Shown here: one piece after another, positions 1-64,000 of the stretch
Numbering within the stretch: the stretch's first letter is position 1
Layout: each line of letters begins with the position of its first letter
From: Haloterrigena gelatinilytica
Lineage (GTDB): Archaea; Halobacteriota; Halobacteria; Halobacteriales; Natrialbaceae
Assembly: GCF_013342145.1 (NCBI RefSeq)
Contig: NZ_JABUQZ010000001.1
Span: forward strand, 2,604,001 to 2,668,000
Length of the DNA stretch: 64,000 nt
Direction: 5' to 3'
Program-made: the position numbers and the translations under genes
The notes under the pieces: generated by a model
What the model was told of the DNA's origin: nothing
The model's input: only the letters and a program-made list of their open reading frames with translations
Database searches by the model: none

Positions 1-231
1 ACCGAGCAGGTCGGCGACGGGATCGGCGTCGTCTACGCCCGGCCGGGCACCTACCCGACCCTGCTCTCGTTCGTCAAGCGCTGTAAACGGCGCGACGAGG
101 ACGCCGATGACCCCTTCGAACTCCCCGAGAGCGTCGCCGAGGGCACCGCCCTCCTCGGCCGACTCGAGGCCGCGACGAACGAACAGTACCGGGCCGTCGT
201 CCACACGGATCTGTTGCCGTCGGACGCGTAG
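1..231 (+). CDS. C-terminal part of an uncharacterised protein (5' end outside window)
   Basis: The frame is open from base 1 to a TAG at 229-231 and encodes the last 76 residues of a protein. The visible part contains a short basic stretch (around FVKRCKRRDED) and ends in LLPSDA. Codon use is typical of the surrounding genes, with C/G in third positions, so this is a real gene end and not a chance frame. No conserved domain can be named from this fragment. The downstream gene is on the opposite strand and converges with it after a 33-base gap. Confidence 0.6.
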   Translation, partial: TEQVGDGIGVVYARPGTYPTLLSFVKRCKRRDEDADDPFELPESVAEGTALLGRLEAATNEQYRAVVHTDLLPSDA

Positions 232-264
232 CGATCTCGTCGCCGGGCCGCGGCCGTCGACCCC

Positions 265-552
265 TCAGATCTCGTCGACCAGGTTCGCGAAGTCGTCTGT
301 GTCGACGATCTCCATCGTCTGGGCCGACAGACCGTGCCGACGGAGGGTCAACGCCGATTTGAACGCCGACTCCCGGTCGGCCGCGTCGAAGAGAACGAGA
401 AAATCGTGTTCTCCCAGGATCGCGTACGAGTCGAGCACTTCCGCCTCGTGGTCCTCGAACTCGGTTCTGATCTCGCCCCAGATCGACGATAGTTCCTGCG
501 CGTTCTGGACGGATCGGTCGTCGACGTCGACGAGCGACGCGTAGGTTGCCAT
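265..552 (-). CDS. GYD-like small alpha/beta protein
   Basis: A 95-residue protein starting MATYASLVDVDD. The predicted pattern of an N-terminal strand (ATYASLVDVD), a long acidic helix (WGEIRTEFEDHEAEVLDSYAILG) and a second strand with the conserved-looking EHDFLVLFDA segment matches the small GYD family, dimeric alpha/beta barrel proteins of unknown function that are common in haloarchaea. The start at 552 was chosen because the preceding in-frame residues are basic and out of character. It converges with the partial gene at 1-231 and is divergent from pyk. Function unknown; family assignment moderately secure. Confidence 0.75.
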   Translation of the reverse strand: MATYASLVDVDDRSVQNAQELSSIWGEIRTEFEDHEAEVLDSYAILGEHDFLVLFDAADRESAFKSALTLRRHGLSAQTMEIVDTDDFANLVDEI

Positions 553-672
553 ACGTCGGCGTCCGGCAAACGAGCGGAAAACGGTTCGCGTGGCACAGGA
601 CGGCACGAACGAGAACTCGAGTGCGAGTTACCGACCCCACCATTTTTGGCCGTACTCGCGCAACGTCGACCC

Positions 673-2430
673 ATGCGAAACGCGAAAATCGTCTGTACGC
701 TGGGGCCCGCCTCGAGCGATCGGGGCACGATTCAGGAGCTCGCCGAGGCGGGGATGTCGGTCGCGAGGCTGAACGCTAGCCACGGCAGCCGGGAGGATCG
801 CGCCGAGTTGATCGACCGCGTTCGGGCCGTCGACGAGGAGCGGCCGGAGCCCGTCGCGGTGATGCTCGACATGCAGGGCCCGGAGATCCGGACCGCGCCG
901 CTTCCCGACGGCGAGACGGTCTCCCTCGAGACCGGCTCCGAGATCCGGTTCGTCGAGGGCGACGAGGCGAACTCGGAGACCGTCGGCCTCTCCCTGCCCA
1001 TCGGCGCCGTCGAAGAGGGCGACCGAATCCTGCTCGACGACGGCCTGATCGAGACGACCGTCCTCGAGCACGACGGCGACTCGGTTCGGGCCCGCGTCGA
1101 CGCCGGCGGCGAACTGGCCGGCCGCAAGGGCGTCAACGTCCCCGGCGTCGATCTCGATCTGGATATCGTCACCGAGAAAGACCGGAAGGACCTCGAGCTG
1201 GCCGCCGAGAAGGAGGTCGACTTCGTCGCGGCGAGTTTCGTCCGCGACGCCGAGGACGTCTACGAGGTCAGCGAAGTCTTAGAGGAGTTGGGCGTCGAGA
1301 TCCCGCTGATCGCGAAGATCGAGCGAGCCGGTGCGGTGGCGAACCTCGAGGAGATCATCGAAGCGTCCTACGGGATCATGGTCGCCCGCGGCGACCTGGG
1401 CGTGGAGTGTCCGATGGAGGACGTCCCGATGATCCAGAAGCGGATCATCCGGAACTGCCGCGAGGCGGGGTCGCCCGTGATCACCGCCACGGAGATGCTC
1501 GACTCGATGGTCCACGCCCGGCGGCCGACCCGCGCCGAGGCCTCCGACGTGGCGAACGCCGTCCTCGACGGCACCGACGCGGTGATGCTGTCGGCCGAAA
1601 CCGCCATCGGCGACCACCCCGCCGAGGTCGTCGACGCGATGGACAGCATCATTCGCGAGGTCGAGGAATCGAACGAGTACGACGAACTGCTCGAGCAGCG
1701 CGTTCCCGCCGCCGGCGAGGCGCGAACGGACGCGCTGGCGCGCTCGGCGCGCTTCCTCGCGCGGGATATCGACGCGGACGCCGTCGTCGCCGCGACCGAA
1801 TCCGGCTACACGGCGCTGAAGACGGCCAAGTACCGGCCGGGCGTGCCGGTCGTCGCCTCGACGCCGAGCCACCGCGTCCGCCGACAGCTGTCGCTTACGT
1901 GGGGCGTGACGCCGCTGTACGCCCGCGTCTCCGATCAGGGGGCCGACGCGGTCGTCGAACGAGCCGTCCAGGCGGCCTTAGACGCCGGCGTCGCCGAGAG
2001 CGGCGACACGGTCGTCGTCCTCTGTGGCATGATGACCGAACTCGAGGGCGCGAACACGACCAACATGCTGAAGGTCCACGTCGCCGCGGAGGCGCTGACG
2101 ACCGGTCGCGTCGTCGTCGACGGACGGGTGACCGGTCCCGTCGTCAAGCTTACCGACGGCGACCTCACGGACGTCCCCGAAGGGGCGATCCTCTCGCTGG
2201 CGACCGACTTCGACGACGAGTTCACGGGCGACCCGACGAAGATCGGCGGGATCATCGACGCCCAGCGGGGGCTGACGGGCTACCCGGCGCTGGTCGCCCG
2301 CGAGATGGACATCCCGATGATCAGCGGCGCCGACCTCGAGGAGACCGTCGACGGAGACGTCGTGACGCTCGACGCCGAGCGCGGCGTCGTCTACGGCGGG
2401 GATCTCGGCGCGCGGGCCGACCGACCCTGA
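673..2430 (+). CDS. pyk: Pyruvate kinase with extra C-terminal swivelling domain
   Basis: A 585-residue pyruvate kinase converting phosphoenolpyruvate and ADP to pyruvate and ATP in lower glycolysis. It starts MRNAKIVCTLGPAS, the classic N-terminus. Further motifs are NASHG (phosphate/K+ site), IAKIE with the catalytic lysine, and MVARGDLGVE followed by the TATEMLDSM loop. The catalytic (alpha/beta)8 barrel with inserted B domain covers roughly residues 1-340 and the C domain 345-475. About 110 further residues resemble the phosphohistidine (PEP-utilising, mobile) domain, as in Geobacillus-type pyruvate kinases. In that tail the position expected to hold the phosphorylatable histidine reads LTGYPALVARE, so a Tyr replaces the His seen in the PpsA of this same window (MTSHAAIVSRE). 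The ATG at 673 is preferred over earlier in-frame starts because it gives the family N-terminus. Confidence 0.97.
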   Translation: MRNAKIVCTLGPASSDRGTIQELAEAGMSVARLNASHGSREDRAELIDRVRAVDEERPEPVAVMLDMQGPEIRTAPLPDGETVSLETGSEIRFVEGDEANSETVGLSLPIGAVEEGDRILLDDGLIETTVLEHDGDSVRARVDAGGELAGRKGVNVPGVDLDLDIVTEKDRKDLELAAEKEVDFVAASFVRDAEDVYEVSEVLEELGVEIPLIAKIERAGAVANLEEIIEASYGIMVARGDLGVECPMEDVPMIQKRIIRNCREAGSPVITATEMLDSMVHARRPTRAEASDVANAVLDGTDAVMLSAETAIGDHPAEVVDAMDSIIREVEESNEYDELLEQRVPAAGEARTDALARSARFLARDIDADAVVAATESGYTALKTAKYRPGVPVVASTPSHRVRRQLSLTWGVTPLYARVSDQGADAVVERAVQAALDAGVAESGDTVVVLCGMMTELEGANTTNMLKVHVAAEALTTGRVVVDGRVTGPVVKLTDGDLTDVPEGAILSLATDFDDEFTGDPTKIGGIIDAQRGLTGYPALVAREMDIPMISGADLEETVDGDVVTLDAERGVVYGGDLGARADRP

Positions 2431-2496
2431 TCGCGCTCCGGGAAAACCGATCCGCGGGCCCGCGGGTTTTTGACGACGGGGCTGTTACGGTCTCCT

Positions 2497-2919
2497 ATGG
2501 CAGACGATGCGGCCGGAGCCGACGGCGACGACGGCGAGCGACGCGGATCGTCGGCGGCCGATCCGGACGCGACGGACTCGATCGACGACCGGCAAACGGT
2601 GGACGACCGCGACTCGTGGGATCGAGGCGACCGGCGAGAGCGCGCCGACGATAGCGCTGTCGACCGTCGCGGCGACGGGTTCGACGGCCCCTCGCGGGAC
2701 GACGAGTACCGCGTGCCGCTGGATCTCTCCGGAGACGCCGACGCGGCGGCCGAAGCCGAAGCCGACGCGGACGAGGACGGGGACGACCCGTACGCGCCCG
2801 AACCGAATTCGACGCCGATCGAACCCGGCGATCCCGACCTCGAGAGCGCGATTTTCGTCGTCCTCGGCGCGGTCGCGATGACGCTCGTCCTCCTCCGAGT
2901 CATGACCCTCCCGCTGTGA
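2497..2919 (+). CDS. Acidic protein with a single C-terminal membrane helix
   Basis: A 140-residue protein that is extremely rich in Asp/Glu and Arg and probably disordered for its first 110 residues. It ends in one hydrophobic segment (AIFVVLGAVAMTLVLLRVMTL), so it is predicted to be tail-anchored with its acidic part facing the cytoplasm. It follows pyk by 66 bases on the same strand. Such tail-anchored acidic small proteins are common and uncharacterised in haloarchaea, and no function is assigned. The start at ATG 2497 was chosen because the upstream in-frame start adds only non-acidic, non-conserved residues. Confidence 0.7.
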   Translation: MADDAAGADGDDGERRGSSAADPDATDSIDDRQTVDDRDSWDRGDRRERADDSAVDRRGDGFDGPSRDDEYRVPLDLSGDADAAAEAEADADEDGDDPYAPEPNSTPIEPGDPDLESAIFVVLGAVAMTLVLLRVMTLPL

Positions 2920-3082
2920 CGGCGAGCGCGACCGCGCGATCGCATCGGATCGACGGCTCGCCGCGAGGGCGGCCGTCGACACCCACAGCCGCCGTTCGTC
3001 GGCGCTTCTCGACCTGTAGCTCCGGATCCCGCGGTGGCGTCGCTCGGCAACCTTTAATCCGGGTGAGAACTTAGCTGACAGT

Positions 3083-3685
3083 ATGCTGGAACTCCTCGTC
3101 GGGAACATGCCGCTCGCGCTCCTGATCGCGGGGCTCGTACTCATGGGTCTCGAGGCGATTTCGCCGGGCGCACATCTCATCGTGATCGGTGTCGCACTGG
3201 TCGGCGCGGGACTGATCGGCGTGCTCGTCCCCCTCACTCTGAGTCCGATCGTTCTGGCAGCGTTGACGCTCGTCATCGGCGTCGGGGCGGCCTACGTCTA
3301 CCGCGAGTTCGACTTCTACGGCGGCAAGGGCACCGCCCGGACCTCCGACTCGAGTTCGCTGGCGGGCGCGACGGGCTACGTGACCGAGACCGTCACGGCC
3401 CGCGAGGGACAGGTCAAACTCGAGGAAGGCGGGTTCTCGCCGTACTACAGCGCCCGGTCGACGGGCGGAACGATCGAGGAGGGCGAAGAGGTCATCGTCC
3501 TCGATCCCGGCGGCGGCAACGTGTTGACCGTCGAGGCGCTCGGCTCTATCGGCGAGGACGAGATCGATCGCGCGCTCGCGGAAGGAGCGGACGACGCCGA
3601 CGACACCGACACTAACGACGAGAACGCCCCGTCCGAACCCGAAGCGGAGACCGAGACCGAGACCGAGACCGAGAAATCGAGCTGA
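3083..3685 (+). CDS. NfeD-family membrane protein
   Basis: A 200-residue protein. Two or three transmembrane helices lie in residues 8-75 (MPLALLIAGLVLMGLEAISPGAH and the following hydrophobic stretches), with the GLEAISPG motif of short NfeD proteins. A C-terminal OB-fold-like segment (residues about 90-155, with GYVTETV and VEALG) follows, then a tail of repeated Glu-Thr/Asp. NfeD proteins usually work with SPFH/stomatin partners in membrane quality control or microdomain organisation. That agrees with the next gene on the same strand, an SPFH protein starting 71 bases downstream, so the two probably form a functional pair. Confidence 0.9.
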   Translation: MLELLVGNMPLALLIAGLVLMGLEAISPGAHLIVIGVALVGAGLIGVLVPLTLSPIVLAALTLVIGVGAAYVYREFDFYGGKGTARTSDSSSLAGATGYVTETVTAREGQVKLEEGGFSPYYSARSTGGTIEEGEEVIVLDPGGGNVLTVEALGSIGEDEIDRALAEGADDADDTDTNDENAPSEPEAETETETETEKSS

Positions 3686-3756
3686 GCCGATCGGATCGGC
3701 CAACATGTAGTCTAAACAAGGGAACGTTTTTCCCTCCACCGCCGCAAGAGCGAAAT

Positions 3757-4938
3757 ATGGTCGTAGAAACACTTCCATTGCAATCCGCCGCCGAGGGTGC
3801 GCTGCTGCTCGTCGGCGCGCTCGTCCTCCTCGTCGTCATCGCCGCACTGCTCAGTGCGATCGAGATCGTCGACGCCTACGAGAAGCGCGCTCTTACCGTC
3901 TTCGGCGAGTACCGCAAACTGCTCGAGCCGGGGATCAACTTCGTCCCGCCGTTCGTCTCGAACACCTATCGGTTCGACATGCGAACGCAGACCTTGGACG
4001 TTCCCCGTCAGGAAGCGATCACGCGTGACAACTCGCCCGTGACGGCCGACGCCGTCGTCTACATCAAGGTCATGGACGCCAAGAAGGCGTTCCTGCAGGT
4101 CGACAACTACAAAAAGGCCGTCTCCAACCTCGCCCAGACCACCCTCCGAGCCGTGCTGGGCGACATGGAACTCGACGACACGCTCAACAAACGCCAGGAG
4201 ATCAACGCGCGCATCCGCCAGGAACTCGACGAACCCACCGACGAGTGGGGGATCCGCGTCGAGTCCGTCGAGGTCCGCGAGGTCAACCCCTCGAAGGACG
4301 TCCAGCGCGCGATGGAGCAACAGACCTCCGCGGAGCGTAAGCGCCGCGCGATGATCCTCGAGGCACAGGGTGAACGCCGCAGCGCCGTCGAGAAGGCCGA
4401 AGGTGACAAACAGAGCGAGATCATCCGCGCCCAGGGTGAAAAGCAGAGCCAGATCCTCGAAGCACAGGGTGACGCGATTTCGACGGTCCTGCGAGCCAAA
4501 TCCGCCGAATCGATGGGTGAACGCGCGGTCATCGACAAGGGGATGGAAACGCTGGCCGACATCGGCCAGGGCGAATCGACGACCTTCGTCATGCCCCAAG
4601 AGCTCACCTCGCTGGTCGGCCGCTACGGGAAGCACCTCTCGGGAAGCGACGTCAAGGAGAACGGCGCCGAACTCGAGAGCCGCGAGTTCGACGAGGAGAC
4701 CCGCGAACTGATCGGCCTCGACGACATCGCCGAGATCATCGGCGAGATCGACGAGGAAGCCGAGATGGACCTCGAGGCGATGGAACAGGAGGCCCAGGCG
4801 ATCAAAGAGGGCAAGGACGCCGGCACCATCTCGGACCCCGACGCGGTCATCGAGGAGATGGATCAGGACTTCCAGGAACGAACCGACGGCGGCGCCGAGC
4901 AGTCGGCCGACGACGCGGACGACTCGACGACGAACTGA
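3757..4938 (+). CDS. SPFH/prohibitin (stomatin-like) protein
   Basis: A 393-residue protein with one N-terminal transmembrane helix (residues 12-35) followed by an SPFH (Band 7) domain. The motif EKRALTVFGEYRKLLEPGINFVPPF, split here as EKRALTVFGEY and LEPGINFVPPF, is typical, as is TLDVPRQEAITRDN. A long helical segment with repeated E.Q.G(D/E) units (residues about 195-245, e.g. EAQGE, RAQGEKQSQ) is the coiled-coil oligomerisation region of stomatins, and the last 90 residues are acidic. It likely forms membrane scaffolds with the upstream NfeD protein. The start codon is ATG 3757, giving the transmembrane anchor directly at the N-terminus. Confidence 0.95.
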   Translation: MVVETLPLQSAAEGALLLVGALVLLVVIAALLSAIEIVDAYEKRALTVFGEYRKLLEPGINFVPPFVSNTYRFDMRTQTLDVPRQEAITRDNSPVTADAVVYIKVMDAKKAFLQVDNYKKAVSNLAQTTLRAVLGDMELDDTLNKRQEINARIRQELDEPTDEWGIRVESVEVREVNPSKDVQRAMEQQTSAERKRRAMILEAQGERRSAVEKAEGDKQSEIIRAQGEKQSQILEAQGDAISTVLRAKSAESMGERAVIDKGMETLADIGQGESTTFVMPQELTSLVGRYGKHLSGSDVKENGAELESREFDEETRELIGLDDIAEIIGEIDEEAEMDLEAMEQEAQAIKEGKDAGTISDPDAVIEEMDQDFQERTDGGAEQSADDADDSTTN

Positions 4939-5110
4939 CTGCCACGCGCCGGCGGCAGTTCATCGGCCGCCAGCCTTCCGGTCCCGGACCGGACCCCGTT
5001 CGAAAACCGAATTCCGCCACAAACATCGCGCAGAGACTGTCACGCTTCACGAAACGAATTGGAGCGAAACCTGTTTTAGGTCCCGCCCCATTCCTCGTAG
5101 TAAGCACAGC

Positions 5111-5728
5111 ATGACGACATCAAACGGGGTCGACGACGAGAAACGAGCGACCCTCCGTCGCTTCGCCGCGCTCGGAGCGGCATCGCCGCTTGCCGGCCTC
5201 TCCGAGTCAGCCGCGGCCGACACGGGCGAAAGCGACGCTCGCGACGCGATTGCCGGGTATCTCTCGACGACGCCCGGCGCCCACTTTTCGAAGATCCGGG
5301 ACGATCTCCAGTTGGGGACCGGCGAAACCCAACACCACCTGCGACGCCTCGAGGAACTCGAGGTAATCGAGCGTTACCGGGACGGCGACTACAAACGGTT
5401 CGTGCCGGCCGGCCGGTTCGACGAGTTCGAAAAGCAAGCGCTCGGCTACCTCCGCCGGGAGACGCCCCGCGGAATGCTGATCGAACTCCTCCGGAACCCG
5501 GCGGCGACCGGCGGCGACCTCGCGGCGGTACTCGACGTCTCGCCGCCGACCGTCAGTAAGTACGCCGGCGAACTCGAGGACGAGGGCCTGCTCTCCCGGG
5601 AGGACGGCTACGCCGTCGAACGGCCCGAAACGGTCCTCGTTCTGGTCGTCCGCCACGCCGACTCCTTCGGCGATGCGGCCCGTCAACTCGCGCGGAACGC
5701 GGACCGGTACCTCACGTACGACGGCTAA
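5111..5728 (+). CDS. Tandem winged-helix regulator with Tat-like N-terminus
   Basis: A 205-residue protein with two winged-helix modules. The first (residues about 45-100) contains HFSKIRDDLQLGTGETQHHLRRLEEL, here quoted in part as GETQHHLRRLEEL, followed by a wing with YKRFVP. The second (about 115-170) contains GGDLAAVLDVSPPTVSKYAGEL. Before them is an unusual segment, RATLRRFAALGAASPLAGL, that resembles a twin-arginine signal or weak membrane segment, odd for a cytoplasmic regulator. Similar two-winged-helix proteins with an N-terminal hydrophobic segment occur in haloarchaea and are thought to be membrane-linked regulators; their targets are unknown. The protein is encoded alone, convergent with the HAD gene downstream. 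Confidence 0.8.
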   Translation: MTTSNGVDDEKRATLRRFAALGAASPLAGLSESAAADTGESDARDAIAGYLSTTPGAHFSKIRDDLQLGTGETQHHLRRLEELEVIERYRDGDYKRFVPAGRFDEFEKQALGYLRRETPRGMLIELLRNPAATGGDLAAVLDVSPPTVSKYAGELEDEGLLSREDGYAVERPETVLVLVVRHADSFGDAARQLARNADRYLTYDG

Positions 5729-5785
5729 GAGCGGACTACTCCCCGGTAATAGCGCGTTACGCGTCGATTTCGTGAGTGGTATTGT

Positions 5786-6436
5786 TCAGACGATATCGGT
5801 CAGCGCCGCCAGCGACTCGAGTTCGAGCGTCGCCTCGGCGGGGCGATCGAGGTCGCGATTGTGCGAGCGTCGGAGAAACGCCGTCTCGAGGCCGGCGGCT
5901 CGACCGGCCGTGACGTCTTTGATCGAATCGCCGACGTAGAGCCCCTCGCTGCTCCCGAGTTGGTCGAGCGCTTCCTCGATGTAATCGGGCTCGGGTTTGC
6001 GGCGCCGGTATCCCTCGAACGTCGGATCGCGACCGCGAACGACCTCGAAGTCGATGCCGACGTAGTCGGCGACGAACTCGGCGGTCTCGTGGCGGTTGTT
6101 GGTCACTAACCCGACTGTGGTTCGTTCGGCTAGGGTCTCGATCGCGTCGATGTCGTCGTACAGTCCGCGCTCGCCCGACCGGAGTCGCTCGTGGGTTCCC
6201 TGCGAGGCGTAGCGTTCCTTCAGCTCCCAGAACCGCGCCGGATCGATATCCAGCGCCTCGCAGTGGTCTGCGACGTTCTCCAGGTCGTTTCGGCGAAGAT
6301 CCGCCCGTTGGGTCGGCGTCGGATCGACCTCGAGTTCAGCGAGGGCGACGTCGGCGGCGTCCGCGTACACCTGCGGGTGGGTTCCCGGACCCTCGAGAAG
6401 GACGCCGTCCATATCGAACAGAATCGGCTGTGGCAT
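5786..6436 (-). CDS. HAD-superfamily hydrolase (phosphatase)
   Basis: A 216-residue haloacid-dehalogenase-type phosphatase. Motif I is FDMDGVLLEG near the N-terminus (nucleophile Asp in DMDG). Motif II lies in the VGLVTNNRHET strand (Thr of VTN). Motif III/IV is in RRKPEPDYIEEAL followed by YVGDSIKDVTAGRAAG (Lys and the GDS..D acidic pair). A helical cap sits between motifs I and II. The substrate cannot be read from the sequence; phosphoglycolate-like or nucleotidase-like activity are the usual possibilities. Length and all four motifs are complete. Confidence 0.9.
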   Translation of the reverse strand: MPQPILFDMDGVLLEGPGTHPQVYADAADVALAELEVDPTPTQRADLRRNDLENVADHCEALDIDPARFWELKERYASQGTHERLRSGERGLYDDIDAIETLAERTTVGLVTNNRHETAEFVADYVGIDFEVVRGRDPTFEGYRRRKPEPDYIEEALDQLGSSEGLYVGDSIKDVTAGRAAGLETAFLRRSHNRDLDRPAEATLELESLAALTDIV

Positions 6437-6556
6437 TTCTCGCCCGGTCCTACGCCGCGAACCGTGAAAAAACGGCTGCTGCGCTATCGGACGGAGTATG
6501 AAACAGAAAATACGGGGAAGGCGGCAGGTGGCTGCCGTCGTCCGGCGTCGCGAGCG

Positions 6557-6790
6557 TTAAACGTTAACTTTCCACGTCGTGCTCGAGGAGTAACCCCATT
6601 TTTCGATCTCGACGTCGAAGTTGCCGTCCTGCAGCGCCGTGATGTTCGATCCGACTTCCTTCGCGGTCATCCCGAGTTCCTGACCGATAAGTCGGGACTT
6701 AAAGTAGGTCTTCGTGCCGGCGTTATCGCGAAGATACTGGAGGATACGGCGTTGCTTGCTCGTGAGGTCGGCCGCCATTGCAGTGCTCAT
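6557..6790 (-). CDS. Small winged-helix-like protein (DUF7123-like)
   Basis: A 77-residue protein, MSTAMAADLTSKQRRILQYL at its start, with a helix-turn-helix-like centre (LIGQELGMTAKEVGSNITAL) and a C-terminal strand ending WKVNV. Compact single-wHTH proteins of this kind are nearly universal in haloarchaea (I recall the family as DUF7123) and have no established role; DNA binding is plausible from the fold pattern. Upstream, two exact copies of a 17-bp sequence 80 bp apart precede it, so it may be strongly or multiply regulated. A second in-frame Met (MAADLTS) five codons in is an alternative start. Confidence 0.85.
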   Translation of the reverse strand: MSTAMAADLTSKQRRILQYLRDNAGTKTYFKSRLIGQELGMTAKEVGSNITALQDGNFDVEIEKWGYSSSTTWKVNV

Positions 6791-6824
6791 ACTTCGTTCG
6801 ATGGCAGGAACGCCCTTAGGGGGT

Positions 6825-6841
6825 TTGGTACGTGCGGTTAA
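6825..6841. repeat. 17-bp direct repeat, copy 1 (putative operator)
   Basis: TTGGTACGTGCGGTTAA occurs here and again exactly 80 bp downstream (6905-6921). On the minus strand each copy reads TTAACCGCACGTACCAA and lies upstream of the DUF7123-like gene that starts at 6790. The copies have no similarity outside the 17 bp, which favours a protein-binding site over a recent duplication. Confidence 0.6.
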
Positions 6842-6904
6842 CCCGACGCCCGCTTGCGGTTTTGCCGGTGGTTAATGGGACCATAATCGAGTAGAAAGCT
6901 CCCG

Positions 6905-6921
6905 TTGGTACGTGCGGTTAA
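6905..6921. repeat. 17-bp direct repeat, copy 2, next to an AT-rich promoter-like box
   Basis: This is the second exact copy of the 17-mer. On the minus strand it is preceded directly by CATATATTAA, which looks like a TATA box overlapping the repeat's TTAA. A transcript from here would start about 25 nt downstream (around 6890) and run toward the DUF7123-like gene, giving a long leader or a second promoter. Confidence 0.55.
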
Positions 6922-7030
6922 TATATGTCTTTTGGTGAGCGTCAGGTGCGATAGACCATCACGTGACTCTGATGATAACCCCGATTAGTCTGTCGTCTCC
7001 GGTGATGGGTTCTGTGACGGTACGACGGCG

Positions 7031-7558
7031 CTAGGCGCGGTCGGGGCTCGACTCGTCCGCGACGAACGGACCGAACGCACACGCGACCGCCTCGCCGAGC
7101 GCTCGCGTTCGGCTCGTCAGGCCGGCCGTCAGAACGCCGGCGGCGCCCTCGGCCTCGGCGATCCCGTCCGTGCCGAGACGGTCGTCCATCACCGGTCCCA
7201 GTTCCGCCCCGTCCTCGAGGCGACGCGCCACGTCGTCCGGGAGGCGAAGCGTCGGGCCGCCGCCGCGTTCCAGTCGGTCGCCGTCCGTAGCCGCGGCCCA
7301 CATGATCAGCGAGAGTCCCGGGACGCCGTCGATACGGGCGACGCCGCCCTCGAGGCCGATCCCGTAGTCGGCGTCGGTCGCCGCGAGCGCGCGTCGGGCG
7401 CGGTTCTCGGCGCCCGTAACGGTCTCTTCGATCGACCACGGCTGCTCGGGGACGCCGGAGTCGACCGCTACGTCGACGACGGTCGGATCGAATCGCTCGA
7501 GAGTCCGTTCGACGGCGTCGATCTTGGTCGGGTTCGTGCTTCCGACTGCGAGGTCCAT
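7031..7558 (-). CDS. DUF84-family inosine/xanthosine triphosphatase
   Basis: A 175-residue protein of the YjjX/DUF84 fold, related to Maf/HAM1 house-cleaning enzymes that hydrolyse non-canonical purine NTPs (ITP, XTP) to keep them out of nucleic acids. The N-terminus MDLAVGSTNPTKIDAVERTL is the family signature (GSTNPxKxxA). Later signatures are SGVPEQPWSIEETVTGAENRA (quoted in parts: GVPEQPWS, GAENRA), YGIGLEGGV and the C-terminal GVLTAGLTSR. The start at 7558 gives exactly the family N-terminus; 19 upstream in-frame codons are unlike it. It is divergent from the tfb gene. Confidence 0.92.
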   Translation of the reverse strand: MDLAVGSTNPTKIDAVERTLERFDPTVVDVAVDSGVPEQPWSIEETVTGAENRARRALAATDADYGIGLEGGVARIDGVPGLSLIMWAAATDGDRLERGGGPTLRLPDDVARRLEDGAELGPVMDDRLGTDGIAEAEGAAGVLTAGLTSRTRALGEAVACAFGPFVADESSPDRA

Positions 7559-7776
7559 AGCGGCGGTTCGAAGGGGAGGCAGTTGGGGGCTCCGGTTCGG
7601 CGAGCCGCCCCTCATGATTGTCCCGATCGTTCATACTAGTTCCGGCGAATTACCCGCTCTCGAGAGCTGTCGGCTCGCGATTTCGAAACCCTTAACCATC
7701 GAGTGTCTGAACGTGGAAGGTAACGAATCCGTCCGGGCTTTTGCAGCTAGTTCGGCCGGTCAGCATTCGCCATCGT

Positions 7777-8766
7777 ATGAGCAACACACCATCGAACACG
7801 AGAGTACGGCGTACCGAGCACGAAACAGACGACACGACCGAAACGACGGACGAAAGCGAGCAGAGCAACCTCGACTGCCCCGAGTGTGCGGGCAACCTCG
7901 TCGTCGACGACGAGCACGGCGAAACCGTCTGCGAGGACTGCGGACTGGTCGTCGAGGAGGACTCGGTCGACCGCGGCCCCGAGTGGCGGGCTTTCGACGC
8001 CACCGAGAAAAACGAGAAGTCCCGCGTGGGCGCGCCCACGACGAACACGATGCACGACAAGGGGCTCTCGACAAACATCGACTGGCGCAACAAGGACGCC
8101 TACGGGAACTCCCTGGGATCCCGGCAACGGGAGAAGATGCAGCGCCTCCGCAAGTGGAACGAGCGCTTCCGCACCCGCGACTCCAAGGAGCGCAACCTGA
8201 AACAGGCGCTGGGTGAGATCGACCGGATGGCCTCCGCGCTGGGCCTGCCGACGAACGTCCGCGAGACCGCCTCCGTTATCTACCGCCGCGCGCTCGACGA
8301 GGATCTGCTCCCGGGCCGTTCGATCGAGGGCGTCTCGACGGCCTGCGTCTACGCCGCCGCCCGCCAGGCCGGTGTGCCCCGTAGCTTAGACGAGATCGCC
8401 GACGTCTCCCGCGTCGAGAAAAACGAGATCGCTCGCACCTACCGCTACGTGGTCCGGGAACTGGGTCTCGAGGTCCAGCCCGCCGACCCCGAGAGCTACG
8501 TCCCCCGCTTCGCCTCGGGACTCGACCTCTCGGACGAGGCCGAACACCGCGCCCGTGCCCTCCTGCAGAACGCCAAGGAGAAGGGCGTCCACAGCGGCAA
8601 GTCGCCGGTCGGCCTCGCGGCCGCCGCGGTCTACGCCGCCGCCCTGCTGACCAACGAGAAGACCACGCAGGCCGCCGTCAGCGACGTCGCCGACATCTCC
8701 GAAGTGACGATTCGGAACCGGTACCACGAACTCCTCGAGGCCGAGGAGACCCTCGGTCTCGCGTAA
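7777..8766 (+). CDS. tfb: Transcription initiation factor IIB (TFB)
   Basis: A 329-residue archaeal TFIIB that bridges TBP-TATA-BRE complexes and RNA polymerase. The N-terminal zinc ribbon is at residues about 28-65 (CPEC...CEDCG). The B-finger/linker contains GPEWRAFDATEKNEKSR, quoted as GPEWRAF, and TNTMHDKGLST. Two cyclin folds follow: residues 120-215 (GLPTNVRETASVIYRRAL) and 220-320 (SGKSPVGLAAAAVYAA with a recognition helix EVTIRNRYHEL). Haloarchaea carry several TFB paralogues; this one is full length with no missing residues. The start is ATG 7777, not the TTG further upstream. It is encoded alone, followed by a long intergenic region. Confidence 0.97.
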   Translation: MSNTPSNTRVRRTEHETDDTTETTDESEQSNLDCPECAGNLVVDDEHGETVCEDCGLVVEEDSVDRGPEWRAFDATEKNEKSRVGAPTTNTMHDKGLSTNIDWRNKDAYGNSLGSRQREKMQRLRKWNERFRTRDSKERNLKQALGEIDRMASALGLPTNVRETASVIYRRALDEDLLPGRSIEGVSTACVYAAARQAGVPRSLDEIADVSRVEKNEIARTYRYVVRELGLEVQPADPESYVPRFASGLDLSDEAEHRARALLQNAKEKGVHSGKSPVGLAAAAVYAAALLTNEKTTQAAVSDVADISEVTIRNRYHELLEAEETLGLA

Positions 8767-9533
8767 GCGGTCCGCTCGGCTTTTCTCCGTCGTTTCGACC
8801 GAGCTCTCGACTGCAGTTGCTCGATACTCCCCGCGGTGTTGCACTCCGTTCTCGATACGTTCGGTTCGCTGGAGTGGTATCACCGTCGCGGACCGATTGT
8901 CTCGGACGTCGGCCAGCTGGTAGTTAGACGATGTGTCTCTCTGCCACGCGATCGGAATCTACTCCCGCCAGATACAGTCCAGAACTTTACAGTACCAGAA
9001 ATATATCTAGAAGTAGTAATACAGAACTGGGGGATCCGTATTGGAAGTAAATTCGATCTAACACCACCATATCATCCACTTTATGGAGACTTTATCGATA
9101 GATACATCTACTTTTCTGCCCTGTCTTCGCCCATCACGGCTATATTTTCTCGACACGAGGCGGTCGGAGAGTGATAGTGTAAAACCGGACTCAAAAGCAG
9201 TATTATGCTGTTTTCCGAGGATTTTTGGATTCGAACTGTATTTCGAGAAGAGCCCGATTATATATTTTCGTACTATTATATTGGTCTGGTACTTACGCCA
9301 CTTTCCGATCGAGGTGTGGGAACCGAGCGGCGAAACGCCGGCTACAGCGCCGAGCAGTCGGCCGCCGTTTCGGTCGGCGGGACCCCGGAATTCCGATTCG
9401 GATCCACAGCGCCGCGACGGGCGCGACCAACTCGAGCGGCCTCGGAAACGCCGAGCGTCGCCTCGAGGCTCGAGCGGATCGACCGCGAGCCCGATCAGGG
9501 CACCGTATCGGGCCGGCCGGGTCGGTCCCGGAC
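8767..9533. other. Gene-free, partly AT-rich intergenic region
   Basis: A stretch of 767 bases between tfb and the convergent PPC-domain gene. A short T-rich run (GGCTTTTCTCC, about 8779) just after the tfb stop may terminate its transcript. From roughly 8960 to 9300 the composition falls well below the surrounding GC-rich DNA (for example AGAAATATATCTAGAAG). Reading frames there lack haloarchaeal codon use and acidic bias. No transposase remnant, tRNA or repeat was recognised; a relic of an inserted element is possible. Confidence 0.5.
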
Positions 9534-9941
9534 TCAGAGGTCGAAGACGTCGAGGCCGGTCCGTTCGTCCAGTTGGTGGGTGAGCGAGGTCTCGCCCGGG
9601 AAGACGACGATCTCGAACGTCCCGGAGACGACCGCCTCCGAGCAGTGGCCCCCGAGGGACTCGAAGTTCTCGTCTCCGAGTTGGATGTGCGTGTGGATCT
9701 TGTCGGGACCGATGTTTCCGAGGAAGCTCGTCACCTCGTACTGCCCGGTGAACCGCTCCTCGTTGTACTCCTGTTCGGAGACGTCGTAGTGGCCGAGCAC
9801 GACCTCGTCGACGGCGCCGATCCCCATCAGGAAGCCCTGTTCGAGCCCCGCGTCGTCCCGGAGGGTCTCGAGGGAGGCCAGCACCTCGTCGCCGGGGTCG
9901 AGTCGAACGACGATTCGGTCGGATTCTTCAGTGTATTCCAT
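9534..9941 (-). CDS. PPC/DUF296 domain protein
   Basis: A 135-residue single-domain protein of the PPC (plant and prokaryote conserved, DUF296) family, trimeric and often metal-binding. The signature is the helix-strand GFLMGIGAVDEVVLGHYD, quoted as GIGAVDEVVLGHYD, followed by LGNIGPDKIHTHIQLGDEN (the HxHxxLG-type motif is HTHIQLG) and GGHCSEAVVSGTFEI. PPC proteins are called DNA-binding in plants, but archaeal single-domain members have no established function. The start ATG at 9941 lies about 29 nt from a TATA-like box (9966-9973), fitting a leaderless mRNA. Confidence 0.93.
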   Translation of the reverse strand: MEYTEESDRIVVRLDPGDEVLASLETLRDDAGLEQGFLMGIGAVDEVVLGHYDVSEQEYNEERFTGQYEVTSFLGNIGPDKIHTHIQLGDENFESLGGHCSEAVVSGTFEIVVFPGETSLTHQLDERTGLDVFDL

Positions 9942-9965
9942 TGTACGCCGTACTGACGGGTGCCG

Positions 9966-9973
9966 AATAAATA
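9966..9973 (-). promoter_or_regulatory. TATA box for the PPC-domain gene
   Basis: AATAAATA on the plus strand reads TATTTATT on the minus strand, centred about 29 nt upstream of the start codon at 9941. That spacing is expected for a leaderless haloarchaeal promoter. Confidence 0.6.
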
Positions 9974-10083
9974 ATAGTGTCCCTCCCCACGGGTCGTTCC
10001 ACCACCGTCGGAGGCGGACGTCGGGTACGCGTTTGAGTGCGCCACAGCGTTTAGATAGCTGCTCCTCGAAGCTCTCATCCGGA

Positions 10084-11256
10084 ATGCGGTGGCAGTATCG
10101 CGATACGGTGCTAGTCGTCTGTACGCTCGCCCTCTTCGTGACGGTGTTCGGTCGGGTCGCGCTCAGTCCGATCGTCCCCGAGGTCGCCGCCGAGTTCGAC
10201 CTCTCGAACGCGGTCATCGGACTCGCACTGACGGGCATGTGGTTCGCGTACGCGCTCACGCAGTTCCCCAGCGGGATCCTGGCCGAGTGGTACGGCGAAC
10301 GGCCGGTCGTTCTGGCGTCGGTCTGCGGGACCGGGCTCGCCGCGTTCGTGATCGTCGGCGCACCCGGGTTCGTCGTCTTCGTGCTGGGGGCGATCCTGCT
10401 GGGCGGCCTCGCGGGACTCCACTACAGCGTCGCGACGACGCTGCTCACTCGCCTCTACGGCGATATCGGAACGGCGATCGGGATTCACAACTCCGGGGCG
10501 CCGCTGGCCGGCCTCGTCACGCCGGTCGTCGTCTCGTGGACCGCCGTCCGGTACGGCTGGCGCCCCGCCGTCGCGCTCACCGCCGTCGTCGCGCTCGCGA
10601 TCTTCGCGCTCGCCGTTCGGAGTCTCCGTCCGACCGAGCCGCGACGCCCCGACAGGTCGCTGAGCGAACTGCTCGAGCCGGGACCGATCCTGGACCTGCT
10701 CTCCCGACCGCCGGTCGTCTTCACCGGCGTCATCGCCATCGTCGCCGAGTTCACCTGGCAGGGGGTGGCATCGTTCCTGCCGGCGTTTTTCGCCCAGTAT
10801 CACGGCTACTCGACGACGCTGGCGGGGGTCCTCTTCGGCGCGTACTTCGTTACGCAGGGCGTCTTACAGGTCGGCGTGGGGATCGTCGCCGATCGCTTCG
10901 GCCGCGACCTCGCGATCGGGATCTGTATGATCACCGGGATCGTCGGGTTCCTGTTGCTCGTCGCCGGTTCCGGACTCGTCCCGATCGCAGCCGGCGCCCT
11001 CCTCCTCGGTGTCGGGATGGGGTGGGGCGCGGCGGTCTTCCCGCGGTTCATGGATCGACTTTCGGACGCCGAACGATCCTTCGGGTTCGGACTCTTTCGG
11101 ACGGCGTATATGACCGTCGCAGCCAGCGGCTCCGTCGTCGTCGGACTCCTCGCGGATCTGTTCGGCTGGCGCGTTTCCTTCGGCTTCCTGACGGCCTTGC
11201 TCGGGCTCGTCTGTGCGCTCCTTCTCGCCAACCGCGCCCTCGGTCTCGAGTACTGA
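10084..11256 (+). CDS. Major facilitator superfamily transporter
   Basis: A 390-residue integral membrane protein with about 12 transmembrane helices. The start MRWQYRDTVLVVCTLALF leads directly into helix 1. The loop between helices 2 and 3 carries an MFS-like motif (GILAEWYGERPVVLAS; canonical G-x-x-x-D-R-x-G-R). A cytoplasmic loop (SLRPTEPRRPDRSLSELL) separates the two six-helix halves, and the second half has the related VADRFGRDLAIG. The substrate is not predictable. The gene is divergent from the PPC gene, with both starts within 143 bases and sharing a control region. Confidence 0.9.
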   Translation: MRWQYRDTVLVVCTLALFVTVFGRVALSPIVPEVAAEFDLSNAVIGLALTGMWFAYALTQFPSGILAEWYGERPVVLASVCGTGLAAFVIVGAPGFVVFVLGAILLGGLAGLHYSVATTLLTRLYGDIGTAIGIHNSGAPLAGLVTPVVVSWTAVRYGWRPAVALTAVVALAIFALAVRSLRPTEPRRPDRSLSELLEPGPILDLLSRPPVVFTGVIAIVAEFTWQGVASFLPAFFAQYHGYSTTLAGVLFGAYFVTQGVLQVGVGIVADRFGRDLAIGICMITGIVGFLLLVAGSGLVPIAAGALLLGVGMGWGAAVFPRFMDRLSDAERSFGFGLFRTAYMTVAASGSVVVGLLADLFGWRVSFGFLTALLGLVCALLLANRALGLEY

Positions 11257-11646
11257 GCGCGAGACAGGTACGGCGGTTGCCCTTGAGTACGCTCCCGTCG
11301 AGGCGACGTTGCGACGAGGGAGACGTCGAACTCGTCGATTCGGACCTCGAGACAGCGGGCGGGACGGAACGAAACGGATCGGGAGGAACGCCGAGGACGA
11401 ATCCGTGCGGACTCCCAGATCCTGTCGTCGCGATGGACAGCTTCCACACATCGTTTCGATAATGTTGAACCACGCTTAACTACTGCCGCGGGAACGGCAC
11501 TACCTTTACACACATATGGTTGTAATTCATGGGGGAAGTATACGACTCAGTTTCAACATTATTGAAGGTGGTCGTCTACCCCACAACGCGATAGACGGGC
11601 GTTTCGGGGGTTGTACCTGACGGCGAGGGCGAATCCGGTGACGCCA
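11257..11646. other. Intergenic region with one spaced inverted repeat
   Basis: No convincing gene is seen. An 11-bp perfect inverted repeat, ATAATGTTGAA (11459-11469) and TTCAACATTAT (11552-11562), is separated by 82 bases; it could be a pair of regulator half-sites or chance. The rest has no tRNA, hairpin or repeat that could be supported. Confidence 0.4.
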
Positions 11647-11659
11647 ACTATTAAATAGT
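11647..11659 (+). promoter_or_regulatory. TATA box of the SDR gene
   Basis: ACTATTAAATAGT is a 13-base perfect palindrome around an AT core, centred about 31 nt upstream of the ATG at 11684. That matches the position of a haloarchaeal TATA box for a leaderless or short-leader transcript. Confidence 0.7.
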
Positions 11660-11683
11660 GTTCGGCCGTAGGCAGGGGTATCG

Positions 11684-12592
11684 ATGGCGACGCAAAACGT
11701 ACTCGTTACCGGACCGTACGGCGAAGCCGGCGAAGCGATTCTCAACCACCTGTTGGATAAGGAACAGTACGAGTTCACGTTCCTGAACCGCAGCGACCAC
11801 CCCGATTACGAGACGCACGTCGCCGACATCGCCGACTACGAGGCGATTCGGCCGGCGTTCGACGGCCAGGACGCGGTGATTCACCTCGCCGCGCAGTCCG
11901 ACGCCGGGGCGGAGTTCGAGGAGGTCGTCGAACCGAACGTTATCGGCACGTACAACGTCCTGAAGGCGATGGAGGACGCCGGGGTCGAAACGCTCATCTT
12001 CGCGTCCTCGCAGCGCGTCATGGGGCTCTACGAGGAAGACCACGCGCCGGAACTCTACGAGGAGGACTACCCGAGCGAGTTCGATCCGTTCCGCCTCACC
12101 CACGAGACGCTCCCGAAGCCCGACGGCTACTACGGCGCGACGAAGGTGTTCGGCGAGAACATCTGTCGCGTCCACGCGCGCCGCGACGGCGCGCCGGAAC
12201 AGGTGTACTCGCTGCGCATCTCGAGCGTGCGAACGGCGGAGTACGATCACCCCTACGGCGACGCCGAGCGCGGGGTCGACCGCGGGGAGGAACACAAAGT
12301 CGACGAGGACGAGGTCTGGGACCAGTCACAGACGGGCTCCTGGGAACGGGGCAGCGAGGAGTACCGGGAAATGGTCGACCGCCTGAAGGCCTCCTGGACC
12401 TCCCAGCGGGACTTCGCGCACATGCTCGAGTGCTGTCTCGAGGACGACTCGGTGACTTACGACACGTTCTACGCGGTCAGCGGAAACGCGGCTCGATGGT
12501 TCGGCATCGAGCACGCGAAGGCCGTTCTCGGCTACGAACCGCAGGACGACGCCTCGGAGTGGGACAGCCCACCGACCGACGCGACGGAGTGA
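11684..12592 (+). CDS. NAD(P)-dependent extended short-chain dehydrogenase/epimerase
   Basis: A 302-residue extended SDR. The Rossmann start MATQNVLVTGPYGEAGEAIL has the TGxxGxxG nucleotide-binding motif in the form TGPYGEAG. It also has DAVIHLAA, the catalytic Ser region (IFASSQRVMG) and the active-site YYGATKVFGE (YxxxK). Several haloarchaeal relatives act on sugars, including the NAD-dependent glucose-6-phosphate dehydrogenase Azf of Haloferax, uronate dehydrogenases and nucleoside-diphosphate-sugar epimerases. The particular substrate is not readable here. Insertions around residues 195-235 (acidic, with DEVWDQSQTGSWERG) are larger than in plain epimerases. It has its own strong TATA box and no operon partner. 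Confidence 0.85.
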   Translation: MATQNVLVTGPYGEAGEAILNHLLDKEQYEFTFLNRSDHPDYETHVADIADYEAIRPAFDGQDAVIHLAAQSDAGAEFEEVVEPNVIGTYNVLKAMEDAGVETLIFASSQRVMGLYEEDHAPELYEEDYPSEFDPFRLTHETLPKPDGYYGATKVFGENICRVHARRDGAPEQVYSLRISSVRTAEYDHPYGDAERGVDRGEEHKVDEDEVWDQSQTGSWERGSEEYREMVDRLKASWTSQRDFAHMLECCLEDDSVTYDTFYAVSGNAARWFGIEHAKAVLGYEPQDDASEWDSPPTDATE

Positions 12593-12661
12593 TCGACTCG
12601 ATGTCGGAACCGATGTCGTCTTCGGGATCGATCTCGTCTCGAGACGGACGAACGGTCGCCG

Positions 12662-13102
12662 TCAGTTCGTCGTAACCGTTACCGGCCCGTCGAACCGGAG
12701 GAGCACCGCCTGGGCGATGTCGCCGAACAGCGCCTTCCCCGTCGGCGAGCGTTTCCGACCGGAGACGAAGAGGTGACCGCAGCCGCGTTCGTCCGCGACC
12801 TCGATGATCTTCTTCGGGAGCTCTCCCGCCGCGCCGATCGCCGCGTAGGAGACATCGGCGTTCGCGAAGACCCGATCCGCGACGGTCGCCGCCTCTTTTT
12901 CGGCCTCGTCTTCGATCATCTCGATGGTCTTGACCTGCTTGCCGTCCCGCGCCTCGTTGCGGGCGTCGCTCTGATACTCCTTCCGGTCGATGAACCGACA
13001 CACCAGGAGCTCGGTGTCGGTTCCCGTCGCGTACCGTTTCGCAGCGTCCAGTAGCCGTTCGTCTGCCGTCTCGTCGGTAAGGACGACTAACGCCGTGTGC
13101 AT
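12662..13102 (-). CDS. UspA-type universal stress protein
   Basis: A 146-residue single Usp domain. It starts MHTALVVLTDETADERLLDAA and ends with the ATP-binding type loop GHLFVSGRKRSPTGKALFGDIAQAVL, quoted as SGRKRSPTGKALFGD, which fits the G-2x-G-9x-G(S/T) motif of ATP-binding Usps. It probably binds nucleotide and responds to stress; a precise role is unknown. The longer upstream in-frame extension is not haloarchaeal-like, so ATG 13102 was chosen. It is divergent from the GNAT gene. Confidence 0.9.
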   Translation of the reverse strand: MHTALVVLTDETADERLLDAAKRYATGTDTELLVCRFIDRKEYQSDARNEARDGKQVKTIEMIEDEAEKEAATVADRVFANADVSYAAIGAAGELPKKIIEVADERGCGHLFVSGRKRSPTGKALFGDIAQAVLLRFDGPVTVTTN

Positions 13103-13225
13103 ACCGGATACTGTTCGGCCGAGTACAAAAAAGTACGCTCCCGATCGGGTTCGGCACCGTCGAGACGGCCGCGGTCGAAGATGTTCCCGCGAACGCTTAC
13201 GCCGTCGTCTCCCGCACGTTCTCAC

Positions 13226-13828
13226 ATGAGTACTCGAGAGGAGTCGGCGGTCCGTTCCCACTGGGACCACTCGTCGTGTGAAGGGACGGTCGACTGTCCG
13301 CCGCGGTGTCCGCGAGCGACCGACGATCGGGGCGTTCCGTTCCTCGTTCGTCCGTATCGACCGGCCGATTTCGAGTCGCTCGTCGAGCTGTACGATAGCC
13401 TCGACGAGTCGGCGGCGACGATGGGGCTCCCGCCGTTCACGCGCCCTCGCATCGAAGCGTGGCTCGCCGAACTGACGTCGAACGGCTGGAACCTGATCGC
13501 GCTGCTCGACGACCGAACCGTCGGTCACGTCGCCGTGACGCCGGCCGACGATCCCGATCCGGAGTTCGTCGTCTTCGTCGATACCGACGTCCAGAACCGG
13601 GGGATCGGCGGCGAACTGCTCAAACAGCTCATCGCCTACGCCGACGACAGGGACCACGAGGCGCTGTCTCTGGACGTCTCGACCGACAACCGGCGCGCCG
13701 TCACCGTCTACGAGAACGTCGGCTTCGAGACGATCGAGGAGTCGGCGCTGAATCGGACGATGCGGCTCCCGCTGGACGATCCGATCGCCGATCGGGTCCG
13801 GCGACCGCCGGCCGAGCGACTCGAGTAG
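13226..13828 (+). CDS. GNAT-family N-acetyltransferase
   Basis: A 200-residue acetyltransferase. The GNAT core spans residues about 38-185. The acetyl-CoA-binding motif A is VQNRGIGGELLKQLIAYA (Q/RxxGxG/A as QNRGIGG), and the C-terminal motif B-like segment NRRAVTVYENVGF is typical of this superfamily. The first 35 residues are Cys/His-bearing (HWDHSSCEGTVDCPPRC) and could bind a metal, which is not a usual GNAT feature. The acceptor substrate is unknown. The start ATG 13226 is supported by acidic/neutral composition beginning there. Confidence 0.88.
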   Translation: MSTREESAVRSHWDHSSCEGTVDCPPRCPRATDDRGVPFLVRPYRPADFESLVELYDSLDESAATMGLPPFTRPRIEAWLAELTSNGWNLIALLDDRTVGHVAVTPADDPDPEFVVFVDTDVQNRGIGGELLKQLIAYADDRDHEALSLDVSTDNRRAVTVYENVGFETIEESALNRTMRLPLDDPIADRVRRPPAERLE

Positions 13829-13906
13829 GGCGGCGAAGCGGAGACGACGCTCGATCGGCGTCGAACACGAGGAACGGAAAACGGGGACGACTCGGAAACG
13901 GAGTCG

Positions 13907-15388
13907 CTAGTTTCGCAGCGCTCGCGCGGCCGGAATCAGGATCGTGACCACGCTCAAGAGGAGGACGGCGAGCGCGATCGGACTGGTGTAGAAGATGTCC
14001 AGCGAGCCGTTGGAGAGGACCAACGAGCGCCGGAGGTTCTCCTCGGCGATCGGCGCGAGAATCAGTCCCAGCACCATCGGCGCCAACGGGTAGCCCCGCA
14101 GCCGCATCACGTAGCCGAGGCCGCCGGCGGCGAGCATGATCCACGCGTCGAAGACGTTCCCGCGCAGCGCGATCGCGCCGATCACGCAGAGGACGAAGAT
14201 CACGGGCCAGATGAGCGATTGCGGGATGTTGATCAACCGCGCCCAGTAGTTGGCTCCGAGGAGCCCGAAGAGCAAGATGAAGACGTAGATGAGGAGGAAG
14301 CCGACGAAGATCGTGTACAGCAGCCCGGTCTCCTCCTGGTAGAGCGCGGGGCCGGGATTGACGTTGTGGACGAGCAACGCGCCGATGAGGATCGCCGAGA
14401 CGGAATCGCCGGGGATCCCGAGCGTGAACGTCGGGATCAGCGCGCCGCCGGTGCTGGCGTTGTTTCCGGACTCCGCCGCGGCGACGCCCCGAATGTTCCC
14501 GTCGCCGAACGACGGCGTCGTACTCTTGAGCCATCTCGTCGCTTCGTTGTAGGTGATAAACGAGGCGATGTCGCCGCCGGCGCCGGGGACCGCACCGACC
14601 AGCGAACCGAGAACCCCCGACCCGATCGAGATCGGTGCGATGGACTTGACGTCCGCGAACGACGGGAGGACGCCCGTGATCTCCTGGTCGACTTTGTTCT
14701 GTTCGTCGCTGATGCCGAGGGAGTACGTTCGGAGCCCCTCGGCGATGCCGAACAGCCCGATCATCACCGCGATGAACTCCACGCCCGTGAGGAGTTCGGG
14801 CGTTCCGAACGTGAACCGCTGATAGCCGGTGACCGGGTCGATTCCGACGGTCGCGACGAGCATGCCGAGCAGGCCCGAGATCATCCCCTTCGCGAGGGAA
14901 TCGCCGCTCACGCTGGCGATGATCGTCAAGCCGAACACGGCCAGCGCGAAGAATTCCGGCGATCGAAACCGGAGCGCCGCGTCCGCGACGACCGGCGAGA
15001 AGAACATGAGCACGAGCACGCTGATGACGCCGCCGATAAACGACGCGACGGTGCTCATGCGGATCGCTCTGCCGGCTTCGCCCTTCTGAGAGAGCGGATA
15101 GCCGTCGAAGATCGTCGCCGCGGCCGACGGCGTTCCCGGGGTTCGGATCAGAATCGCCGGAATCGACCCCGCGTAGACCGCGCCGCCGTAGATGCCCAGC
15201 AAGAGCATCATCCCGGTCGCCGGCTCCATCGTGAAGGTAAACGACAGCAGGACCGCGATGGTCATCGTCGCCGTCATCCCGGGGATCGAACCCATGAGCA
15301 GGCCGAGGAGGATCCCGGCGATCATCAGGCTCAACACGACCGGATCCATGACGTTCGCGAACCCCTGCAGGATGTGTTCGACCGCCAT
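13907..15388 (-). CDS. tctA: Tripartite tricarboxylate transporter, large permease TctA
   Basis: A 493-residue membrane protein with about 12 transmembrane helices. It is the large permease of the TTT system that imports carboxylates using a periplasmic-type binding protein and a cation gradient. It has the conserved GLLMGSIPGMTATMTIA segment (GxxxGxxPGxxxxM), VRTPGTPSA-type text (IRTPGTPSAAATIFDGYP) and GAVPGAGGDIASFITYNEATR, quoted as GAVPGAGGDIASF, all typical of TctA. Its start codon overlaps the stop of tctB (TAATG arrangement on the minus strand), so the two are cotranslated. The binding-protein partner tctC is 3 kb away on the other strand. Confidence 0.95.
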   Translation of the reverse strand: MAVEHILQGFANVMDPVVLSLMIAGILLGLLMGSIPGMTATMTIAVLLSFTFTMEPATGMMLLLGIYGGAVYAGSIPAILIRTPGTPSAAATIFDGYPLSQKGEAGRAIRMSTVASFIGGVISVLVLMFFSPVVADAALRFRSPEFFALAVFGLTIIASVSGDSLAKGMISGLLGMLVATVGIDPVTGYQRFTFGTPELLTGVEFIAVMIGLFGIAEGLRTYSLGISDEQNKVDQEITGVLPSFADVKSIAPISIGSGVLGSLVGAVPGAGGDIASFITYNEATRWLKSTTPSFGDGNIRGVAAAESGNNASTGGALIPTFTLGIPGDSVSAILIGALLVHNVNPGPALYQEETGLLYTIFVGFLLIYVFILLFGLLGANYWARLINIPQSLIWPVIFVLCVIGAIALRGNVFDAWIMLAAGGLGYVMRLRGYPLAPMVLGLILAPIAEENLRRSLVLSNGSLDIFYTSPIALAVLLLSVVTILIPAARALRN

Positions 15389-15903
15389 TAGAACACCACC
15401 AGCGGGAGCTGCGGCAGGAGCCGCGAGACGGGGAGGATTTGGCTTTCCGGCAACCGGACCATGAAGATTCGACTGAAGACGTAGAACAGCAGAATCGGGA
15501 AGCCGATCGAGAGGGCGGCGATCAGGAGTTTCGACCGCACGTCAGAGTAGTACAGCACGATCGGGAGGAACAGCATCGTCCCGACTAAAAAGCCGGTATA
15601 CTTCATCAGAAAGACGTATGCGAACAAAATCCCGCCGATGGCGACGATCGGTGCGACTTCGACGTCGCTCAGGTCGAGTTCCGTCTCGTCGTCGGTCGTC
15701 AGGTCTACGATAGCGAACAGAATGATCCCGGCGGACAGCATGATCGGGAAGAACCCGGGACCGAGCTCACCCCCGTCGGGGAACTGGTTCGCGTGGTAGA
15801 TAACAGCGAGCGAAAACAGTATGAAAGCTATCGAAAGCGGATTCGACTTCACCGTCTCCGCGTCGATCTGACGGATATTGCGCGTCATCTTTTTTATAAT
15901 CAT
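15388..15903 (-). CDS. tctB: Tripartite tricarboxylate transporter, small permease TctB
   Basis: A 171-residue protein with four predicted transmembrane helices (starting with LSIAFILFSLAVIYHANQF; others at GFFPIMLSAGIILFAIVDL, then two more). The length and the position directly before tctA identify it as TctB, which varies widely in sequence. Start choice is uncertain: ATG 15903 (MIIKKM), ATG 15888 (MTRNIRQ) or a GTG at 15927 are all in frame. A TATA-like TTTATGC near 15950 on the minus strand would place the mRNA start close to 15923, which favours 15903 or 15888. Confidence 0.88.
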   Translation of the reverse strand: MIIKKMTRNIRQIDAETVKSNPLSIAFILFSLAVIYHANQFPDGGELGPGFFPIMLSAGIILFAIVDLTTDDETELDLSDVEVAPIVAIGGILFAYVFLMKYTGFLVGTMLFLPIVLYYSDVRSKLLIAALSIGFPILLFYVFSRIFMVRLPESQILPVSRLLPQLPLVVF

Positions 15904-16125
15904 TAATCTCCCGTCCTCGTAATACACTGCCTCTCACGGACCAGCATAAATTTACTGATCTCGAGGTCTCGAGCGCGGTCTTTCGGAACTTCCGGCTCCG
16001 TGACGGTTCACCGCGATGGGCCGAGAACGATGCGTTCGGTCTCGTTCCGGCCGCTCGCTCGAGTCCGCAAACGGGTGGGATTACCGACAGGTTTAATTAG
16101 CGGTGTGCCGCATCAGTACCTGCTA

Positions 16126-16800
16126 ATGACCCTGAGTAGCGTAACCGACGGTATCGACCAGGTTCAGTTCGAGCACGTACGGGTGCTGGTACTCGAGGAC
16201 GTGCCGGAGGGCCGGACGACGCTGGTCGACACCGCGTTCGAGGAGAACGGCGAGGAACTCGTCGACACCCTCGAGGCGGAGTACGGAGATATCGACCGCG
16301 TCATTCTCACGCACGGTGACCACGGCCACCACGGCGGTCTCGAGCACGTGATGGAGGCCTTCGACCCGACGCTCGTCGTGCCGGCCGACGAGACGAAACT
16401 CTACGACCACTTCGAGGAGGCGGGGATGGACGTCGACCCCGACGTCGCCTACGAGGACGGCGACCTGCTCGAGGGCGACATCCGCGTCATTCAGGTGCCC
16501 GGTCACACCGAAGCGACGTCGGCCCTGCTGCTCGAGGATCGGGGCGTCCTGATCTCCGGCGACGCGCTGGACGGGTCCGACCGCGGCGGGATGCCGCCGG
16601 GGTACCTCCTCCCGCCGCCGGCGCTGTTCAACATCGATCACGAGGCCGCCGAACTCAACCTCTACGACCTGCTCGGGTACGACTTCGATACGGTGCTGGT
16701 CTTCCACGGCTCGCACGTCTTCGAGAACCCCAAGCAGAAACTCGACGACTTCCTCGTCGAGCGGGAGTGGAACGAGTGGGACCCGCGCACCGACGACTGA
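16126..16800 (+). CDS. Metallo-beta-lactamase-fold hydrolase with altered metal motif
   Basis: A 224-residue MBL-fold protein, recognised from VPGHTEATSALLLEDRGVLISGDAL (quoted as VPGHTEATS and LISGDAL) and the closing HGSHVFEN segment. The usual zinc motif HxHxDH is THGDHGHHGG here (residues 62-71), so the second His is Asp and the Asp is Gly. The later His (PGH) and Asp (GDAL) ligands remain. It may bind one metal or use a shifted ligand set. It sits in the tct island between tctB and the alcohol dehydrogenase, and a truncated relative lies at 19357-19715, so it probably acts on a catabolic ester or thioester intermediate; this is inference. Confidence 0.85.
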   Translation: MTLSSVTDGIDQVQFEHVRVLVLEDVPEGRTTLVDTAFEENGEELVDTLEAEYGDIDRVILTHGDHGHHGGLEHVMEAFDPTLVVPADETKLYDHFEEAGMDVDPDVAYEDGDLLEGDIRVIQVPGHTEATSALLLEDRGVLISGDALDGSDRGGMPPGYLLPPPALFNIDHEAAELNLYDLLGYDFDTVLVFHGSHVFENPKQKLDDFLVEREWNEWDPRTDD

Positions 16801-17136
16801 GCCGTCCGATCGACAGGGGTGGCGATCGATAGGATCCTCGGTCCTCTTCGGTCCGTTCGGGACTGTCTTTTCGCGATCGGCGGATCGAGGTGACGTCCAC
16901 AGAAAGCGACTGTCCGACCGTCCGGTAGCGGCTCACGAGTATCCGACGGCAGTGGTTCGTTCGTTTCCGTCGGTCTCCGATCCCGAGTCCGTCCCGCTCG
17001 CCCGTCAGCCGGACGGGTCCGTGTCGATACTGCTCCGAACGCGAGGGCGAGAACCCGAACTCCCCGCGACCGAAACGACGACCTCGGGAGGCGAGCGGCA
17101 GCTACCGGTCTCTCCGGCCGACGGCAAGACTGCGAT
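16801..17136. other. Intergenic region between convergent genes
   Basis: A 336-base gap between the MBL gene and the convergent alcohol dehydrogenase. No gene, repeat or strong hairpin was recognised. Reading frames crossing it have mixed composition unlike the neighbouring proteins. Confidence 0.4.
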
Positions 17137-18180
17137 TCAGGCGCGGAGGACGGAGACGTCGAAGACGGGTTTGCAGGTCTCTCCCTCGAGGAACGTTTCG
17201 AAGGCCTCGTCGGCCTCGAGGAGGCTGAAGCGATCGTCGAGGAACGTGGCGTGATCGACGTCGCCCGAGCCGATCAGTCGGAGCGCGCGTTCGAAGTCCT
17301 CGTACATCGCGCTGTAGGTACACTGGAGATCGATCTCCGATCGGACCAGCGGCGTGAACTCCATCGTCGTCTCGCCGGTCTGGCCGACGAGGACGATTTG
17401 GCCGCCCTTCCGGACCTCGTCGACGGCCATCGTCAGCCCCGACGGGTGCCCGGTCGTGTCGAAGACGACGTCGTAGCCGACGCCGTCGGTCAGGTCCTCG
17501 CGATAGGCCTTGAGATCGTCGTCTTCGACGTTGATCGTCTCGAAGCCGAGTTCCGCCGCGAGCGGTAGCCGGTAGGCGGTGTCCCGCCCGACGCCGGCGA
17601 CTACGACGTCGGCGCCCTGCGCGTTCGCGACCTGCGCGGCGAGAATTCCCATCGGTCCCGGACCCGCGACGAAAACGCGGTCGCCGGGCTTGACGCGCGA
17701 GTTTCGGATGACCGCGCGAGTGGTGATCGCCGTCGGTTCGACGAGCGCGGCGTGTCGGGGCTCGACGTCGTCGGGAACCGGGTGGAGGTCCTCTTCGGGA
17801 ACGGCGATGTATCCCGCGTACGCGCCGTCGTGATCGACGCCGGTGATCTCCTTGTTCGGGCAGACGTTCGCCTGTCCGACCTCGCACTGATAGCAGTCGC
17901 CGCAGCTGCGGATCGGTCGTTCGACGACGCGGTCGCCGACCGAGAACTTCGTGACGTCGTCGCCGACTTCGACGATGCGGCCGGTGTACTCGTGGCCGAT
18001 GATCGTCGGTAGCTCCATCCGCTCGAACGACGACTTGAACGCGTAGATGCCGGCGTCGCTCCCGCAGAGTCCGGCGTACTCGACCTCGATCAGTGCCTCG
18101 TCGGCTGCCGGTTCAGGCGTCTCGACGTCGACGAGTTCCATACTCCCAGCACTACGACTGGTCTTGGCTAAACCGCGCAT
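17137..18180 (-). CDS. Zinc-dependent medium-chain alcohol/polyol dehydrogenase
   Basis: A 347-residue MDR enzyme oxidising a secondary alcohol with NAD(P)+. The catalytic zinc site is built from Cys39 (GLCGSD) and the GHE pair (His63, Glu64). The structural zinc lobe has Cys93, Cys96, Cys99 and Cys107 in the canonical spacing. The coenzyme Rossmann motif is AGPGPMGILAAQVA, following RVFVAG. Closest family types are threonine/sorbitol/2,3-butanediol dehydrogenases; substrate not determined. It lies in the tct/RraA island and is divergently transcribed from tctC across a 173-base region that contains a duplicated operator-like sequence, suggesting shared control by the nearby IclR protein. Confidence 0.92.
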   Translation of the reverse strand: MRGLAKTSRSAGSMELVDVETPEPAADEALIEVEYAGLCGSDAGIYAFKSSFERMELPTIIGHEYTGRIVEVGDDVTKFSVGDRVVERPIRSCGDCYQCEVGQANVCPNKEITGVDHDGAYAGYIAVPEEDLHPVPDDVEPRHAALVEPTAITTRAVIRNSRVKPGDRVFVAGPGPMGILAAQVANAQGADVVVAGVGRDTAYRLPLAAELGFETINVEDDDLKAYREDLTDGVGYDVVFDTTGHPSGLTMAVDEVRKGGQIVLVGQTGETTMEFTPLVRSEIDLQCTYSAMYEDFERALRLIGSGDVDHATFLDDRFSLLEADEAFETFLEGETCKPVFDVSVLRA

Positions 18181-18257
18181 AGACCCAGTTCAGTCCGGGC
18201 CAGCTATAAACTTGTGGATGGCGTTCCCGCGCCGTCGATCGGTTCGAACCGGCCAGT

Positions 18258-18319
18258 AATGCGAGTATCGTATTACTATCCTACGCATTCCTCTCAGAAA
18301 TGCGTGGTACGATATTACT
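18258..18319. promoter_or_regulatory. Duplicated composite operator between alcohol dehydrogenase and tctC
   Basis: Two ~20-bp direct repeats, 18258-18277 and 18299-18319, share AATGCG at one end and TATTACT at the other. Overlaid on them are nested inverted repeats: TATCGTA (18266-18272) with TACGATA (18308-18314), and ACGCATT (18283-18289) with AATGCGT (18299-18305). The block ends 10 bp before the tctC TATA box. It looks like a two-site regulator-binding region; the IclR-type protein at 20605-21381 is the obvious candidate. Confidence 0.65.
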
Positions 18320-18328
18320 GTTCGAAGA

Positions 18329-18337
18329 ATTTAAATA
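18329..18337 (+). promoter_or_regulatory. tctC: TATA box of tctC
   Basis: ATTTAAATA is centred about 21 nt upstream of the ATG at 18354, placing the predicted transcription start at or a few bases after the start codon region. This supports ATG 18354 or ATG 18363 over the further upstream in-frame start at 18300. Confidence 0.65.
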
Positions 18338-18353
18338 CCTGGAAACACCTGCT

Positions 18354-19364
18354 ATGAGTAGAATGGTAGCGAATACCAATAGCGAGCGTGGGGTGCTGAA
18401 TCGACGGACCGCCTTGAAGACCCTCGGTGCGACGGGACTCGCGATGACGGCGGGCTGTATCGGCGACCTACAGGGCGGCGACTGGCCGTCGCGACAGGTC
18501 GAGATCGTCTCGCCGTGGTCGGCCGGTGGCGGTGCGGACCGGACGAGCCGTGCCGTCGCCGACGCGGCCGAAAATCACACCGACGTCTCCTGGAACGTCA
18601 GCAACCAGACCGGCGGTTCCGGATCCGTCGGGATGAGCGCCGCCGCGAACTCCGATCCGGACGGCCACACCCTGGGCTGTACGGCGCCGGAGATCGCGTT
18701 GTTCCAGCACCTCGATATCGCCGAGCTCGGGCCCGACGACATCACGCCGATCATGCAGTACACCGAGTTCCCGGCCGCGCTCGTCGTCCACCAGGATTCG
18801 GACATTTCCTCGCTCGACGACTGGATCGCCTACGGCGAGGACAATCCGGGGGAACTCCAGATGGCCAACTCCGGGAACGGCTCCTCGTGGCACATGGCCG
18901 CGGCCGGTATCGCCGACGAGGCGGGCATCGACGTCGAACACGTCTCGTACGACGGTGCCGACCCCGCGATGACGGCCGTCGTGAACGGCGAAGCCGACTG
19001 TACGGCCGTCGGCGCCGCCGAAGTGGCGCCGCAGGTTCGGGACGGCGACCTCGAGGCCCTCGGCGTCGCGTTCAGCGAACAGGTCGACTCGCTGCCGGAC
19101 ACGCAGACGATGAAGGAGCAGGGACTGGACATCGAGATCGGCTCCTGGCTGGGTCACTTCGCGCCGGCGGACATCGACGACGAGACCCGCGACGCGATCG
19201 TCGACGTCTACGAGTCGGTCTACGACGACGACGACTTCGTCGAGTTCATGGAGAACAACAACTTCATGCGCGTCCAGCGCGGCCCCGAGGAGTTCAGCAC
19301 CTTCCTGGACGAGCAACACGAGTACTACGGGAACCTCGTCGAGGAACTGAACATCAGCGCGTAA
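18354..19364 (+). CDS. tctC: Tripartite tricarboxylate transporter substrate-binding lipoprotein TctC
   Basis: A 336-residue extracytoplasmic binding protein. The N-terminus has a twin-arginine lipoprotein signal: LNRRTALKTLGATGLAMTAGC ends in a TAGC lipobox, so the protein is exported folded through Tat and anchored by a lipid-modified Cys. The mature part has the TctC/BugT signature (VEIVSPWSAGGGADRTSRAVAD, quoted as SPWSAGGGADRTSR; then NQTGGSGSVGM and LGCTAPEIALF). It supplies substrate to the TctAB permease encoded on the opposite strand. Bug/TctC ligands include citrate, tartrate, nicotinate, phthalate-type and other carboxylates; the ligand here is unknown. Confidence 0.95.
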   Translation: MSRMVANTNSERGVLNRRTALKTLGATGLAMTAGCIGDLQGGDWPSRQVEIVSPWSAGGGADRTSRAVADAAENHTDVSWNVSNQTGGSGSVGMSAAANSDPDGHTLGCTAPEIALFQHLDIAELGPDDITPIMQYTEFPAALVVHQDSDISSLDDWIAYGEDNPGELQMANSGNGSSWHMAAAGIADEAGIDVEHVSYDGADPAMTAVVNGEADCTAVGAAEVAPQVRDGDLEALGVAFSEQVDSLPDTQTMKEQGLDIEIGSWLGHFAPADIDDETRDAIVDVYESVYDDDDFVEFMENNNFMRVQRGPEEFSTFLDEQHEYYGNLVEELNISA

Positions 19365-19715
19365 CGTAATCGATCGAATCCGACGACGATTTTCTCTTCG
19401 CGGGGTTCGGGTACGTCAGCGTCCACTCCCGATCGAGCAGCCGGTCGTCGAGTTTCTCGAGGGACTCTTCGCGGACGCTCGTCCCGTGGCGGACCAGTAC
19501 CGCGTCGATCTCGTAGTCGAACAGTTTGACCAGGTTCCGTTCCGAGACGGCGTGGCCACCGTCGTCGAACCGCTCGGCCGGCGGCACGAGATACCCCGGC
19601 GGTAGACCGCGCCGCTCCGACCCCTCGAGCGTGTCACCGCCGATCAGCGTCCGGTCGTCGCTCGAGTGACCGCGGCGGCGGGTCGTTCTCCGGGGACCGA
19701 TAGATTAACGTGGCT
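19357..19715 (-). pseudogene. Decayed C-terminal remnant of a second MBL-fold protein
   Basis: On the minus strand this stretch encodes text matching the C-terminal half of the intact MBL protein at 16126-16800: LPPGYLVPPAERF against MPPGYLLPPPALF, TLIGGDTLEGSERRG against VLISGDALDGSDRGG, and LFDYEIDAVLVRHG against LLGYDFDTVLVFHG. The reading frame changes near 19660: VPG-type text in one frame, then DDRTLIGGD in another. The N-terminal half, with the metal motif, is missing, replaced by the RraA-like gene's promoter. It ends at a TGA inside the tctC stop region. It is therefore a truncated and frameshifted paralogue. Confidence 0.7.
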
Positions 19716-19734
19716 CTCCGCTGTCGATCAGACC

Positions 19735-20424
19735 ATGCACGCGATCGAGCACGACGTAGAGCGACCGGACCGCGACGTCGTATCGGCCTTTGAGGAGATT
19801 CCGAGCACCATCGTCTCCGACGTGACGGGAAACATCGGTCTCTCGATGGATTCCGGACTCCGGCCCGCCTACGACGATATCGAGATGGCGGGATCCGCGA
19901 TCACCGTCAACGCCTCGCCCGGCGACAATCTGATCATCCACAAAGCGATCACGCTGGCGGAACCGGGCGACGTCCTCGTTATCGACTCCGAGGGGTTCAC
20001 CGAGACGGGCCACTTCGGCGAACTCATGTGCAAGTCCTGCCAGGTGAACGGAATCGGCGGGATCGTCATCGACGGCGCCTATCGTGACAGCAGGGAGATC
20101 GCCGAGATGGAGTTCCCGGTCTACGGCCGCGGCACGCATCCCCGAGGCCCGCTCAAGCAGGATCCGGGTTCGATCAACGTCCCGATCTCCTGTGGCGGCG
20201 TCACCGTCGAGCCCGGCGATATCGTCGTCGGCGACGACGACGGCCTCGCCGTCGTCCCGCGTGCGAGCGCCGACGAAATCCTCGAGCGAGCGTACGACAA
20301 ACTCGAGTCGGAAGACGACGTCCGCGAGGAGCTGGTGGAGGGCGAGTACCTCTTCGAACTCAACAACTACGACAAGCTGTTCGAGGAGATGGACGTCGTC
20401 GGTCCGGAAGACTCGATCCAGTAA
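19735..20424 (+). CDS. RraA-like protein (HMG/CHA aldolase or oxaloacetate decarboxylase type)
   Basis: A 229-residue protein of the RraA/MenG-like fold. Many members are class II, divalent-metal-dependent 4-hydroxy-4-methyl-2-oxoglutarate (HMG) aldolases and oxaloacetate decarboxylases. Visible signatures are STIVSDVTGNIG, the GDVLVIDSEG strand, the catalytic-loop text GELMCKSCQVNGIGGIVIDGAYRDS (quoted as GGIVIDGAYRD, which holds the Arg-Asp metal/pyruvate site) and DIVVGDDDGLAVVP. With the TTT transporter and IclR regulator this points to degradation of an imported di- or tricarboxylate to pyruvate/oxaloacetate units (inference). The start ATG 19735 follows a weak TATA-like AGATTAAC. Confidence 0.88.
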   Translation: MHAIEHDVERPDRDVVSAFEEIPSTIVSDVTGNIGLSMDSGLRPAYDDIEMAGSAITVNASPGDNLIIHKAITLAEPGDVLVIDSEGFTETGHFGELMCKSCQVNGIGGIVIDGAYRDSREIAEMEFPVYGRGTHPRGPLKQDPGSINVPISCGGVTVEPGDIVVGDDDGLAVVPRASADEILERAYDKLESEDDVREELVEGEYLFELNNYDKLFEEMDVVGPEDSIQ

Positions 20425-20604
20425 CGTTCGGCCCTCGGTCTGTTCTCGAGACGTCGCCCCGATTCGCTCGGCGTCGACGGATCGGCCCGACCTACTACTA
20501 ATCGTCACTCGTTTGAACGACCGGTCCGCCCGCCGACGGAGAGCAGTTTCAATATGGTCGAAACGACACGGAGGGCTTAAGAGATCCTGTACCAATGTAC
20601 TACC

Positions 20605-21381
20605 ATGACCGACGGCGATCAAACGGAGACGCGGCGGCTGAAGAGCGTCGACCAGTCTTTCACGATCGTTGAATACCTTCGCGACCGCGACGGGGCGACG
20701 CTGTCCGAACTCGCCGAAGACCTCGAGATGGCGGTCAGTACGGCCCACATCCACCTGTCGACGCTCGTCGAGAGCGGCTACGTCGTCAAGGAGGAGAACG
20801 TGTACGACTGCAGTTTTCGGTTTCTGGCCGCCGGCGGAGAGATGCGCGACGGAATGGCGCTCTACCAGGCGGCGAAGCCGGAGGTCGACGACCTACGGGA
20901 AAAATCCGGGGAGCACGCGAACCTGACGGTCGAGGAGAACGGCTATGCGGTGCAGTTGTACAAATCCCAGAGCCCGGAATCGATCGACGACAACGCGCCG
21001 CTGGGTCGTCACCTCCACCTCCACTCGACGGCGACGGGGAAGGCGATTCTCGCCCAACTCTCCGCGGAGGAACTCGACGCAGTCGTCGAAAAACGCGGGC
21101 TGCCGGCCGTTACCGATAACACGGTCACGAGCCGGGACGCACTCGAGGACGAACTCCGGGAGATTCGGGACCGGGGATACTCCATCAACCGCGGCGAGCA
21201 CTTCCCCGGCGTCAGTGCGGTCGCGACTTCAATAACATCGGAACCGGACGACGTGATCGGCGCGATCAGCATCAGCGGACCGCGCAGCCGAATGGAGACC
21301 GATCGGATCGAAGCCGAACTCGCTCCCGAACTCCTCAATAAGAAAAATATAATCGAGCTCAAGATACGCCAGTACGAGTAG
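20605..21381 (+). CDS. IclR-family transcriptional regulator
   Basis: A 258-residue regulator. The N-terminal winged helix is in residues about 12-70 (SFTIVEYLRDRDGATLSELAEDLEM, quoted as GATLSELAEDL, then STAHIHLSTLVESGYV). The C-terminal IclR effector-binding domain follows, with LHLHSTATGKAILAQLS and the closing GVSAVATSITSEPDDVIGAISISGP, quoted as GAISISGPRSRM. IclR proteins sense small carboxylates or aromatics and control catabolic genes locally. This one most likely controls the tct/RraA/dehydrogenase island. A TATA-like CTTAAGAG lies about 30 nt upstream of the ATG. Confidence 0.95.
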   Translation: MTDGDQTETRRLKSVDQSFTIVEYLRDRDGATLSELAEDLEMAVSTAHIHLSTLVESGYVVKEENVYDCSFRFLAAGGEMRDGMALYQAAKPEVDDLREKSGEHANLTVEENGYAVQLYKSQSPESIDDNAPLGRHLHLHSTATGKAILAQLSAEELDAVVEKRGLPAVTDNTVTSRDALEDELREIRDRGYSINRGEHFPGVSAVATSITSEPDDVIGAISISGPRSRMETDRIEAELAPELLNKKNIIELKIRQYE

Positions 21382-22722
21382 CGCTCGTATCCGTATCCGG
21401 TACCGTTGTCAAGCGGCCTGCTCGCAGCGTAGACACTCCGGTACCGAATTCGACCCTTCGACGTCTACCGGCTATCGAGAGCACCGTTGTCCGACAATTT
21501 GTTTACAGCGGCACTCCGTATTCCGTCTTCGTTACTTTGCCCGAATCGAACGGTCGCTATCGTCTGGGTTTACAAGCATACTTTCGTAATAGTACGGGCC
21601 GTGAAGAAGCGTGTTCCAATATCATTGGAAATTCGGTGGCGTTGTCGATCGACTCCGCGAGTCGGCATCGTTCGTTCGTCGGGCGACGGCTCCCGCTCGA
21701 GGACTCGACGGCACGAACAGCGGCCCCGCTCTCTGATCGGACTGTCGAAGTAGAGAAATACGGAAGCGATGGATCTGGCCCAGATACGGGATCGCCTAGA
21801 ACCCAAACTCGTTCGTGTCTGGTCGAAGTCCCTAGTGGACACGCCCAACGAAGCTGATAATCCGTTACTATCAGTCTCTGGCACAGCCAATGGAGGCGAT
21901 ACGTTCGGATCGTTCATGTGTGCCACGAGCACCCACTGGTGTATCACAGCCCCGACGAGTTAGGCGAATTCGCGACTCGGCGGTACGAATCCGGCAGGCA
22001 ATTATCGACGAGTTCGAGATATACGGAGTATTGCTCGATCGGTACTGTGTCATCTGCTTGTCGATCACCGGTTACTGTCGTCTCTATATCTCGTTTCTCA
22101 CTGCAACCGTTGCGTTCGAGTCCCGCGATCGCGTTCGGACCGTTCTCGCACCGAGTTCACCGAACCGGTTTCCGGACGTTCTCACCGTCGAAACCGGAAG
22201 CGACCGCCAAACCGTCTCTCGGAACGGAATCGGTACTCGTGGCGAAAAGATATAGCACTATTTGATTTACCACTCGATTCGTCTGCCACTCCCGCTGATC
22301 GAGGGTAGCTCGAGGGAGCCCGACCGGTCCACTCGAACCACAGCAGAAAAACCACAAGCTCTGAAATCGATCATACCAGGGCTCTCAAATCGTACGTCCG
22401 GCCGTGTGCAAGGCGAACAATTATTTGTACGGCCGCTAAAGCCGCCGTATGCGACTTTTATATCTGTGGCAATCACAAATTACAAAAGTACCTCTGTAAT
22501 CTATCGTATCGATTACGTACATAATACATCCTACAAAATGTCTCTCGGTCCCGGTACTACCGCCGATTCACACACGTTCTATCTGTGATGTTTCGGCCTT
22601 CCGACAATGAGGTGAGGCGGTGTGCCGGAACCTCGCGCTGGTTCGTTCCGAATCTGAACCCTAGTCTCCGGGGACGACGAGGATCCGAACGTTTTTCGTC
22701 TCCTGACGACTATACGAACGTA
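21382..22722. other. 1.3-kb gene-poor, AT-richer region upstream of rdfA
   Basis: No protein-coding gene could be supported. Several short frames exist, but they lack the C/G third positions and acidic bias of true genes here. The segment from about 22430 to 22590 is notably AT-rich (for example AATCACAAATTACAAAAG). A tRNA T-loop-like string near 22108 is not backed by the rest of a cloverleaf. The region may be a scar of a mobile or horizontally acquired segment carrying rdfA and the SMC-like gene, but no terminal repeats were recognised. Confidence 0.45.
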
Positions 22723-23370
22723 GTGACCGATCGTTCCAGTTCGACTGATTCGGAGGCGGTGTGTACGTGCAAGCTCGGGCGGGTCGCGACGCAGTACGAG
22801 CTCGCGGGTCTCAACGACGACCTGGTCGCCTACTGGACTGGGGACGGAGACGACCAGCGCAGCACGCGCGAGCTCGCGACGTACGTCAATCACCGCGTGC
22901 TCGAGGCGGCGCTCGAGGAGGCGGACATCCCGCCCAAAGAGGGAGAGGTCGAGAACACCTATCGACTGTTGACCGACGACGACGTCAGTAGCGGGACCCG
23001 GGTTCAGACCCGAAACGAGCTCCAGCGGGACGGCGTTCCGATCGACCGAGTCGAGTCGGATTTCGTCTCCCACCAGACGGTCTACAACCACCTTACCGAC
23101 TGTCTCGGTGCGAAACTCGAGACGCCGAGCGATGAAGAACGGCTGGAGAGAAGCAGCGAAAAGCTCGGTGCGTTACAGAATCGGACTGCGGCCGTTACGG
23201 CGGACACCGTCGCCCAACTCGAGCGCAACGAGGTCGTCGCCATCGGCGACTTCGACGTCACCGTCTCGGTTACGGTGACCTGTGAGGACTGCCTGCAGGA
23301 GTACACCATCAGGGAACTCCTCGAGAACCGGGCGTGTGATTGTCACGCGTCGGACGCGGACGGCGCATAA
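22723..23370 (+). CDS. rdfA: Rod-determining factor RdfA
   Basis: A 215-residue haloarchaeal protein matching the family I know as RdfA, a factor required for rod-shaped cells in Haloferax volcanii. The recognisable text is CKLGRVATQYELAGLND, STRELATYVNHRVLEAAL, VENTYRLLTDDDVSSGTRVQ, and SDFVSHQTVYNHLTDCLG. The C-terminus adds a cysteine cluster (CEDCLQEYTIRELLENRACDC, i.e. CxxC...CxC) that could bind zinc. The GTG at 22723 was chosen because family similarity begins just after it; an ATG-led extension to 22588 is possible. It is followed 90 bases later by the SMC-like gene, an association typical of this family. Confidence 0.82.
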   Translation: MTDRSSSTDSEAVCTCKLGRVATQYELAGLNDDLVAYWTGDGDDQRSTRELATYVNHRVLEAALEEADIPPKEGEVENTYRLLTDDDVSSGTRVQTRNELQRDGVPIDRVESDFVSHQTVYNHLTDCLGAKLETPSDEERLERSSEKLGALQNRTAAVTADTVAQLERNEVVAIGDFDVTVSVTVTCEDCLQEYTIRELLENRACDCHASDADGA

Positions 23371-23426
23371 TCCGCTCTGTCGTCGAAACCCGGAACCGGC
23401 AAATTCTCACGAGTGGCTGAAGTGGG

Positions 23427-23438
23427 AATATCTATATG
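23427..23438 (+). promoter_or_regulatory. TATA box of the SMC-like gene
   Basis: AATATCTATATG is centred about 28 nt upstream of ATG 23461. It supports a leaderless start at 23461 and an independent promoter between rdfA and the SMC-like gene. Confidence 0.6.
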
Positions 23439-23460
23439 TGTGGGGACAGTACACCGGTGC

Positions 23461-25421
23461 ATGGAACCTGGACTGGATACGAAACAACGAGACATTCCGG
23501 GGGCGGCCACCCTTTCGGTCGATAACATCGGGGGTATCGACGAAACGGAGGTTACGTTTCACCGCGGGGTGACGGTGCTCTCCGGTCGCAACGCGACCAA
23601 CCGAACATCGCTGCTGCAGGCGATCATGGCGGCGCTCGGAAGCGAGCAAGCGAGTCTCAAAGCCGACGCCGACGAGGGCCACGCGGTCCTCGAGTTCGGC
23701 GACGAGACGTACCGGCGGACGCTCGAACGACGGGGCGGAACGATCGTTACCGACGGCGATCCGTATCTCGACGATCCGGAACTCGCCGATCTGTTCGCGT
23801 TCCTGCTCGAAACCAACGAAGCGCGACAGGCCGTCGCCCGCGGCGACGACCTCCGCGAACTGATCATGCGGCCGGTCGACACCGACGCGATCAAGGCCGA
23901 AATCGAGCAGTACGAACAGCAGAAACGCGAGCTCGACGAGCGGCTGTCCGAACTCGACGATCTCGAGAACCGGCTGCCCGACCTCGAGGCGAAACGGACG
24001 CGTCTCGCCGACGAGATCGAGTCGCTTCAAGAGGACCTCGAAGAGGCCCGCGAAGAACTCGAAGAGACGAACGTCGACGTCGAACAGCGTCGAGAGGAAG
24101 AGTCCGAACTCGAGGAGAAACTCGCGGAGCTTCGCGACACTCGCTCGGAGCTCGAAACCGTCCGCGACCGCATCGAGACCGAACGCGAGAGTATCGAGGC
24201 TCTCGAGGACGAACGCGACGAGGTCGAGGAACGTCTCGAGTCGCTCTCGTCGGGCGACGAGACGGAGGTCAGCCGCCTCGAAGCCGAAATCGACACCCTC
24301 CAGACGAAGAAGGCGGAACTCTCCGACGAGATCTCGCAGCTACAGAGTACGATCCAGTTCAACGAGCAACTGCTCGACGAACAGGAATCGGTCCTTCCGG
24401 ACGCCGCCACTGAGGACGATGACGGCCCGGTTACGGATCAGTTGCTCGCGGACTCGGAGTCGGTCACCTGCTGGACCTGCGGCTCGTCGGTTCCCCGCGA
24501 CCAGATCGAGACGACGATCGAACAGCTCCGGTCCGTCCGACAGGAGCGCATCGAAGAGCGCTCCGAGATCAGCTCCGAACTCGACGAGCGCCGGGAGACG
24601 CTCTCGGAGATCAACGAGAACAAGACCGAGTACCGGCAGACTCAGCGTCGCCTCGACTCGATCGACGACGAACTCGACCGGCGACAGGGCCGGCTCGACG
24701 ATCTGATCGACGACCGCGAGGCCCTCACCGAGGAGATCGACGATCTCGAGACGACGATCGACGACCTCGAGACCGACGACTACAGCGGCGTCCTCGACCA
24801 GCACAAGGAAGTCAACCAGCTCGAGTTCGAACTCGAACGCAAGGAGCGCGAGCGCGAGGAGATCGACGACGAGATCGACGAGATCGAACAGCGCCTCGAC
24901 GACCGCGGCAATCTCCAGGAGCGTCGCGAAGACATCACCGACGAGCTGACGGATCTCCGGACGCGCATCGATCAGATCGAGGCCGACGCCGTCGAGGGTT
25001 CAACGAACACATGGAGAACCTCCTCGAGGCGCTGGGTTACGATAACCTCGACCGAATCTGGATCGACCGGACGCGCCGCGAGGTCCGCGAGGGTCGCCGG
25101 AAGGTCGAGCGATCGTCGTTCGACCTCAAAATCGTCCGCAGTACCGACGAGGGCGCGGCCTACGAGGACACGATCGGGCACCTGAGCGAGAGCGAACGAG
25201 AGGTGACCGGTCTCGTGTTCGCGCTCGCGGGCTATCTCGTCCACGACGTCTACGAGACGGTCCCGTTCATGCTGCTCGACTCCCTCGAGGCGATCGACTC
25301 CGAACGGATCGCCAAGGTCATCGAGTACTTCGAGTCCTACGTGCCGTATCTCGTCGTGGCGCTGCTGGACGAGGACGCGCAGGCCGTCGACGTCGAGCAC
25401 GAGGTCGTCTCGGACATCTAA
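23461..25421 (+). pseudogene. Archaea-specific SMC-related ATPase, interrupted by a frameshift
   Basis: Reconstructed, this is a ~653-residue Rad50/SMC-like protein. The N-terminal ATPase lobe is at residues 15-135, with a degenerate P-loop GRNATNRTSL (42-51) in place of GxxGxGKS. A long charged coiled coil runs through about 155-520, interrupted by a zinc-hook-like CWTC (337-340). The C-terminal lobe contains FMLLDSLEAID (Walker-B-like) and VVALLDEDA. Near 24996-24999 one base is missing: GTCGAGGGTTCAACGAACAC reads correctly as VE(x)FNEHME only if a base is restored after GAGG. Without it the frame runs on to a stop at 25185 with an Arg/Ser-rich, non-halophilic tail. This is either a real recent inactivation or a base-call error. 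Confidence 0.8.
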
Positions 25422-26213
25422 TCGCGGCGACGCAGTCGTCGAATTTCTTTCAGTCGGCATCCACGCAGCCGATAGCAGTCCGTGTCTCGCCTCCATAAAT
25501 CACATATCGCGATATAGAATGGCGTCATTCGAACTGATAGAGTGGTCGACGGTGAGCGAGAGCCCTAAATCGCTGGACGACTCCACGCTGGCGTCTCGTG
25601 GATCGTTCCTCGGATGCGGACGTGGCGGGTTGCTCTCGTCGCCTCGAGCAGGAGCGCACCAATTACCATCCTACTGTACTATTTTTTAATCCGAGATTTC
25701 CGATCGCTGTCGGAGTGATCTGACCAGTACAGATAATTCCGAAGGACAATCTATCCACAGTACTCGCGAATATCGTGCCCATATCGGACGTATTCTAACC
25801 CAATATCCGGATCTGGACGAATGAAATCGAAATAATCAAAGATATCGTTGCAATCCAATCGGTGATAACCGATATACCCAATAACAGGCGGAAAACGCTG
25901 TCCCGAGAGCAAATCGATTCGGTCATTCGATCGGATCGGCCAAATGAAACATGAACGATAACAGAGTATTTGTGAGAGTTATAATTATATAGACATACGA
26001 GAGGAGACCCTCGAGCAGGAGAAGAAAGAGCACGTTCGGCGGCTGCAATGAAGAACGAGCGTCGCTCGCTGTCCGGGAGAGCGTCGTTTCGAGCGAACTG
26101 ACGGACCGTCTCTCCGACAGCCCCGCCGAAACCGCCACAGCGGCCCGCTCGAGTCGGTCTCGAGCGATGAGGATATCTATACGCTTTTACGTGCCCGTTA
26201 CGGAGACGATAGC
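25422..26213. other. AT-richer intergenic region without a supported gene
   Basis: About 790 bases between the SMC-like gene and the ACT-hom operon. Positions 25640-26010 are AT-rich (for example ATTATAATTATATAG-like text near 25978). A 71-codon minus-strand frame with a hydrophobic stretch (25923-26138) was considered too weak. With the region at 21382-22722 it encloses rdfA and the SMC-like gene in an AT-richer block. Confidence 0.45.
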
Positions 26214-26267
26214 ATGCCCACGATGACGGACGATCACGTGCCGAGAGGCGGTGACACCGATGGGTGA
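26214..26267 (+). other. 17-codon upstream ORF overlapping the ACT gene start
   Basis: ATG at 26214 opens a 17-codon frame (MPTMTDDHVPRGGDTDG) whose stop TGA (26265-26267) lies just past the ATG of the ACT-domain gene (26260). A TATA-like ATATCTATACG sits around 26173. The overlap could couple translation of the main gene to this leader; expression is not shown. Confidence 0.3.
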
Positions 26268-26823
26268 CGAACCGACGCCACCGGGCGACCTCGGCACCGA
26301 GGCCGACGGCGGCGTTCGTACCTACACCGTCCGCCTCGAGCTGGTCGACGAGCCCGGCGAGTTACTCGCTGCGCTGGCACCGATCGCCGAAAACGGCGGC
26401 AATCTCATGAGTATCCACCACGAGCGCGGCAACATCACGCCGCGGGGACACATTCCCGTCGAGGTCGACCTCGGCTGTCCGCCGGATCGGTTCGACGATA
26501 TCGTCGCCGCACTCCGGGAAACCGGCGTCAACGTCATTCAGGCCGGCGCCGAACGCTACGGCGAGGAGATCAGCGTCGTGCTGGTCGGTCACCTCATCGA
26601 GACGGACCTCTCCGATACCCTGCTGGCGATCGAGAACGAGACGAGCGCCGCGGTCCTCGACCTGTCGCTGTCCGCACCGCAGGGAACCGGCGATATCTCG
26701 AGCGCCCGAGTGCGACTCGCGATCGACTCCGGGCGGTCCGAGGCGGTCTTCGAGACCATCCGATCGGTCAGCGAGGAGAAGGATCTCACCGTCGTCGAAC
26801 CGCTGCTCGGAGGTGACGCCTGA
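26260..26823 (+). CDS. ACT-domain regulatory protein (amino-acid sensing)
   Basis: A 187-residue protein with an ACT domain at residues about 20-95: YTVRLELVDEPGELLAALAPIAENGGNLMSI, quoted as LVDEPGELLAALAPIAENG. A second ACT-like half (95-180) follows. There is no catalytic domain. ACT proteins bind amino acids. Its TGA overlaps the ATG of homoserine dehydrogenase (TGATG), so it is translationally coupled and is probably the detached regulatory subunit of that enzyme, sensing threonine or a related amino acid. GGCGGTGA lies just upstream of ATG 26260 as a Shine-Dalgarno-like site, so the gene is leadered, unlike most in the window. Confidence 0.88.
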   Translation: MGDEPTPPGDLGTEADGGVRTYTVRLELVDEPGELLAALAPIAENGGNLMSIHHERGNITPRGHIPVEVDLGCPPDRFDDIVAALRETGVNVIQAGAERYGEEISVVLVGHLIETDLSDTLLAIENETSAAVLDLSLSAPQGTGDISSARVRLAIDSGRSEAVFETIRSVSEEKDLTVVEPLLGGDA

Positions 26824-27770
26824 TGCGACTCGCGATTCTCGGTGCGGGCGACGTCGGGCGATCGGTCGCCGACCTCGCCGGCGAGTACGGTCACGAGGTC
26901 GTCGCCCTCGCCGACTCGACGAACGCCGTCATCGACGACGACGGTATCGACGTCGAGGGCGCCCTCCAGCGCAAACGCAGCGGCGAACCCGTCGGCGTCG
27001 ACGACCCCGACGACGTCTTCGAGGGCGAGTACGACGTCCTCGTGGAGGCGACGCCGACGACGCTCGGCGACGCCGAACCCGGATTCTCCCACGTCGAACG
27101 CGCCCTCGAGGCCGACCGCCACGTCGTGTTGGCCAACAAGGGGCCCGTCGCCGAACGGTACGAGGAGGTGCGGGCTCTCGAGGCCGACAGCGAAGGGTCG
27201 GTGCGATTCGAGGCGACCGTCGGCGGCGCGATTCCCGCGCTTTCGACGGTCGAAGACTGCATGCCGGAGAACGTCACGGCGGTCCGCGGCGTGCTCAACG
27301 GCACCGCGAACTTCATCCTGACGCGGATGGCCGCCGAGGGCCTGGACTACGAGCACGTCCTCGCGGAAGCCCAGGATCTGGGCGTCGCCGAGGCCGATCC
27401 CACCTTCGACGTCGACGGCACCGACGCCGCACTCAAATTCGTCATCCTCGCGAACGTCCTTTCCGACGGCGGCTTCGCTCTCGAGGACGCGGAGGTCGAG
27501 GGAATCCAGAACATTCCGGGTAGCGCGCTGAATCTGGCCGCCGAAGACGGCCGAACGATTCGACTGATCGGCGAAGCCACCCGCGAGGGCGTCCGCGTCG
27601 GGCCGCGACTCGTTCCCGAGAACGGTCCCCTCGCCGTTACCGGCACCCGGAACATCATTCAGATCGAAACCCGCAACGCCGGTTCCTTACACTCCAGCGG
27701 GCGCGGCGCCGGCGGTCCCGAGACCGCCACCGCCGTCCTCTCGGACGTCAACCGGCTGGCGGATCACTGA
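26823..27770 (+). CDS. hom: Homoserine dehydrogenase
   Basis: A 315-residue NAD(P)H-dependent enzyme reducing aspartate semialdehyde to homoserine for threonine and methionine. The start MRLAILGAGDVGRSVADLAG has the dinucleotide-binding GxGxxG (GAGDVG). Signatures include DVLVEATPTTLGDAEPG, VVLANKGPVAERY (catalytic Lys of NKGP), EATVGGAIPALS, LNGTANFILTRM and the acidic-residue stretch AEADPTFDVDGTDAALK (quoted as DPTFDVDGTDAA). It lacks the C-terminal ACT domain of bacterial enzymes, which fits the separate ACT protein immediately upstream. A perfect GGAGGTGA Shine-Dalgarno at 26809-26816 precedes the ATG. Confidence 0.96.
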   Translation: MRLAILGAGDVGRSVADLAGEYGHEVVALADSTNAVIDDDGIDVEGALQRKRSGEPVGVDDPDDVFEGEYDVLVEATPTTLGDAEPGFSHVERALEADRHVVLANKGPVAERYEEVRALEADSEGSVRFEATVGGAIPALSTVEDCMPENVTAVRGVLNGTANFILTRMAAEGLDYEHVLAEAQDLGVAEADPTFDVDGTDAALKFVILANVLSDGGFALEDAEVEGIQNIPGSALNLAAEDGRTIRLIGEATREGVRVGPRLVPENGPLAVTGTRNIIQIETRNAGSLHSSGRGAGGPETATAVLSDVNRLADH

Positions 27771-28205
27771 CGGGACCGTCGCGCAACGGTCCTCGCGGGT
27801 CGGTTTCGATTCATTTGCCGTCCGTTTTGCGAGCCATCGTCCGAACGGGGAGTGTGAGCGCTTTCGTCGACATCGAACAGTCGAGGGATCGCTCGATCGA
27901 TTCGATTCGACGCGACTGTCACCGTCGTAAATCTGCTCTCGCTCGCGCGCGAGTAGCGCAGCGCGGAGTTCCCGCTGCAGGAACGACGATCCGCCGCCAT
28001 AAGTGGCTGAATTATGATACAATCGGTCGTTTCGACTCGGCCTCAGACAGTAATAATGATGATGAACGGAACGCATCTCTTCCGGAGAGTGTTCGTCCTA
28101 TTCCCAGCGTAGAACAGCTGTAGCGTCCGTTTCGAGGACGCTCCATCTGGTTACTGTCGCGACGTCACGCCGAATTCAGCGGTCGCCGCAGTACGAACTC
28201 TCGAA
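27771..28205. other. Intergenic region, no gene seen
   Basis: A 435-base gap after hom. No acidic or codon-biased frame, no RNA gene and no clear repeat were found. The only recognisable element is the aroD promoter at its end. Confidence 0.4.
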
Positions 28206-28216
28206 ATATTTTTATG
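28206..28216 (+). promoter_or_regulatory. aroD: TATA box of aroD
   Basis: ATATTTTTATG is centred about 28 nt upstream of ATG 28239. It supports that ATG as a leaderless start over the in-frame ATA/ATG-like positions further upstream. Confidence 0.65.
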
Positions 28217-28238
28217 CGGAGGATTGGTAGCCCGTATC

Positions 28239-28982
28239 ATGACTGCCGACGGTTTCGCCCTCGCCGCAACAACGAACGATCTGACACGGGAGCCGAAAGC
28301 TCGTGACACCGCTGACATCATCGAGTTCCGGATGGACAGCGCGGAGGACCCGATCGAACAACTCGCCAACTACGACGGCGACCTGCCGATTCTCGCCACG
28401 AACCGCTCGCGGTGGTTCGGCGGCCACGCGGCCGACCGCGGCCGATTGGATCAGTTGATGGCCGCCGCCGAGTTCGACGTCGTCGAGATGGTCGACGTCG
28501 AACTCGAGACGGCGCGTGGCATGCAGTGGGTTCTAGAGGAGTTTCGCGAACAGGACGTGGAACTGGTGATCTCCTTCCACGAGTTCGACGAGACCCCCGA
28601 CCAGGAGACGCTCGACGCGATCATCGAGGAGTGCGCCCGGTACGGCGACATCGCCAAAGTCGCGACCTACGCCGCGGATCGCGAGGACTGCCTGCGGATT
28701 CTGACGGCGATCGATACCGCGACGCAGAACGGCATTCGGGCGGCCGGAATCGCGATGGGCGAACTCGGCAGTCACACGCGCGTGATCGGCCCGCTGTACG
28801 GCTCCGCACTGGGCTACGCGCCACTCGAGTCCGACAAGAGCGAGTACGCGCCGGGGCAGTTACCGCTGCACAGGCTCGATTCGCTGATCGAGATGATCGA
28901 GGAGAGCGGCACGGACAGCCGGATTTTCGACCAGCTGGACGAGGAGTATCCGAGTCGGCAGGAAGTTACGCAGACCGAGTGA
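28239..28982 (+). CDS. aroD: Type I 3-dehydroquinate dehydratase
   Basis: A 247-residue class I dehydroquinase catalysing step three of the shikimate pathway through a Schiff base. It begins MTADGFALAATTNDL and has IIEFRMDSAEDP (EFRxD type substrate site), the VELVISFHEFDETP His (catalytic His of the SFHEF motif), GDIAKVATYAADRED with the imine-forming Lys (AKVAT), and MGELGSHTRVIGPLYGSALGYAPL (MGxxGxxSR type as MGELGSHTR) toward the C-terminus. Length is normal for archaeal members. The companion archaeal 3-dehydroquinate synthase II is 2.3 kb downstream on the other strand. Confidence 0.95.
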   Translation: MTADGFALAATTNDLTREPKARDTADIIEFRMDSAEDPIEQLANYDGDLPILATNRSRWFGGHAADRGRLDQLMAAAEFDVVEMVDVELETARGMQWVLEEFREQDVELVISFHEFDETPDQETLDAIIEECARYGDIAKVATYAADREDCLRILTAIDTATQNGIRAAGIAMGELGSHTRVIGPLYGSALGYAPLESDKSEYAPGQLPLHRLDSLIEMIEESGTDSRIFDQLDEEYPSRQEVTQTE

Positions 28983-29207
28983 GAGCGAAGCGACTCGCGA
29001 TGTGGCGTCGGTTCGTGTTCGGTTCACAGCGAGTCTCGGAGACGGGATCCGATCTCGCGTCTCGAGCTCTCGATTTTCGCAACGAATCGATTGCCCGTGA
29101 ACGGGTTGCCGGTCCGTTCCCGTCCGGAACGGTTATCGATCCGAACGTACACCGTCGTCGAAAGAAATCGGAATGTTAAGGACGAGGGTCCCCTACCACC
29201 ACGTACG

Positions 29208-29621
29208 ATGACATGGCTTCGCGCGGTCGTCGCCGCTGGCCTCTCGATGGTCTTTCCCGGTGCCGGACACGTCGTGATCCGGGACTGGCTTCGAGCCCTG
29301 CTCTTCGCCGGCCTCTACTTCGTCACGTTCTGGCTCTTCTTCCCGGTCGATCAGATCGCAACGGCCGAGTCGTTCGCCGAGGCGATGACGATCACCAGCG
29401 AGGTCGACATGCTGTCTCAGTTGACGCTCCTGTTCGTCAACCTCATCGCGGCGTTCGACGCCATCATCCGGGCGCTCGAGTTCTCGCCGAACGCCGCCGG
29501 AGACGACGGCGGAGCTACCTGCCCCGAATGCGGCAAGGAACTGGACGAGGACCTCGAGTTCTGTCACTGGTGTACGGCCCGCCTCGAGCCGAGCCCCGAC
29601 GAGGAACCGGCCCAGACGTAA
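29208..29621 (+). CDS. Membrane protein with C-terminal zinc ribbon
   Basis: A 137-residue protein with three hydrophobic segments: MTWLRAVVAAGLSMVFPGAGH, ALLFAGLYFVTFWLFFPV and LTLLFVNLIAAFDAIIRAL. These are followed by a zinc-ribbon tail CPECGKELDEDLEFCHWC (two CxxC knuckles). Small helical-membrane plus zinc-ribbon proteins are common in haloarchaea and uncharacterised; the segment FPGAGHVVIRDWLRAL resembles small TM2-type domains. ATG 29208 is the last start keeping the first helix. Confidence 0.8.
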   Translation: MTWLRAVVAAGLSMVFPGAGHVVIRDWLRALLFAGLYFVTFWLFFPVDQIATAESFAEAMTITSEVDMLSQLTLLFVNLIAAFDAIIRALEFSPNAAGDDGGATCPECGKELDEDLEFCHWCTARLEPSPDEEPAQT

Positions 29622-29768
29622 TCCGTCAGCCCCGCTCGAGTGACCGGCGTTACCACCACGCACCCGTGATATAATCACACTAGTAGTACATCGACGGAGC
29701 CCTTTTCACCGATCGCTTGGTACGGCGGCTATCAGGTCGGTCTCGGCGACCGACGGACGTGATTTCGA

Positions 29769-29927
29769 ATGCACGCAAAGGGAGACTACGACGAGCGAGA
29801 GGCGACGGCGGATCGAGCGTTCGACCACTACGCCAGCTACGAGGACGGCGACGGCACCGTCATCTGCGATCGGCGGACCCCGTCCGCGTGGATCCGATCG
29901 ACGACCGTGTGGTCGTGCCGGCGGTGA
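29769..29927 (+). CDS. Small haloarchaeal protein (DUF7331-like)
   Basis: A 52-residue protein starting MHAKGDYDEREATADRAFDH and containing YASYEDGDGTVICDRRTPSAW. This matches the layout (a Y-E-x-D-G-x-V-I-x-D-R-x-x-P-x-A-W core) of a widespread tiny haloarchaeal family I recall as DUF7331. Function unknown. It ends 22 bases before the convergent RnfC-like gene. The C-terminal tail here (SCRR) looks shorter or altered compared with what is usual. Confidence 0.6.
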   Translation: MHAKGDYDEREATADRAFDHYASYEDGDGTVICDRRTPSAWIRSTTVWSCRR

Positions 29928-29948
29928 GCCGTAGCCGCGCCGGCGGCA

Positions 29949-31067
29949 TCAGCCCGACGTCAACCGGTCGTCGCGCTCGATCGTAATCGATCGATCGCCG
30001 ACGCCGGTGACCGTGCCGTCGATCGGGGCGTGCTGGGCGATGCTGATCCCGTCGGCCGGCCGGGCGATCATCTCGCCGGTCTCGAGTTCGTCGCCGACCG
30101 TGACGATCGGCTCGCTCGGCGTGACGATCCCCTCGAAATCGGGGTTCGTGATCAGTGGCACTTCGACGCGATCCGGACGGAGCGCTTCCGTCGGGGCCGT
30201 CTCGTGGACAGACTCCTTCCACGCCGCCGGCGCGAGGACGTTGACCCGACCGCCGCTTCCGATGGTGTTCTCCTCGACGACCGACTTCTCCATCACGAGC
30301 AGGCAGTTCGTTCGCTTGCGGACCCCGAACGCGTCCGGAGCTGAGTCGATCTCGAAACACCATCCCGGACCGCCGTCGAGGATGACCTCGTTGTCGGCGA
30401 GTTCGTCCGTGCGACCCGCCGCCTCGAGCAGGTCCGTCGCCGGCGTGCCGATCGGCACCTCGAGGAACCGGTGGGTCGGTACCCGCCCGTCGACGTGGAC
30501 GAACTTGCGGGTCGTCGGCTCCCCGTCGACGAGGGCGCGATAGACGTTCGAGAGCGTCTCGGTGTTCTGGACGATCCAGCCGTTGTCCATCGGGAGTTCG
30601 TTGCCTCCCATGACCACGCCCGCGACGAGCCGCATGAGGACGCTCTCCATCCCGAACTCGTACTTGTCGTCGGTGTAGGCGATGACGATCCCCGTCTCGT
30701 CTTCGGAGACCGGCAGCGCGTCCGGCGCGTAGATCGTCGCGTCGGTCGCCGCCTCGAGGTCGCCCATCCACTCGTCGCGGTCGGGCCACTTGGCGGCGAT
30801 GACGATCCGATCGAACGCGCGATCGAGGAGTCCGTCGAACAGCGCCGCCAACTCCTCGGTTCGCTCGCGGCCCAGCCACTTGTCCATGTAGTAGTTCGGT
30901 TCGCTCTCCTGGTGGTTGACCAGCAGCGAGTCGACCTCGTCGAGGCGCTCCCACTTGGCGTACGTCGGGAATCCGGCGCCGCCTGCGCCCGCGAGGCCGG
31001 CGTTGCGAAGCGTCACTGCGAATTCGGGCGGTTCGACCGATCGAATGGCCTCTCGAGTAATACTCAT
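29949..31067 (-). CDS. RnfC/Nqo1-like FMN-binding oxidoreductase subunit
   Basis: A 372-residue protein with the fold shared by RnfC, Nqo1 (NuoF) and PduS. The N-terminus has the glycine-rich FMN/NAD region LRNAGLAGAGGAGFPTYAKW, then LLVNHQESEPNYYMDKWL (residue E in the QESEP loop). An SLBB-like central part (VPTHRFLEVPIGTPATDLLE) follows. The C-terminal 4Fe-4S cluster segment found in RnfC and NuoF is absent, so it resembles a stand-alone NADH/flavin module. The last 60 residues (GIVTPSEPIVTVGDELETGEM) look like a barrel-sandwich/lipoyl-type hybrid. The redox partner is unknown. Confidence 0.8.
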   Translation of the reverse strand: MSITREAIRSVEPPEFAVTLRNAGLAGAGGAGFPTYAKWERLDEVDSLLVNHQESEPNYYMDKWLGRERTEELAALFDGLLDRAFDRIVIAAKWPDRDEWMGDLEAATDATIYAPDALPVSEDETGIVIAYTDDKYEFGMESVLMRLVAGVVMGGNELPMDNGWIVQNTETLSNVYRALVDGEPTTRKFVHVDGRVPTHRFLEVPIGTPATDLLEAAGRTDELADNEVILDGGPGWCFEIDSAPDAFGVRKRTNCLLVMEKSVVEENTIGSGGRVNVLAPAAWKESVHETAPTEALRPDRVEVPLITNPDFEGIVTPSEPIVTVGDELETGEMIARPADGISIAQHAPIDGTVTGVGDRSITIERDDRLTSG

Positions 31068-31283
31068 CGTCTGCCACGTGTGACGATAACAACCACCATA
31101 GAAGTTGTTCGCCGCCGCGTGGAATTACCGGTACAAGTGATGATTTCCCCGTTTCAGGGTGTCTCGACGGGATACTGTCCGCGAAGGTGGCAACTGATCG
31201 ACACGGTGCACCGAATCCGACGGAGAACGTGGGGTAAGTTACCAAATGACTATGATACAGATCCGAGAGGTCGACGAAATTGA

Positions 31284-32495
31284 CTATTTCTCGATGATAC
31301 TCTCTTCGACGGCCTCGCCGAAGTGACGCGCCGTGTCCTCGGTGTACAGCAGGAGTTCGTCGCCGGCTTCCAACTCCGTGACGGCGGTCCGGCCCTCGCC
31401 GGTGGCGACCTTGATGGTCTCGGCGTTCTGGAGGAGCGTCTCGATGCGGTCGCCGTCGTCGGTCTCGAGGGCGACCCGGAACATCGGCCGCTTCTCGATC
31501 TTGACGCGGCCGACGATGGCCTCGCGGGTGTTACCCGCGGTGTCGACGACCTGAACTTCGTCGCCGCTCTGGAGCTCCGAGAGGTACTTCGTGCCGCCGT
31601 CGGGCGTGCGGATGTACGCGTGGACGGCGCCGGCGTTGACCCGGAAGGGACGGGAGGCGACGTACGGCGATTCGGCCGTCTCGGCGTGGACGAACACGAG
31701 GCCGCGGGCCATCGAGCCGACGAGCATCCCTTCGTCGTGTTCCAGCAGGCTTCCGGTATCGACGCAGACCCGGTCGGCGCTGCCGATCTGCTCGATGTCG
31801 AGCACCTCGGCGTACTCTAAGTCGAGGGACTCGCGTTCGGCTTCGTCGCGGACCGCCACGGTCTCGCGGATCTCGTCGGGACTGTCGGAGTCGAGCAGAA
31901 CCGCGTCGGCGCCCAGTTCGAGGGTTTCGAAGGCCGTCTTCGCCTCCTCTGCGGTGGTGACGCCCGCGATGAGGTTGGTCTCCTCGCCGATCCGGGCGAT
32001 CAGGTTCTCGAGGGGGATGATCGTCCAGTCCTCGCCGACGATGATGGTATGGTCGGCCTCCTCGGCGGCCGTCTCGGCGAACCGCTCGTACTCCTTGCCG
32101 AGGATGCGGACGTAGGCGCCGCGCTCGACGTCGCCGTCGCGCCGGCGAAGCGTCGAGAGGTCGGCCGAGCCGGAGAAGTCTTCGGGGAGGTCGATCGTCG
32201 CGTCGCCCTCGCCGTTCTTGCCGACGACGACCGCGTCGGCGTCCGTCGTCGACTCGGCGGCGTCGTCGGCGTCCGCGTCGGTCTCGACGTCGTCGATGTC
32301 GTCGACCAGCGTCACGTCGCCGTCGGTCCGGAAGGCGGCGACGTTGATGTCGCCGAGTTCGCGCACGCGGGAGACGTCTGCTTCGTCGACCAGTACCCAG
32401 TCTGCACCCGCCTCGAGCGCGGCGGTGATCCGCGCCCGGCGGTCGTCCCAGTCGCCGACGGTGTCGTCGGCTTTGACCCAGACAGATCGCGTCAT
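31284..32495 (-). CDS. 3-dehydroquinate synthase II (archaeal shikimate pathway)
   Basis: A 403-residue archaeal enzyme that converts 2-amino-3,7-dideoxy-D-threo-hept-6-ulosonate to 3-dehydroquinate, replacing bacterial AroB. It begins MTRSVWVKADDTVGDWDDRR. The conserved C-terminal half includes EVLDIEQIGSADRVCVDTGSL (quoted in part: IGSADRVCVDTGSLL), EGMLVGSMARGLVFVHAET, PFRVNAGAVHAYIRTPDG and GGTKYLSELQSGDEV. An acidic insertion at about residues 68-85 is haloarchaeal. It pairs with aroD (28239-28982) in the same pathway, although the two genes face each other with an unrelated redox gene between them. Confidence 0.95.
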   Translation of the reverse strand: MTRSVWVKADDTVGDWDDRRARITAALEAGADWVLVDEADVSRVRELGDINVAAFRTDGDVTLVDDIDDVETDADADDAAESTTDADAVVVGKNGEGDATIDLPEDFSGSADLSTLRRRDGDVERGAYVRILGKEYERFAETAAEEADHTIIVGEDWTIIPLENLIARIGEETNLIAGVTTAEEAKTAFETLELGADAVLLDSDSPDEIRETVAVRDEAERESLDLEYAEVLDIEQIGSADRVCVDTGSLLEHDEGMLVGSMARGLVFVHAETAESPYVASRPFRVNAGAVHAYIRTPDGGTKYLSELQSGDEVQVVDTAGNTREAIVGRVKIEKRPMFRVALETDDGDRIETLLQNAETIKVATGEGRTAVTELEAGDELLLYTEDTARHFGEAVEESIIEK

Positions 32496-32718
32496 ATCTC
32501 GACCCTCGAAGGGGACCGGCTTGAACGTGGCGAATGCCGCAGGGCGGGCGGACCCGTCCGCGATTGCTGTCGGCTGTCCGGGACGGTACCGATAGATGTC
32601 GCCGAGCAGTCACGTCTTCGCCGGCGAGTCGCCGTCTTCGATCGAGAACCGACTCGAGGGCGGTGTGGGACCGGGCGGCGTTCGGTGCGCTCCGCGGCCC
32701 GTCGGAAAATTGCTCGCA

Positions 32719-32763
32719 GTACCGATCGTATCTGTAGTAACGATAGTACCGATAGTAACGATA
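32719..32763. repeat. Five-unit 9-bp tandem repeat upstream of an uncharacterised gene
   Basis: Five adjacent 9-mers fill 32719-32763: GTACCGATC, GTATCTGTA, GTAACGATA, GTACCGATA, GTAACGATA. The last three differ at one position. The block ends 44 bases before ATG 32808 and lies in the 312-base gap after the DHQS II gene. A 9-bp period is close to one helical turn, so a cooperative regulator array is plausible. Confidence 0.6.
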
Positions 32764-32807
32764 CTTTCTCAGAAGTAGATAACGTATGGCGGCGAGATGA
32801 CACGCAT

Positions 32808-33407
32808 ATGGGTCAGCGACAGTCCCCCGCGGGAGACGGTTCCGGGATCGCGAACGACGGTCCGTCGGTCGACGAAGCGGTTCGTCGACTCGAGGTCGAC
32901 GCGGTCGCCGACGTCGCCCGCGCGGCGTTCGATCACGCCGGCGAGCTGGCGGCCCTGCAACACGGCCACGCCCCGGCCGTACTGGGGGCCGTTCGGCTCG
33001 CGACCCGGCGGAGCCGACGTCCGACGGTCGACCGCGAGGAGCTCGCGGCCGCGTTCGACGTCGACCCCGACGACGTCGTCGCGGCCGAATCGGAGCTGTC
33101 GCGCCACCTCGGCTCGCCGGCGCCGGAGTCGGAAATCGCGTCGTTGCGGCGCCGGTTGATCGTCGCCCGCGAGCTGCTGGCCGCCGCCGAGCGCGGGACT
33201 GTCGCTGGCCCCGATCTGCCCGGTTCGTATCTCGCCGCTGCCGCCCCGTTCCTGCTCGCTCGAGCGGCCGACGGTCCCGTCTGTCTCGACGACCGCGAGG
33301 CGGCCTTCGACGAGGCGAGCCTCCGCGCCCACGTCGAGCGACTCGAGGCCGACCTCGAGTGCGCTCGGCTGGGGACGAAGCTAGCCGCGCTGGTCGCCGA
33401 CGAGTAG
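32808..33407 (+). CDS. Uncharacterised helical protein, possibly cyclin-fold
   Basis: A 199-residue, mostly helical protein starting MGQRQSPAGDG, with a disordered N-terminal 20 residues. The region around residues 45-105 (HAPAVLGAVRLATRRSRRP then VDREELAAAFDVDPDDVVAAESEL) is laid out like the cyclin repeat of TFB, compared with SPVGLAAAAVYAA and SDVADISEVTIRNRYHEL in the TFB of this window. This resemblance is weak and by eye. There is no zinc ribbon. Preceded by a five-unit 9-bp tandem repeat. Reported as uncharacterised; codon use and acidity show it is a real gene. Confidence 0.65.
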   Translation: MGQRQSPAGDGSGIANDGPSVDEAVRRLEVDAVADVARAAFDHAGELAALQHGHAPAVLGAVRLATRRSRRPTVDREELAAAFDVDPDDVVAAESELSRHLGSPAPESEIASLRRRLIVARELLAAAERGTVAGPDLPGSYLAAAAPFLLARAADGPVCLDDREAAFDEASLRAHVERLEADLECARLGTKLAALVADE

Positions 33408-33586
33408 GTCGCCGCTGACGGTCGCTTCTCCCACCGCACCGCGCCGCCGCGTCGGCGTCCGCACCGCCCGATCGGTCCGGTCCCCGACGCTTCGGCCCTC
33501 CACCCGCCGACCGCCGGCGTCGACGCGCCGGCCCTTCCCTGCTTCGGCCCTCCAGTCACTACCGGACGGTCGGGTCCCGCGGTCGC

Positions 33587-34429
33587 TCAGCCTCGAGCCT
33601 CGGATTCGTAATCGTACTCGACGCCGTCGACCGCCGCGAGCTTGTGTTTGAACGCCCGGTAGGCGTTTTCCCCCTGCTCGGTGAGTTCGACGACGCGACG
33701 CCGGCCGACGGATTCGATCGTGACGTAGCCGTCGTCCGCGAGCGGCTCGAGCACGTGCGTATCGAGGACCCGGAAGGCGCCCTTGTCCTCGCCGCCGCGA
33801 TCCTCGGGCGGCCGTCGGTCGGCCATAAAGGAGAGGTTCCGATCGCGAGCGTACTCGATGAGGTCCTTCTTCTTCGGCGGCGTCGTCCGCGCGTCGTGAT
33901 ACTCCTCCCAGTCGGACGGTTCGGCGAGAAAGTCCATGATCGCGACCTGGTCGGGCGTGGGCGAGTCGATCGGATACGCCGGGAGCTGTTCGGTTTCGGC
34001 GACGCCCGCCGAGATCGGGTCGCGCTCCCCGTCGTGGTCGTAGGATTCGGGTTCGACGTAGTAGGCGCGAGCGTCCGTCGAGACGTCCATACACGCCATC
34101 GTCGCGCCGATGGCGGGGATCGTCCCCGCGCCGGAGACGTTGACAGAGACGTCGTCGTCCGCGTGTTTCGCCGCGAGGGTCGTCACGATACCGAGGACGG
34201 CGTAGACGTCCGTCAGGTCGCACGCTCGAGTCCTCACCTCGGGAACGGCCGACTCGAGTTCCGCTCGGAGGTCGTCGTGGTAGTCGGCCGTCCCGGTCCG
34301 CGCCCCCGCATCGGTGCCGTCGTCCTCGAGCAGGTAGACGAGATCGGCCCGTTGGTTCCGGATCGGCCCGAGGATCCGGTCGTACTCGTAGCCCAGTGGC
34401 ACGATGTGCACTCGTTTGACGACGTCCAT
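33587..34429 (-). CDS. CARF-like / winged-helix regulator (HFX_2341, DUF6293 type)
   Basis: A 280-residue protein. The N-terminal Rossmann-like CARF domain covers residues about 1-150, with the strand VKRVHIVPLGYEYDRILGPI and the VSVNVSGAGTIPAIGATMACMD loop (ligand-binding NVSGAGT). A winged-helix domain follows at about 185-265 (DTHVLEPLADDGYVTIESVGRRRVVELTEQG, quoted as PLADDGYVTIESVGRR). Haloarchaeal proteins of this type (HFX_2341 family, DUF6293) are predicted regulators responding to a nucleotide ligand. CARF domains elsewhere bind cyclic oligoadenylates of type III CRISPR systems, but no CRISPR genes are in this window, so a different ligand is likely. Confidence 0.85.
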   Translation of the reverse strand: MDVVKRVHIVPLGYEYDRILGPIRNQRADLVYLLEDDGTDAGARTGTADYHDDLRAELESAVPEVRTRACDLTDVYAVLGIVTTLAAKHADDDVSVNVSGAGTIPAIGATMACMDVSTDARAYYVEPESYDHDGERDPISAGVAETEQLPAYPIDSPTPDQVAIMDFLAEPSDWEEYHDARTTPPKKKDLIEYARDRNLSFMADRRPPEDRGGEDKGAFRVLDTHVLEPLADDGYVTIESVGRRRVVELTEQGENAYRAFKHKLAAVDGVEYDYESEARG

Positions 34430-34572
34430 ACACCGACAGGTGCCGCGGTGAAAATAACGGCTGCGAAAAACGTCGAGCGATTGAACTTCGGCCCGCGAGC
34501 GCCAACCACTGTGTGAAAGAGACCCTCACACTGTCGAAACCTTAAGAACGAACACGACCGTACGTGTCGTAG

Positions 34573-35256
34573 ATGGCTGCGTACGACGCGATCTGTTTCG
34601 ATCTCGATAGCACCCTCTGCGAGCCGACTCGGGACGCCGCGACGGTGCTCGAGGCGGCGTTCGAGCGGGCCGGCATCGACCCGTTTTGCGCGCCGGCGGA
34701 CCTGCGAGCGGCCGTACCGTCGCTCCCGACGGCCGAAACGGATCGCGAGTTCTACGAGAACCTCTTCGCCGAGGTCGCGGATCGGGCCGACGTCGATCCC
34801 GCCCTCGCGCCGCGGCTGGCCGGGGCGTACCTCGAGGAACAGGATCCGACCGCCGTCAGGTTCCGTCCCGGCGCCCGGGCCGCCCTCCAGCACGCCCGCG
34901 ACCGCGGGCCGGTCGGGCTGATCACCAACGGCGGCCGGCCGACTCAGACGCGAAAACTCGAGGCGCTCGGCATCGCCGACGCCTTCGACGTCAGCGTCTT
35001 CACCGAACCGAGCGCGGGGATCTTCCCGAAACCCGACGCGGCCCCCTTCGAGTACGCCCTCGGGGAACTCGGCGTGACTCCGGACGCGGCGATCCACGTC
35101 GGCGACTCGATCCGCGCCGACGTCGCCGGCGCGAACGCGATGGGGTTGGACTCGGCCTGGGTCGATCCCGGCCACGACGATGCCGACGGCGGGCCACACG
35201 CCCACGAGCCGACTTACGAACTCTCGACGCTCGAGGCGTTCGAGACGGTTCTCTGA
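34573..35256 (+). CDS. HAD-superfamily hydrolase
   Basis: A 227-residue HAD phosphatase. Motif I reads CFDLDSTLCEPT (nucleophile Asp in DLDST), motif II is GLITNGGRPTQTRKL, and motif III/IV is FPKPDAAPFEYALGELG with VGDSIRADVAGANAMG. The cap between I and II (residues 20-95) is helical. It closely resembles archaeal phosphoglycolate-type and 2-haloacid-type HADs; the substrate is not determined. Its start (ATG 34573) follows a promoter in the 143-base divergent region shared with the CARF regulator. Confidence 0.9.
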   Translation: MAAYDAICFDLDSTLCEPTRDAATVLEAAFERAGIDPFCAPADLRAAVPSLPTAETDREFYENLFAEVADRADVDPALAPRLAGAYLEEQDPTAVRFRPGARAALQHARDRGPVGLITNGGRPTQTRKLEALGIADAFDVSVFTEPSAGIFPKPDAAPFEYALGELGVTPDAAIHVGDSIRADVAGANAMGLDSAWVDPGHDDADGGPHAHEPTYELSTLEAFETVL

Positions 35257-35353
35257 CCGGTCTCGAGTCGCCAACGCCGTTCGCTTCACTTACCGTCCCG
35301 ATCGACGCGCACCGCGCGTGAACCTATTTGCGGGTCGGCGTCCGACGACGACC

Positions 35354-35791
35354 ATGACCGCGCTGGAGCAGTTCGAGGAGACCTTCTGGGAGCGCCATTC
35401 GAACCCGAAAAGCGGCTGGAGTCGGACGCTACTGCTGCCCGCGATCCTGTACGCGATCTACGGTCGCGACTGGCGGATCGCCGCGGCCGCCGTCGCGTTT
35501 ACGATACTGAACCCGCTCCTGTTTTCGCCGCCGAGAACCGACGACGCGTGGATGACGCGCGTGGTGCTCGCCGAGCGGTGGTGGACGCGAGAGCACCGGG
35601 GAGGCCTCCTCGAGCTCTCGTATCCGAACGCGCTCAACGTTCTCAACGTCCCGACGAGCGGCTACGCGGTCGTCGCCGCGTACCGGAGGCAACCGCTTCG
35701 GGCGGCGGTCGCCGGCGCCGCGGCGATGGCGCTCAAGTTCTGGTACGTCGCCGAGCTCGTCCGTCGCTACGATGCGAGACGCTCGGAGTAA
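35354..35791 (+). CDS. DUF6653-family membrane protein
   Basis: A 145-residue protein that starts MTALEQFEETFWERHSNPKS; the WERHSNPxSGWSR text is characteristic of DUF6653. Hydrophobic segments are at LLLPAILYAIYG, WRIAAAAVAFTILNPLLF and the final AAVAGAAAMALKFWYVAELV, suggesting three membrane helices. Function unknown. It lies 97 bases after the HAD gene on the same strand. Confidence 0.85.
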   Translation: MTALEQFEETFWERHSNPKSGWSRTLLLPAILYAIYGRDWRIAAAAVAFTILNPLLFSPPRTDDAWMTRVVLAERWWTREHRGGLLELSYPNALNVLNVPTSGYAVVAAYRRQPLRAAVAGAAAMALKFWYVAELVRRYDARRSE

Positions 35792-35851
35792 CGCGGAACC
35801 GAATCGAGAACCGAAAACGGAGAGTCGACCGCTCGAACAGCGGCGATCGCG

Positions 35852-37954
35852 TTAGCGAACCTTCTCGCCGACCTCGGCGTCGCCGTGGGTCGTCAGGAGG
35901 TCCGCCTCCTCGCCGGCGGCGAGGATCATCCCGTTGGACTCGACGCCGAACAGTTCGGCCTTCTCCATGTTCGCCAGCAGGATGCACTTCTCCCCGGGGA
36001 GTTCCGCGAGGTCGTGGAGCTGCTTGATCCCGGCGACGACCTGTCGGGTCTCGAAGCCGATGTCGACCTCGAGTCGCGCGAGGTCGTCGGCGCCCTCGAT
36101 TCCTTCGGCCGATTCGATTCGGCCGACGCGGATGTCCAGGTCCTGGAAGTCCTCGAAACCGATGCGCTCGTCGGCGAGCGCCTCGAGATCGTCGGTGTCT
36201 GCCATGTCGCCCGCTTCGTCCCCGTCGGTGTCGTCGCTTTCGGTTTCCTCGTCGTCCCCGTCGTCGCCCGCGGCGGCGACGCGCTCCTCGAGTTTCTCGT
36301 TCAACTCCTCGACGCGGTCGTCCTCGATCTTCGCGAAGAGCTCGCCGGGTTCGTCGAAGTTCCGCGGCGGGGCCTCGAGTGCGTCCTCGAGGTGGGCGTC
36401 GGCGACGGCGCCGTCCTCGCCGAGCTGTTCCCAGAGGGCCTGGGCCTTGTCGGGCGCGATCGGCTCGAGCAGGACGCCGACGGCCTTGGCGATCTGGACG
36501 CAGTCGCGGATGACCTGCGCCGCCCGTTCGGGCTCCTCGTCGGTGAGCTTCCAGGGCTCGTTGCGCTGGATGTACTCGTTGCCGAACTGGGCCAGTTCGG
36601 TGGCGGCCCCGCCGATGCCCCGCAGGTCGTAGTCGTTGACGCTCTCGCGGGCGTCGCCGATGGCGCCCTCGATGCGCTCGCGGACCTCCTCGGAGACGTC
36701 CGCGTCGGGGGTGCCCTCGTAGTTGCGGTAGGCGAAGAGCAGCGAGCGGTACCAGAAGTTACCGACCGTGCCCACCAACTCGCCGTTGACCTTCTCCTGG
36801 AAGGCGTCCCACGAGAAGTCGACGTCCTGCTGGAGGCCGCCCGTCGTGGTCAGGTAGTACCGCAGCAGGTCGGGGTGGAACCCTTCGTCCAGGTACTCCT
36901 TGGCCCAGATCGCGCGGTTGCGGCTGGTCGAGAGCCCCTTGCCGTTGATCGTGATGAAGCCGGTCGCGGCGATGCCGCGGGGCTTGTTGTAGCCGACGCC
37001 CTCGAGCATCGCGGGCCAGAAGATGGTGTGGTGCTGGATGATGTCCCGGCCGATGATGTGGACGATCTCGCCGTCCTCTTTCCAGACGCGCTCCCAGTCG
37101 TACTCGTCTACCCCGACGCGCTCGGAGTACTGCTTCGTCGAGGCGACGTACTCGATCGGCGCGTCGACCCAGACGTAGAGGACGAGGTCGCTCTCGTCGG
37201 CGGCTTCGGCGGTCGGGTAGTCGATCCCCCAGTCCATGTCCCGGGTGATACACCAGTCCTGGAGGCCGTCCTCGATCCACTGGCGCGGCTGGTTGCGCGC
37301 GTTGGAGGTGCCCTCGAGGCCGTCGAGGAACTCCGTCAGGAAGTCGGCGAACTCCGAGACCTCGAAGAACTTGTGGGTGCGCTCGCGGTACTCCGCGGGG
37401 TTGCCCGTGATCGTACTCGTCGGGTCCTCGACCTCGCCGGGTTCGAGGTGGCGCTGACAGCCCTCGTCGCACTCGTCGCCGCGGGCCTTCTCGCCGCAGT
37501 AGGGACAGGTGCCCTCGACGTAGCGGTCGGGGAGGTACTGGTCGGCGTCGGGGTCGTAGGCGACCTGAATCTCCTTCTCGTAGATGTAGCCCTCGTCGTC
37601 CAGTTTCCGGACGATCTCCTGGGTCAGTTCCGTGTTCGTCTCGTCGTGCGTGTGGCCGTAGTTGTCGAACTCGACGTTGAACTGCGGGAACGTCTCCTCG
37701 TACTGCTCGTGCCACTCGAGAGCGAAGTCCTCGGGATCGACGCCCTGCTGTTCGGCGTTGACCGCGACCGGAGTGCCGTGCATGTCCGAGCCGCAGACGT
37801 AGGCCGTCTCCTGGCCGAGCGTCTCGAGGGCACGAGAGAAGGCGTCCGCGCCGATGTACCCTCGCAGGTGCCCGATGTGCAGGTCGCCGTTGGCGTAGGG
37901 CAACCCGCAGGTCACGACCGCAGGCTGGTCCGTCGGGAACTCGTCGTTGCTCAT
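35852..37954 (-). CDS. metG: Methionyl-tRNA synthetase
   Basis: A 700-residue class I synthetase charging tRNA-Met with methionine. The HIGH motif is ANGDLHIGHLRGY. The connective peptide carries a zinc knuckle (CPYCGEKARGDECDEGCQRH region, with CPYC...C...C). The KMSKS equivalent is GKGLSTSRN, a variant common in haloarchaea. An anticodon-binding helical domain follows. After an acidic linker (about 555-595) comes a C-terminal tRNA-binding OB domain (FQDLDIRVGRIESAEGIEGAD, quoted as DIRVGRIESAEG). Start ATG 37954 was chosen over two upstream in-frame starts as the last before the conserved PAVVTCGLPYANGD. Confidence 0.96.
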   Translation of the reverse strand: MSNDEFPTDQPAVVTCGLPYANGDLHIGHLRGYIGADAFSRALETLGQETAYVCGSDMHGTPVAVNAEQQGVDPEDFALEWHEQYEETFPQFNVEFDNYGHTHDETNTELTQEIVRKLDDEGYIYEKEIQVAYDPDADQYLPDRYVEGTCPYCGEKARGDECDEGCQRHLEPGEVEDPTSTITGNPAEYRERTHKFFEVSEFADFLTEFLDGLEGTSNARNQPRQWIEDGLQDWCITRDMDWGIDYPTAEAADESDLVLYVWVDAPIEYVASTKQYSERVGVDEYDWERVWKEDGEIVHIIGRDIIQHHTIFWPAMLEGVGYNKPRGIAATGFITINGKGLSTSRNRAIWAKEYLDEGFHPDLLRYYLTTTGGLQQDVDFSWDAFQEKVNGELVGTVGNFWYRSLLFAYRNYEGTPDADVSEEVRERIEGAIGDARESVNDYDLRGIGGAATELAQFGNEYIQRNEPWKLTDEEPERAAQVIRDCVQIAKAVGVLLEPIAPDKAQALWEQLGEDGAVADAHLEDALEAPPRNFDEPGELFAKIEDDRVEELNEKLEERVAAAGDDGDDEETESDDTDGDEAGDMADTDDLEALADERIGFEDFQDLDIRVGRIESAEGIEGADDLARLEVDIGFETRQVVAGIKQLHDLAELPGEKCILLANMEKAELFGVESNGMILAAGEEADLLTTHGDAEVGEKVR

Positions 37955-38028
37955 ATGCATCACGAGGCGGTGCCGGGCGTAAAACCCGCCGGTTTTCGAT
38001 CGACGGTGACGCTCTCTGACCGTCGCCC

Positions 38029-38388
38029 CTAGCCGTCGACCGACTCGTCGCTCGTCGCCGTTCCGTCACGGTCCCAGATCGACGGCAACAGCCCCAGTCG
38101 ACCGCCGAACAGCAGTCCGAGGCCGACGAGCAGCAGGACGAGAAACGCGACGGTCCCCGTCGTTCCGGGGGCGACGACGACCGCGACCGCCGCGCCGACC
38201 CACGCCAGCCAGGCCAGCGCCTCCCACGGCCGCCCGCCGCGGAGCCGCCACGTCGACAGCGAGAGCGCGAAGCCCCCGACGAGAGCCGCGACGACGACCC
38301 CCTCGAGCGCCGCCGAGGCCGACGCCGCGGCCAGCACGGGGAAGCCGACGATCGTCACGACGTCGATCCGGTCCAGTGCCAGCGCCAT
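38029..38388 (-). CDS. Small four-helix membrane protein
   Basis: A 119-residue protein with about four hydrophobic segments (VVTIVGFPVLAAASASAAL; VVVAALVGGFALSLS; EALAWLAWVGAAVAVVVA; VAFLVLLLVGLGLLFG) and a short acidic tail. No domain recognised. It lies upstream of metG on the same strand (75-base gap) but no functional link is evident. Confidence 0.7.
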   Translation of the reverse strand: MALALDRIDVVTIVGFPVLAAASASAALEGVVVAALVGGFALSLSTWRLRGGRPWEALAWLAWVGAAVAVVVAPGTTGTVAFLVLLLVGLGLLFGGRLGLLPSIWDRDGTATSDESVDG

Positions 38389-38536
38389 ACTCGAGGGTCG
38401 CAGCGACGCGGCAAACGGCTATCGATCGTCGCTATTCGACTGTAGAAGACGGGAGCAGAACGGTCGAGTCTCGAGGAAGCGGTAGTCGCTCGCTGCGGTA
38501 AACCGCGGTCTCGAGCCCCGATTACTCGAGCGAAAA

Positions 38537-39622
38537 TCAATCGTCGCTGGCGACGGGCACGCTCGCGCGCACCTCGAGACGGTCCAGATCGCCGATAAAG
38601 GAGGCCAGCATCTCGCGGGTGACGTGGGGCATACAGACCACCCGAAGCTCGCCGGTAGCGGTCCGGGAGATCCGCCAGCCCTTCGCGCGCAGCGCGTCGA
38701 ACGTCGATCGGGGCACGTCGGCCGCGACCAGCGGCAGCGTCGGATCGACGACGTCGTAGCCGCGTTTCTCGAGGGCGTCGGCGAGCCACTCGGCGTTGTT
38801 CTGCGAGCGAACGTACTGGCGCTTGTAGCCCTCGGGCCACAGCTCCTCCATCGCCGCCACGGCGCTGGCGACGCCGGCGCCCGACCGCGTCCCCGTGAGC
38901 GTCGCCTGGGAGGTCGACTCGAGGTAGGGCGTGTCGACGGCGAGTTCGTCCAGCAGTTCCTCGGAACGGGCGAGCAGCCCGCCGGCGGGAACCGCGGCCT
39001 GGCCCATCTTGTGAGGGTCGATCGCCATCGTATCGACCGTGGCGTGGTCGAAATTCCAGTCGTAGTCCGTAAAGGGCAGCACGAACCCGCCCCACGCGGC
39101 GTCGACGTGGAGCATGGCGTCGACCGACCGCGCGATCTCGCCGAGTTCCGGAATCGGGTCGACGCGGCCGTACTCGGTCGTCCCCGCGACGCCGATCACC
39201 AGCGCGGTCGCCTCGTCGACCGAAGCGCGGACGGCCTCGAGGTCGGCTCGGAAGTCGTCGTCGGTCGGGACGATGCGCAGTTCGACGCCGAGGATGTCCG
39301 CGGCCTTCTGGAAGCTGAAGTGGGCCGACTCGGGCATGACCACGTTCGGCCGCCGGCGCTCGGCGCGGTCGCGAGCGATGCGGACGGCCTGAATGTTCGC
39401 TTCCGTCCCGCCGCTGGCGATGTAGCCGGCCGGCTCCTCGAGGCCGGCGATCGAACCCAGCGTCGCGATCGCGTCTTCCTCGAGGGTCGAGACCGACGGA
39501 TACGTCCCCGGATCGCCGGGATTTGTCGCGAGAAACCGTTCGGCCGCGTCGCGCGCTACCGGGTGGGGCTCCGTACACATCGACGACAGCACCCGGTCGA
39601 ACGCTTGCGGCTCGGATTGCAT
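38537..39622 (-). CDS. mfnA: MfnA-type L-tyrosine/L-aspartate decarboxylase
   Basis: A 361-residue PLP-dependent group II decarboxylase. The signature includes [20 protein letters not shown] (PLP phosphate site GGTEAN), [14 protein letters not shown] (PLP-ring Asp in HVDAAWGG), and [19 protein letters not shown], whose Lys in DPHKMG binds PLP. In methanogens MfnA makes tyramine for methanofuran; in haloarchaea, which lack methanofuran, the homologue most likely decarboxylates aspartate to beta-alanine for coenzyme A. ATG 39622 was chosen over an upstream GTG. Divergent from the glycosyltransferase. Confidence 0.93.
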
Positions 39623-39775
39623 ATCACGCACAAGTACGTTCACCCGTTTAGACGTTGCGCTTAACGGTCCTGTCTCCGAACGGATTCCGCCGAGAGCCGT
39701 TCCGGACGGCCGCGACCGCGAGGAGAGCGCTGGCTGCAGAAATATTGATACCGCGTCAGTCGAAAGAGCCCGCTA

Positions 39776-41068
39776 ATGGTACCGTCCGCGTCGCGGTTCG
39801 TCGAATACGTCGGCACCGGTAGCGGCGTCCTCGCGCTGTTCGTCTTCGGGTTTCTCGATGCAACGGACGTCCAGTCGATCACGATCGACCTATTGGCGGT
39901 CACCGTCCGCTTCGTCTTCCTCGAGGCGCTGTCGGCCGCCGCGGTCTTCACGTTCTTCGTCGGACTGACCGGCCTGCTGCTCGTCCGCGAGGTGTGGTCC
40001 TCGCGGGACGACCGCGAACGGGTGACCGACGGGCCGAAACTCACGGCGATCGTCCCGGTCTACCGCGACCACGCGGTGATGGACGAAAGCGTCGAGAGCC
40101 TCTGTGAGAGCGCTTACGAGAACCTCGAGGTCGCCGTCGTCGCCGAGCCGAACGACGAGGCGACCCTCGAGCGAGCGCGCGAACTCGCGGCCGAGCACGA
40201 CCGCGTGGAGTGTCTGGTAAACGGCGAGCCGGGATCGAAAGCGGGGGCGATCAACTACGCCGTCCGCGAGAGCGACGCGGACCACTTCGCGGTCTTCGAC
40301 GCCGACGAGCGGATCGCCCCCGAGTTCCTCCCGACGGCGATGGGCGAACTCGAGGCCGGCGCGGACGTCTTCCAGGGGCGGCGGGTCCCGCGACCGACCG
40401 GCCTCGTCGAAACGGTCGCCTACTGCGAGCGCATCGTCTTCCACGCCAGCTACAAGCTGGTCGAACTGGCCGGCTTCACGAACTGCCGCAGTTCCTCGAC
40501 CGCGTTCACCCGCGAGACCCACGAGCGCGTCGGCGGCTACGACGACATGCTCACCGAGGACTTGGACTTCGCCCACGCCTGCTACCGCGAGGGGCTCGAC
40601 GTCAGACAGGCCCGCCAGTGTACGAACACGATGGAAGCCCCCCACACCTGGGCCGACCTCTGGGGCCAGCGCAAGCGCTGGCGCGTCGGCCAGATCGAGG
40701 TGCTCCACGCCACCCTCGTGGACCTCCTGCGCGGACGGGTCGGCCACCGCGGCGCGATCTCGATCGGCCGGATGTGTTCGAGCCTGTTCGGCAGCCTCTT
40801 TACCCTCGCGCTGGTCTCGAAGCTCCTGCTCCTGTTCGTCCTCGACGTCGAGTCGGCCGTCCTGCTCCCGTCGGCGGCCCTCGTCGCCACGATCGGCCTC
40901 GTCGCCTGGCGCGACCGGCGCGACGGCCGGATCGACGGGCTCGCGTGGAGCGTCGCCCTCGCGCCGCTTTGCTACCCCGCGTTCGGGGTTCTCACGCTCC
41001 GCTCGCTCCTCGAGTACGGGCTGAGCTGGGACGGGAGCTGGTACCACGTCGAGAAGACGGGGTCGTAA
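39776..41068 (+). CDS. Family 2 membrane glycosyltransferase
   Basis: A 430-residue protein with N-terminal membrane helices at residues about 15-75, a cytoplasmic GT2 domain (80-320) and two further helices near 325-410. GT2 signatures are AIVPVYRDHAVMDESVESL (nucleotide-sugar entry), FAVFDADERI (DxD-like DAD), EDLDFAHACYREGL (catalytic ED) and QRKRWRVGQ (QxxRW). Such processive or polymer-type enzymes act in cell-surface glycan or exopolysaccharide synthesis; the sugar is unknown. It is encoded alone, divergent from mfnA. Confidence 0.9.
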   Translation: MVPSASRFVEYVGTGSGVLALFVFGFLDATDVQSITIDLLAVTVRFVFLEALSAAAVFTFFVGLTGLLLVREVWSSRDDRERVTDGPKLTAIVPVYRDHAVMDESVESLCESAYENLEVAVVAEPNDEATLERARELAAEHDRVECLVNGEPGSKAGAINYAVRESDADHFAVFDADERIAPEFLPTAMGELEAGADVFQGRRVPRPTGLVETVAYCERIVFHASYKLVELAGFTNCRSSSTAFTRETHERVGGYDDMLTEDLDFAHACYREGLDVRQARQCTNTMEAPHTWADLWGQRKRWRVGQIEVLHATLVDLLRGRVGHRGAISIGRMCSSLFGSLFTLALVSKLLLLFVLDVESAVLLPSAALVATIGLVAWRDRRDGRIDGLAWSVALAPLCYPAFGVLTLRSLLEYGLSWDGSWYHVEKTGS

Positions 41069-41159
41069 GCGACGGGACCTGCGGCGATCTCCTCGAGGCC
41101 GCAGAGAAACGGAACCAGCGTGTGCTCGGTTTTATTCGATCCGAACGCGAACGAACCGT

Positions 41160-41822
41160 ATGAGTATCATCGCGGAGTTTTCGGTCGAATCCGACGATCT
41201 GGCGCTGCACCACGCCCTCACGACCGTCCCGCAGATGGTCGTCGAGATCGAGCGGGTCGTGGCGACGATGGAGGACCGGGTGATGCCGTACTTCTGGGTC
41301 AGCGGCGGCGACCACGCGGCGTTCGAGGCGGCGTTTCAGGACGACGATTCGACGACGGCCGTCGCGTTGATCGACGAGGTCGACGACGCCAGACTGTACC
41401 GCGCCGAGTGGACGCGGAACGTCGAAACGATCGTCTACGCCTACGTCGAACTCGGCGCGACGATCCTGCAGGCGGTCGGGCGGGACGAAAACTGGGAGCT
41501 CCGGATGCGATTCGACGACCGGGACAGCCTCGCCAAGTTCCAGCACTACTGCGAGGACAACGGAATCGCGTTCGACCTCAACCGCATCAAAGAACAGGAA
41601 CAGCCGATGGCCAGCGCCCAGTACGATCTCACGACGAAGCAACGCGAGACGCTGGTCGCGGCGCTCGAGGGAGGCTACTACGAAATCCCGCAGGAGATCA
41701 CGATGAACGAGTTGGCCGACCAACTGGGAATCTCCCAGCAGGCGCTCTCGAAGCGGTTTCACGCCGCCCATCGAAACCTCATCACGTCCACGTTAACGTT
41801 CACCCATCCGGACGACGAGTGA
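41160..41822 (+). CDS. Bacterio-opsin activator (Bat)-type HTH-10 regulator
   Basis: A 220-residue haloarchaeal regulator. The N-terminal sensing half (residues 1-145) starts MSIIAEFSVESDDLALHHAL, typical of Bat C-terminal relatives. The HTH-10 DNA-binding module is at about 155-215: YDLTTKQRETLVAALEGGYYEIPQEITMNELADQLGISQQALSKRF, quoted as TTKQRETLVAALEGGYYEIP and ADQLGISQQALSKRFHAA. It lacks PAS/GAF domains, so input is likely through its own N-terminal domain. Target genes unknown. Confidence 0.9.
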   Translation: MSIIAEFSVESDDLALHHALTTVPQMVVEIERVVATMEDRVMPYFWVSGGDHAAFEAAFQDDDSTTAVALIDEVDDARLYRAEWTRNVETIVYAYVELGATILQAVGRDENWELRMRFDDRDSLAKFQHYCEDNGIAFDLNRIKEQEQPMASAQYDLTTKQRETLVAALEGGYYEIPQEITMNELADQLGISQQALSKRFHAAHRNLITSTLTFTHPDDE

Positions 41823-41861
41823 GTCCCCGCTCCCGGCGGTTTCGGGCGCTCGTTTCCTGAT

Positions 41862-42104
41862 GTGGTCTATACAACCATCTCTCTCTTCCGCAAGGGGCGT
41901 CTTTATCACTGTGTGACAGCACACCGTCAGCCCCAGGAATCCGACGGCTCCACGACCGACGAATGGGAGAAAGTAGCCGCCCGATGTCGCGACTGTGGCG
42001 CGATCTACTCCGCGTGGATTCTCGCCGACGAAACCATCCAGCTCATCGGCCGAAAGGACGGCTGCCGGTGCGGGACCTCGGAATTCGAAGCGCTCTCGAG
42101 GTAA
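41862..42104 (+). CDS. Small zinc-finger-like protein
   Basis: An up to 80-residue protein with two cysteine pairs, CRDCGAIYSAW and CRCGTSEF, resembling a small zinc ribbon. The GTG at 41862 opens the frame; a second GTG at 41913 (VTAHRQPQ) just after a TATA-like CTTTATCAC may be the true start. Composition from ESDGSTTDEWEKVAARC onward is normal for this genome, so the gene is probably real. It follows the Bat-type regulator by 39 bases on the same strand. Confidence 0.55.
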   Translation: MVYTTISLFRKGRLYHCVTAHRQPQESDGSTTDEWEKVAARCRDCGAIYSAWILADETIQLIGRKDGCRCGTSEFEALSR

Positions 42105-42278
42105 TGAACGGTAGTCCGTCGAAGGGCACACAGCCGACCCGATACGGCCGTCGACGATCGGCTGTGCAACGGAACGCGAGTAGCGTCTACCGGTGTTTGC
42201 ACACCACGCCGACGATGGCTCGTCACGGCGAAGCGAAATACGAACGAAGAAGGGTTCCGGACGGCGTAACCGACCGAC

Positions 42279-44618
42279 TTAGCGAACCGAATCGAGCAGC
42301 AGCTTCTGCTCGACGCGCTTGACTTCGTGCTGGACGTCGCGGACGGCGTCGATGTTCGCCGAAATCGACGTGACGCCTTCCTTGGCGAGGAACTGGACCA
42401 TCTCCGGCTTGGAGCCGGCCTGGCCGCAGATGCTGGTGTCGACGTCGTGTTCGCGGCAGGTCTCGATGACGTCGCCGATCAGTCGCAGGACGGCCGGGTG
42501 GAGTTCGTCGAACCGGTCGGCGACGTGCTCGTTATTGCGGTCGACCGCGAGCGTGTACTGGGTGAGATCGTTCGTCCCGAAGGAGGCGAAGTCGATGCCG
42601 GCCTTGGCCATCTCCTCGACCGACAGCGCCGAAGCCGGCGTTTCGATCATCGCACCCCAGCGGCGCTTCTCGGGGTCGATGCCGGCCTCCTTCATGAGCG
42701 ACTTGGCCTGATAGATGTCCTCGGCGTCGTTGACCAGCGGGAACATGATCTCGACGTTGTCGTAGCCCATCTCGAAGAGCCGCCGGAACGCCTCGAGTTC
42801 GTGGGCGAAGACGTCGGGGCGGTCGAGCGACCGCCGGATGCCCCGATAGCCGAGCATCGGGTTGTGCTCCTTCGGTTCGTCCGCGCCGCCCTCGAGTTGA
42901 CGGAACTCGTCGGTCGGCGCGTCCAGCGTGCGCACGCGGACGGGCCGGGGTAGAACTCGTCGGCGACGCCGCGGATGCCCTCGACGAGCTCCGTGATGTA
43001 GGCGTCCTCGCCGTTCTCCGCGATGAACTTCGCGGGCGTCTGATTCAGCGAGAGGATCATGTGCTCCATGCGGAGCAGGCCGACGCCGTCGGCGCCGGTC
43101 GCCGCCGCGCGTTCGGCGGCTTCCGGAATCGAGACGTTGACCTTGACCTCGGTGGCGGTCATCGGCGACTGGCGACTGCGGGCGGACCTCCTCGACCGGT
43201 TCGGTCTCTTCGTCGGGCTCGACTTCCGTCCCTCGAGGACGGCACCCTTGTCGCCGTCGAGCGTGACGAGTTGGCCGTCCTCCAAGACGGTCGTCGCGTT
43301 CGTCGTGCCGACGATGGCCGGAACGCCGAGTTCGCGGGAGACGATGGCGGCGTGGCTGGTCATGCCGCCCTCGTCGGTGATGATCCCCGAGGCTCGTTTC
43401 ATCGCGGGGACCATGTCCGGCATCGTCATCTCCGTGACGATGATGTCGCCCTCGCCGACCTTATCGAGGTCGTCGAGCTTTTGACGATCCGGGCGGCCCC
43501 GCTGACCGTCCCCGGACTCGAGCCCAGGCCGTCGACGATGACCTCTCCGGAGGCGTCCGAATCCGAACTCGAGGACTCGCTGCCGCCGGCGGCCTGCACG
43601 CCGCCGCTGCCGTCGGTCAGCCCCTTCGAGGCGTCGACGCTGCCGGTCGCCTCGGATGCGGTGGCCCCGCCGTCGCTCTCGTCGATGGTGGTGATCGGCC
43701 GGGACTGGAGCATGTAGACCTCGCCCTCGACGATGGCCCACTCGACGTCCTGGGGCTCGCCGTAGTGGTCCTCGACGCGCTCGCCGAGGTCCATCAGGGC
43801 GCCGATTTCGTCGTCGGAGAGGACCCGCTCGTTTCGCTTGTCCTGGGGCACCTCGCTCTCGACGGTCTCGCCGGTCTCCTCGTCCTTTTCGTGCATCACC
43901 TTCTTCTCGGCGACGGTGACGTCGATATTGCGGTCGTCGCGCTCGACGACGTAGTTGTCCGGGGAGACCGCACCCGAGACGACGCTTCGCCCAGTCCCCA
44001 GGCGGCCTCGATGATCATCGTCGGGTCGCCCGTCGACGGGTGGCTCGTGAACATCACGCCCGATTTTTCGGCGTCGACCATCTGCTGGACGACGACCGCG
44101 ATGTTCACCGCCGAGTGGTCGAAGCCCTGCTCCTGGCGGTAGTAGATCGCCCGCTGGGTGAACAGCGAGGCCCAGCACTCGCGGACGCGATCGAGCAGCG
44201 CCTCCTCGGTGACGTTGAGGAACGTCTCCTGTTGGCCCGCGAAGGAGGCGTCGGGCAGGTCCTCAGCCGTCGCCGACGACCGCACCGCGACGAACGCCTC
44301 GCCGTCGCCGACCTCCCGATAGGATTCGAGGATCTCCTCGCGCAGCTCGTCGGGGAACGGCGTCTCGAGGATGAGTTCTTGGGCGCGGTCGGCGGCGTCG
44401 GCCAGCGCCGACGAGTCGTCGACGTCGACGTCGACCGCTTCGAACAGTTCCTCGTCGATTTCGGCTTCTTCGATGAACGATCGGTAGGTCCCGGCGGTTA
44501 CGACGAATCCCGGGGGCACGGGCAGCCCGGCACCCGTGAGTTCGCCCAGGGAGGCTCCTTTGCCGCCGACCTTCTCGAGGTCGCCGGCACTGATCTCGTC
44601 CAGCCAGAGTACAGCCAT
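42279..44618 (-). pseudogene. ppsA: Phosphoenolpyruvate synthase with multiple frameshifts
   Basis: Reconstructed, this is a ~780-residue pyruvate, water dikinase (pyruvate + ATP to PEP + AMP + Pi) feeding gluconeogenesis. The ATP-grasp domain starts MAVLWLDEISAGDLEKVGGK and includes VAVRSSATAEDLPDASFAGQ. The phosphohistidine domain has GGMTSHAAIVSREL. The C-terminal PEP-binding barrel has SFGTNDLTQYTLAVDRN. The reading frame breaks near 43983 (GAAGCGTC lacks a G), 43479-43482 (AAAA for AAAAA), 43226 (CGGAA for CGGGAA) and 42947-42950 (CCCC for CCCCC). A 7-bp duplication at 43165-43178 restores the frame after the third. No other damage is seen, so it is recent loss or a sequence-quality artefact. 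Confidence 0.9.
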
Positions 44619-44640
44619 TGCTATCTGTCTCGACACCCGA

Positions 44641-44650
44641 GCGAATAAAG
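44641..44650 (-). promoter_or_regulatory. ppsA: TATA box of ppsA
   Basis: On the minus strand CTTTATTCGC is centred about 27 nt upstream of the ATG at 44618, as expected for a leaderless promoter. Confidence 0.6.
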
Positions 44651-44654
44651 AAGG

Positions 44655-44680
44655 TTGCGAACAATTGCGAACATTCGCAA
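44655..44680. promoter_or_regulatory. TTGCGAA operator upstream of ppsA
   Basis: Three copies of a 7-bp half-site: TTGCGAA at 44655-44661 and 44665-44671, and its complement TTCGCAA at 44674-44680. The last two form a 16-bp palindrome with a 2-bp centre. The block lies immediately upstream of the ppsA TATA box, where archaeal activators bind, and also faces the trmI side. It does not match the TrmB-type TACT-N7-GAGTA site known to control ppsA in Halobacterium. Confidence 0.7.
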
Positions 44681-44801
44681 CTCGAAACTGAATGAATTTC
44701 TGTAGTAGGAACCGGTTTACAACGGGATATCGGTCGACGTGTGAATCGTCGAACACCGAGATCCGCCGCCGAGCGGGCGGGTCGAGCCGAACGAAGCGAA
44801 C

Positions 44802-45614
44802 TCAGACGTTGCGGGCGATCGTCAGATACCCCGTGTGGCCCACCGGCGCGGTCGACGGCCGCGAGCCGCGGTCGTCGAACTGCATCTCCCGCTGGATCGT
44901 CTCGCGCGTGCGGACGTTCGCGAGGTCGACCTCGCGGGCCGCCGCGACGACCTCCCGGGTCGACTCGATGAAGGGGCTGTAGACGGCGACGAAGCCGCCG
45001 TCGACCAGCAGGTCGGGCGCGTGCTCGACGACGGCCGCCGCGTCGCCCGTATCGAGGGTCAACACGTCGAACGACGAGGGCTCGAGCGCGTCGATCTCCT
45101 CGGTCAGATCGCCCGTCCGGACGTCGACGCTGTCGTCGACGCCGCCGAGTTTCATGTTCTCGCGGGCGACGTCCGCGAACTCCGGATCGCGTTCGTAGGT
45201 CACCACCTCGGCGCCCGCGCGGGCCATCGAGGCCGCGAGCACGCCCGTCCCGGTGCCGGTATCGAGCACGCGGTCGCCCCGCGAGACGCCGGTCTCGCCG
45301 ATCACCAGCCCGACGTCGCGGGGGACCATCGGCGCCCCCGTCCGCTCGAACTGGTGGAAGAGATCCGGGCCGCGCAGCCGGCGCACCCGAAACGCCTCGC
45401 CCAGATGCGTCTCGACGGTGTCGCCCGGTTGGACGTCTTCGGGGACTTCGAGCACGCCCAGATCGGTCCCCTGCTCGCCGCCGGGTTGGATCAGGTACTC
45501 GCGGTCGCCCTTGACCAGCAGGACGGGGACGCGGTCGTCCGCGTCCGCAGTCCCGTCGGCGCTCGCGTCTCCGTCTCCGTCCGCGTCGGTCTCGGAATCG
45601 CTATCGTCGGTCAC
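44802..45614 (-). CDS. trmI: tRNA (adenine-N1)-methyltransferase TrmI
   Basis: A 270-residue SAM-dependent enzyme modifying A57/A58 in the T-loop of tRNA. An acidic haloarchaeal N-terminal tail (1-28) precedes an OB-like part (VLLVKGDREYLIQPG) and the Rossmann methyltransferase. Motif I is RVLDTGTGTGVLAASMA and the acidic VTYERDPEFADVARENM strand follows. Motif IV reads FDVLTLDTGDAAA, where most TrmI have a D-x-P-type motif; the C-terminus contains TGYLTIARN. It lies 8 bases downstream of the NAC gene on the same strand, likely an operon. Confidence 0.9.
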   Translation of the reverse strand: MTDDSDSETDADGDGDASADGTADADDRVPVLLVKGDREYLIQPGGEQGTDLGVLEVPEDVQPGDTVETHLGEAFRVRRLRGPDLFHQFERTGAPMVPRDVGLVIGETGVSRGDRVLDTGTGTGVLAASMARAGAEVVTYERDPEFADVARENMKLGGVDDSVDVRTGDLTEEIDALEPSSFDVLTLDTGDAAAVVEHAPDLLVDGGFVAVYSPFIESTREVVAAAREVDLANVRTRETIQREMQFDDRGSRPSTAPVGHTGYLTIARNV

Positions 45615-45621
45615 GCGAACG

Positions 45622-46011
45622 TCACTCGAGACGTTCGACCGCCGCGGCGAGGTCGCCGTCGACCGCCTCGAGGGCCTCGCGGGCCTCGTCCTCGCTCACG
45701 CCGGCGCGGGTGGCGACGAGTTCGACGTCCTCGTCGGGAATCGCGGCTCCGGCGTCCTCGTCGGCGCCGGCGCTCCCGGCGGCGGCACCGGACTCGACCT
45801 GTTCGGGCGAGCCGATGATCTGGTAGGTCTCCTCACCGCGGGCGTCCATCTTGGTGACCTCGGCGTCGTTGAAGACGAGGTCGTACTCGTCGGTGCGGAT
45901 GATGACCTCCTCGGCGTCGATATCCTCGACGTCGATCCCCATCTGTTGCATCATCTGTTCCATCTTGCGCGGGTTCAGTCCGCCGCCGCCTCCTCCGAAC
46001 ATACCCGACAC
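45622..46011 (-). CDS. Archaeal nascent polypeptide-associated complex protein (NAC)
   Basis: A 129-residue ribosome-associated chaperone subunit. The N-terminal glycine/arginine-rich [21 protein letters not shown] is the ribosome-binding segment, followed by the NAC barrel (residues about 28-70: [23 protein letters not shown]-type text, quoted as [16 protein letters not shown]). A C-terminal UBA domain runs from about residue 88 ([21 protein letters not shown]). Start ATG 46011. First gene of a probable NAC-trmI operon. Confidence 0.95.
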
Positions 46012-46058
46012 GTCGCTACCCGCGCCCTTTTACTCTGCGGTTCAAACTTTTGCTCTGC

Positions 46059-46248
46059 GGGTGCGCCTGCGGCGCACCCTCGGCAAAACTTTGATGAAAA
46101 GCACTCCTCCCTCCCCTCCAGCCGCGTGAACGCGGCTTCCGGGTCGGTCGTCGGCCCGCTCGCTCGGCCTTCGGCCTCGCTCGCGGTCGTTGCGTGTGGT
46201 CGCCTGCCCTTCCCCGGGTCGCGCGCCCTCGCTATCGCTCGGGCGCGC
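46059..46248. repeat. Cluster of strong hairpins between NAC and PUA genes
   Basis: Three perfect inverted repeats sit in 190 bases. GGGTGCGCC/GGCGCACCC (46059-46067 and 46071-46079) has a 3-nt loop. AGCCGCGT/ACGCGGCT (46120-46127 and 46130-46137) has a 2-nt gap. GCGCGCCC/GGGCGCGC (46221-46228 and 46241-46248) has a 12-nt loop. They alternate with pyrimidine-rich text (CTCCTCCCTCCCCTCC). Similar hairpin-plus-AAAACTTTGAT-like blocks recur in haloarchaeal genomes as far as I recall. Possible roles are transcription end or a REP-like dispersed element. Confidence 0.55.
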
Positions 46249-46294
46249 TCCCGGCCAGTCAACCGTTGTCAGTTAATCGTGACTCGAGAAACAT

Positions 46295-46789
46295 TCAGTT
46301 CTTCGCAGGCGCGCCCTCGCGCACGTTCACCGCCATCCCGGTCTCGAAGTCCGCGATGGCGTCGGCCGCCAGTTCCGCCGTTCCGACCGCGATCAACTCG
46401 CCGCGCTCGTGGACCACGAGCACCTCGTCGCCCGGCCGAATTTCCGGGCCGGTCTCGAGGACGAACTTCGTGAAGACGTTCTTCTCGTCGCGGACGAACG
46501 GTTCGCTCTCGTCGTCGACGACGACGCGGTAGGCCGGATGCTCGAGGGCCGCGTGGAGCCGACGGCCGCCCTCGAGGCCGAGGGTGAACCGGCCGTCGGT
46601 CCCGAAGGAGACGATCCGCCCGTCGTCGGCGTGGATCTGCTGGGGTCGGCCCGAAGAGGTGCGTTTGATCGTGAGTGACTCCGCGGGCGGAAAGAGAGCC
46701 TCGCCGGCGTCCGCGCCGAACTGGTAGTCCGCGATGGTCCGCAGTTCCGCCAGTCCCGCCTGTCCGTTTCCGTCGGCTGAATCGCTCAT
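46295..46789 (-). CDS. PUA-domain RNA-binding protein
   Basis: A 164-residue protein. The N-terminal part (ADYQFGADAGEALFP) resembles the pre-PUA segment of archaeal tRNA-guanine transglycosylase-related proteins. The C-terminal PUA domain covers residues about 85-160 (AYRVVVDDESEPFVRDEKNVFTKFV, quoted as SEPFVRDEKNVFTKFV, then EVLVVHERGELIAVGTAEL). PUA domains bind RNA, usually tRNA or rRNA. A role in tRNA modification is inferred from family context. Start ATG 46789 (MSDSADG) was chosen because residues before it (MKARA) are atypical. Confidence 0.88.
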   Translation of the reverse strand: MSDSADGNGQAGLAELRTIADYQFGADAGEALFPPAESLTIKRTSSGRPQQIHADDGRIVSFGTDGRFTLGLEGGRRLHAALEHPAYRVVVDDESEPFVRDEKNVFTKFVLETGPEIRPGDEVLVVHERGELIAVGTAELAADAIADFETGMAVNVREGAPAKN

Positions 46790-46961
46790 TGCGCGGGCTT
46801 TCACGCGCGCGGTCGAAAGCCCTTCGACCTCGTCCGGACTCGAGCGATCGGTCCCGACTCCCGTACCCGAATCGCCGACTCGCGAGAGCGAGACTGTCGG
46901 ATTTCACGACTATCTAAAATGACGAACGTTATAATACTCGATTCAGTAATTCCGGTATCGT

Positions 46962-47141
46962 ATGGACGCCACGCAAATCGCTCTCGGGGTCACCTTGCTC
47001 CTCTTTGGCACCCTGACGCTGGCCGGGCCGGCGACGCTCGTCTCCGGGCCGTTCGTATACGTTCTGACGGGAGCGATGCTGCTCGTTACCGGGTACGCAC
47101 TGTTAGTCGGGCTCTGGAAGGGGCGCTCGGATCGGCTCTGA
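46962..47141 (+). CDS. Small two-helix membrane protein
   Basis: A 59-residue protein, MDATQIALGVTLLLFGTLTL at its start, with two hydrophobic helices (residues 5-22 and 30-51) joined by AGPATLVSGP and ending LWKGRSDRL. The frame lies in a gap between PUA (minus) and NYN (minus) genes and has the codon bias of a real gene. Similar tiny haloarchaeal membrane proteins exist; function unknown. A TATA-like TTATAATAC lies near 46929, about 30 nt upstream of the ATG. Confidence 0.65.
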   Translation: MDATQIALGVTLLLFGTLTLAGPATLVSGPFVYVLTGAMLLVTGYALLVGLWKGRSDRL

Positions 47142-47159
47142 CGCGAGCGGGGCCTGTTC

Positions 47160-47657
47160 TCAGAGGAGGAACGTCTCGTGGCGTTCGCCGAGATCGACGA
47201 AGGAGTCGGCCGCCGCGATGAGTTCCTCGGCCGTCGAGGATTCGAACGCCATCACCTCGACGCGAACCCCCTCGTGGCGCAGGTGCGAACAGAGCCGCGA
47301 GAAGTCGCCGTCGCCCGTACAGAGGACGAGCGTATCGATGTGGTTAGCGAGCGTCACCGCGTCGAGGCTCATCCCGACGTCCCAGTCGGCCTTCTTGGTC
47401 CCGTCCGAAAACGTCTTGATGTCCTTGATCTTCGGCTCGAAGCCGATGTCGATCAGCGCCTCGAAGAAGCTCTCTTCCTCGGGGGAATCCGCGCGGATGA
47501 CGTACGCGATCGCGCGGGTCAGCTGGCGGTCCTGAACGGCCTTCTCGAGCAGCGCGGAGTAGTCGATGTTGCGGCTGTGCAGGCTCTGGGCCGTGTGATA
47601 GAGGTTCTGGGCGTCGACGAGGACGGCGACGCGCTGGCCCGGGTGAATTTCCGTCAT
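47160..47657 (-). CDS. NYN-domain (LabA/PIN-like) nuclease
   Basis: A 165-residue PIN-like NYN protein. The N-terminal RVAVLVDAQNLYHTAQSL contains the acidic VDxxN motif and the later TLVLCTGDGDFSRLCSHLRH contains the second acidic pair (GDGDF); MSLDAVTLANHIDTLVL supplies another Asp. NYN domains cleave or process RNA; LabA/DUF88 members are single-domain, as here. The specific RNA is unknown. Confidence 0.92.
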   Translation of the reverse strand: MTEIHPGQRVAVLVDAQNLYHTAQSLHSRNIDYSALLEKAVQDRQLTRAIAYVIRADSPEEESFFEALIDIGFEPKIKDIKTFSDGTKKADWDVGMSLDAVTLANHIDTLVLCTGDGDFSRLCSHLRHEGVRVEVMAFESSTAEELIAAADSFVDLGERHETFLL

Positions 47658-47773
47658 ACGTCATACTGCGCGGGGCTCCCGTAAAAATCGCGGCGTTCCG
47701 CGGATCGCGATCGCCGGTTTCCGTGCCGAGCCTCGCGACGGCCTCCCGCACTGAGGTGTCACGTTATCGCGAG

Positions 47774-48667
47774 TTACGCCAGTTGGCGCTCGAGGCGTTG
47801 TAACCGCTCGATTCGCCGTTCGACCGGCGGGTGAGTCGAGAGGAACCGGCCGACGAAACCCGACTGCACCGGGACGACGAAAAAGGCGTTCAGTTCGGCG
47901 ACACTCCGCAGGTCCTCGTCGGGAACGCGCTCGAGTTCGTCCGAAAGCGATCGCAGCGCGGCGGCCAACGCCGACGGGTCGCCGGTGATCGCGACCGCGC
48001 CGCTGTCGGCGACGATCTCGCGGTGGCGAGCGAAGAGGCGAACGAAGACGGAGCCGACGAGCCAGGCGACGATCGAAACGGGGGCGAGTACGACGACACC
48101 GCTCGGAACGTCGTGGCCACCGTCGCGACCGTCGAAGGCCAGACCGCTCGCCACGAGAATCACGAGCGCGATCGTCGGGAGAAACGAGGCGAGGGTCATC
48201 GCGATCGCGTCCCGATTCTTGACGTGAGCCAGTTCGTGCGCGAGGACGGCCTCGCGCTGTTCGCCCTCGAGAGTGTCGAGCAGCCCGCTGGTTACCGTGA
48301 TCGTAGCGCTGCGCTGGCTGTGGCCGGTGACGAAGGCGTTGGGGACCTCGGCGTCGACGACGGCGATCGTCGGGGTCGGGAGGTCTGCCTGCCGGGCGAG
48401 TCGCTCGACCGTCGCGTGGAGGTCGGGATACTCGTCAGGATCGACCGCGGTCGCACCCAGACCCCGAGGGAGAAACCACGCGGCGTACCAGTAGTGGACG
48501 CCGGCGAAGCCGAGCGCGAGAAGTCCGTAGACGACGGTGCCACCACCGCTAGTGTAGCCGACGATTACGGTGGCGATGCCGGACGCGATAATCAGGTACA
48601 CCGTCAGCAGCAGGACCATTGTCGCGAGCATTCGGACTCGCAGGCCCCAGTCCGCCGGCCACTCCAT
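47774..48667 (-). CDS. htpX: HtpX-like M48 membrane protease, copy 1
   Basis: A 297-residue zinc metalloprotease in the membrane. Two N-terminal helices span residues about 12-75. The zinc motif is AVLAHELAHVKNRD (HEXXH). Two more helices follow (FLPTIALVILVASGLAF; VVLAPVSIVAWLVGSVFV). The third zinc ligand is in HREIVADSGAVAI (E in the ExxxD region). It probably degrades misfolded membrane proteins. It is followed 128 bases upstream on the same strand by a second HtpX, so the two form a tandem pair that is only moderately similar. Confidence 0.94.
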   Translation of the reverse strand: MEWPADWGLRVRMLATMVLLLTVYLIIASGIATVIVGYTSGGGTVVYGLLALGFAGVHYWYAAWFLPRGLGATAVDPDEYPDLHATVERLARQADLPTPTIAVVDAEVPNAFVTGHSQRSATITVTSGLLDTLEGEQREAVLAHELAHVKNRDAIAMTLASFLPTIALVILVASGLAFDGRDGGHDVPSGVVVLAPVSIVAWLVGSVFVRLFARHREIVADSGAVAITGDPSALAAALRSLSDELERVPDEDLRSVAELNAFFVVPVQSGFVGRFLSTHPPVERRIERLQRLERQLA

Positions 48668-48795
48668 ACCGGACGTCTCAGGTGACACCTGAAATAGGTG
48701 TCGACCGGTTGACTGAACGAGAACGGATCGCCGGCGCAGCGGCTCTCGGTGTGAGAACGAGATAGTCGGTGCAGAACGGTCGAGGAGGGGGCCGC

Positions 48796-49620
48796 TTAGC
48801 TTCGGAGCTTCTCGATGCGCTTCTCCGTCGGCGGGTGGCTCGCGAACAGCTTCTCCATGAGGCCGCGGTCGGTGTTCATGATACACAGTGCGCTCATGCT
48901 GTCGTCGAGTTGCGACTCGCGTCCCTGCGCGCCGCTGGAAATCTTCTCGAGGGCGCGCGCCAGCGGTTCGCCGGTACCGATGTACTGGCGGGCGTCCTCG
49001 TCGGCGACGTACTCGCGGTACCGCGAGATGGCCAGCACGAAGATCATCACGAGCATGTTCGCCAGCGAGGAGGCGACCATCGCGAGGATCCAGGTGCCGA
49101 TGTTGCGCTCGCCGCCCATCAGGACCGCGAAGTAGGCGACGTAGCCGACCATCATCCCGATGGACTGGCCGACGACCATCGTGATCACGTCGCGGTTCTT
49201 GATGTGGGCGATCTCGTGGGCGATGACGCCCTCGAGTTCGTCGCGCTCGAGGATCTGCATGAGTTCCGTCGAGACGCAGACGACGCCGGCGCCCTTGCGG
49301 CCGACGGCGAAGGCGTTGGGGACGCCCATGTTCATCACCATCAGCTTGGGTTTGTCGACGCCCATGTCGCGGGAGAGCGATTCGGTCATCTGGTGAACCT
49401 CGCGGTACTGGCCGTCCTCGGGCATCTCCTCGGCGCCTCTGAGCGCCATCCACTTCCCGAGTTTGTACTGGATCGCGGGGAGGATGACGATCCCGGCGGG
49501 CAGTATCAGGATCGGGCTGACGCCGAATAGCAGGGCCAAAAACGTCGCTGCGCCGACGTAGAAGGCGAAGAGGATGGTTCCGACGACGACCATCCGGAGT
49601 TTCAGTCCGAAGTCTGTCAT
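48796..49620 (-). CDS. htpX: HtpX-like M48 membrane protease, copy 2
   Basis: A 274-residue protein with N-terminal helices (residues 8-55: VVVGTILFAFYVGAATFLALLF and ILILPAGIVILP), zinc motif GVIAHEIAHIKNRD, later helices, and the third ligand in YREYVADEDARQY. The segment VPNAFAVGRK is typical of HtpX. Similar to the adjacent copy in order of motifs (ELAHVKNRD versus EIAHIKNRD) but the loops and membrane segments differ, pointing to an old duplication. Confidence 0.95.
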   Translation of the reverse strand: MTDFGLKLRMVVVGTILFAFYVGAATFLALLFGVSPILILPAGIVILPAIQYKLGKWMALRGAEEMPEDGQYREVHQMTESLSRDMGVDKPKLMVMNMGVPNAFAVGRKGAGVVCVSTELMQILERDELEGVIAHEIAHIKNRDVITMVVGQSIGMMVGYVAYFAVLMGGERNIGTWILAMVASSLANMLVMIFVLAISRYREYVADEDARQYIGTGEPLARALEKISSGAQGRESQLDDSMSALCIMNTDRGLMEKLFASHPPTEKRIEKLRS

Positions 49621-49945
49621 AGGCGATTCTATGTAACGCTCGGGGATAAATTACGCGGAACATCATATCAGCCGCTGGTACGTCGCGGGGACACCGCTGG
49701 ACGAAGACGCAACGGATAAGGGGGTTCGGATCAGTGGACCACGTATGCGCCACGTCGCTCATCCATCCGGCGGCCCCGTCTCGAGCGGCGTCTCTCCTCG
49801 TTTTTCGAAACGTAAACGTGTGTGAAAGTGCTCGAAGCGGGTGTAGCAGCCCCGTTTCGGGCGCGGTCTCGGTCCGCACGCCAGCGACGACGATCGATCA
49901 CGGACGATCGAAACGCCACTACCGACACGACCACGATACACGACA
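49621..49945. other. Divergent intergenic region between htpX and dapA
   Basis: A 325-base region separating the divergently transcribed htpX copy 2 and dapA. No gene or repeat recognised. No TATA box can be assigned with confidence for the long lysine operon that begins at 49946. Confidence 0.4.
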
Positions 49946-50893
49946 ATGACAGCACTCGACCTTTCGGGCGTCTTCCCGGCGATGTGTACGCCCTTCGACG
50001 AGGACGAACGGATCGACTTCGAAACGCTCCAGACCGACGCGCAGCGACTCGAGGCGGCGGGCGTCGACGGGCTCGTTCCCGTCGGCTCGACCGGCGAGTC
50101 GGCGACGCTGACCCACGACGAACACGTGGAGGTCGTCGAGGCGGTCATCGAGGCCGTCGACGACGTCCCCGTCATCGCGGGCACGGGCTCGAACAACACC
50201 CGCGAGGCGCTGGAACTCTCCGAGCGGGCCGCCGACGCGGGCGCCGACGGCCTCCTGCTCATCTCGCCGTACTACAACAAGCCCGAACAGCGCGGGCTGA
50301 TCGAACACTACGAAACGATCGCGGACGCCGTCGACCTGCCCCAGATCGTCTACAACGTCCCCTCGCGGACGGGCCGCAACATCGAACCCGACACCGCGGT
50401 CGAACTCGCCGCCCACGAGAACATCGCGGGCTACAAGGCCGCCAGCGGTGATCTCGGTCAGATCGGCGAGATCGCCGAGCGAACGACCGACGAGGACTTC
50501 GCCGTCCTCTCGGGCGACGACGCGCTCACGCTGCCGACCCTCTCCGTCGGCGGAACCGGGACGATCAGCGTCTGCGCGAACATCGAACCCGAACTGACCT
50601 GCGCGATGGTCGGCGCCGCGCTCGACGGCGACTACGCGCGCGCACAAGAGCTCCACCACACGCTGGGGCCGCTGTACCGCCACCTGTTCGTCGAGACCAA
50701 CCCGATCCCGGTCAAGGAGGCCATGGAGATCCGCGGCTACGGCCCCGCGCGCATGCGCTCGCCGCTGACCCGCCTCTCCGAGGAGTACCGCGAGGACCTC
50801 GAGGCCGTCCTCGCCGACCTCGAGGACGAGTCGACCCGCGCCGGTACCACCGACGCGAGCGACGAGGGAGCCGCAGTGGAGGGCGATCGATGA
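49946..50893 (+). CDS. dapA: 4-hydroxy-tetrahydrodipicolinate synthase
   Basis: A 315-residue class I aldolase that condenses aspartate semialdehyde and pyruvate, the committed step of lysine synthesis. Signatures are VPVGSTGESATLTHDEH (pyruvate-binding GSTGES), the Tyr in LPQIVYNVPSRTG, and the Schiff-base Lys in IAGYKAASGDLGQI. The C-terminal tail is acidic. Its stop overlaps the dapB start (ATGA), giving translational coupling, and it leads an operon of lysine genes reaching to 56691. Confidence 0.96.
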   Translation: MTALDLSGVFPAMCTPFDEDERIDFETLQTDAQRLEAAGVDGLVPVGSTGESATLTHDEHVEVVEAVIEAVDDVPVIAGTGSNNTREALELSERAADAGADGLLLISPYYNKPEQRGLIEHYETIADAVDLPQIVYNVPSRTGRNIEPDTAVELAAHENIAGYKAASGDLGQIGEIAERTTDEDFAVLSGDDALTLPTLSVGGTGTISVCANIEPELTCAMVGAALDGDYARAQELHHTLGPLYRHLFVETNPIPVKEAMEIRGYGPARMRSPLTRLSEEYREDLEAVLADLEDESTRAGTTDASDEGAAVEGDR

Positions 50894-51657
50894 CGGTTCG
50901 GATCGGCGTCACCGGCGCGACCGGCCGAATGGGTCGCGAAGTGATCGCCGCCGCCACCGAGCGCGACGACTGCGAGGTCGTCTTCGCGGTCAATCGGGAG
51001 CCGGACGGCGAGACCGTCGACGGCGTCGAGATCGAGCCGGCCGACGAGTTCGACTCGCTGGTCGTCGACCGCGAACCCACCGCGGTCGTCGACTTCACCG
51101 GCCCCGAGTCGGCCGTCGACTACGCCGAGGCCTGCGCGGACGCCGGCGTCGCCTTCGTCACCGGGACGACCGGCTTCGACGACGATCAACGCGCGGCGCT
51201 CGAGGCCGCCGGCGACGAGATCGCCGTCCTCCACGCGCCGAACTTCGCCCGCGGCGTGCAGGCGCTGGTCAACGTCGTCGGCGAGGCGGTCCGGAACCTA
51301 CAGGGCTACGACGTCGAACTCGTCGAGACCCACCACAATGGAAAGCGCGACGCGCCCAGCGGGACCGCGAACCGACTGCTCGAGGAGATCGAGGCGAACG
51401 GCGAGTTCTCCGAGCGCACGCACGGCCGCGAGGGCGAGGCCCCCCGCGAGGAGGCCGAGATCGGCGTCCACGCGCTGCGGGCCGGGGATATCACCGGCGA
51501 ACACGAGATCGTCCTCGCGGGCAACCACGAGGAAGTCCGACTGACCCACCGCGCGGAGGATCGTGGCGTCTTCGCCGCGGGCGCGGTCGACGCGGCGGTC
51601 TGGATCGCTGGACAAAAGGCGGGTCGCTACGACTTCGCGGACGTGATCGGAGAATGA
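50890..51657 (+). CDS. dapB: 4-hydroxy-tetrahydrodipicolinate reductase
   Basis: A 255-residue NAD(P)H-dependent enzyme. N-terminal Rossmann motif IGVTGATGRMGREVIAAA; the C-terminal substrate signature is VELVETHHNGKRDAPSGTA (HHxxKxDAPSGTA, with the general-acid His and Lys). The shorter-than-bacterial loop and the acidic surface are haloarchaeal. Its TGA overlaps the ATG of dapD by four bases. Confidence 0.97.
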   Translation: MTVRIGVTGATGRMGREVIAAATERDDCEVVFAVNREPDGETVDGVEIEPADEFDSLVVDREPTAVVDFTGPESAVDYAEACADAGVAFVTGTTGFDDDQRAALEAAGDEIAVLHAPNFARGVQALVNVVGEAVRNLQGYDVELVETHHNGKRDAPSGTANRLLEEIEANGEFSERTHGREGEAPREEAEIGVHALRAGDITGEHEIVLAGNHEEVRLTHRAEDRGVFAAGAVDAAVWIAGQKAGRYDFADVIGE

Positions 51658-52490
51658 GCGCACTCGAAAGCGAAATCAGCGAGCTGTGGGACCGCAAACA
51701 GAACGGCGACGTCAGCGCCGACACCGCCGGCGAGGACGAGTACGCTACCCTCGAGGCGTTCCTCGACGCCTTAGAGGACGGCGAGGTCCGCGCCGCGGAG
51801 AAGCAGGGCGACGCCTGGGAGGCCAACGAGTGGGTCAAGCAGGGGATCCTGCTGAACTTCGGCCTCCGGGAGATCCAGCGGTACGAACACGGCGGGACGA
51901 CGTACAACGACGTCCTGCCGCTGGCCGACTCGAGCGAGTACGGCGACCGCGGAAGCCGCAACACACCGGACGGCACCGTCGTCCGACAAGGCGCCCACAT
52001 CGGCTCGGGCTGCATCCTGATGAGCCCGGCGTTCGTCAACATCGGCGCCCACGTCGGCGACGGCACGCTCGTCGACTCCTGTGACACCGTCGGCTCCTGC
52101 GCTCAGATCGGCGAGAACGTCAAGCTCGGCGCCAACACGCTGATCGGTGGCGTGCTCGAACCAGTCGAGAACGCGCCGGTCATCGTCGAGGACAACGTCT
52201 CGCTCGGCGCCGGCTGTCGCGTCACCTCTGGCTTCGTCGTCGGCGAGAACAGCGTCGTCGGCGAGAACACGCTGCTGACGCCGCGCATCCCCGTCTACGA
52301 CCTCGTCGAGGAAGAGGTCATCTACGGCGAACTGCCCGCGAACCGGCGCGCGTTCACCCGCTTCGTCGAGTCCTCGATCAGCGACCACGACCTCTTCGAC
52401 GGCGGCGCCTACAAGCCCGCCGTGGTGGCTACTGATCTGGAGACGGAGACGCTCGAGGCAACTGAGCGCGAGGACGCGCTTCGAGAATAG
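51654..52490 (+). CDS. dapD: Tetrahydrodipicolinate N-succinyltransferase
   Basis: A 278-residue left-handed beta-helix enzyme. The N-terminal half is helical; the hexapeptide core begins at about residue 100: VVRQGAHIGSGCILMSPAFVN, quoted as GAHIGSGCILMSPAFVN, then VNIGAHVGDGTLVDSCDTVGS, and GGVLEPVENAPVIVEDNVSLG. It commits the pathway to the succinylase branch of DAP synthesis. The operon normally continues directly to lysA or dapE; here a toxin-antitoxin pair intervenes. Confidence 0.96.
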   Translation: MSALESEISELWDRKQNGDVSADTAGEDEYATLEAFLDALEDGEVRAAEKQGDAWEANEWVKQGILLNFGLREIQRYEHGGTTYNDVLPLADSSEYGDRGSRNTPDGTVVRQGAHIGSGCILMSPAFVNIGAHVGDGTLVDSCDTVGSCAQIGENVKLGANTLIGGVLEPVENAPVIVEDNVSLGAGCRVTSGFVVGENSVVGENTLLTPRIPVYDLVEEEVIYGELPANRRAFTRFVESSISDHDLFDGGAYKPAVVATDLETETLEATEREDALRE

Positions 52491-52551
52491 GCAGGCACGA
52501 TCAGCGAACTCGGGCGACTGTTTCGATTCTCGTCGATTCTAATGTGGGAAT

Positions 52552-52567
52552 CCACTAGATATAGTGG
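52552..52567. promoter_or_regulatory. Palindrome upstream of vapBC (putative autoregulatory operator)
   Basis: CCACTAGATATAGTGG (16 bp) has perfect 6-bp arms around GATA, with a TATA-like TAGATATAG within it. It lies 39-54 bases upstream of the antitoxin ATG at 52606. Such an overlap of promoter and palindrome is where VapB or VapBC complexes usually bind to repress their own operon. Confidence 0.6.
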
Positions 52568-52605
52568 GAGGTTTTTTCATCGTTCCCTCAGTAGTAGAGA
52601 CCGTA

Positions 52606-52857
52606 ATGAGCAAACGGGCCGAGGCAGACGATCGGGGTCGAATTGTTATCCCTCACGAGATCCGCGAGAAACACGGCGACCGGTACCGGGTCGTCGAACT
52701 CGACGATCGGGTCGAACTGATTCCACTGAAAGACGACCCGATCGAGGGGCTCCGCGATGCCGTCGGTGACGCCTTCGACGACAAATCGATCGACGAGATC
52801 AAGCGAGAGGCGCGCGAGGCCGCTCGAGAAGACGCGATAGACGACGTGAGTGAGTAG
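52606..52857 (+). CDS. AbrB/SpoVT-type antitoxin (VapB-like)
   Basis: An 83-residue protein. The swapped-hairpin AbrB domain lies at residues 1-45 (MSKRAEADDRGRIVIPHEIR, then RYRVVELDDRVELIPL). The helical C-terminal half (DAVGDAFDDKSIDEIKREAREAAREDA, quoted in parts) would wrap the toxin. It is six bases upstream of a PIN-domain gene, the standard VapBC order. ATG 52606 was preferred over an upstream in-frame start because the AbrB signature begins there. Confidence 0.92.
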   Translation: MSKRAEADDRGRIVIPHEIREKHGDRYRVVELDDRVELIPLKDDPIEGLRDAVGDAFDDKSIDEIKREAREAAREDAIDDVSE

Positions 52858-52863
52858 CGTTCG

Positions 52864-53244
52864 ATGATCTACGCCGATACGGACTTCTTCATCGCACTAG
52901 TGAAAGACGACGACTGGCTTCAGGATAGAGCGGCCCAGATTGCGCTCGAGAACGAGGGGGAGATCTACACCTCACGCGCAACGCTGCTCGAACTGCTCAT
53001 GATTTCTGACCGGTTCGAGTTCGATCGGATGGAGGCGCTCACCTACGCGCTCGAGATCGCGATGGTCCCCGAAGACGAAGACGTCCTGTTTCAGGCGGCG
53101 GACTACATGGAGCAAGACGGACTCACTCCGTTCGATGCGTATCACGTCGCCTACGCGGACGAGGATCCGCTCGTCTCGTCGGACAAATCGTTCGACGAGG
53201 TAACGAACGATCGGATCGCAATAGAGAAACGGGAACCCGAGTAG
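52864..53244 (+). CDS. PIN-domain ribonuclease toxin (VapC-like)
   Basis: A 126-residue PIN toxin. Acidic catalytic residues are in place: Asp5 (MIYADTDFFIAL), Glu43 (RATLLELLMISD), Asp91 (LTPFDAYHVAYA) and Asp107 (SSDKSFDE). It probably cleaves tRNA or other RNA when free, and is neutralised by the AbrB-type antitoxin upstream. The module is placed inside the lysine operon, between dapD and lysA, in the same orientation. It looks intact and functional. Confidence 0.93.
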   Translation: MIYADTDFFIALVKDDDWLQDRAAQIALENEGEIYTSRATLLELLMISDRFEFDRMEALTYALEIAMVPEDEDVLFQAADYMEQDGLTPFDAYHVAYADEDPLVSSDKSFDEVTNDRIAIEKREPE

Positions 53245-53295
53245 TCCAGAGCGAGACCCAAACGCTTGAATCCTCGCGGTTACTTTGACGCGATA

Positions 53296-54693
53296 ATGAC
53301 TACACTCGCGGAATCGCCGGCTGTCCGCCGGCTCGCCGACTGGGACGCGACGCGCCTCGAGTCGCTGGTCGGCGACTACGGCTCACCGCTGTACGCGCTC
53401 GACCTCGAGCGCGTGCGGGAGAACTACCGGCGCCTCGCGGCGGCGTTTCCGGACGCTGAAATCATGTACGCCGTGAAGGCCAATGCGCTCGGGGACGTCC
53501 TCGAGGCGCTCCACGAGGAGGGCGCGGGCCTCGAGTGCGCCTCCGCCGGGGAAGTGAAACGCGCGCTCGCGGCCGCCGAGGCGAGCGATAGGAGCGACGG
53601 ATTCGGGGTGGACGTCCACTACACGGCCGTCAACCCGCCTGCGCGGGATCTCGACTGGGTCGTCGACGCGTGGGAGGACCACCCCGAGCTGACGATCACC
53701 GTCGGCGCCGAAGACACGATCGACCGTCTCGAGGAACGCGGCTACGACGGGCGACTCTGCCTCCGCGTGAATCCGGGAATCGACGCCGGTCACCACGAGA
53801 AGGTCAAGACCGGCGCCGCCGCGAAGTTCGGCGTGCCGATCGAGCGCGCGGTCGACGTGCTCGCGGACGCCGCCGAGCGCGGGTTCGACGTCGTCGGCGT
53901 CCACGCCCACCTCGGCTCGGGCGTCTCGAGCGACCAACTGGACGACCACCGGGCGTTCGTCGCGCGGATGGGCGACCTCGCGCGGGAAGTAAACGACGCC
54001 CTCGAGGGCGACCTCGAGTTCGTCGACGTCGGCGGCGGCTTCGGCGTCCCCTACCGCGAGGACGAGGAACCGCTGGACCTCGAGGCCGTCGCCGAGGCGA
54101 CCCGCGAGGCGCTGGGCGAGGTCGACGCGCGGCTGACGATCGAACCCGGCCGCTACTTCGTCGCGGACGCGGGCGTCCTGCTGACCGAGGTCAACACCGT
54201 CAAGGAGGCCCGCGACACCCTCGCGGTCGGCGTCGACGCCGGGATGACGACGCTCTTGCGGCCCGCGATGTACGACGCCTACCATCCGATTCGGAACCTG
54301 ACCGCCGACATCGAAGTCGAAACCGATGACCCGTCCGATAACGGCCGCGAGACGGTCCCGCAGACGGTCGCCGGCCCCATCTGCGAGAGCGGCGACGTTT
54401 TCTGTTCCGACCGCGAACTACCGGCCAGCAGACGCGCGGACGTGCTCGCGATCGGCAACGCGGGGGCCTACGGCTACGAGATGGCCAACCAGTACAACTC
54501 CCGGCCCCGGCCCGCGTCGGTCGTCATCGACGGCGACGGCGACGACGCGGTCCGACTCGCCCGCCGACGCGAGACGTTCGACGACGTAACGCGAGTCGAG
54601 ACGAACGCGGCCGATCCGACGATCGAAAACCCGAGTCGGAATCGGAACGCGGATACCAACCGAGAAGCACATAACGACCACGATATACGATAG
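53296..54693 (+). CDS. lysA: Diaminopimelate decarboxylase
   Basis: A 465-residue fold-type III PLP enzyme making L-lysine. Signatures: YGSPLYALDLERVRENYR (start of barrel), MYAVKANALGDVLEAL with the PLP Lys (YAVKAN), VGVHAHLGSGVS, FVDVGGGFGVPY, IEPGRYFVADAGVLL, and the Cys motif GPICESGDVF. The last 45 residues are acidic and partly low-complexity. ATG 53296 fits the family N-terminus better than an upstream in-frame start. Followed four bases later by dapF. Confidence 0.96.
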   Translation: MTTLAESPAVRRLADWDATRLESLVGDYGSPLYALDLERVRENYRRLAAAFPDAEIMYAVKANALGDVLEALHEEGAGLECASAGEVKRALAAAEASDRSDGFGVDVHYTAVNPPARDLDWVVDAWEDHPELTITVGAEDTIDRLEERGYDGRLCLRVNPGIDAGHHEKVKTGAAAKFGVPIERAVDVLADAAERGFDVVGVHAHLGSGVSSDQLDDHRAFVARMGDLAREVNDALEGDLEFVDVGGGFGVPYREDEEPLDLEAVAEATREALGEVDARLTIEPGRYFVADAGVLLTEVNTVKEARDTLAVGVDAGMTTLLRPAMYDAYHPIRNLTADIEVETDDPSDNGRETVPQTVAGPICESGDVFCSDRELPASRRADVLAIGNAGAYGYEMANQYNSRPRPASVVIDGDGDDAVRLARRRETFDDVTRVETNAADPTIENPSRNRNADTNREAHNDHDIR

Positions 54694-54697
54694 CACG

Positions 54698-55528
54698 ATG
54701 AGCGTCCCATTCCAGAAGTACCACGGCACCGGCAACGACTTTCTAATCATTCAAGCGGACGAATACGTCCCCGATCGGGGCGCGCTCGCCGAACGCGAGT
54801 GCGACCGCGACGACGGCGTCGGTGCCGACGGCATCCTCTATCTCGCCCTGGAGGAGCGGTTCCATCCGCCGCGGGTCATCATGACGCTGGTCCAGCCCGA
54901 CGGCGCGACGGCTCCGATGTGCGGCAACGGCGCGCGCTGTGCCGCCGACTGGGCCATGGCGGAGACCGGCTCCGACAGCGTCATGATCGACACGCAGGCG
55001 GGGACCCTCCGCGCGGATCGCACGGACGAGGGGATCACCATCGAGATGGGCACGCCCACGTTCGACCCCGACGAGGTCCCCGTTCGGGCCGACGAACAGG
55101 TCTTCGAGGAGGAGATCGAGGGCCTCGAGGTGACGATGGTCAACACCGGCGTCCCCCACGCCGTCGCGTTCGTCGACGACGTCGACGACGTCGACCTCGA
55201 GACGGTCGCGCCGCCCGTACGATACGCCGACGCGTTCCCGGTCGGAACGAACGTCACGATCGCCAGTCCGGACGGCAACGGCGGCTTCGACCAGCGGAGC
55301 TACGAGCGCGGCGTGGAGGGCGAGACCGACTCCTGTGGCACCGGCGCGGTCGCCATCGCCGTCGTCGCGCGCCGACTCGGCCACACCGACGCCGACCCGG
55401 TCGACGTCCATCCGCCGGGCGGCGATCTGCGTGTGAGTTTCAACGACCGCGGGAACGCGACGCTCTCCGGCCCCGTCGAACACGAGTTCGACGGCGAAGT
55501 GACCGTTCGATCGCCGACGGAACTGTGA
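54698..55528 (+). CDS. dapF: Diaminopimelate epimerase
   Basis: A 276-residue two-Cys racemase. The N-terminal catalytic cysteine lies in QPDGATAPMCGNGARCAADWA, quoted as MCGNGARC, and the second in GVEGETDSCGTGAVAIAV (SCGTGA). It starts MSVPFQKYHGTGNDFLIIQ, the typical dapF start (KxxGxxNDF). Its stop overlaps the dapE start (GTGA). Confidence 0.96.
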   Translation: MSVPFQKYHGTGNDFLIIQADEYVPDRGALAERECDRDDGVGADGILYLALEERFHPPRVIMTLVQPDGATAPMCGNGARCAADWAMAETGSDSVMIDTQAGTLRADRTDEGITIEMGTPTFDPDEVPVRADEQVFEEEIEGLEVTMVNTGVPHAVAFVDDVDDVDLETVAPPVRYADAFPVGTNVTIASPDGNGGFDQRSYERGVEGETDSCGTGAVAIAVVARRLGHTDADPVDVHPPGGDLRVSFNDRGNATLSGPVEHEFDGEVTVRSPTEL

Positions 55529-56691
55529 GCGGCGACGACGGCGCGACGGCGGTCGAAGACGCCGCGTTCGCCGACTTCGACCCCGTCGAGTTCCTCGAGA
55601 CGGCCGTCCAGCGCGACTCCCACGAGGACGTCGGTCCGATGCGCGAGTTCCTCTGCGAGACGCTCGAGAGCCGCGGCGTCTCGCCCCGCGTCGACGGCGG
55701 CGGCAACGTGCTGGCGACCCGCGGATCGGCCGACGCCGAGACGCACGTCGTGCTGAACACGCACATCGACACCGTCTCGCCGCACGTTCCGTTCGAGCGC
55801 GACGAGAGCGGGAGCGAAGCCGGCGGGAGCGACGTGATCCGCGGCCGCGGCTCCTGCGACGCGAAGGGCCCCCTCGCCGCGTTGCTCGCGGCGTTTTTCG
55901 CCGTCGATCCGACCGAGGGACGGGTCACGCTCGCGATCACGCCGGACGAGGAGGTGCTCTCGACGGGCGCCTACGAACTCGTGACGGGCGAGGACTCGCC
56001 GACGCGCGACGCCGACGCCGTGATCGTCGGCGAGCCGACCGATCTCGACGTCTGTACGGCCGCGAAGGGCCGGTTTCAGGGAACGATTCACCTGACGGGA
56101 GCCAACGCCCACGCCGCGGAGCCGGAGACCGGCGCCAACGCGGTCGCGGCCCTCGAGTCCGTCCTCGCGGCGATCCGCGCCTTCGACGAGCGGGCGGACG
56201 CGCCGCCCGAGCACCCTCAGCTCGGCGCCGCGACGCTGACGCCGACCGTCGTCGAGGGCGGCGAGGCCACGAACCAGGTGCCGGCCGACTGCGCGCTGAC
56301 GGTCGACCGTCGCAGCGTGCCCCCGGAGACGGCCGACGAGTTCCACGCGGCGTTGACCGACCAGTTGGAGACGGCCGTTCCCGACGACGTCGGCGTCGAG
56401 TTCCGCTTTACCGACCGGCCGACGCCGTTCCTCGAGGCCTGGGACACCGACCCCGACGCCGAGATCGTCGACGTCCTCGCGGACGCGTCCGGGGGCGAAG
56501 TGCGGCCCTTCACCGCCGCGACCGAGGCCTCCTACTTCGCGGCCGACGCGCCGACGGTCGTCTTCGGTCCCGGCGTGCTCGCGGACGACGAGGGGGCGGT
56601 CGCCCACGCCCCGCGGGAGTACGTCCGCGTCGACGCCGTCCGGGCGGCGTCGCGAGCGCTCGAAGAGACGCTCCGAACGCTCGTCGCGTAG
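55525..56691 (+). CDS. dapE: Succinyl-diaminopimelate desuccinylase-type M20 peptidase
   Basis: A 388-residue M20 metallo-hydrolase, starting with GTG (VSGDDGATAVED) at 55525, overlapping dapF by four bases. Metal-binding motifs are VVLNTHIDTVSPH (first His-Asp), GRGSCDAKGPLAALL (Asp of the bridging SCDAKGP), ITPDEEVLSTGA (EE pair) and VIVGEPTDL. The dimerisation insert is present. Placed at the end of the lysine operon, it most likely removes succinate from N-succinyl-DAP, though ArgE-like activity cannot be excluded. Aminotransferase dapC is not in the window. Confidence 0.93.
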   Translation: MSGDDGATAVEDAAFADFDPVEFLETAVQRDSHEDVGPMREFLCETLESRGVSPRVDGGGNVLATRGSADAETHVVLNTHIDTVSPHVPFERDESGSEAGGSDVIRGRGSCDAKGPLAALLAAFFAVDPTEGRVTLAITPDEEVLSTGAYELVTGEDSPTRDADAVIVGEPTDLDVCTAAKGRFQGTIHLTGANAHAAEPETGANAVAALESVLAAIRAFDERADAPPEHPQLGAATLTPTVVEGGEATNQVPADCALTVDRRSVPPETADEFHAALTDQLETAVPDDVGVEFRFTDRPTPFLEAWDTDPDAEIVDVLADASGGEVRPFTAATEASYFAADAPTVVFGPGVLADDEGAVAHAPREYVRVDAVRAASRALEETLRTLVA

Positions 56692-56800
56692 CCGTCCGGG
56701 GAGCGACCGGGACGCGAGGAGCGGCTCCGGCCGAGTGAGACCGAGACCGATCCGATCGGGCGTTTTTTGTCGATACTGCCACACCTATCCGTATACGCAC

Positions 56801-57739
56801 GTGTCTCCCCTCGCCGTCGCCCCCGAAACCGCGTTCGCTCCGCTCGCCCTCGCCTCCGCCGGTTCGAACTGGACGACTCCCCTCGCCGCCGTCGTTCCGC
56901 GCCCGTTCTGGCTCCCGCTCGGAACGACGGTCGTCGCGCTCCTCGTCGGCGTCGTTCTCCTGGCCGCCGCCCCGTCGGTTACGCGAACGGTCGGCGACGA
57001 CATCGCCGAGCGGCCGGATCTCTCGTTCGCCGTCGGATTTCTCGGCCTGTTCGGACCGCTGGTCGTCGTGACGCTGCCGCTGGTTCTGTCGATGACGGTC
57101 GAACACCCGGCGGTCTCCGCGCTGACGGCGGTCGTCGCCGCGCCGGGACTGTTCGTCTGGGGAATCGCCGTGGTCGTCGGTAGCTGTCTCGGAGCCGTCG
57201 CGATCGGCGACCGACTCGCTCGACGGCGCGGCGACTCGGCGTCGCTCGTCCCGGCGGTCGTCGTCGGCGCCGTCGTCCTCGGCGCGAGCCAACTCGTCCC
57301 CGTGTTCGGCGCGCTGGTGGCGTTGGGACTGGCGACCGTCGCGATCGGAGCCGTCGCGCGACTTCGGTTCGACGTCGACGAGCGCCTGTTCGGCGGCGAC
57401 GCGGTCGGCGAGTCGACCGCGGGGTCGGCGACCGGTCGCTCGAGCGGCGGCCGGGAGACCGGATCGGACCGATCGCCGTCCGCCGCGATCTGGAACGGCG
57501 GAGACGAATCGGCCGGACGGTCGACAGACCGCGAGGGACGGTCGTGGGCGGGCGGGACGGAGGCCGTCCTCGAACGAGACGGCGATGACGATTCGAGCCG
57601 AGACGAGATCGACATCGTCGGGGACGACGAGAACTGGACCGTCGGCGGCTGGCAGTGGGACGCCGACGCGGCCGACGCGGTCGACGATGGGGACGGCGAC
57701 GCCGCGCCGTCTCGCGAGGAGCCCGCCGACGAACGGTAA
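56801..57739 (+). CDS. Haloarchaeal membrane protein with acidic cytoplasmic tail
   Basis: A 312-residue protein with one N-terminal helix (TTVVALLVGVVLLAAA) and about four more (SFAVGFLGLFGPLVVVTLPL; SALTAVVAAPGLFVWGIAVVV; LVPAVVVGAVVLGASQLVPV; GALVALGLATVAIGAVA), followed by an acidic disordered tail (residues 200-312) that ends in WQWDADAADAVDDGDGDAA. The region VVGSCLGAVAIGDRLARR is typical of bacitracin-resistance-like or export-regulator small membrane proteins, but no family is assigned. GTG 56801 was chosen; an earlier GTG at 56735 is also open and adds 22 residues. Confidence 0.65.
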   Translation: MSPLAVAPETAFAPLALASAGSNWTTPLAAVVPRPFWLPLGTTVVALLVGVVLLAAAPSVTRTVGDDIAERPDLSFAVGFLGLFGPLVVVTLPLVLSMTVEHPAVSALTAVVAAPGLFVWGIAVVVGSCLGAVAIGDRLARRRGDSASLVPAVVVGAVVLGASQLVPVFGALVALGLATVAIGAVARLRFDVDERLFGGDAVGESTAGSATGRSSGGRETGSDRSPSAAIWNGGDESAGRSTDREGRSWAGGTEAVLERDGDDDSSRDEIDIVGDDENWTVGGWQWDADAADAVDDGDGDAAPSREEPADER

Positions 57740-57918
57740 GGACGCACGGACGGCGCGCCGCCGTGAGCGGGGCGGCGGCAGCGGGAATCGACTTTGGCCG
57801 CAGCAGGACTCGAGTCGGCGAGCGCAACAGAATTTGCTCTTCGATCCGGTCGGACTCGAGGTACAGGGAATCGAAATCGCGACGGACGACCCGAACGTCT
57901 CGGTCCTGCCGTCCGATC

Positions 57919-58692
57919 TCAGGCGTACGTCAGGTAGTTCGAGAGGTAGACGACCGCGTTGTAGCAGCCGTGGATCAGCGCCGGGACGAGCAGGCTGCCG
58001 GAGAGTTCGTACAGCGTGCCGAGGTAGAGCCCCAGCGACAGCACCGTTCCGAGGCTCACGAGGACGGCCCCGAACTCCTCGCCCATGTAGACGGGGAGGT
58101 GGACGGCGGCGAAGACGAGCGCGGACAGGGGGACGGCGAGCAGCGTCGGAAACGCCTCGCCCAGCCGCGACTGGACGACCCCGCGGTAGAGCAGTTCCTC
58201 GCCGGGACCGGTCAGGAGGATCGCGATCGGAATGCCGACCAGAAACAGCACCGGGTGGTTGCGGTTCTGCTCGATGCTCGAGTGGGTCTCGCCCTCGCCG
58301 CCGGTACCGAACGGATCGAAATACTCGACGAGGCCGTGGTAGCCGACGACGACGAGAAACGCCCCGGCCAGTCCGAGGACGATCCACGCCAGATCCCAGA
58401 TCGTGGGGGAGCGGAGTCGAAGGAACGCGCGGGTGAACTCGCGGTCGAACCCCTCGCGACGAACGATCAGGTACGTCAGCGCGAGGCCGCCGGCCCCGAC
58501 GACGTTGAACGCGACCGAGGTGGATATCTGGGTGATCGCCTCGGCCTCGTAGCCGAGCGCGAACACCTGTCCCTGGACGCCGAGCGTCGCGGCGTAGCCG
58601 GTCAGCCAGCCGCCGAAGGCGAGGGCGAGACAGAGGACGACGACGCGGAGGCGCGCCGGAACCGTTCCGGCGATCGATCGACTCGAGGACAC
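57919..58692 (-). CDS. CPBP-family intramembrane metalloprotease
   Basis: A 257-residue membrane protein with about eight helices. The active-site motif EEllYRG occurs as TGPGEELLYRGVVQSRLGE (Glu-Glu and Arg) and the second motif as FAAVHLPVYMG (His). CPBP enzymes (CAAX protease and bacteriocin-processing type) have varied roles: prenylated-protein processing, self-immunity, or stress regulation. The role here is unknown. Start ATG 58692 leaves a short Ser-rich N-terminal tail. Confidence 0.9.
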   Translation of the reverse strand: MSSSRSIAGTVPARLRVVVLCLALAFGGWLTGYAATLGVQGQVFALGYEAEAITQISTSVAFNVVGAGGLALTYLIVRREGFDREFTRAFLRLRSPTIWDLAWIVLGLAGAFLVVVGYHGLVEYFDPFGTGGEGETHSSIEQNRNHPVLFLVGIPIAILLTGPGEELLYRGVVQSRLGEAFPTLLAVPLSALVFAAVHLPVYMGEEFGAVLVSLGTVLSLGLYLGTLYELSGSLLVPALIHGCYNAVVYLSNYLTYA

Positions 58693-58762
58693 GGTCGATC
58701 CTACCCACTACGGATAGAAATAGGTACTGACACGTCGGGTGGGCCCCGTCGGGCGACCCTCG

Positions 58763-60151
58763 TTACTCGAGGTCGTCGACCAGCCCGTCGGCGACGCCGA
58801 CGTAGTCCGTCGGCGTCAGGGCCAGCAGCTCCTCGCGGACGTCCTCGTCGACGTCGAGGTCGTCGAACATCTCGCGGAAGTCCTCGATCGTGACGTCCTT
58901 GCCCCGCGTGACGGCCTTGACGCGCTCGTAGGCGTCCTCCTGGCCCTCCCGGCGGAGGATCGTCTGGACCGCTTCGCCGATGATCTCGGGGGTCGACTCG
59001 AGGTCCTCGCGCATGACCCGTTCGGTGGGGACGACCTTCTCGAGGCCGGCGGCGGCCTTGGTGTAGCCGATCAGGCAGTGGGCGAAGGCGGCGCCGATGT
59101 TGCGTTTCACCGTCGAGTCCGAGAGGTCCCGCTGGAGCCGCGAGGTGGTGACGTAGTCGGCGAGGAAGGTCAGGTCCGAATTGGCCTTCGAGAGGTTGCC
59201 CTCGCTGTTCTCGAAGTCGATCGGGTTGACCTTGTGGGGCATCGTCGACGACCCCGTCTCGCCCTCGACGGCCTCCTGCCCGAGGTAGCGGTCGGAGACG
59301 TAGAGCCAGACGTCCAGATCCAGATCCAGCAGGACGTCGTTGGCCCCCCGGAAGGCGTCGAACAGCGTCGCGAGGTCGTCACAGGGGTTGACCTGCGTCG
59401 TGAGGGGCTCGAACCCGAGGTCGAGACCGTCCTCGACGAACTCCCGCGCGAACGCCGGCCAGTCGACTTCGGGGTAGGCCGCGTGGTGGGCCGCGTAGGT
59501 TCCGGACGCGCCGCCGAGTTTGCCCCGCAGGTCGTCGGTCGCCCGCCGGATGCGACCCGTCGCGCGGGCCAGTCGGGAGGCGTAGACGGCCATCTCCTTG
59601 CCGAACGTGGTCGGCGTCGCGGGCTGGCCGTGGGTGCGGGCCAGCATCGGGGTATTCCGGTAGTCCCGCGCCATCTCCGCCAACGCGTCGCGGACGGCGT
59701 ACAGTTCGGGCAGGAGCACCTCGTCGACGGCGTCCCGGACGAGCAGCCGATGGGCGAGGTTGTTCACGTCCTCGCTGGTCAGCCCGAAGTGGATCCACGC
59801 CGAGGCGTCGCTGTCGGCGGGGAGTTCGTGGCGGACGAAGTACTCGACGGCCTTGACGTCGTGGTTGGTGGCCTCGAACTCGCCGTGGCCCTCGGTCTCG
59901 AGTTTCTTGATCAAGCGGGCGTCCTCCTCGGCGAAGTGCTTGTAGAGGCCTCGGAGGTGTTCGCGCTCCTCGAGGTCGAACTCGAGGGGCGTCGCCTCGA
60001 GGTCGGCCAGCGCGATGAGGTACTCGACTTCGACGCGAACCCGCGCTCGCATGAGCGCGGCCTCGCTGGCGTACGGCGACAGCGGTGCGGTCCGGCTGCT
60101 GTACCGACCGTCCAGCGGCGAGACGGCGTACAGAGCGTCGGTGTCGGTCAT
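58763..60151 (-). CDS. purB: Adenylosuccinate lyase
   Basis: A 462-residue fumarase-superfamily enzyme that acts twice in purine synthesis (SAICAR and adenylosuccinate). Start MTDTDALYAVSPLDGRYSSR is typical. Further signatures are ARTHGQPATPTTFGKEMAVYA, the Ser-loop text GSSTMPHKVNPIDFENSEGN and TSEDVNNLAHRLLVRD. The residues before MTDTDAL in the open frame are not part of this gene. Divergent from the PurN-AICARFT gene; both share a 177-base control region. Confidence 0.96.
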   Translation of the reverse strand: MTDTDALYAVSPLDGRYSSRTAPLSPYASEAALMRARVRVEVEYLIALADLEATPLEFDLEEREHLRGLYKHFAEEDARLIKKLETEGHGEFEATNHDVKAVEYFVRHELPADSDASAWIHFGLTSEDVNNLAHRLLVRDAVDEVLLPELYAVRDALAEMARDYRNTPMLARTHGQPATPTTFGKEMAVYASRLARATGRIRRATDDLRGKLGGASGTYAAHHAAYPEVDWPAFAREFVEDGLDLGFEPLTTQVNPCDDLATLFDAFRGANDVLLDLDLDVWLYVSDRYLGQEAVEGETGSSTMPHKVNPIDFENSEGNLSKANSDLTFLADYVTTSRLQRDLSDSTVKRNIGAAFAHCLIGYTKAAAGLEKVVPTERVMREDLESTPEIIGEAVQTILRREGQEDAYERVKAVTRGKDVTIEDFREMFDDLDVDEDVREELLALTPTDYVGVADGLVDDLE

Positions 60152-60328
60152 AGTAGTCCGTCCGCAACGATGGCGAAAAAGGGTATCGAAACCGCGACCC
60201 GCTCGGGGCCACGAGCGTGCATATATCGCCGCCCCGTCCCGGTAATATCGGCATAAGTATCCACGGACGTGCATACTCGAGGGAGCGAGACCGCAACCAC
60301 TTTGCCGTTCGCGGGCGCCACTCCGACC

Positions 60329-61966
60329 ATGACGCGAATCGCCGGGATGGCCGGCAACCGAGGGCGCAACCTGTTGAACATCGCCGATCGCAACCCGGGC
60401 GGGGCCGAACTGGCCGTCGTCCTCACGAACGACGCGGACGCGCCGGTGCTCGAGGCCGCCGCCGAGCGCGGGATCCCGACCGAGGTCGTCCCGCTGGAGG
60501 ACGACATGAGTCGGAGCGAGCACGAGGAAGCCGTGCTCGAGGCCCTCTCGGAGTACGACTTCGAGCTGGTCTGTCTGGACGGCTACATGCGCATCCTCTC
60601 GGAGACGTTCCTCTCCGAGGCGCCGACGACGCTGAACGTCCACCCCGCGCTGCTGCCCGCGTTCCCCGGGATGGACGCCTGGGGCGACGCGCTCGAGGAG
60701 GGCGTCTCGGTGACGGGCTGTACGGTCCACGTCGTCACGGACGCGACCGACGAGGACGGAAACGTCGTCGAAGAAGACGTCGACGCCGGCCCGATCGTCA
60801 CCCAGGAGCCGATCCCGGTCTACGAGGGCGACGACGAGGAGAGCCTGAAGGAGCGCGTCCTCTACGAGGGCGAGTTCCGCGCGTATCCGCGTGCGGTGAA
60901 GTGGTTCGCCGAGGACGCGGTCGACGTCGATCTCGAGGCCGGCGAGGTCACCGTCGAGAGCGACGTGGCGACCGTCGGAGACGAGGACCACGACGGTCTG
61001 CCGACGCGCCGGCTCGTCTCGAACGACCGCGCGGACACCCTCCGCTACGGGGAGAACCCCCATCAGGACGCGGCGGTGTACGCCGACTACACCTGCGACG
61101 AGGCCAGCGTCGTCCACGCCGACCAGCTCAACGAGGGCGCGAAGGCGCTGTCGTACAACAACTACAACGACGCCGACGGCGCCCTGAATCTGATCAAGGA
61201 GTTCGACGAGCCCGCCGCCGCGGTCATCAAGCACACCAACCCGGCCGGCTGTGCGACCGCCGACTCCCTCTCGGAAGCGTACGAGAAGGCCCTCTCGACG
61301 GACCCGATGAGCGCCTTCGGCGGCATCGTCGCCCTGAACCGCGAGTGCGACGCCGCGACGGCCGAACAGATCATCGACTCCTTCAAGGAGGTCGTCGTCG
61401 CCCCCGGCTACACCGACGACGCCCTCGAGGTGCTCTTCGAGAAGGACAACCTGCGGGTGCTCGACGTCGGCGACCTCGGCGAGCGGACCGAGCGCTTCAC
61501 CGAAAAGCCGCTCGTCGGCGGCCGACTCGTCCAGGAGCGCGACCTGCAGTCGATTTCGGTCGACGACCTCGAGGTCGTCACCGAGCGCGAGCCGACCGAC
61601 GAGGAACTCGAGTCGATGGTCTTCGCGTGGCAGACCCTCAAGCACGTCAAGTCCAACGGGATCCTCTTCGCGGACGGCACCGAGACGGTCGGCATCGGCA
61701 TGGGGCAGGTCTCCCGCGTCGACGCGGTCCGGCTGGCCGCGATGAAGGCCGACGAACACGCCGAGGGGAAGGACGCCGAAGGCGCGGTCATGGCCTCGGA
61801 CGCCTTCTTCCCGTTCCCGGACGGCATCGAGGAGGCCGCCGAGGCGGGCATCGAGGCGGTCGTCCAGCCCGGCGGCTCGGTCAACGACGACGACGTGATC
61901 GAGGCCGCGGACGAACACGGGATCGCGATGGCGTTTACGGGCCAGCGGAGCTTCAGACACGATTGA
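60329..61966 (+). CDS. purH: PurN-like GAR transformylase fused to AICAR transformylase (PurH C-domain)
   Basis: A 545-residue fusion. Residues about 1-210 resemble PurN: start MTRIAGMAGNRGRNLLNIAD, then LVCLDGYMRILSETF and TTLNVHPALLPAFPG (catalytic Asn and His). Residues 225-545 are the AICAR transformylase half of PurH: LRYGENPHQDAAVYAD, GAKALSYNNYNDADG, AAVIKHTNPAGCATAD (catalytic Lys-His) and the C-terminal IAMAFTGQRSFRH. The PurH IMP-cyclohydrolase (MGS-like) domain is absent, so the final ring closure needs another enzyme (archaea use PurO). This arrangement is seen in haloarchaea and often mis-annotated as bifunctional PurH. ATG 60329 was chosen from the PurN-like start. Confidence 0.93.
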   Translation: MTRIAGMAGNRGRNLLNIADRNPGGAELAVVLTNDADAPVLEAAAERGIPTEVVPLEDDMSRSEHEEAVLEALSEYDFELVCLDGYMRILSETFLSEAPTTLNVHPALLPAFPGMDAWGDALEEGVSVTGCTVHVVTDATDEDGNVVEEDVDAGPIVTQEPIPVYEGDDEESLKERVLYEGEFRAYPRAVKWFAEDAVDVDLEAGEVTVESDVATVGDEDHDGLPTRRLVSNDRADTLRYGENPHQDAAVYADYTCDEASVVHADQLNEGAKALSYNNYNDADGALNLIKEFDEPAAAVIKHTNPAGCATADSLSEAYEKALSTDPMSAFGGIVALNRECDAATAEQIIDSFKEVVVAPGYTDDALEVLFEKDNLRVLDVGDLGERTERFTEKPLVGGRLVQERDLQSISVDDLEVVTEREPTDEELESMVFAWQTLKHVKSNGILFADGTETVGIGMGQVSRVDAVRLAAMKADEHAEGKDAEGAVMASDAFFPFPDGIEEAAEAGIEAVVQPGGSVNDDDVIEAADEHGIAMAFTGQRSFRHD

Positions 61967-61976
61967 GCGTGCGAAG

Positions 61977-62013
61977 GAGCGTCTAACGCTCGAAAGACGC
62001 AAGGCGTCTTTCG
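61977..62013 (+). terminator. Tandem hairpins after the purine fusion gene
   Basis: GAGCGT-CTA-ACGCTC (61977-61991) is followed immediately by a perfect 10-bp hairpin, CGAAAGACGC-AAG-GCGTCTTTCG (61991-62013). They start 11 bases after the stop codon at 61966. Two short-loop hairpins right after a stop suggest transcription termination or 3'-end stabilisation; no long poly-T follows. Confidence 0.6.
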
Positions 62014-62118
62014 TTGGTCTCGGCACGGCTGAACGAACGCGACGAAGCTGCCGAAATTCGTGCGCCGATCTTTTGTCAACCCGGAAAGCACTTATCCTTG
62101 CTTTCCGACCGTCGTCGT

Positions 62119-62781
62119 ATGAAACGCCGCCCGCTCCTCGCGACCGCCAGCGCCGCTGCGTTCGGTCTCGCCGGCTGTCTCGGCGCGTTCGCCCGCGAGG
62201 GAGACATCGAATACGAGACGTGTCCTAACACGATCGTCCGCGTCGGTTCGCTCTCCGACCCCGCGGAAGCGGAGGTAATCGACGCCCTCGAGAACGGCGG
62301 CTACGAGACCGAGGACGAACTGGTCCTCGCGGAGACGGTCGACGTCGACGAGTCGTACCTTCGGTGGTGCGACCGGTATTACGCGGCCGTAGTTGAACGC
62401 GACGGCGACGACGTCACTCGGCTGCGACTCGAGGAGACCGCGCCGCCGGCCGATCCCGTGCGGATCGAGAACGGGACCGACGAAGCGGTGACGCTCGAGG
62501 TCCGGATCGAATACGAGGAGGAGCCACTGCTCGAGCGGACGGTCGCCGTCTCGGCGAACGAGTCTGCCGCGCTCGACGGTCCGGACTACCGGTTCGGGAG
62601 CTACCGCGCCGAGATCGAGATCCCGGCGCGTTCGGAGCGAGTCGTCGAGACCTGGACGGTCGACGAGGGAAGCTTTCAGGCGTTCGTCGACGTCGACGCC
62701 GACGACCTACAGGTGGCCCAGGGGTACGCCCAGGTCGCCACCTGCGAGTGGAACGAGGACGGCGATCTCGTCGACTCCTGA
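62119..62781 (+). CDS. Lipid-anchored secreted protein of unknown function
   Basis: A 220-residue protein. The N-terminal MKRRPLLATASAAAFGLAGC has an Arg-Arg pair and a lipobox (LAGC), matching a Tat-exported lipoprotein. The mature part is acidic and beta-rich (PVRIENGTDEAVTLEVRIEY, quoted as VRIENGTDEAVTLEVRI), with two cysteines near EYETCPN and SYLRWCDRY that could form a disulfide with the late ATCEWN. No known domain was recognised. ATG 62119 is the start of the signal peptide; the upstream in-frame extension is not part of it. Confidence 0.82.
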   Translation: MKRRPLLATASAAAFGLAGCLGAFAREGDIEYETCPNTIVRVGSLSDPAEAEVIDALENGGYETEDELVLAETVDVDESYLRWCDRYYAAVVERDGDDVTRLRLEETAPPADPVRIENGTDEAVTLEVRIEYEEEPLLERTVAVSANESAALDGPDYRFGSYRAEIEIPARSERVVETWTVDEGSFQAFVDVDADDLQVAQGYAQVATCEWNEDGDLVDS

Positions 62782-62789
62782 GTCTCCGC

Positions 62790-63737
62790 TCACTCGTCCG
62801 CGTACAGATCCGTCGAGAGGTACCGTTCCCCGGTGTCGGGGAGGACGGTGACGACCAGCTCGTCGGGGTGCTCGGACGCGTACTCGGCCGCGGCCGACAG
62901 CGCCGCGCCCGCGGAGATGCCGACCAGCAGGCCCTCGGTGCGGCCCAGCTTTCGGGATGCTTCCTTCGCGTCGGCCGCCTCGACCGCACGAACCTCGTCG
63001 ATCAGTTCGGTCCGCAGAATGTCGGGGACGAAGCCGGGACCGATCCCCTGGATATCGTGGCCGTCGGAACTGAGTTCCGAGAGGGTCGGCGATTCGGCGG
63101 GTTCGACGGCGACCGACGTGAGGTCGGTCTTCCCCCGTTCTTCCTTGATGTACTCCGAGACGCCGGTGATGGTGCCGCCGGTGCCGACGCCCGCGACGAC
63201 CGCGTCGACCGCGCCGTCGGTGGCCTCCCAGATTTCGGGACCGGTCGTCTCCCGGTGGGCCGCCGGGTTGGCCTCGTTCTCGAACTGCCGGGCCATGATC
63301 GCGTCCTCGCGCTCGGCGACGAGCTCCTCGGCGCGCTCGTTCGCGCCGCCCATCCCGTCCTCGGCCGGCGTCAACTCGAGGTCGGCGCCCAACGCCCCCA
63401 GCAACTGGCGGCGCTCGGTCGACATCGAGGACGGCATCGTCAGCACGCAGTCGTAGCCGCGGGCGGCACAGACCGCGGCCAGCCCGATGCCGGTGTTGCC
63501 GCTGGTCGATTCGACGACGGTGTCGCCGGGCTCGAGCGCGCCCGCCCGCTCGGCGGCGTCGACGATCGCCCGCGCGATCCGGTCCTTGACCGAATAGGGG
63601 TTGTGCGACTCGAGCTTTCCGAAACAGTTGTCGGCGAACGCGTCCAGTCGCAACAGCGGCGTTCGGCCGATCAGTTCGTCGACGGTCTCGGCGGCGTCGA
63701 TCTCGGTCTCGGCCGCGGAGTCGACTGCTGGTGCCAT
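62790..63737 (-). CDS. cysK: Cysteine synthase (O-acetylserine sulfhydrylase type)
   Basis: A 315-residue fold-type II PLP enzyme. The PLP lysine lies in KLESHNPYSVKDRIARAI (NPYSVKDR), the substrate loop is ESTSGNTGIGLA (TSGNTG), and the phosphate-cup glycine loop is AGVGTGGTITGVSEYIKE (GTGGT). GISAGAALSAA near the C-terminus completes the family pattern. It makes cysteine from O-acetylserine (or O-phosphoserine, a known archaeal alternative) and sulfide. ATG 63737 (MAPAVDS) was chosen because the 38 residues before it are basic and low in acid. Confidence 0.93.
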   Translation of the reverse strand: MAPAVDSAAETEIDAAETVDELIGRTPLLRLDAFADNCFGKLESHNPYSVKDRIARAIVDAAERAGALEPGDTVVESTSGNTGIGLAAVCAARGYDCVLTMPSSMSTERRQLLGALGADLELTPAEDGMGGANERAEELVAEREDAIMARQFENEANPAAHRETTGPEIWEATDGAVDAVVAGVGTGGTITGVSEYIKEERGKTDLTSVAVEPAESPTLSELSSDGHDIQGIGPGFVPDILRTELIDEVRAVEAADAKEASRKLGRTEGLLVGISAGAALSAAAEYASEHPDELVVTVLPDTGERYLSTDLYADE

Positions 63738-63867
63738 CAGTTCAGAGACGCGCGACGACACCACTACCAGTTGTCCCGAATCGGTTCGGGTGGTGGGGGC
63801 GCTCGCGGTTCGACGGGCCATCCGAGCGGGGGTGGGGCTTTTTTCCGCCACTCGTCGTCCGTCGGCT

Positions 63868-64000
63868 ATGAATCGACGACAGTTCCTCGCGGTCTCGAGC
63901 GTCGGGCTCGCGGCGGCGATAGCAGGCTGTGTCGGAGACGTGCGCAGTGACGCCGACGGCGAGGCGCCGACGGAATCGACGACCGACGAGCGCGAGCGCG
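63868..64000 (+). CDS. Tat lipoprotein, 5' part (continues beyond the window)
   Basis: Starts MNRRQFLAVSSVGLAAAIAG and continues with a lipobox cysteine (IAGC). The twin-arginine RRQFL motif and lipobox identify a Tat-exported lipoprotein. Only the signal peptide and the acidic linker (DADGEAPTESTTDERE) are visible, so the mature domain is unknown. Divergent from the cysteine synthase gene. Confidence 0.8.
   Translation, partial: MNRRQFLAVSSVGLAAAIAGCVGDVRSDADGEAPTESTTDERER

Follow-up and report, generated by a model that had tools for sequence, protein, structure and literature searches.

The closest described relatives of the gene studied here are the archaea-specific SMC-related proteins (ASRP/Sph) of haloarchaea, defined by the NCBIfam model NF045487 and including H. 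volcanii Sph3, HVO_2175 (PMC9389158). In H. volcanii, rdfA and sph3 form a pair, and deletion of either gene leaves disk-only, non-motile cells with no growth defect (PMC10869688). The sph mutants of this species survive poorly in a gene-conversion assay, and the paralogues sph2 and sph3 have opposite effects on cell shape (PMC11276520).

We analysed a stretch of 64,000 nucleotides (the window) from a Haloterrigena genome of 4.55 Mb in 3 contigs. It encodes an ASRP with the N-lobe, coiled coil, CWTC zinc hook, C-lobe with a Walker-B-like motif and adjacency to rdfA seen in the described proteins, but this copy is one base short and is split over two frames. As in the H. volcanii rdfA-sph3 pair, the two genes are adjacent and RdfA is intact, a likeness that implies no orthology to one Sph paralogue; unlike in that pair, the ASRP is broken. 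In its one-base loss from a G run within otherwise conserved sequence, the gene also resembles frameshifted pseudogenes and the homopolymer indel errors of prokaryote assemblies, and we found no difference from these.

One ASRP gene in two frames

Positions 23461-25421 of the window encode a haloarchaeal ASRP/Sph as one gene in two frames. The initial annotation, made from the DNA letters, had described an archaea-specific SMC-like gene with a frame break next to rdfA; both the gene, whose two parts split at position 478 of the NF045487 model, and its RdfA neighbour are borne out, and the break lies where it had been placed. The features of the pair are as follows.

22768-23346, forward strand: complete RdfA (rod-determining factor A) domain, Pfam PF21811 positions 1-195 of 195, E 1e-73
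23461-24996, forward strand: original-frame part of ASRP, with N-lobe, degenerate Walker A GRNATNRTS, coiled coil, CWTC zinc hook and returning coiled coil (NF045487 1-478, translation)
24996-24998, forward strand: GGG run, the missing-base site, GAGGGTTC here, where the nearest relatives have GAGGGGTTC or GAGGGATTC
24999-25421, forward strand: ASRP C-lobe in the shifted frame, with the LSESE signature, the Walker-B-like FMLLDSLEA and an internal ATG at 25011 (NF045487 478-593)
25000-25185, forward strand: out-of-frame tail of the truncated protein, 61 codons and a stop (translation)

The RdfA domain sits in an open reading frame at 22585-23370 and is the only RdfA match of the genome (G000:C1:2626768-2627346, G000 being this genome); the ASRP gene follows directly. 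Membership of the ASRP family is decided by the first-frame part alone, which scores 494.5 bits over model positions 1-478 with a cut-off of 300, and the second-frame part completes the model (positions 478-593, 186.8 bits). Read from 23461, the protein runs MEPGLDTKQRD...DQIEADAVEG, continues for 61 out-of-frame residues and ends at the stop at 25183-25185, for a product of 574 aa. The orthologous continuation, FNEHMENLLEALGY...VVSDI, occupies the frame that starts at 24999 and ends at 25421. GRNATNRTS (from residue 42) and CWTC (337-340) are encoded before the break, LSESE and FMLLDSLEA after it, in agreement with the earlier claim that the break precedes the Walker-B lobe. Walker A and Walker B are therefore both encoded but in different frames, and the product is without the C-lobe. 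Although the gene belongs to the ASRP family, the protein it now encodes would fall short of a complete ASRP.

The zinc hook (CxxC) lies in the middle of the coiled coil, with helices predicted on either side in the intact orthologue. The structure predicted for the intact H. salina protein has confident coiled coils and a poor head (mean pLDDT 69), so we used it solely for placing the break, which falls in the last coiled-coil helix before the C-lobe (residues 482-525 of that protein). A search of solved structures with the family profile returned weak coiled-coil matches and nothing more.

The Walker A sequence GRNATNRTS (23584-23610 here) is invariant in the clade of rdfA-linked ASRP genes (orthologues L003-L045 and L127-L141), with Lys replaced by Arg and Gly by Asn, and the clade's Walker-B-like motif has DS instead of DE. 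GKSS or NKSS occurs in other ASRP subclades, and in none of those read does Glu follow the Walker-B Asp. Judging from these motifs, the rdfA-linked clade may lack the usual mode of ATP hydrolysis.

The missing base in related genomes

Comparison with orthologues had been proposed as a check of the lesion. We compared the gene with those of five congeners, H. salina JCM 13891 (G001), H. salifodinae ZY19 (G002), strain KLK7 (G003), H. turkmenica DSM 5511 (G004) and H. alkaliphila (G005), and it is unbroken in all five. In the DNA alignment, with opposite-strand rows taken as reverse complements, the four nearest orthologues (93-97% identical around the break) are longer by exactly one base (352 vs 351), which upholds the claim of a single missing base, and flank identity at the break site is 1.0. 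The site reads GAGGGGTTC in both H. salifodinae and H. turkmenica, GAGGGATTC in H. salina and GAGGAGTTC in strain KLK7, compared with GAGGGTTC here, and the junction-spanning peptide of the full-length protein is ...EADAVEGFNEHMENLLEALGYDNLDR. The initial annotation had proposed a change from GAGGAG to GAGGG. The one-base loss stands, but the ancestral sequence does not: two relatives have GAGGGG and one has GAGGGA, GAGGAG being restricted to the more distant KLK7. From these sequences, the simplest event is most likely the loss of one G from four (GGGG to GGG); an origin from GAGGAG is possible yet less likely, since it requires the more distant state.

More broadly, 61 related genomes hold 97 ASRP matches above the curated cut-off, and 92 of these are complete in one open frame, by a hand count of full-model matches. 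The five incomplete ones are this gene, two partial matches in G020, a fragment in H. turkmenica (G004:C4) and a match in G054:C41. A break at this site is confined to the present gene.

Could the full protein still be made by programmed -1 frameshifting, the third explanation raised at the outset? A ribosome slipping back one base after GGT would read ...VEGFNEH, which is the orthologous sequence. However, a search of the last part of the frame found no slippery heptamer of the X XXY YYZ type, making recoding unlikely, and the frame is continuous at this site in all relatives, leaving nothing conserved as a recoding signal. We regard programmed frameshifting as extremely improbable.

RdfA and ASRP each occur once in this genome, compared with 2 to 5 RdfA matches in the congeners. 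Rescue by a paralogue is thus ruled out, and if the lesion is real there is nothing to replace the lost partner. The earlier suggestion that RdfA would then act without its SMC partner therefore holds more strongly than it had been put.

Two other degraded loci came to light in the congeners. On a plasmid of strain KLK7 (L062:8483-11050), in a mirror image of the present case, a second ASRP is intact beside a degraded copy of rdfA; the intact pair of this strain is on the chromosome. In H. turkmenica, a 197-aa open frame (G004:C1:2389451-2389957) fuses an RdfA piece, its first 88 positions, to an ASRP piece, the last 73, and is apparently the deletion remnant of another pair.

Constraint on the gene and a test for base loss in the assembly

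Where H. salifodinae and H. turkmenica agree, changes can be assigned to the branch leading to this genome. In ASRP they number 4, 1 and 21 at codon positions 1, 2 and 3, with 1, 0 and 4 of them after the break. Only 5 of 26 thus fall at positions 1 and 2, and the neutral expectation of 2/3 is rejected (p 9e-7). The relaxed constraint expected of a pseudogene whose loss is fixed is absent, although a very recent loss is still compatible with the counts. Constraint on both sides of the break indicates that the lesion is either recent or an artefact, and the codon-position pattern cannot separate these two.

Constraint in both halves despite the broken frame would also be explained if the break were real and both halves were made and used, with the truncated hook-and-arms N-part and a C-lobe started from the ATG at 25011 joined without a peptide bond. 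The C-lobe frame reaches this ATG after 12 bases, and Rad50 heads are known to assemble from lobes that are expressed separately. However, the same ATG is an ordinary Met codon in the intact orthologues and is thus not a new feature, and the first-frame stop lies ~174 bases downstream of it, so simple stop-start coupling is absent. No relative among the 61 genomes has a gene split at this site. Such a two-chain ASRP appears very unlikely.

If the break were an artefact, the initial annotation had reasoned, the assembly would likely have lost bases elsewhere. We examined 464 kb of this genome around the window, about one tenth of the total, together with the syntenic stretches of H. salifodinae and H. 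turkmenica, and counted clean, lineage-specific, frame-breaking indels in genes defined via codon-position substitutions between the other two genomes. There are 7 such events in 3 of 232 genes of this genome, 1 event in 217 genes of H. salifodinae and 3 in 194 of H. turkmenica. One of the three genes here, for a thermosome, was dropped because its lesion (at 2584458) is a start-site artefact that precedes the gene's likely true start, which leaves ASRP and ppsA as the only truly broken genes. Of 1,691 coding homopolymer runs of at least 4 bases in the 464 kb, four have lost one base in this genome alone, one in ASRP and three in ppsA. Broken genes are about as rare as in the two relatives, so there is no general deficit of bases in the assembly; the prediction of further losses fails in this sample and assembly-wide base loss is rejected. 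The second broken gene is as follows.

42306-44612, reverse strand: ppsA (phosphoenolpyruvate synthase), TIGR01418 matches in four pieces

This gene had been said to carry the same kind of change four times. It is indeed broken, but by five deletions (1, 2, 1, 1 and 1 bases) within ~1 kb (about 42947-43984), two of which cancel to -3. On the same branch, ppsA has 9 substitutions at codon positions 1 and 2 against 41 at position 3, which is still a constrained pattern. In the noncoding DNA of this branch, the ratio of indels to substitutions is ~0.05 when counted in a relaxed way and 0.008 when counted strictly. At a ratio of ~0.05, at least five indels would arise by chance with a probability of about 1e-4 to 1e-3, given 9-15 neutral changes. 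With five deletions, few amino-acid-changing substitutions and a low noncoding indel ratio, ppsA is poorly explained by slow decay and better explained by a problem with the local consensus or by a burst of mutation. The gene is the only one in this genome for a PEP synthase of the full-length kind, two or three of which occur in four of the five congeners.

At a distance of 18 kb, the state of ppsA somewhat raises the chance that the ASRP lesion is also an error. In that case the organism would have the base, sequencing or assembly would have dropped it along with those of ppsA, and the gene would be intact and ordinary. We give this consensus error not quite an even chance. Both halves of the gene are constrained, ASRP is the sole copy of a widely kept pair, and the clustered ppsA deletions accompany few amino-acid-changing substitutions, set against the noncoding ratio of indels to substitutions (~0.05). 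All four of the one-base contractions in coding runs of at least 4 bases fall within 18.5 kb, but three of them are in ppsA alone, which makes the clustering weak evidence for an error in ASRP. Furthermore, ~1,687 other coding runs of this kind in the 464 kb show no one-base shortening, and ~230 other genes are unbroken. A four-base homopolymer run is easy for most sequencing platforms.

A possible recent loss of the SMC-like partner

So, is the base missing from the organism? A recent real mutation and a local error are about equally likely. To the reading that an ordinary haloarchaeal ASRP/Sph, the partner of RdfA, lost one base very recently on this strain's own branch we assign an even chance. 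In favor of it, an otherwise identical site is one base shorter than in the nearest orthologues, and the rarity of frameshifted genes in the sampled 464 kb fits an isolated true mutation. On the other hand, the constraint on ASRP is as expected of a gene that is intact in life, the sole other truly broken gene is the nearby ppsA, hinting at a local consensus problem, and every event is a deletion, mostly in homopolymers.

Should the deletion be present in the organism rather than in the assembly alone, a short G run would have become one base shorter, most likely GGG in place of GGGG, and the ribosome would read 61 wrong codons and then stop. The product would retain the N-lobe, the zinc hook and both coiled-coil arms and would be without the C-lobe that carries the signature and Walker-B-like motifs. 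SMC and Rad50 heads require both lobes. By analogy, a complete SMC-type head would not form and the truncated protein should be inactive. H. volcanii cells lacking sph3 are viable and show no growth defect (PMC10869688), so such a loss could be tolerated.

A base that is truly missing would mean the natural loss of the only SMC-like partner of an intact RdfA in a coccoid genus, and a small natural test of RdfA acting alone. A base that is not missing would mean that the gene annotation is to be corrected. Whichever is true, the gene pair is a known one whose sole ASRP has a one-base lesion, and the case is ordinary and minor. The useful negative finding is that the sampled assembly shows no general shortage of bases.

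If the mutation is real, effects on shape, swimming or gene conversion may follow. The earlier suggestion that cell shape may be altered is in line with the disk-only cells of the H. volcanii sph3 deletion. However, published descriptions of Haloterrigena give coccoid or oval cells, either motile or non-motile (PMC8530250), and for H. turkmenica also rods (PMC3035258). Because Haloterrigena with intact pairs are already coccoid or oval, and because the sph paralogues act in opposite directions, the prediction of a shape change is weak. Loss of swimming genes was considered as a correlate and rejected: archaellin-family genes are present in this genome, as they are in its relatives.
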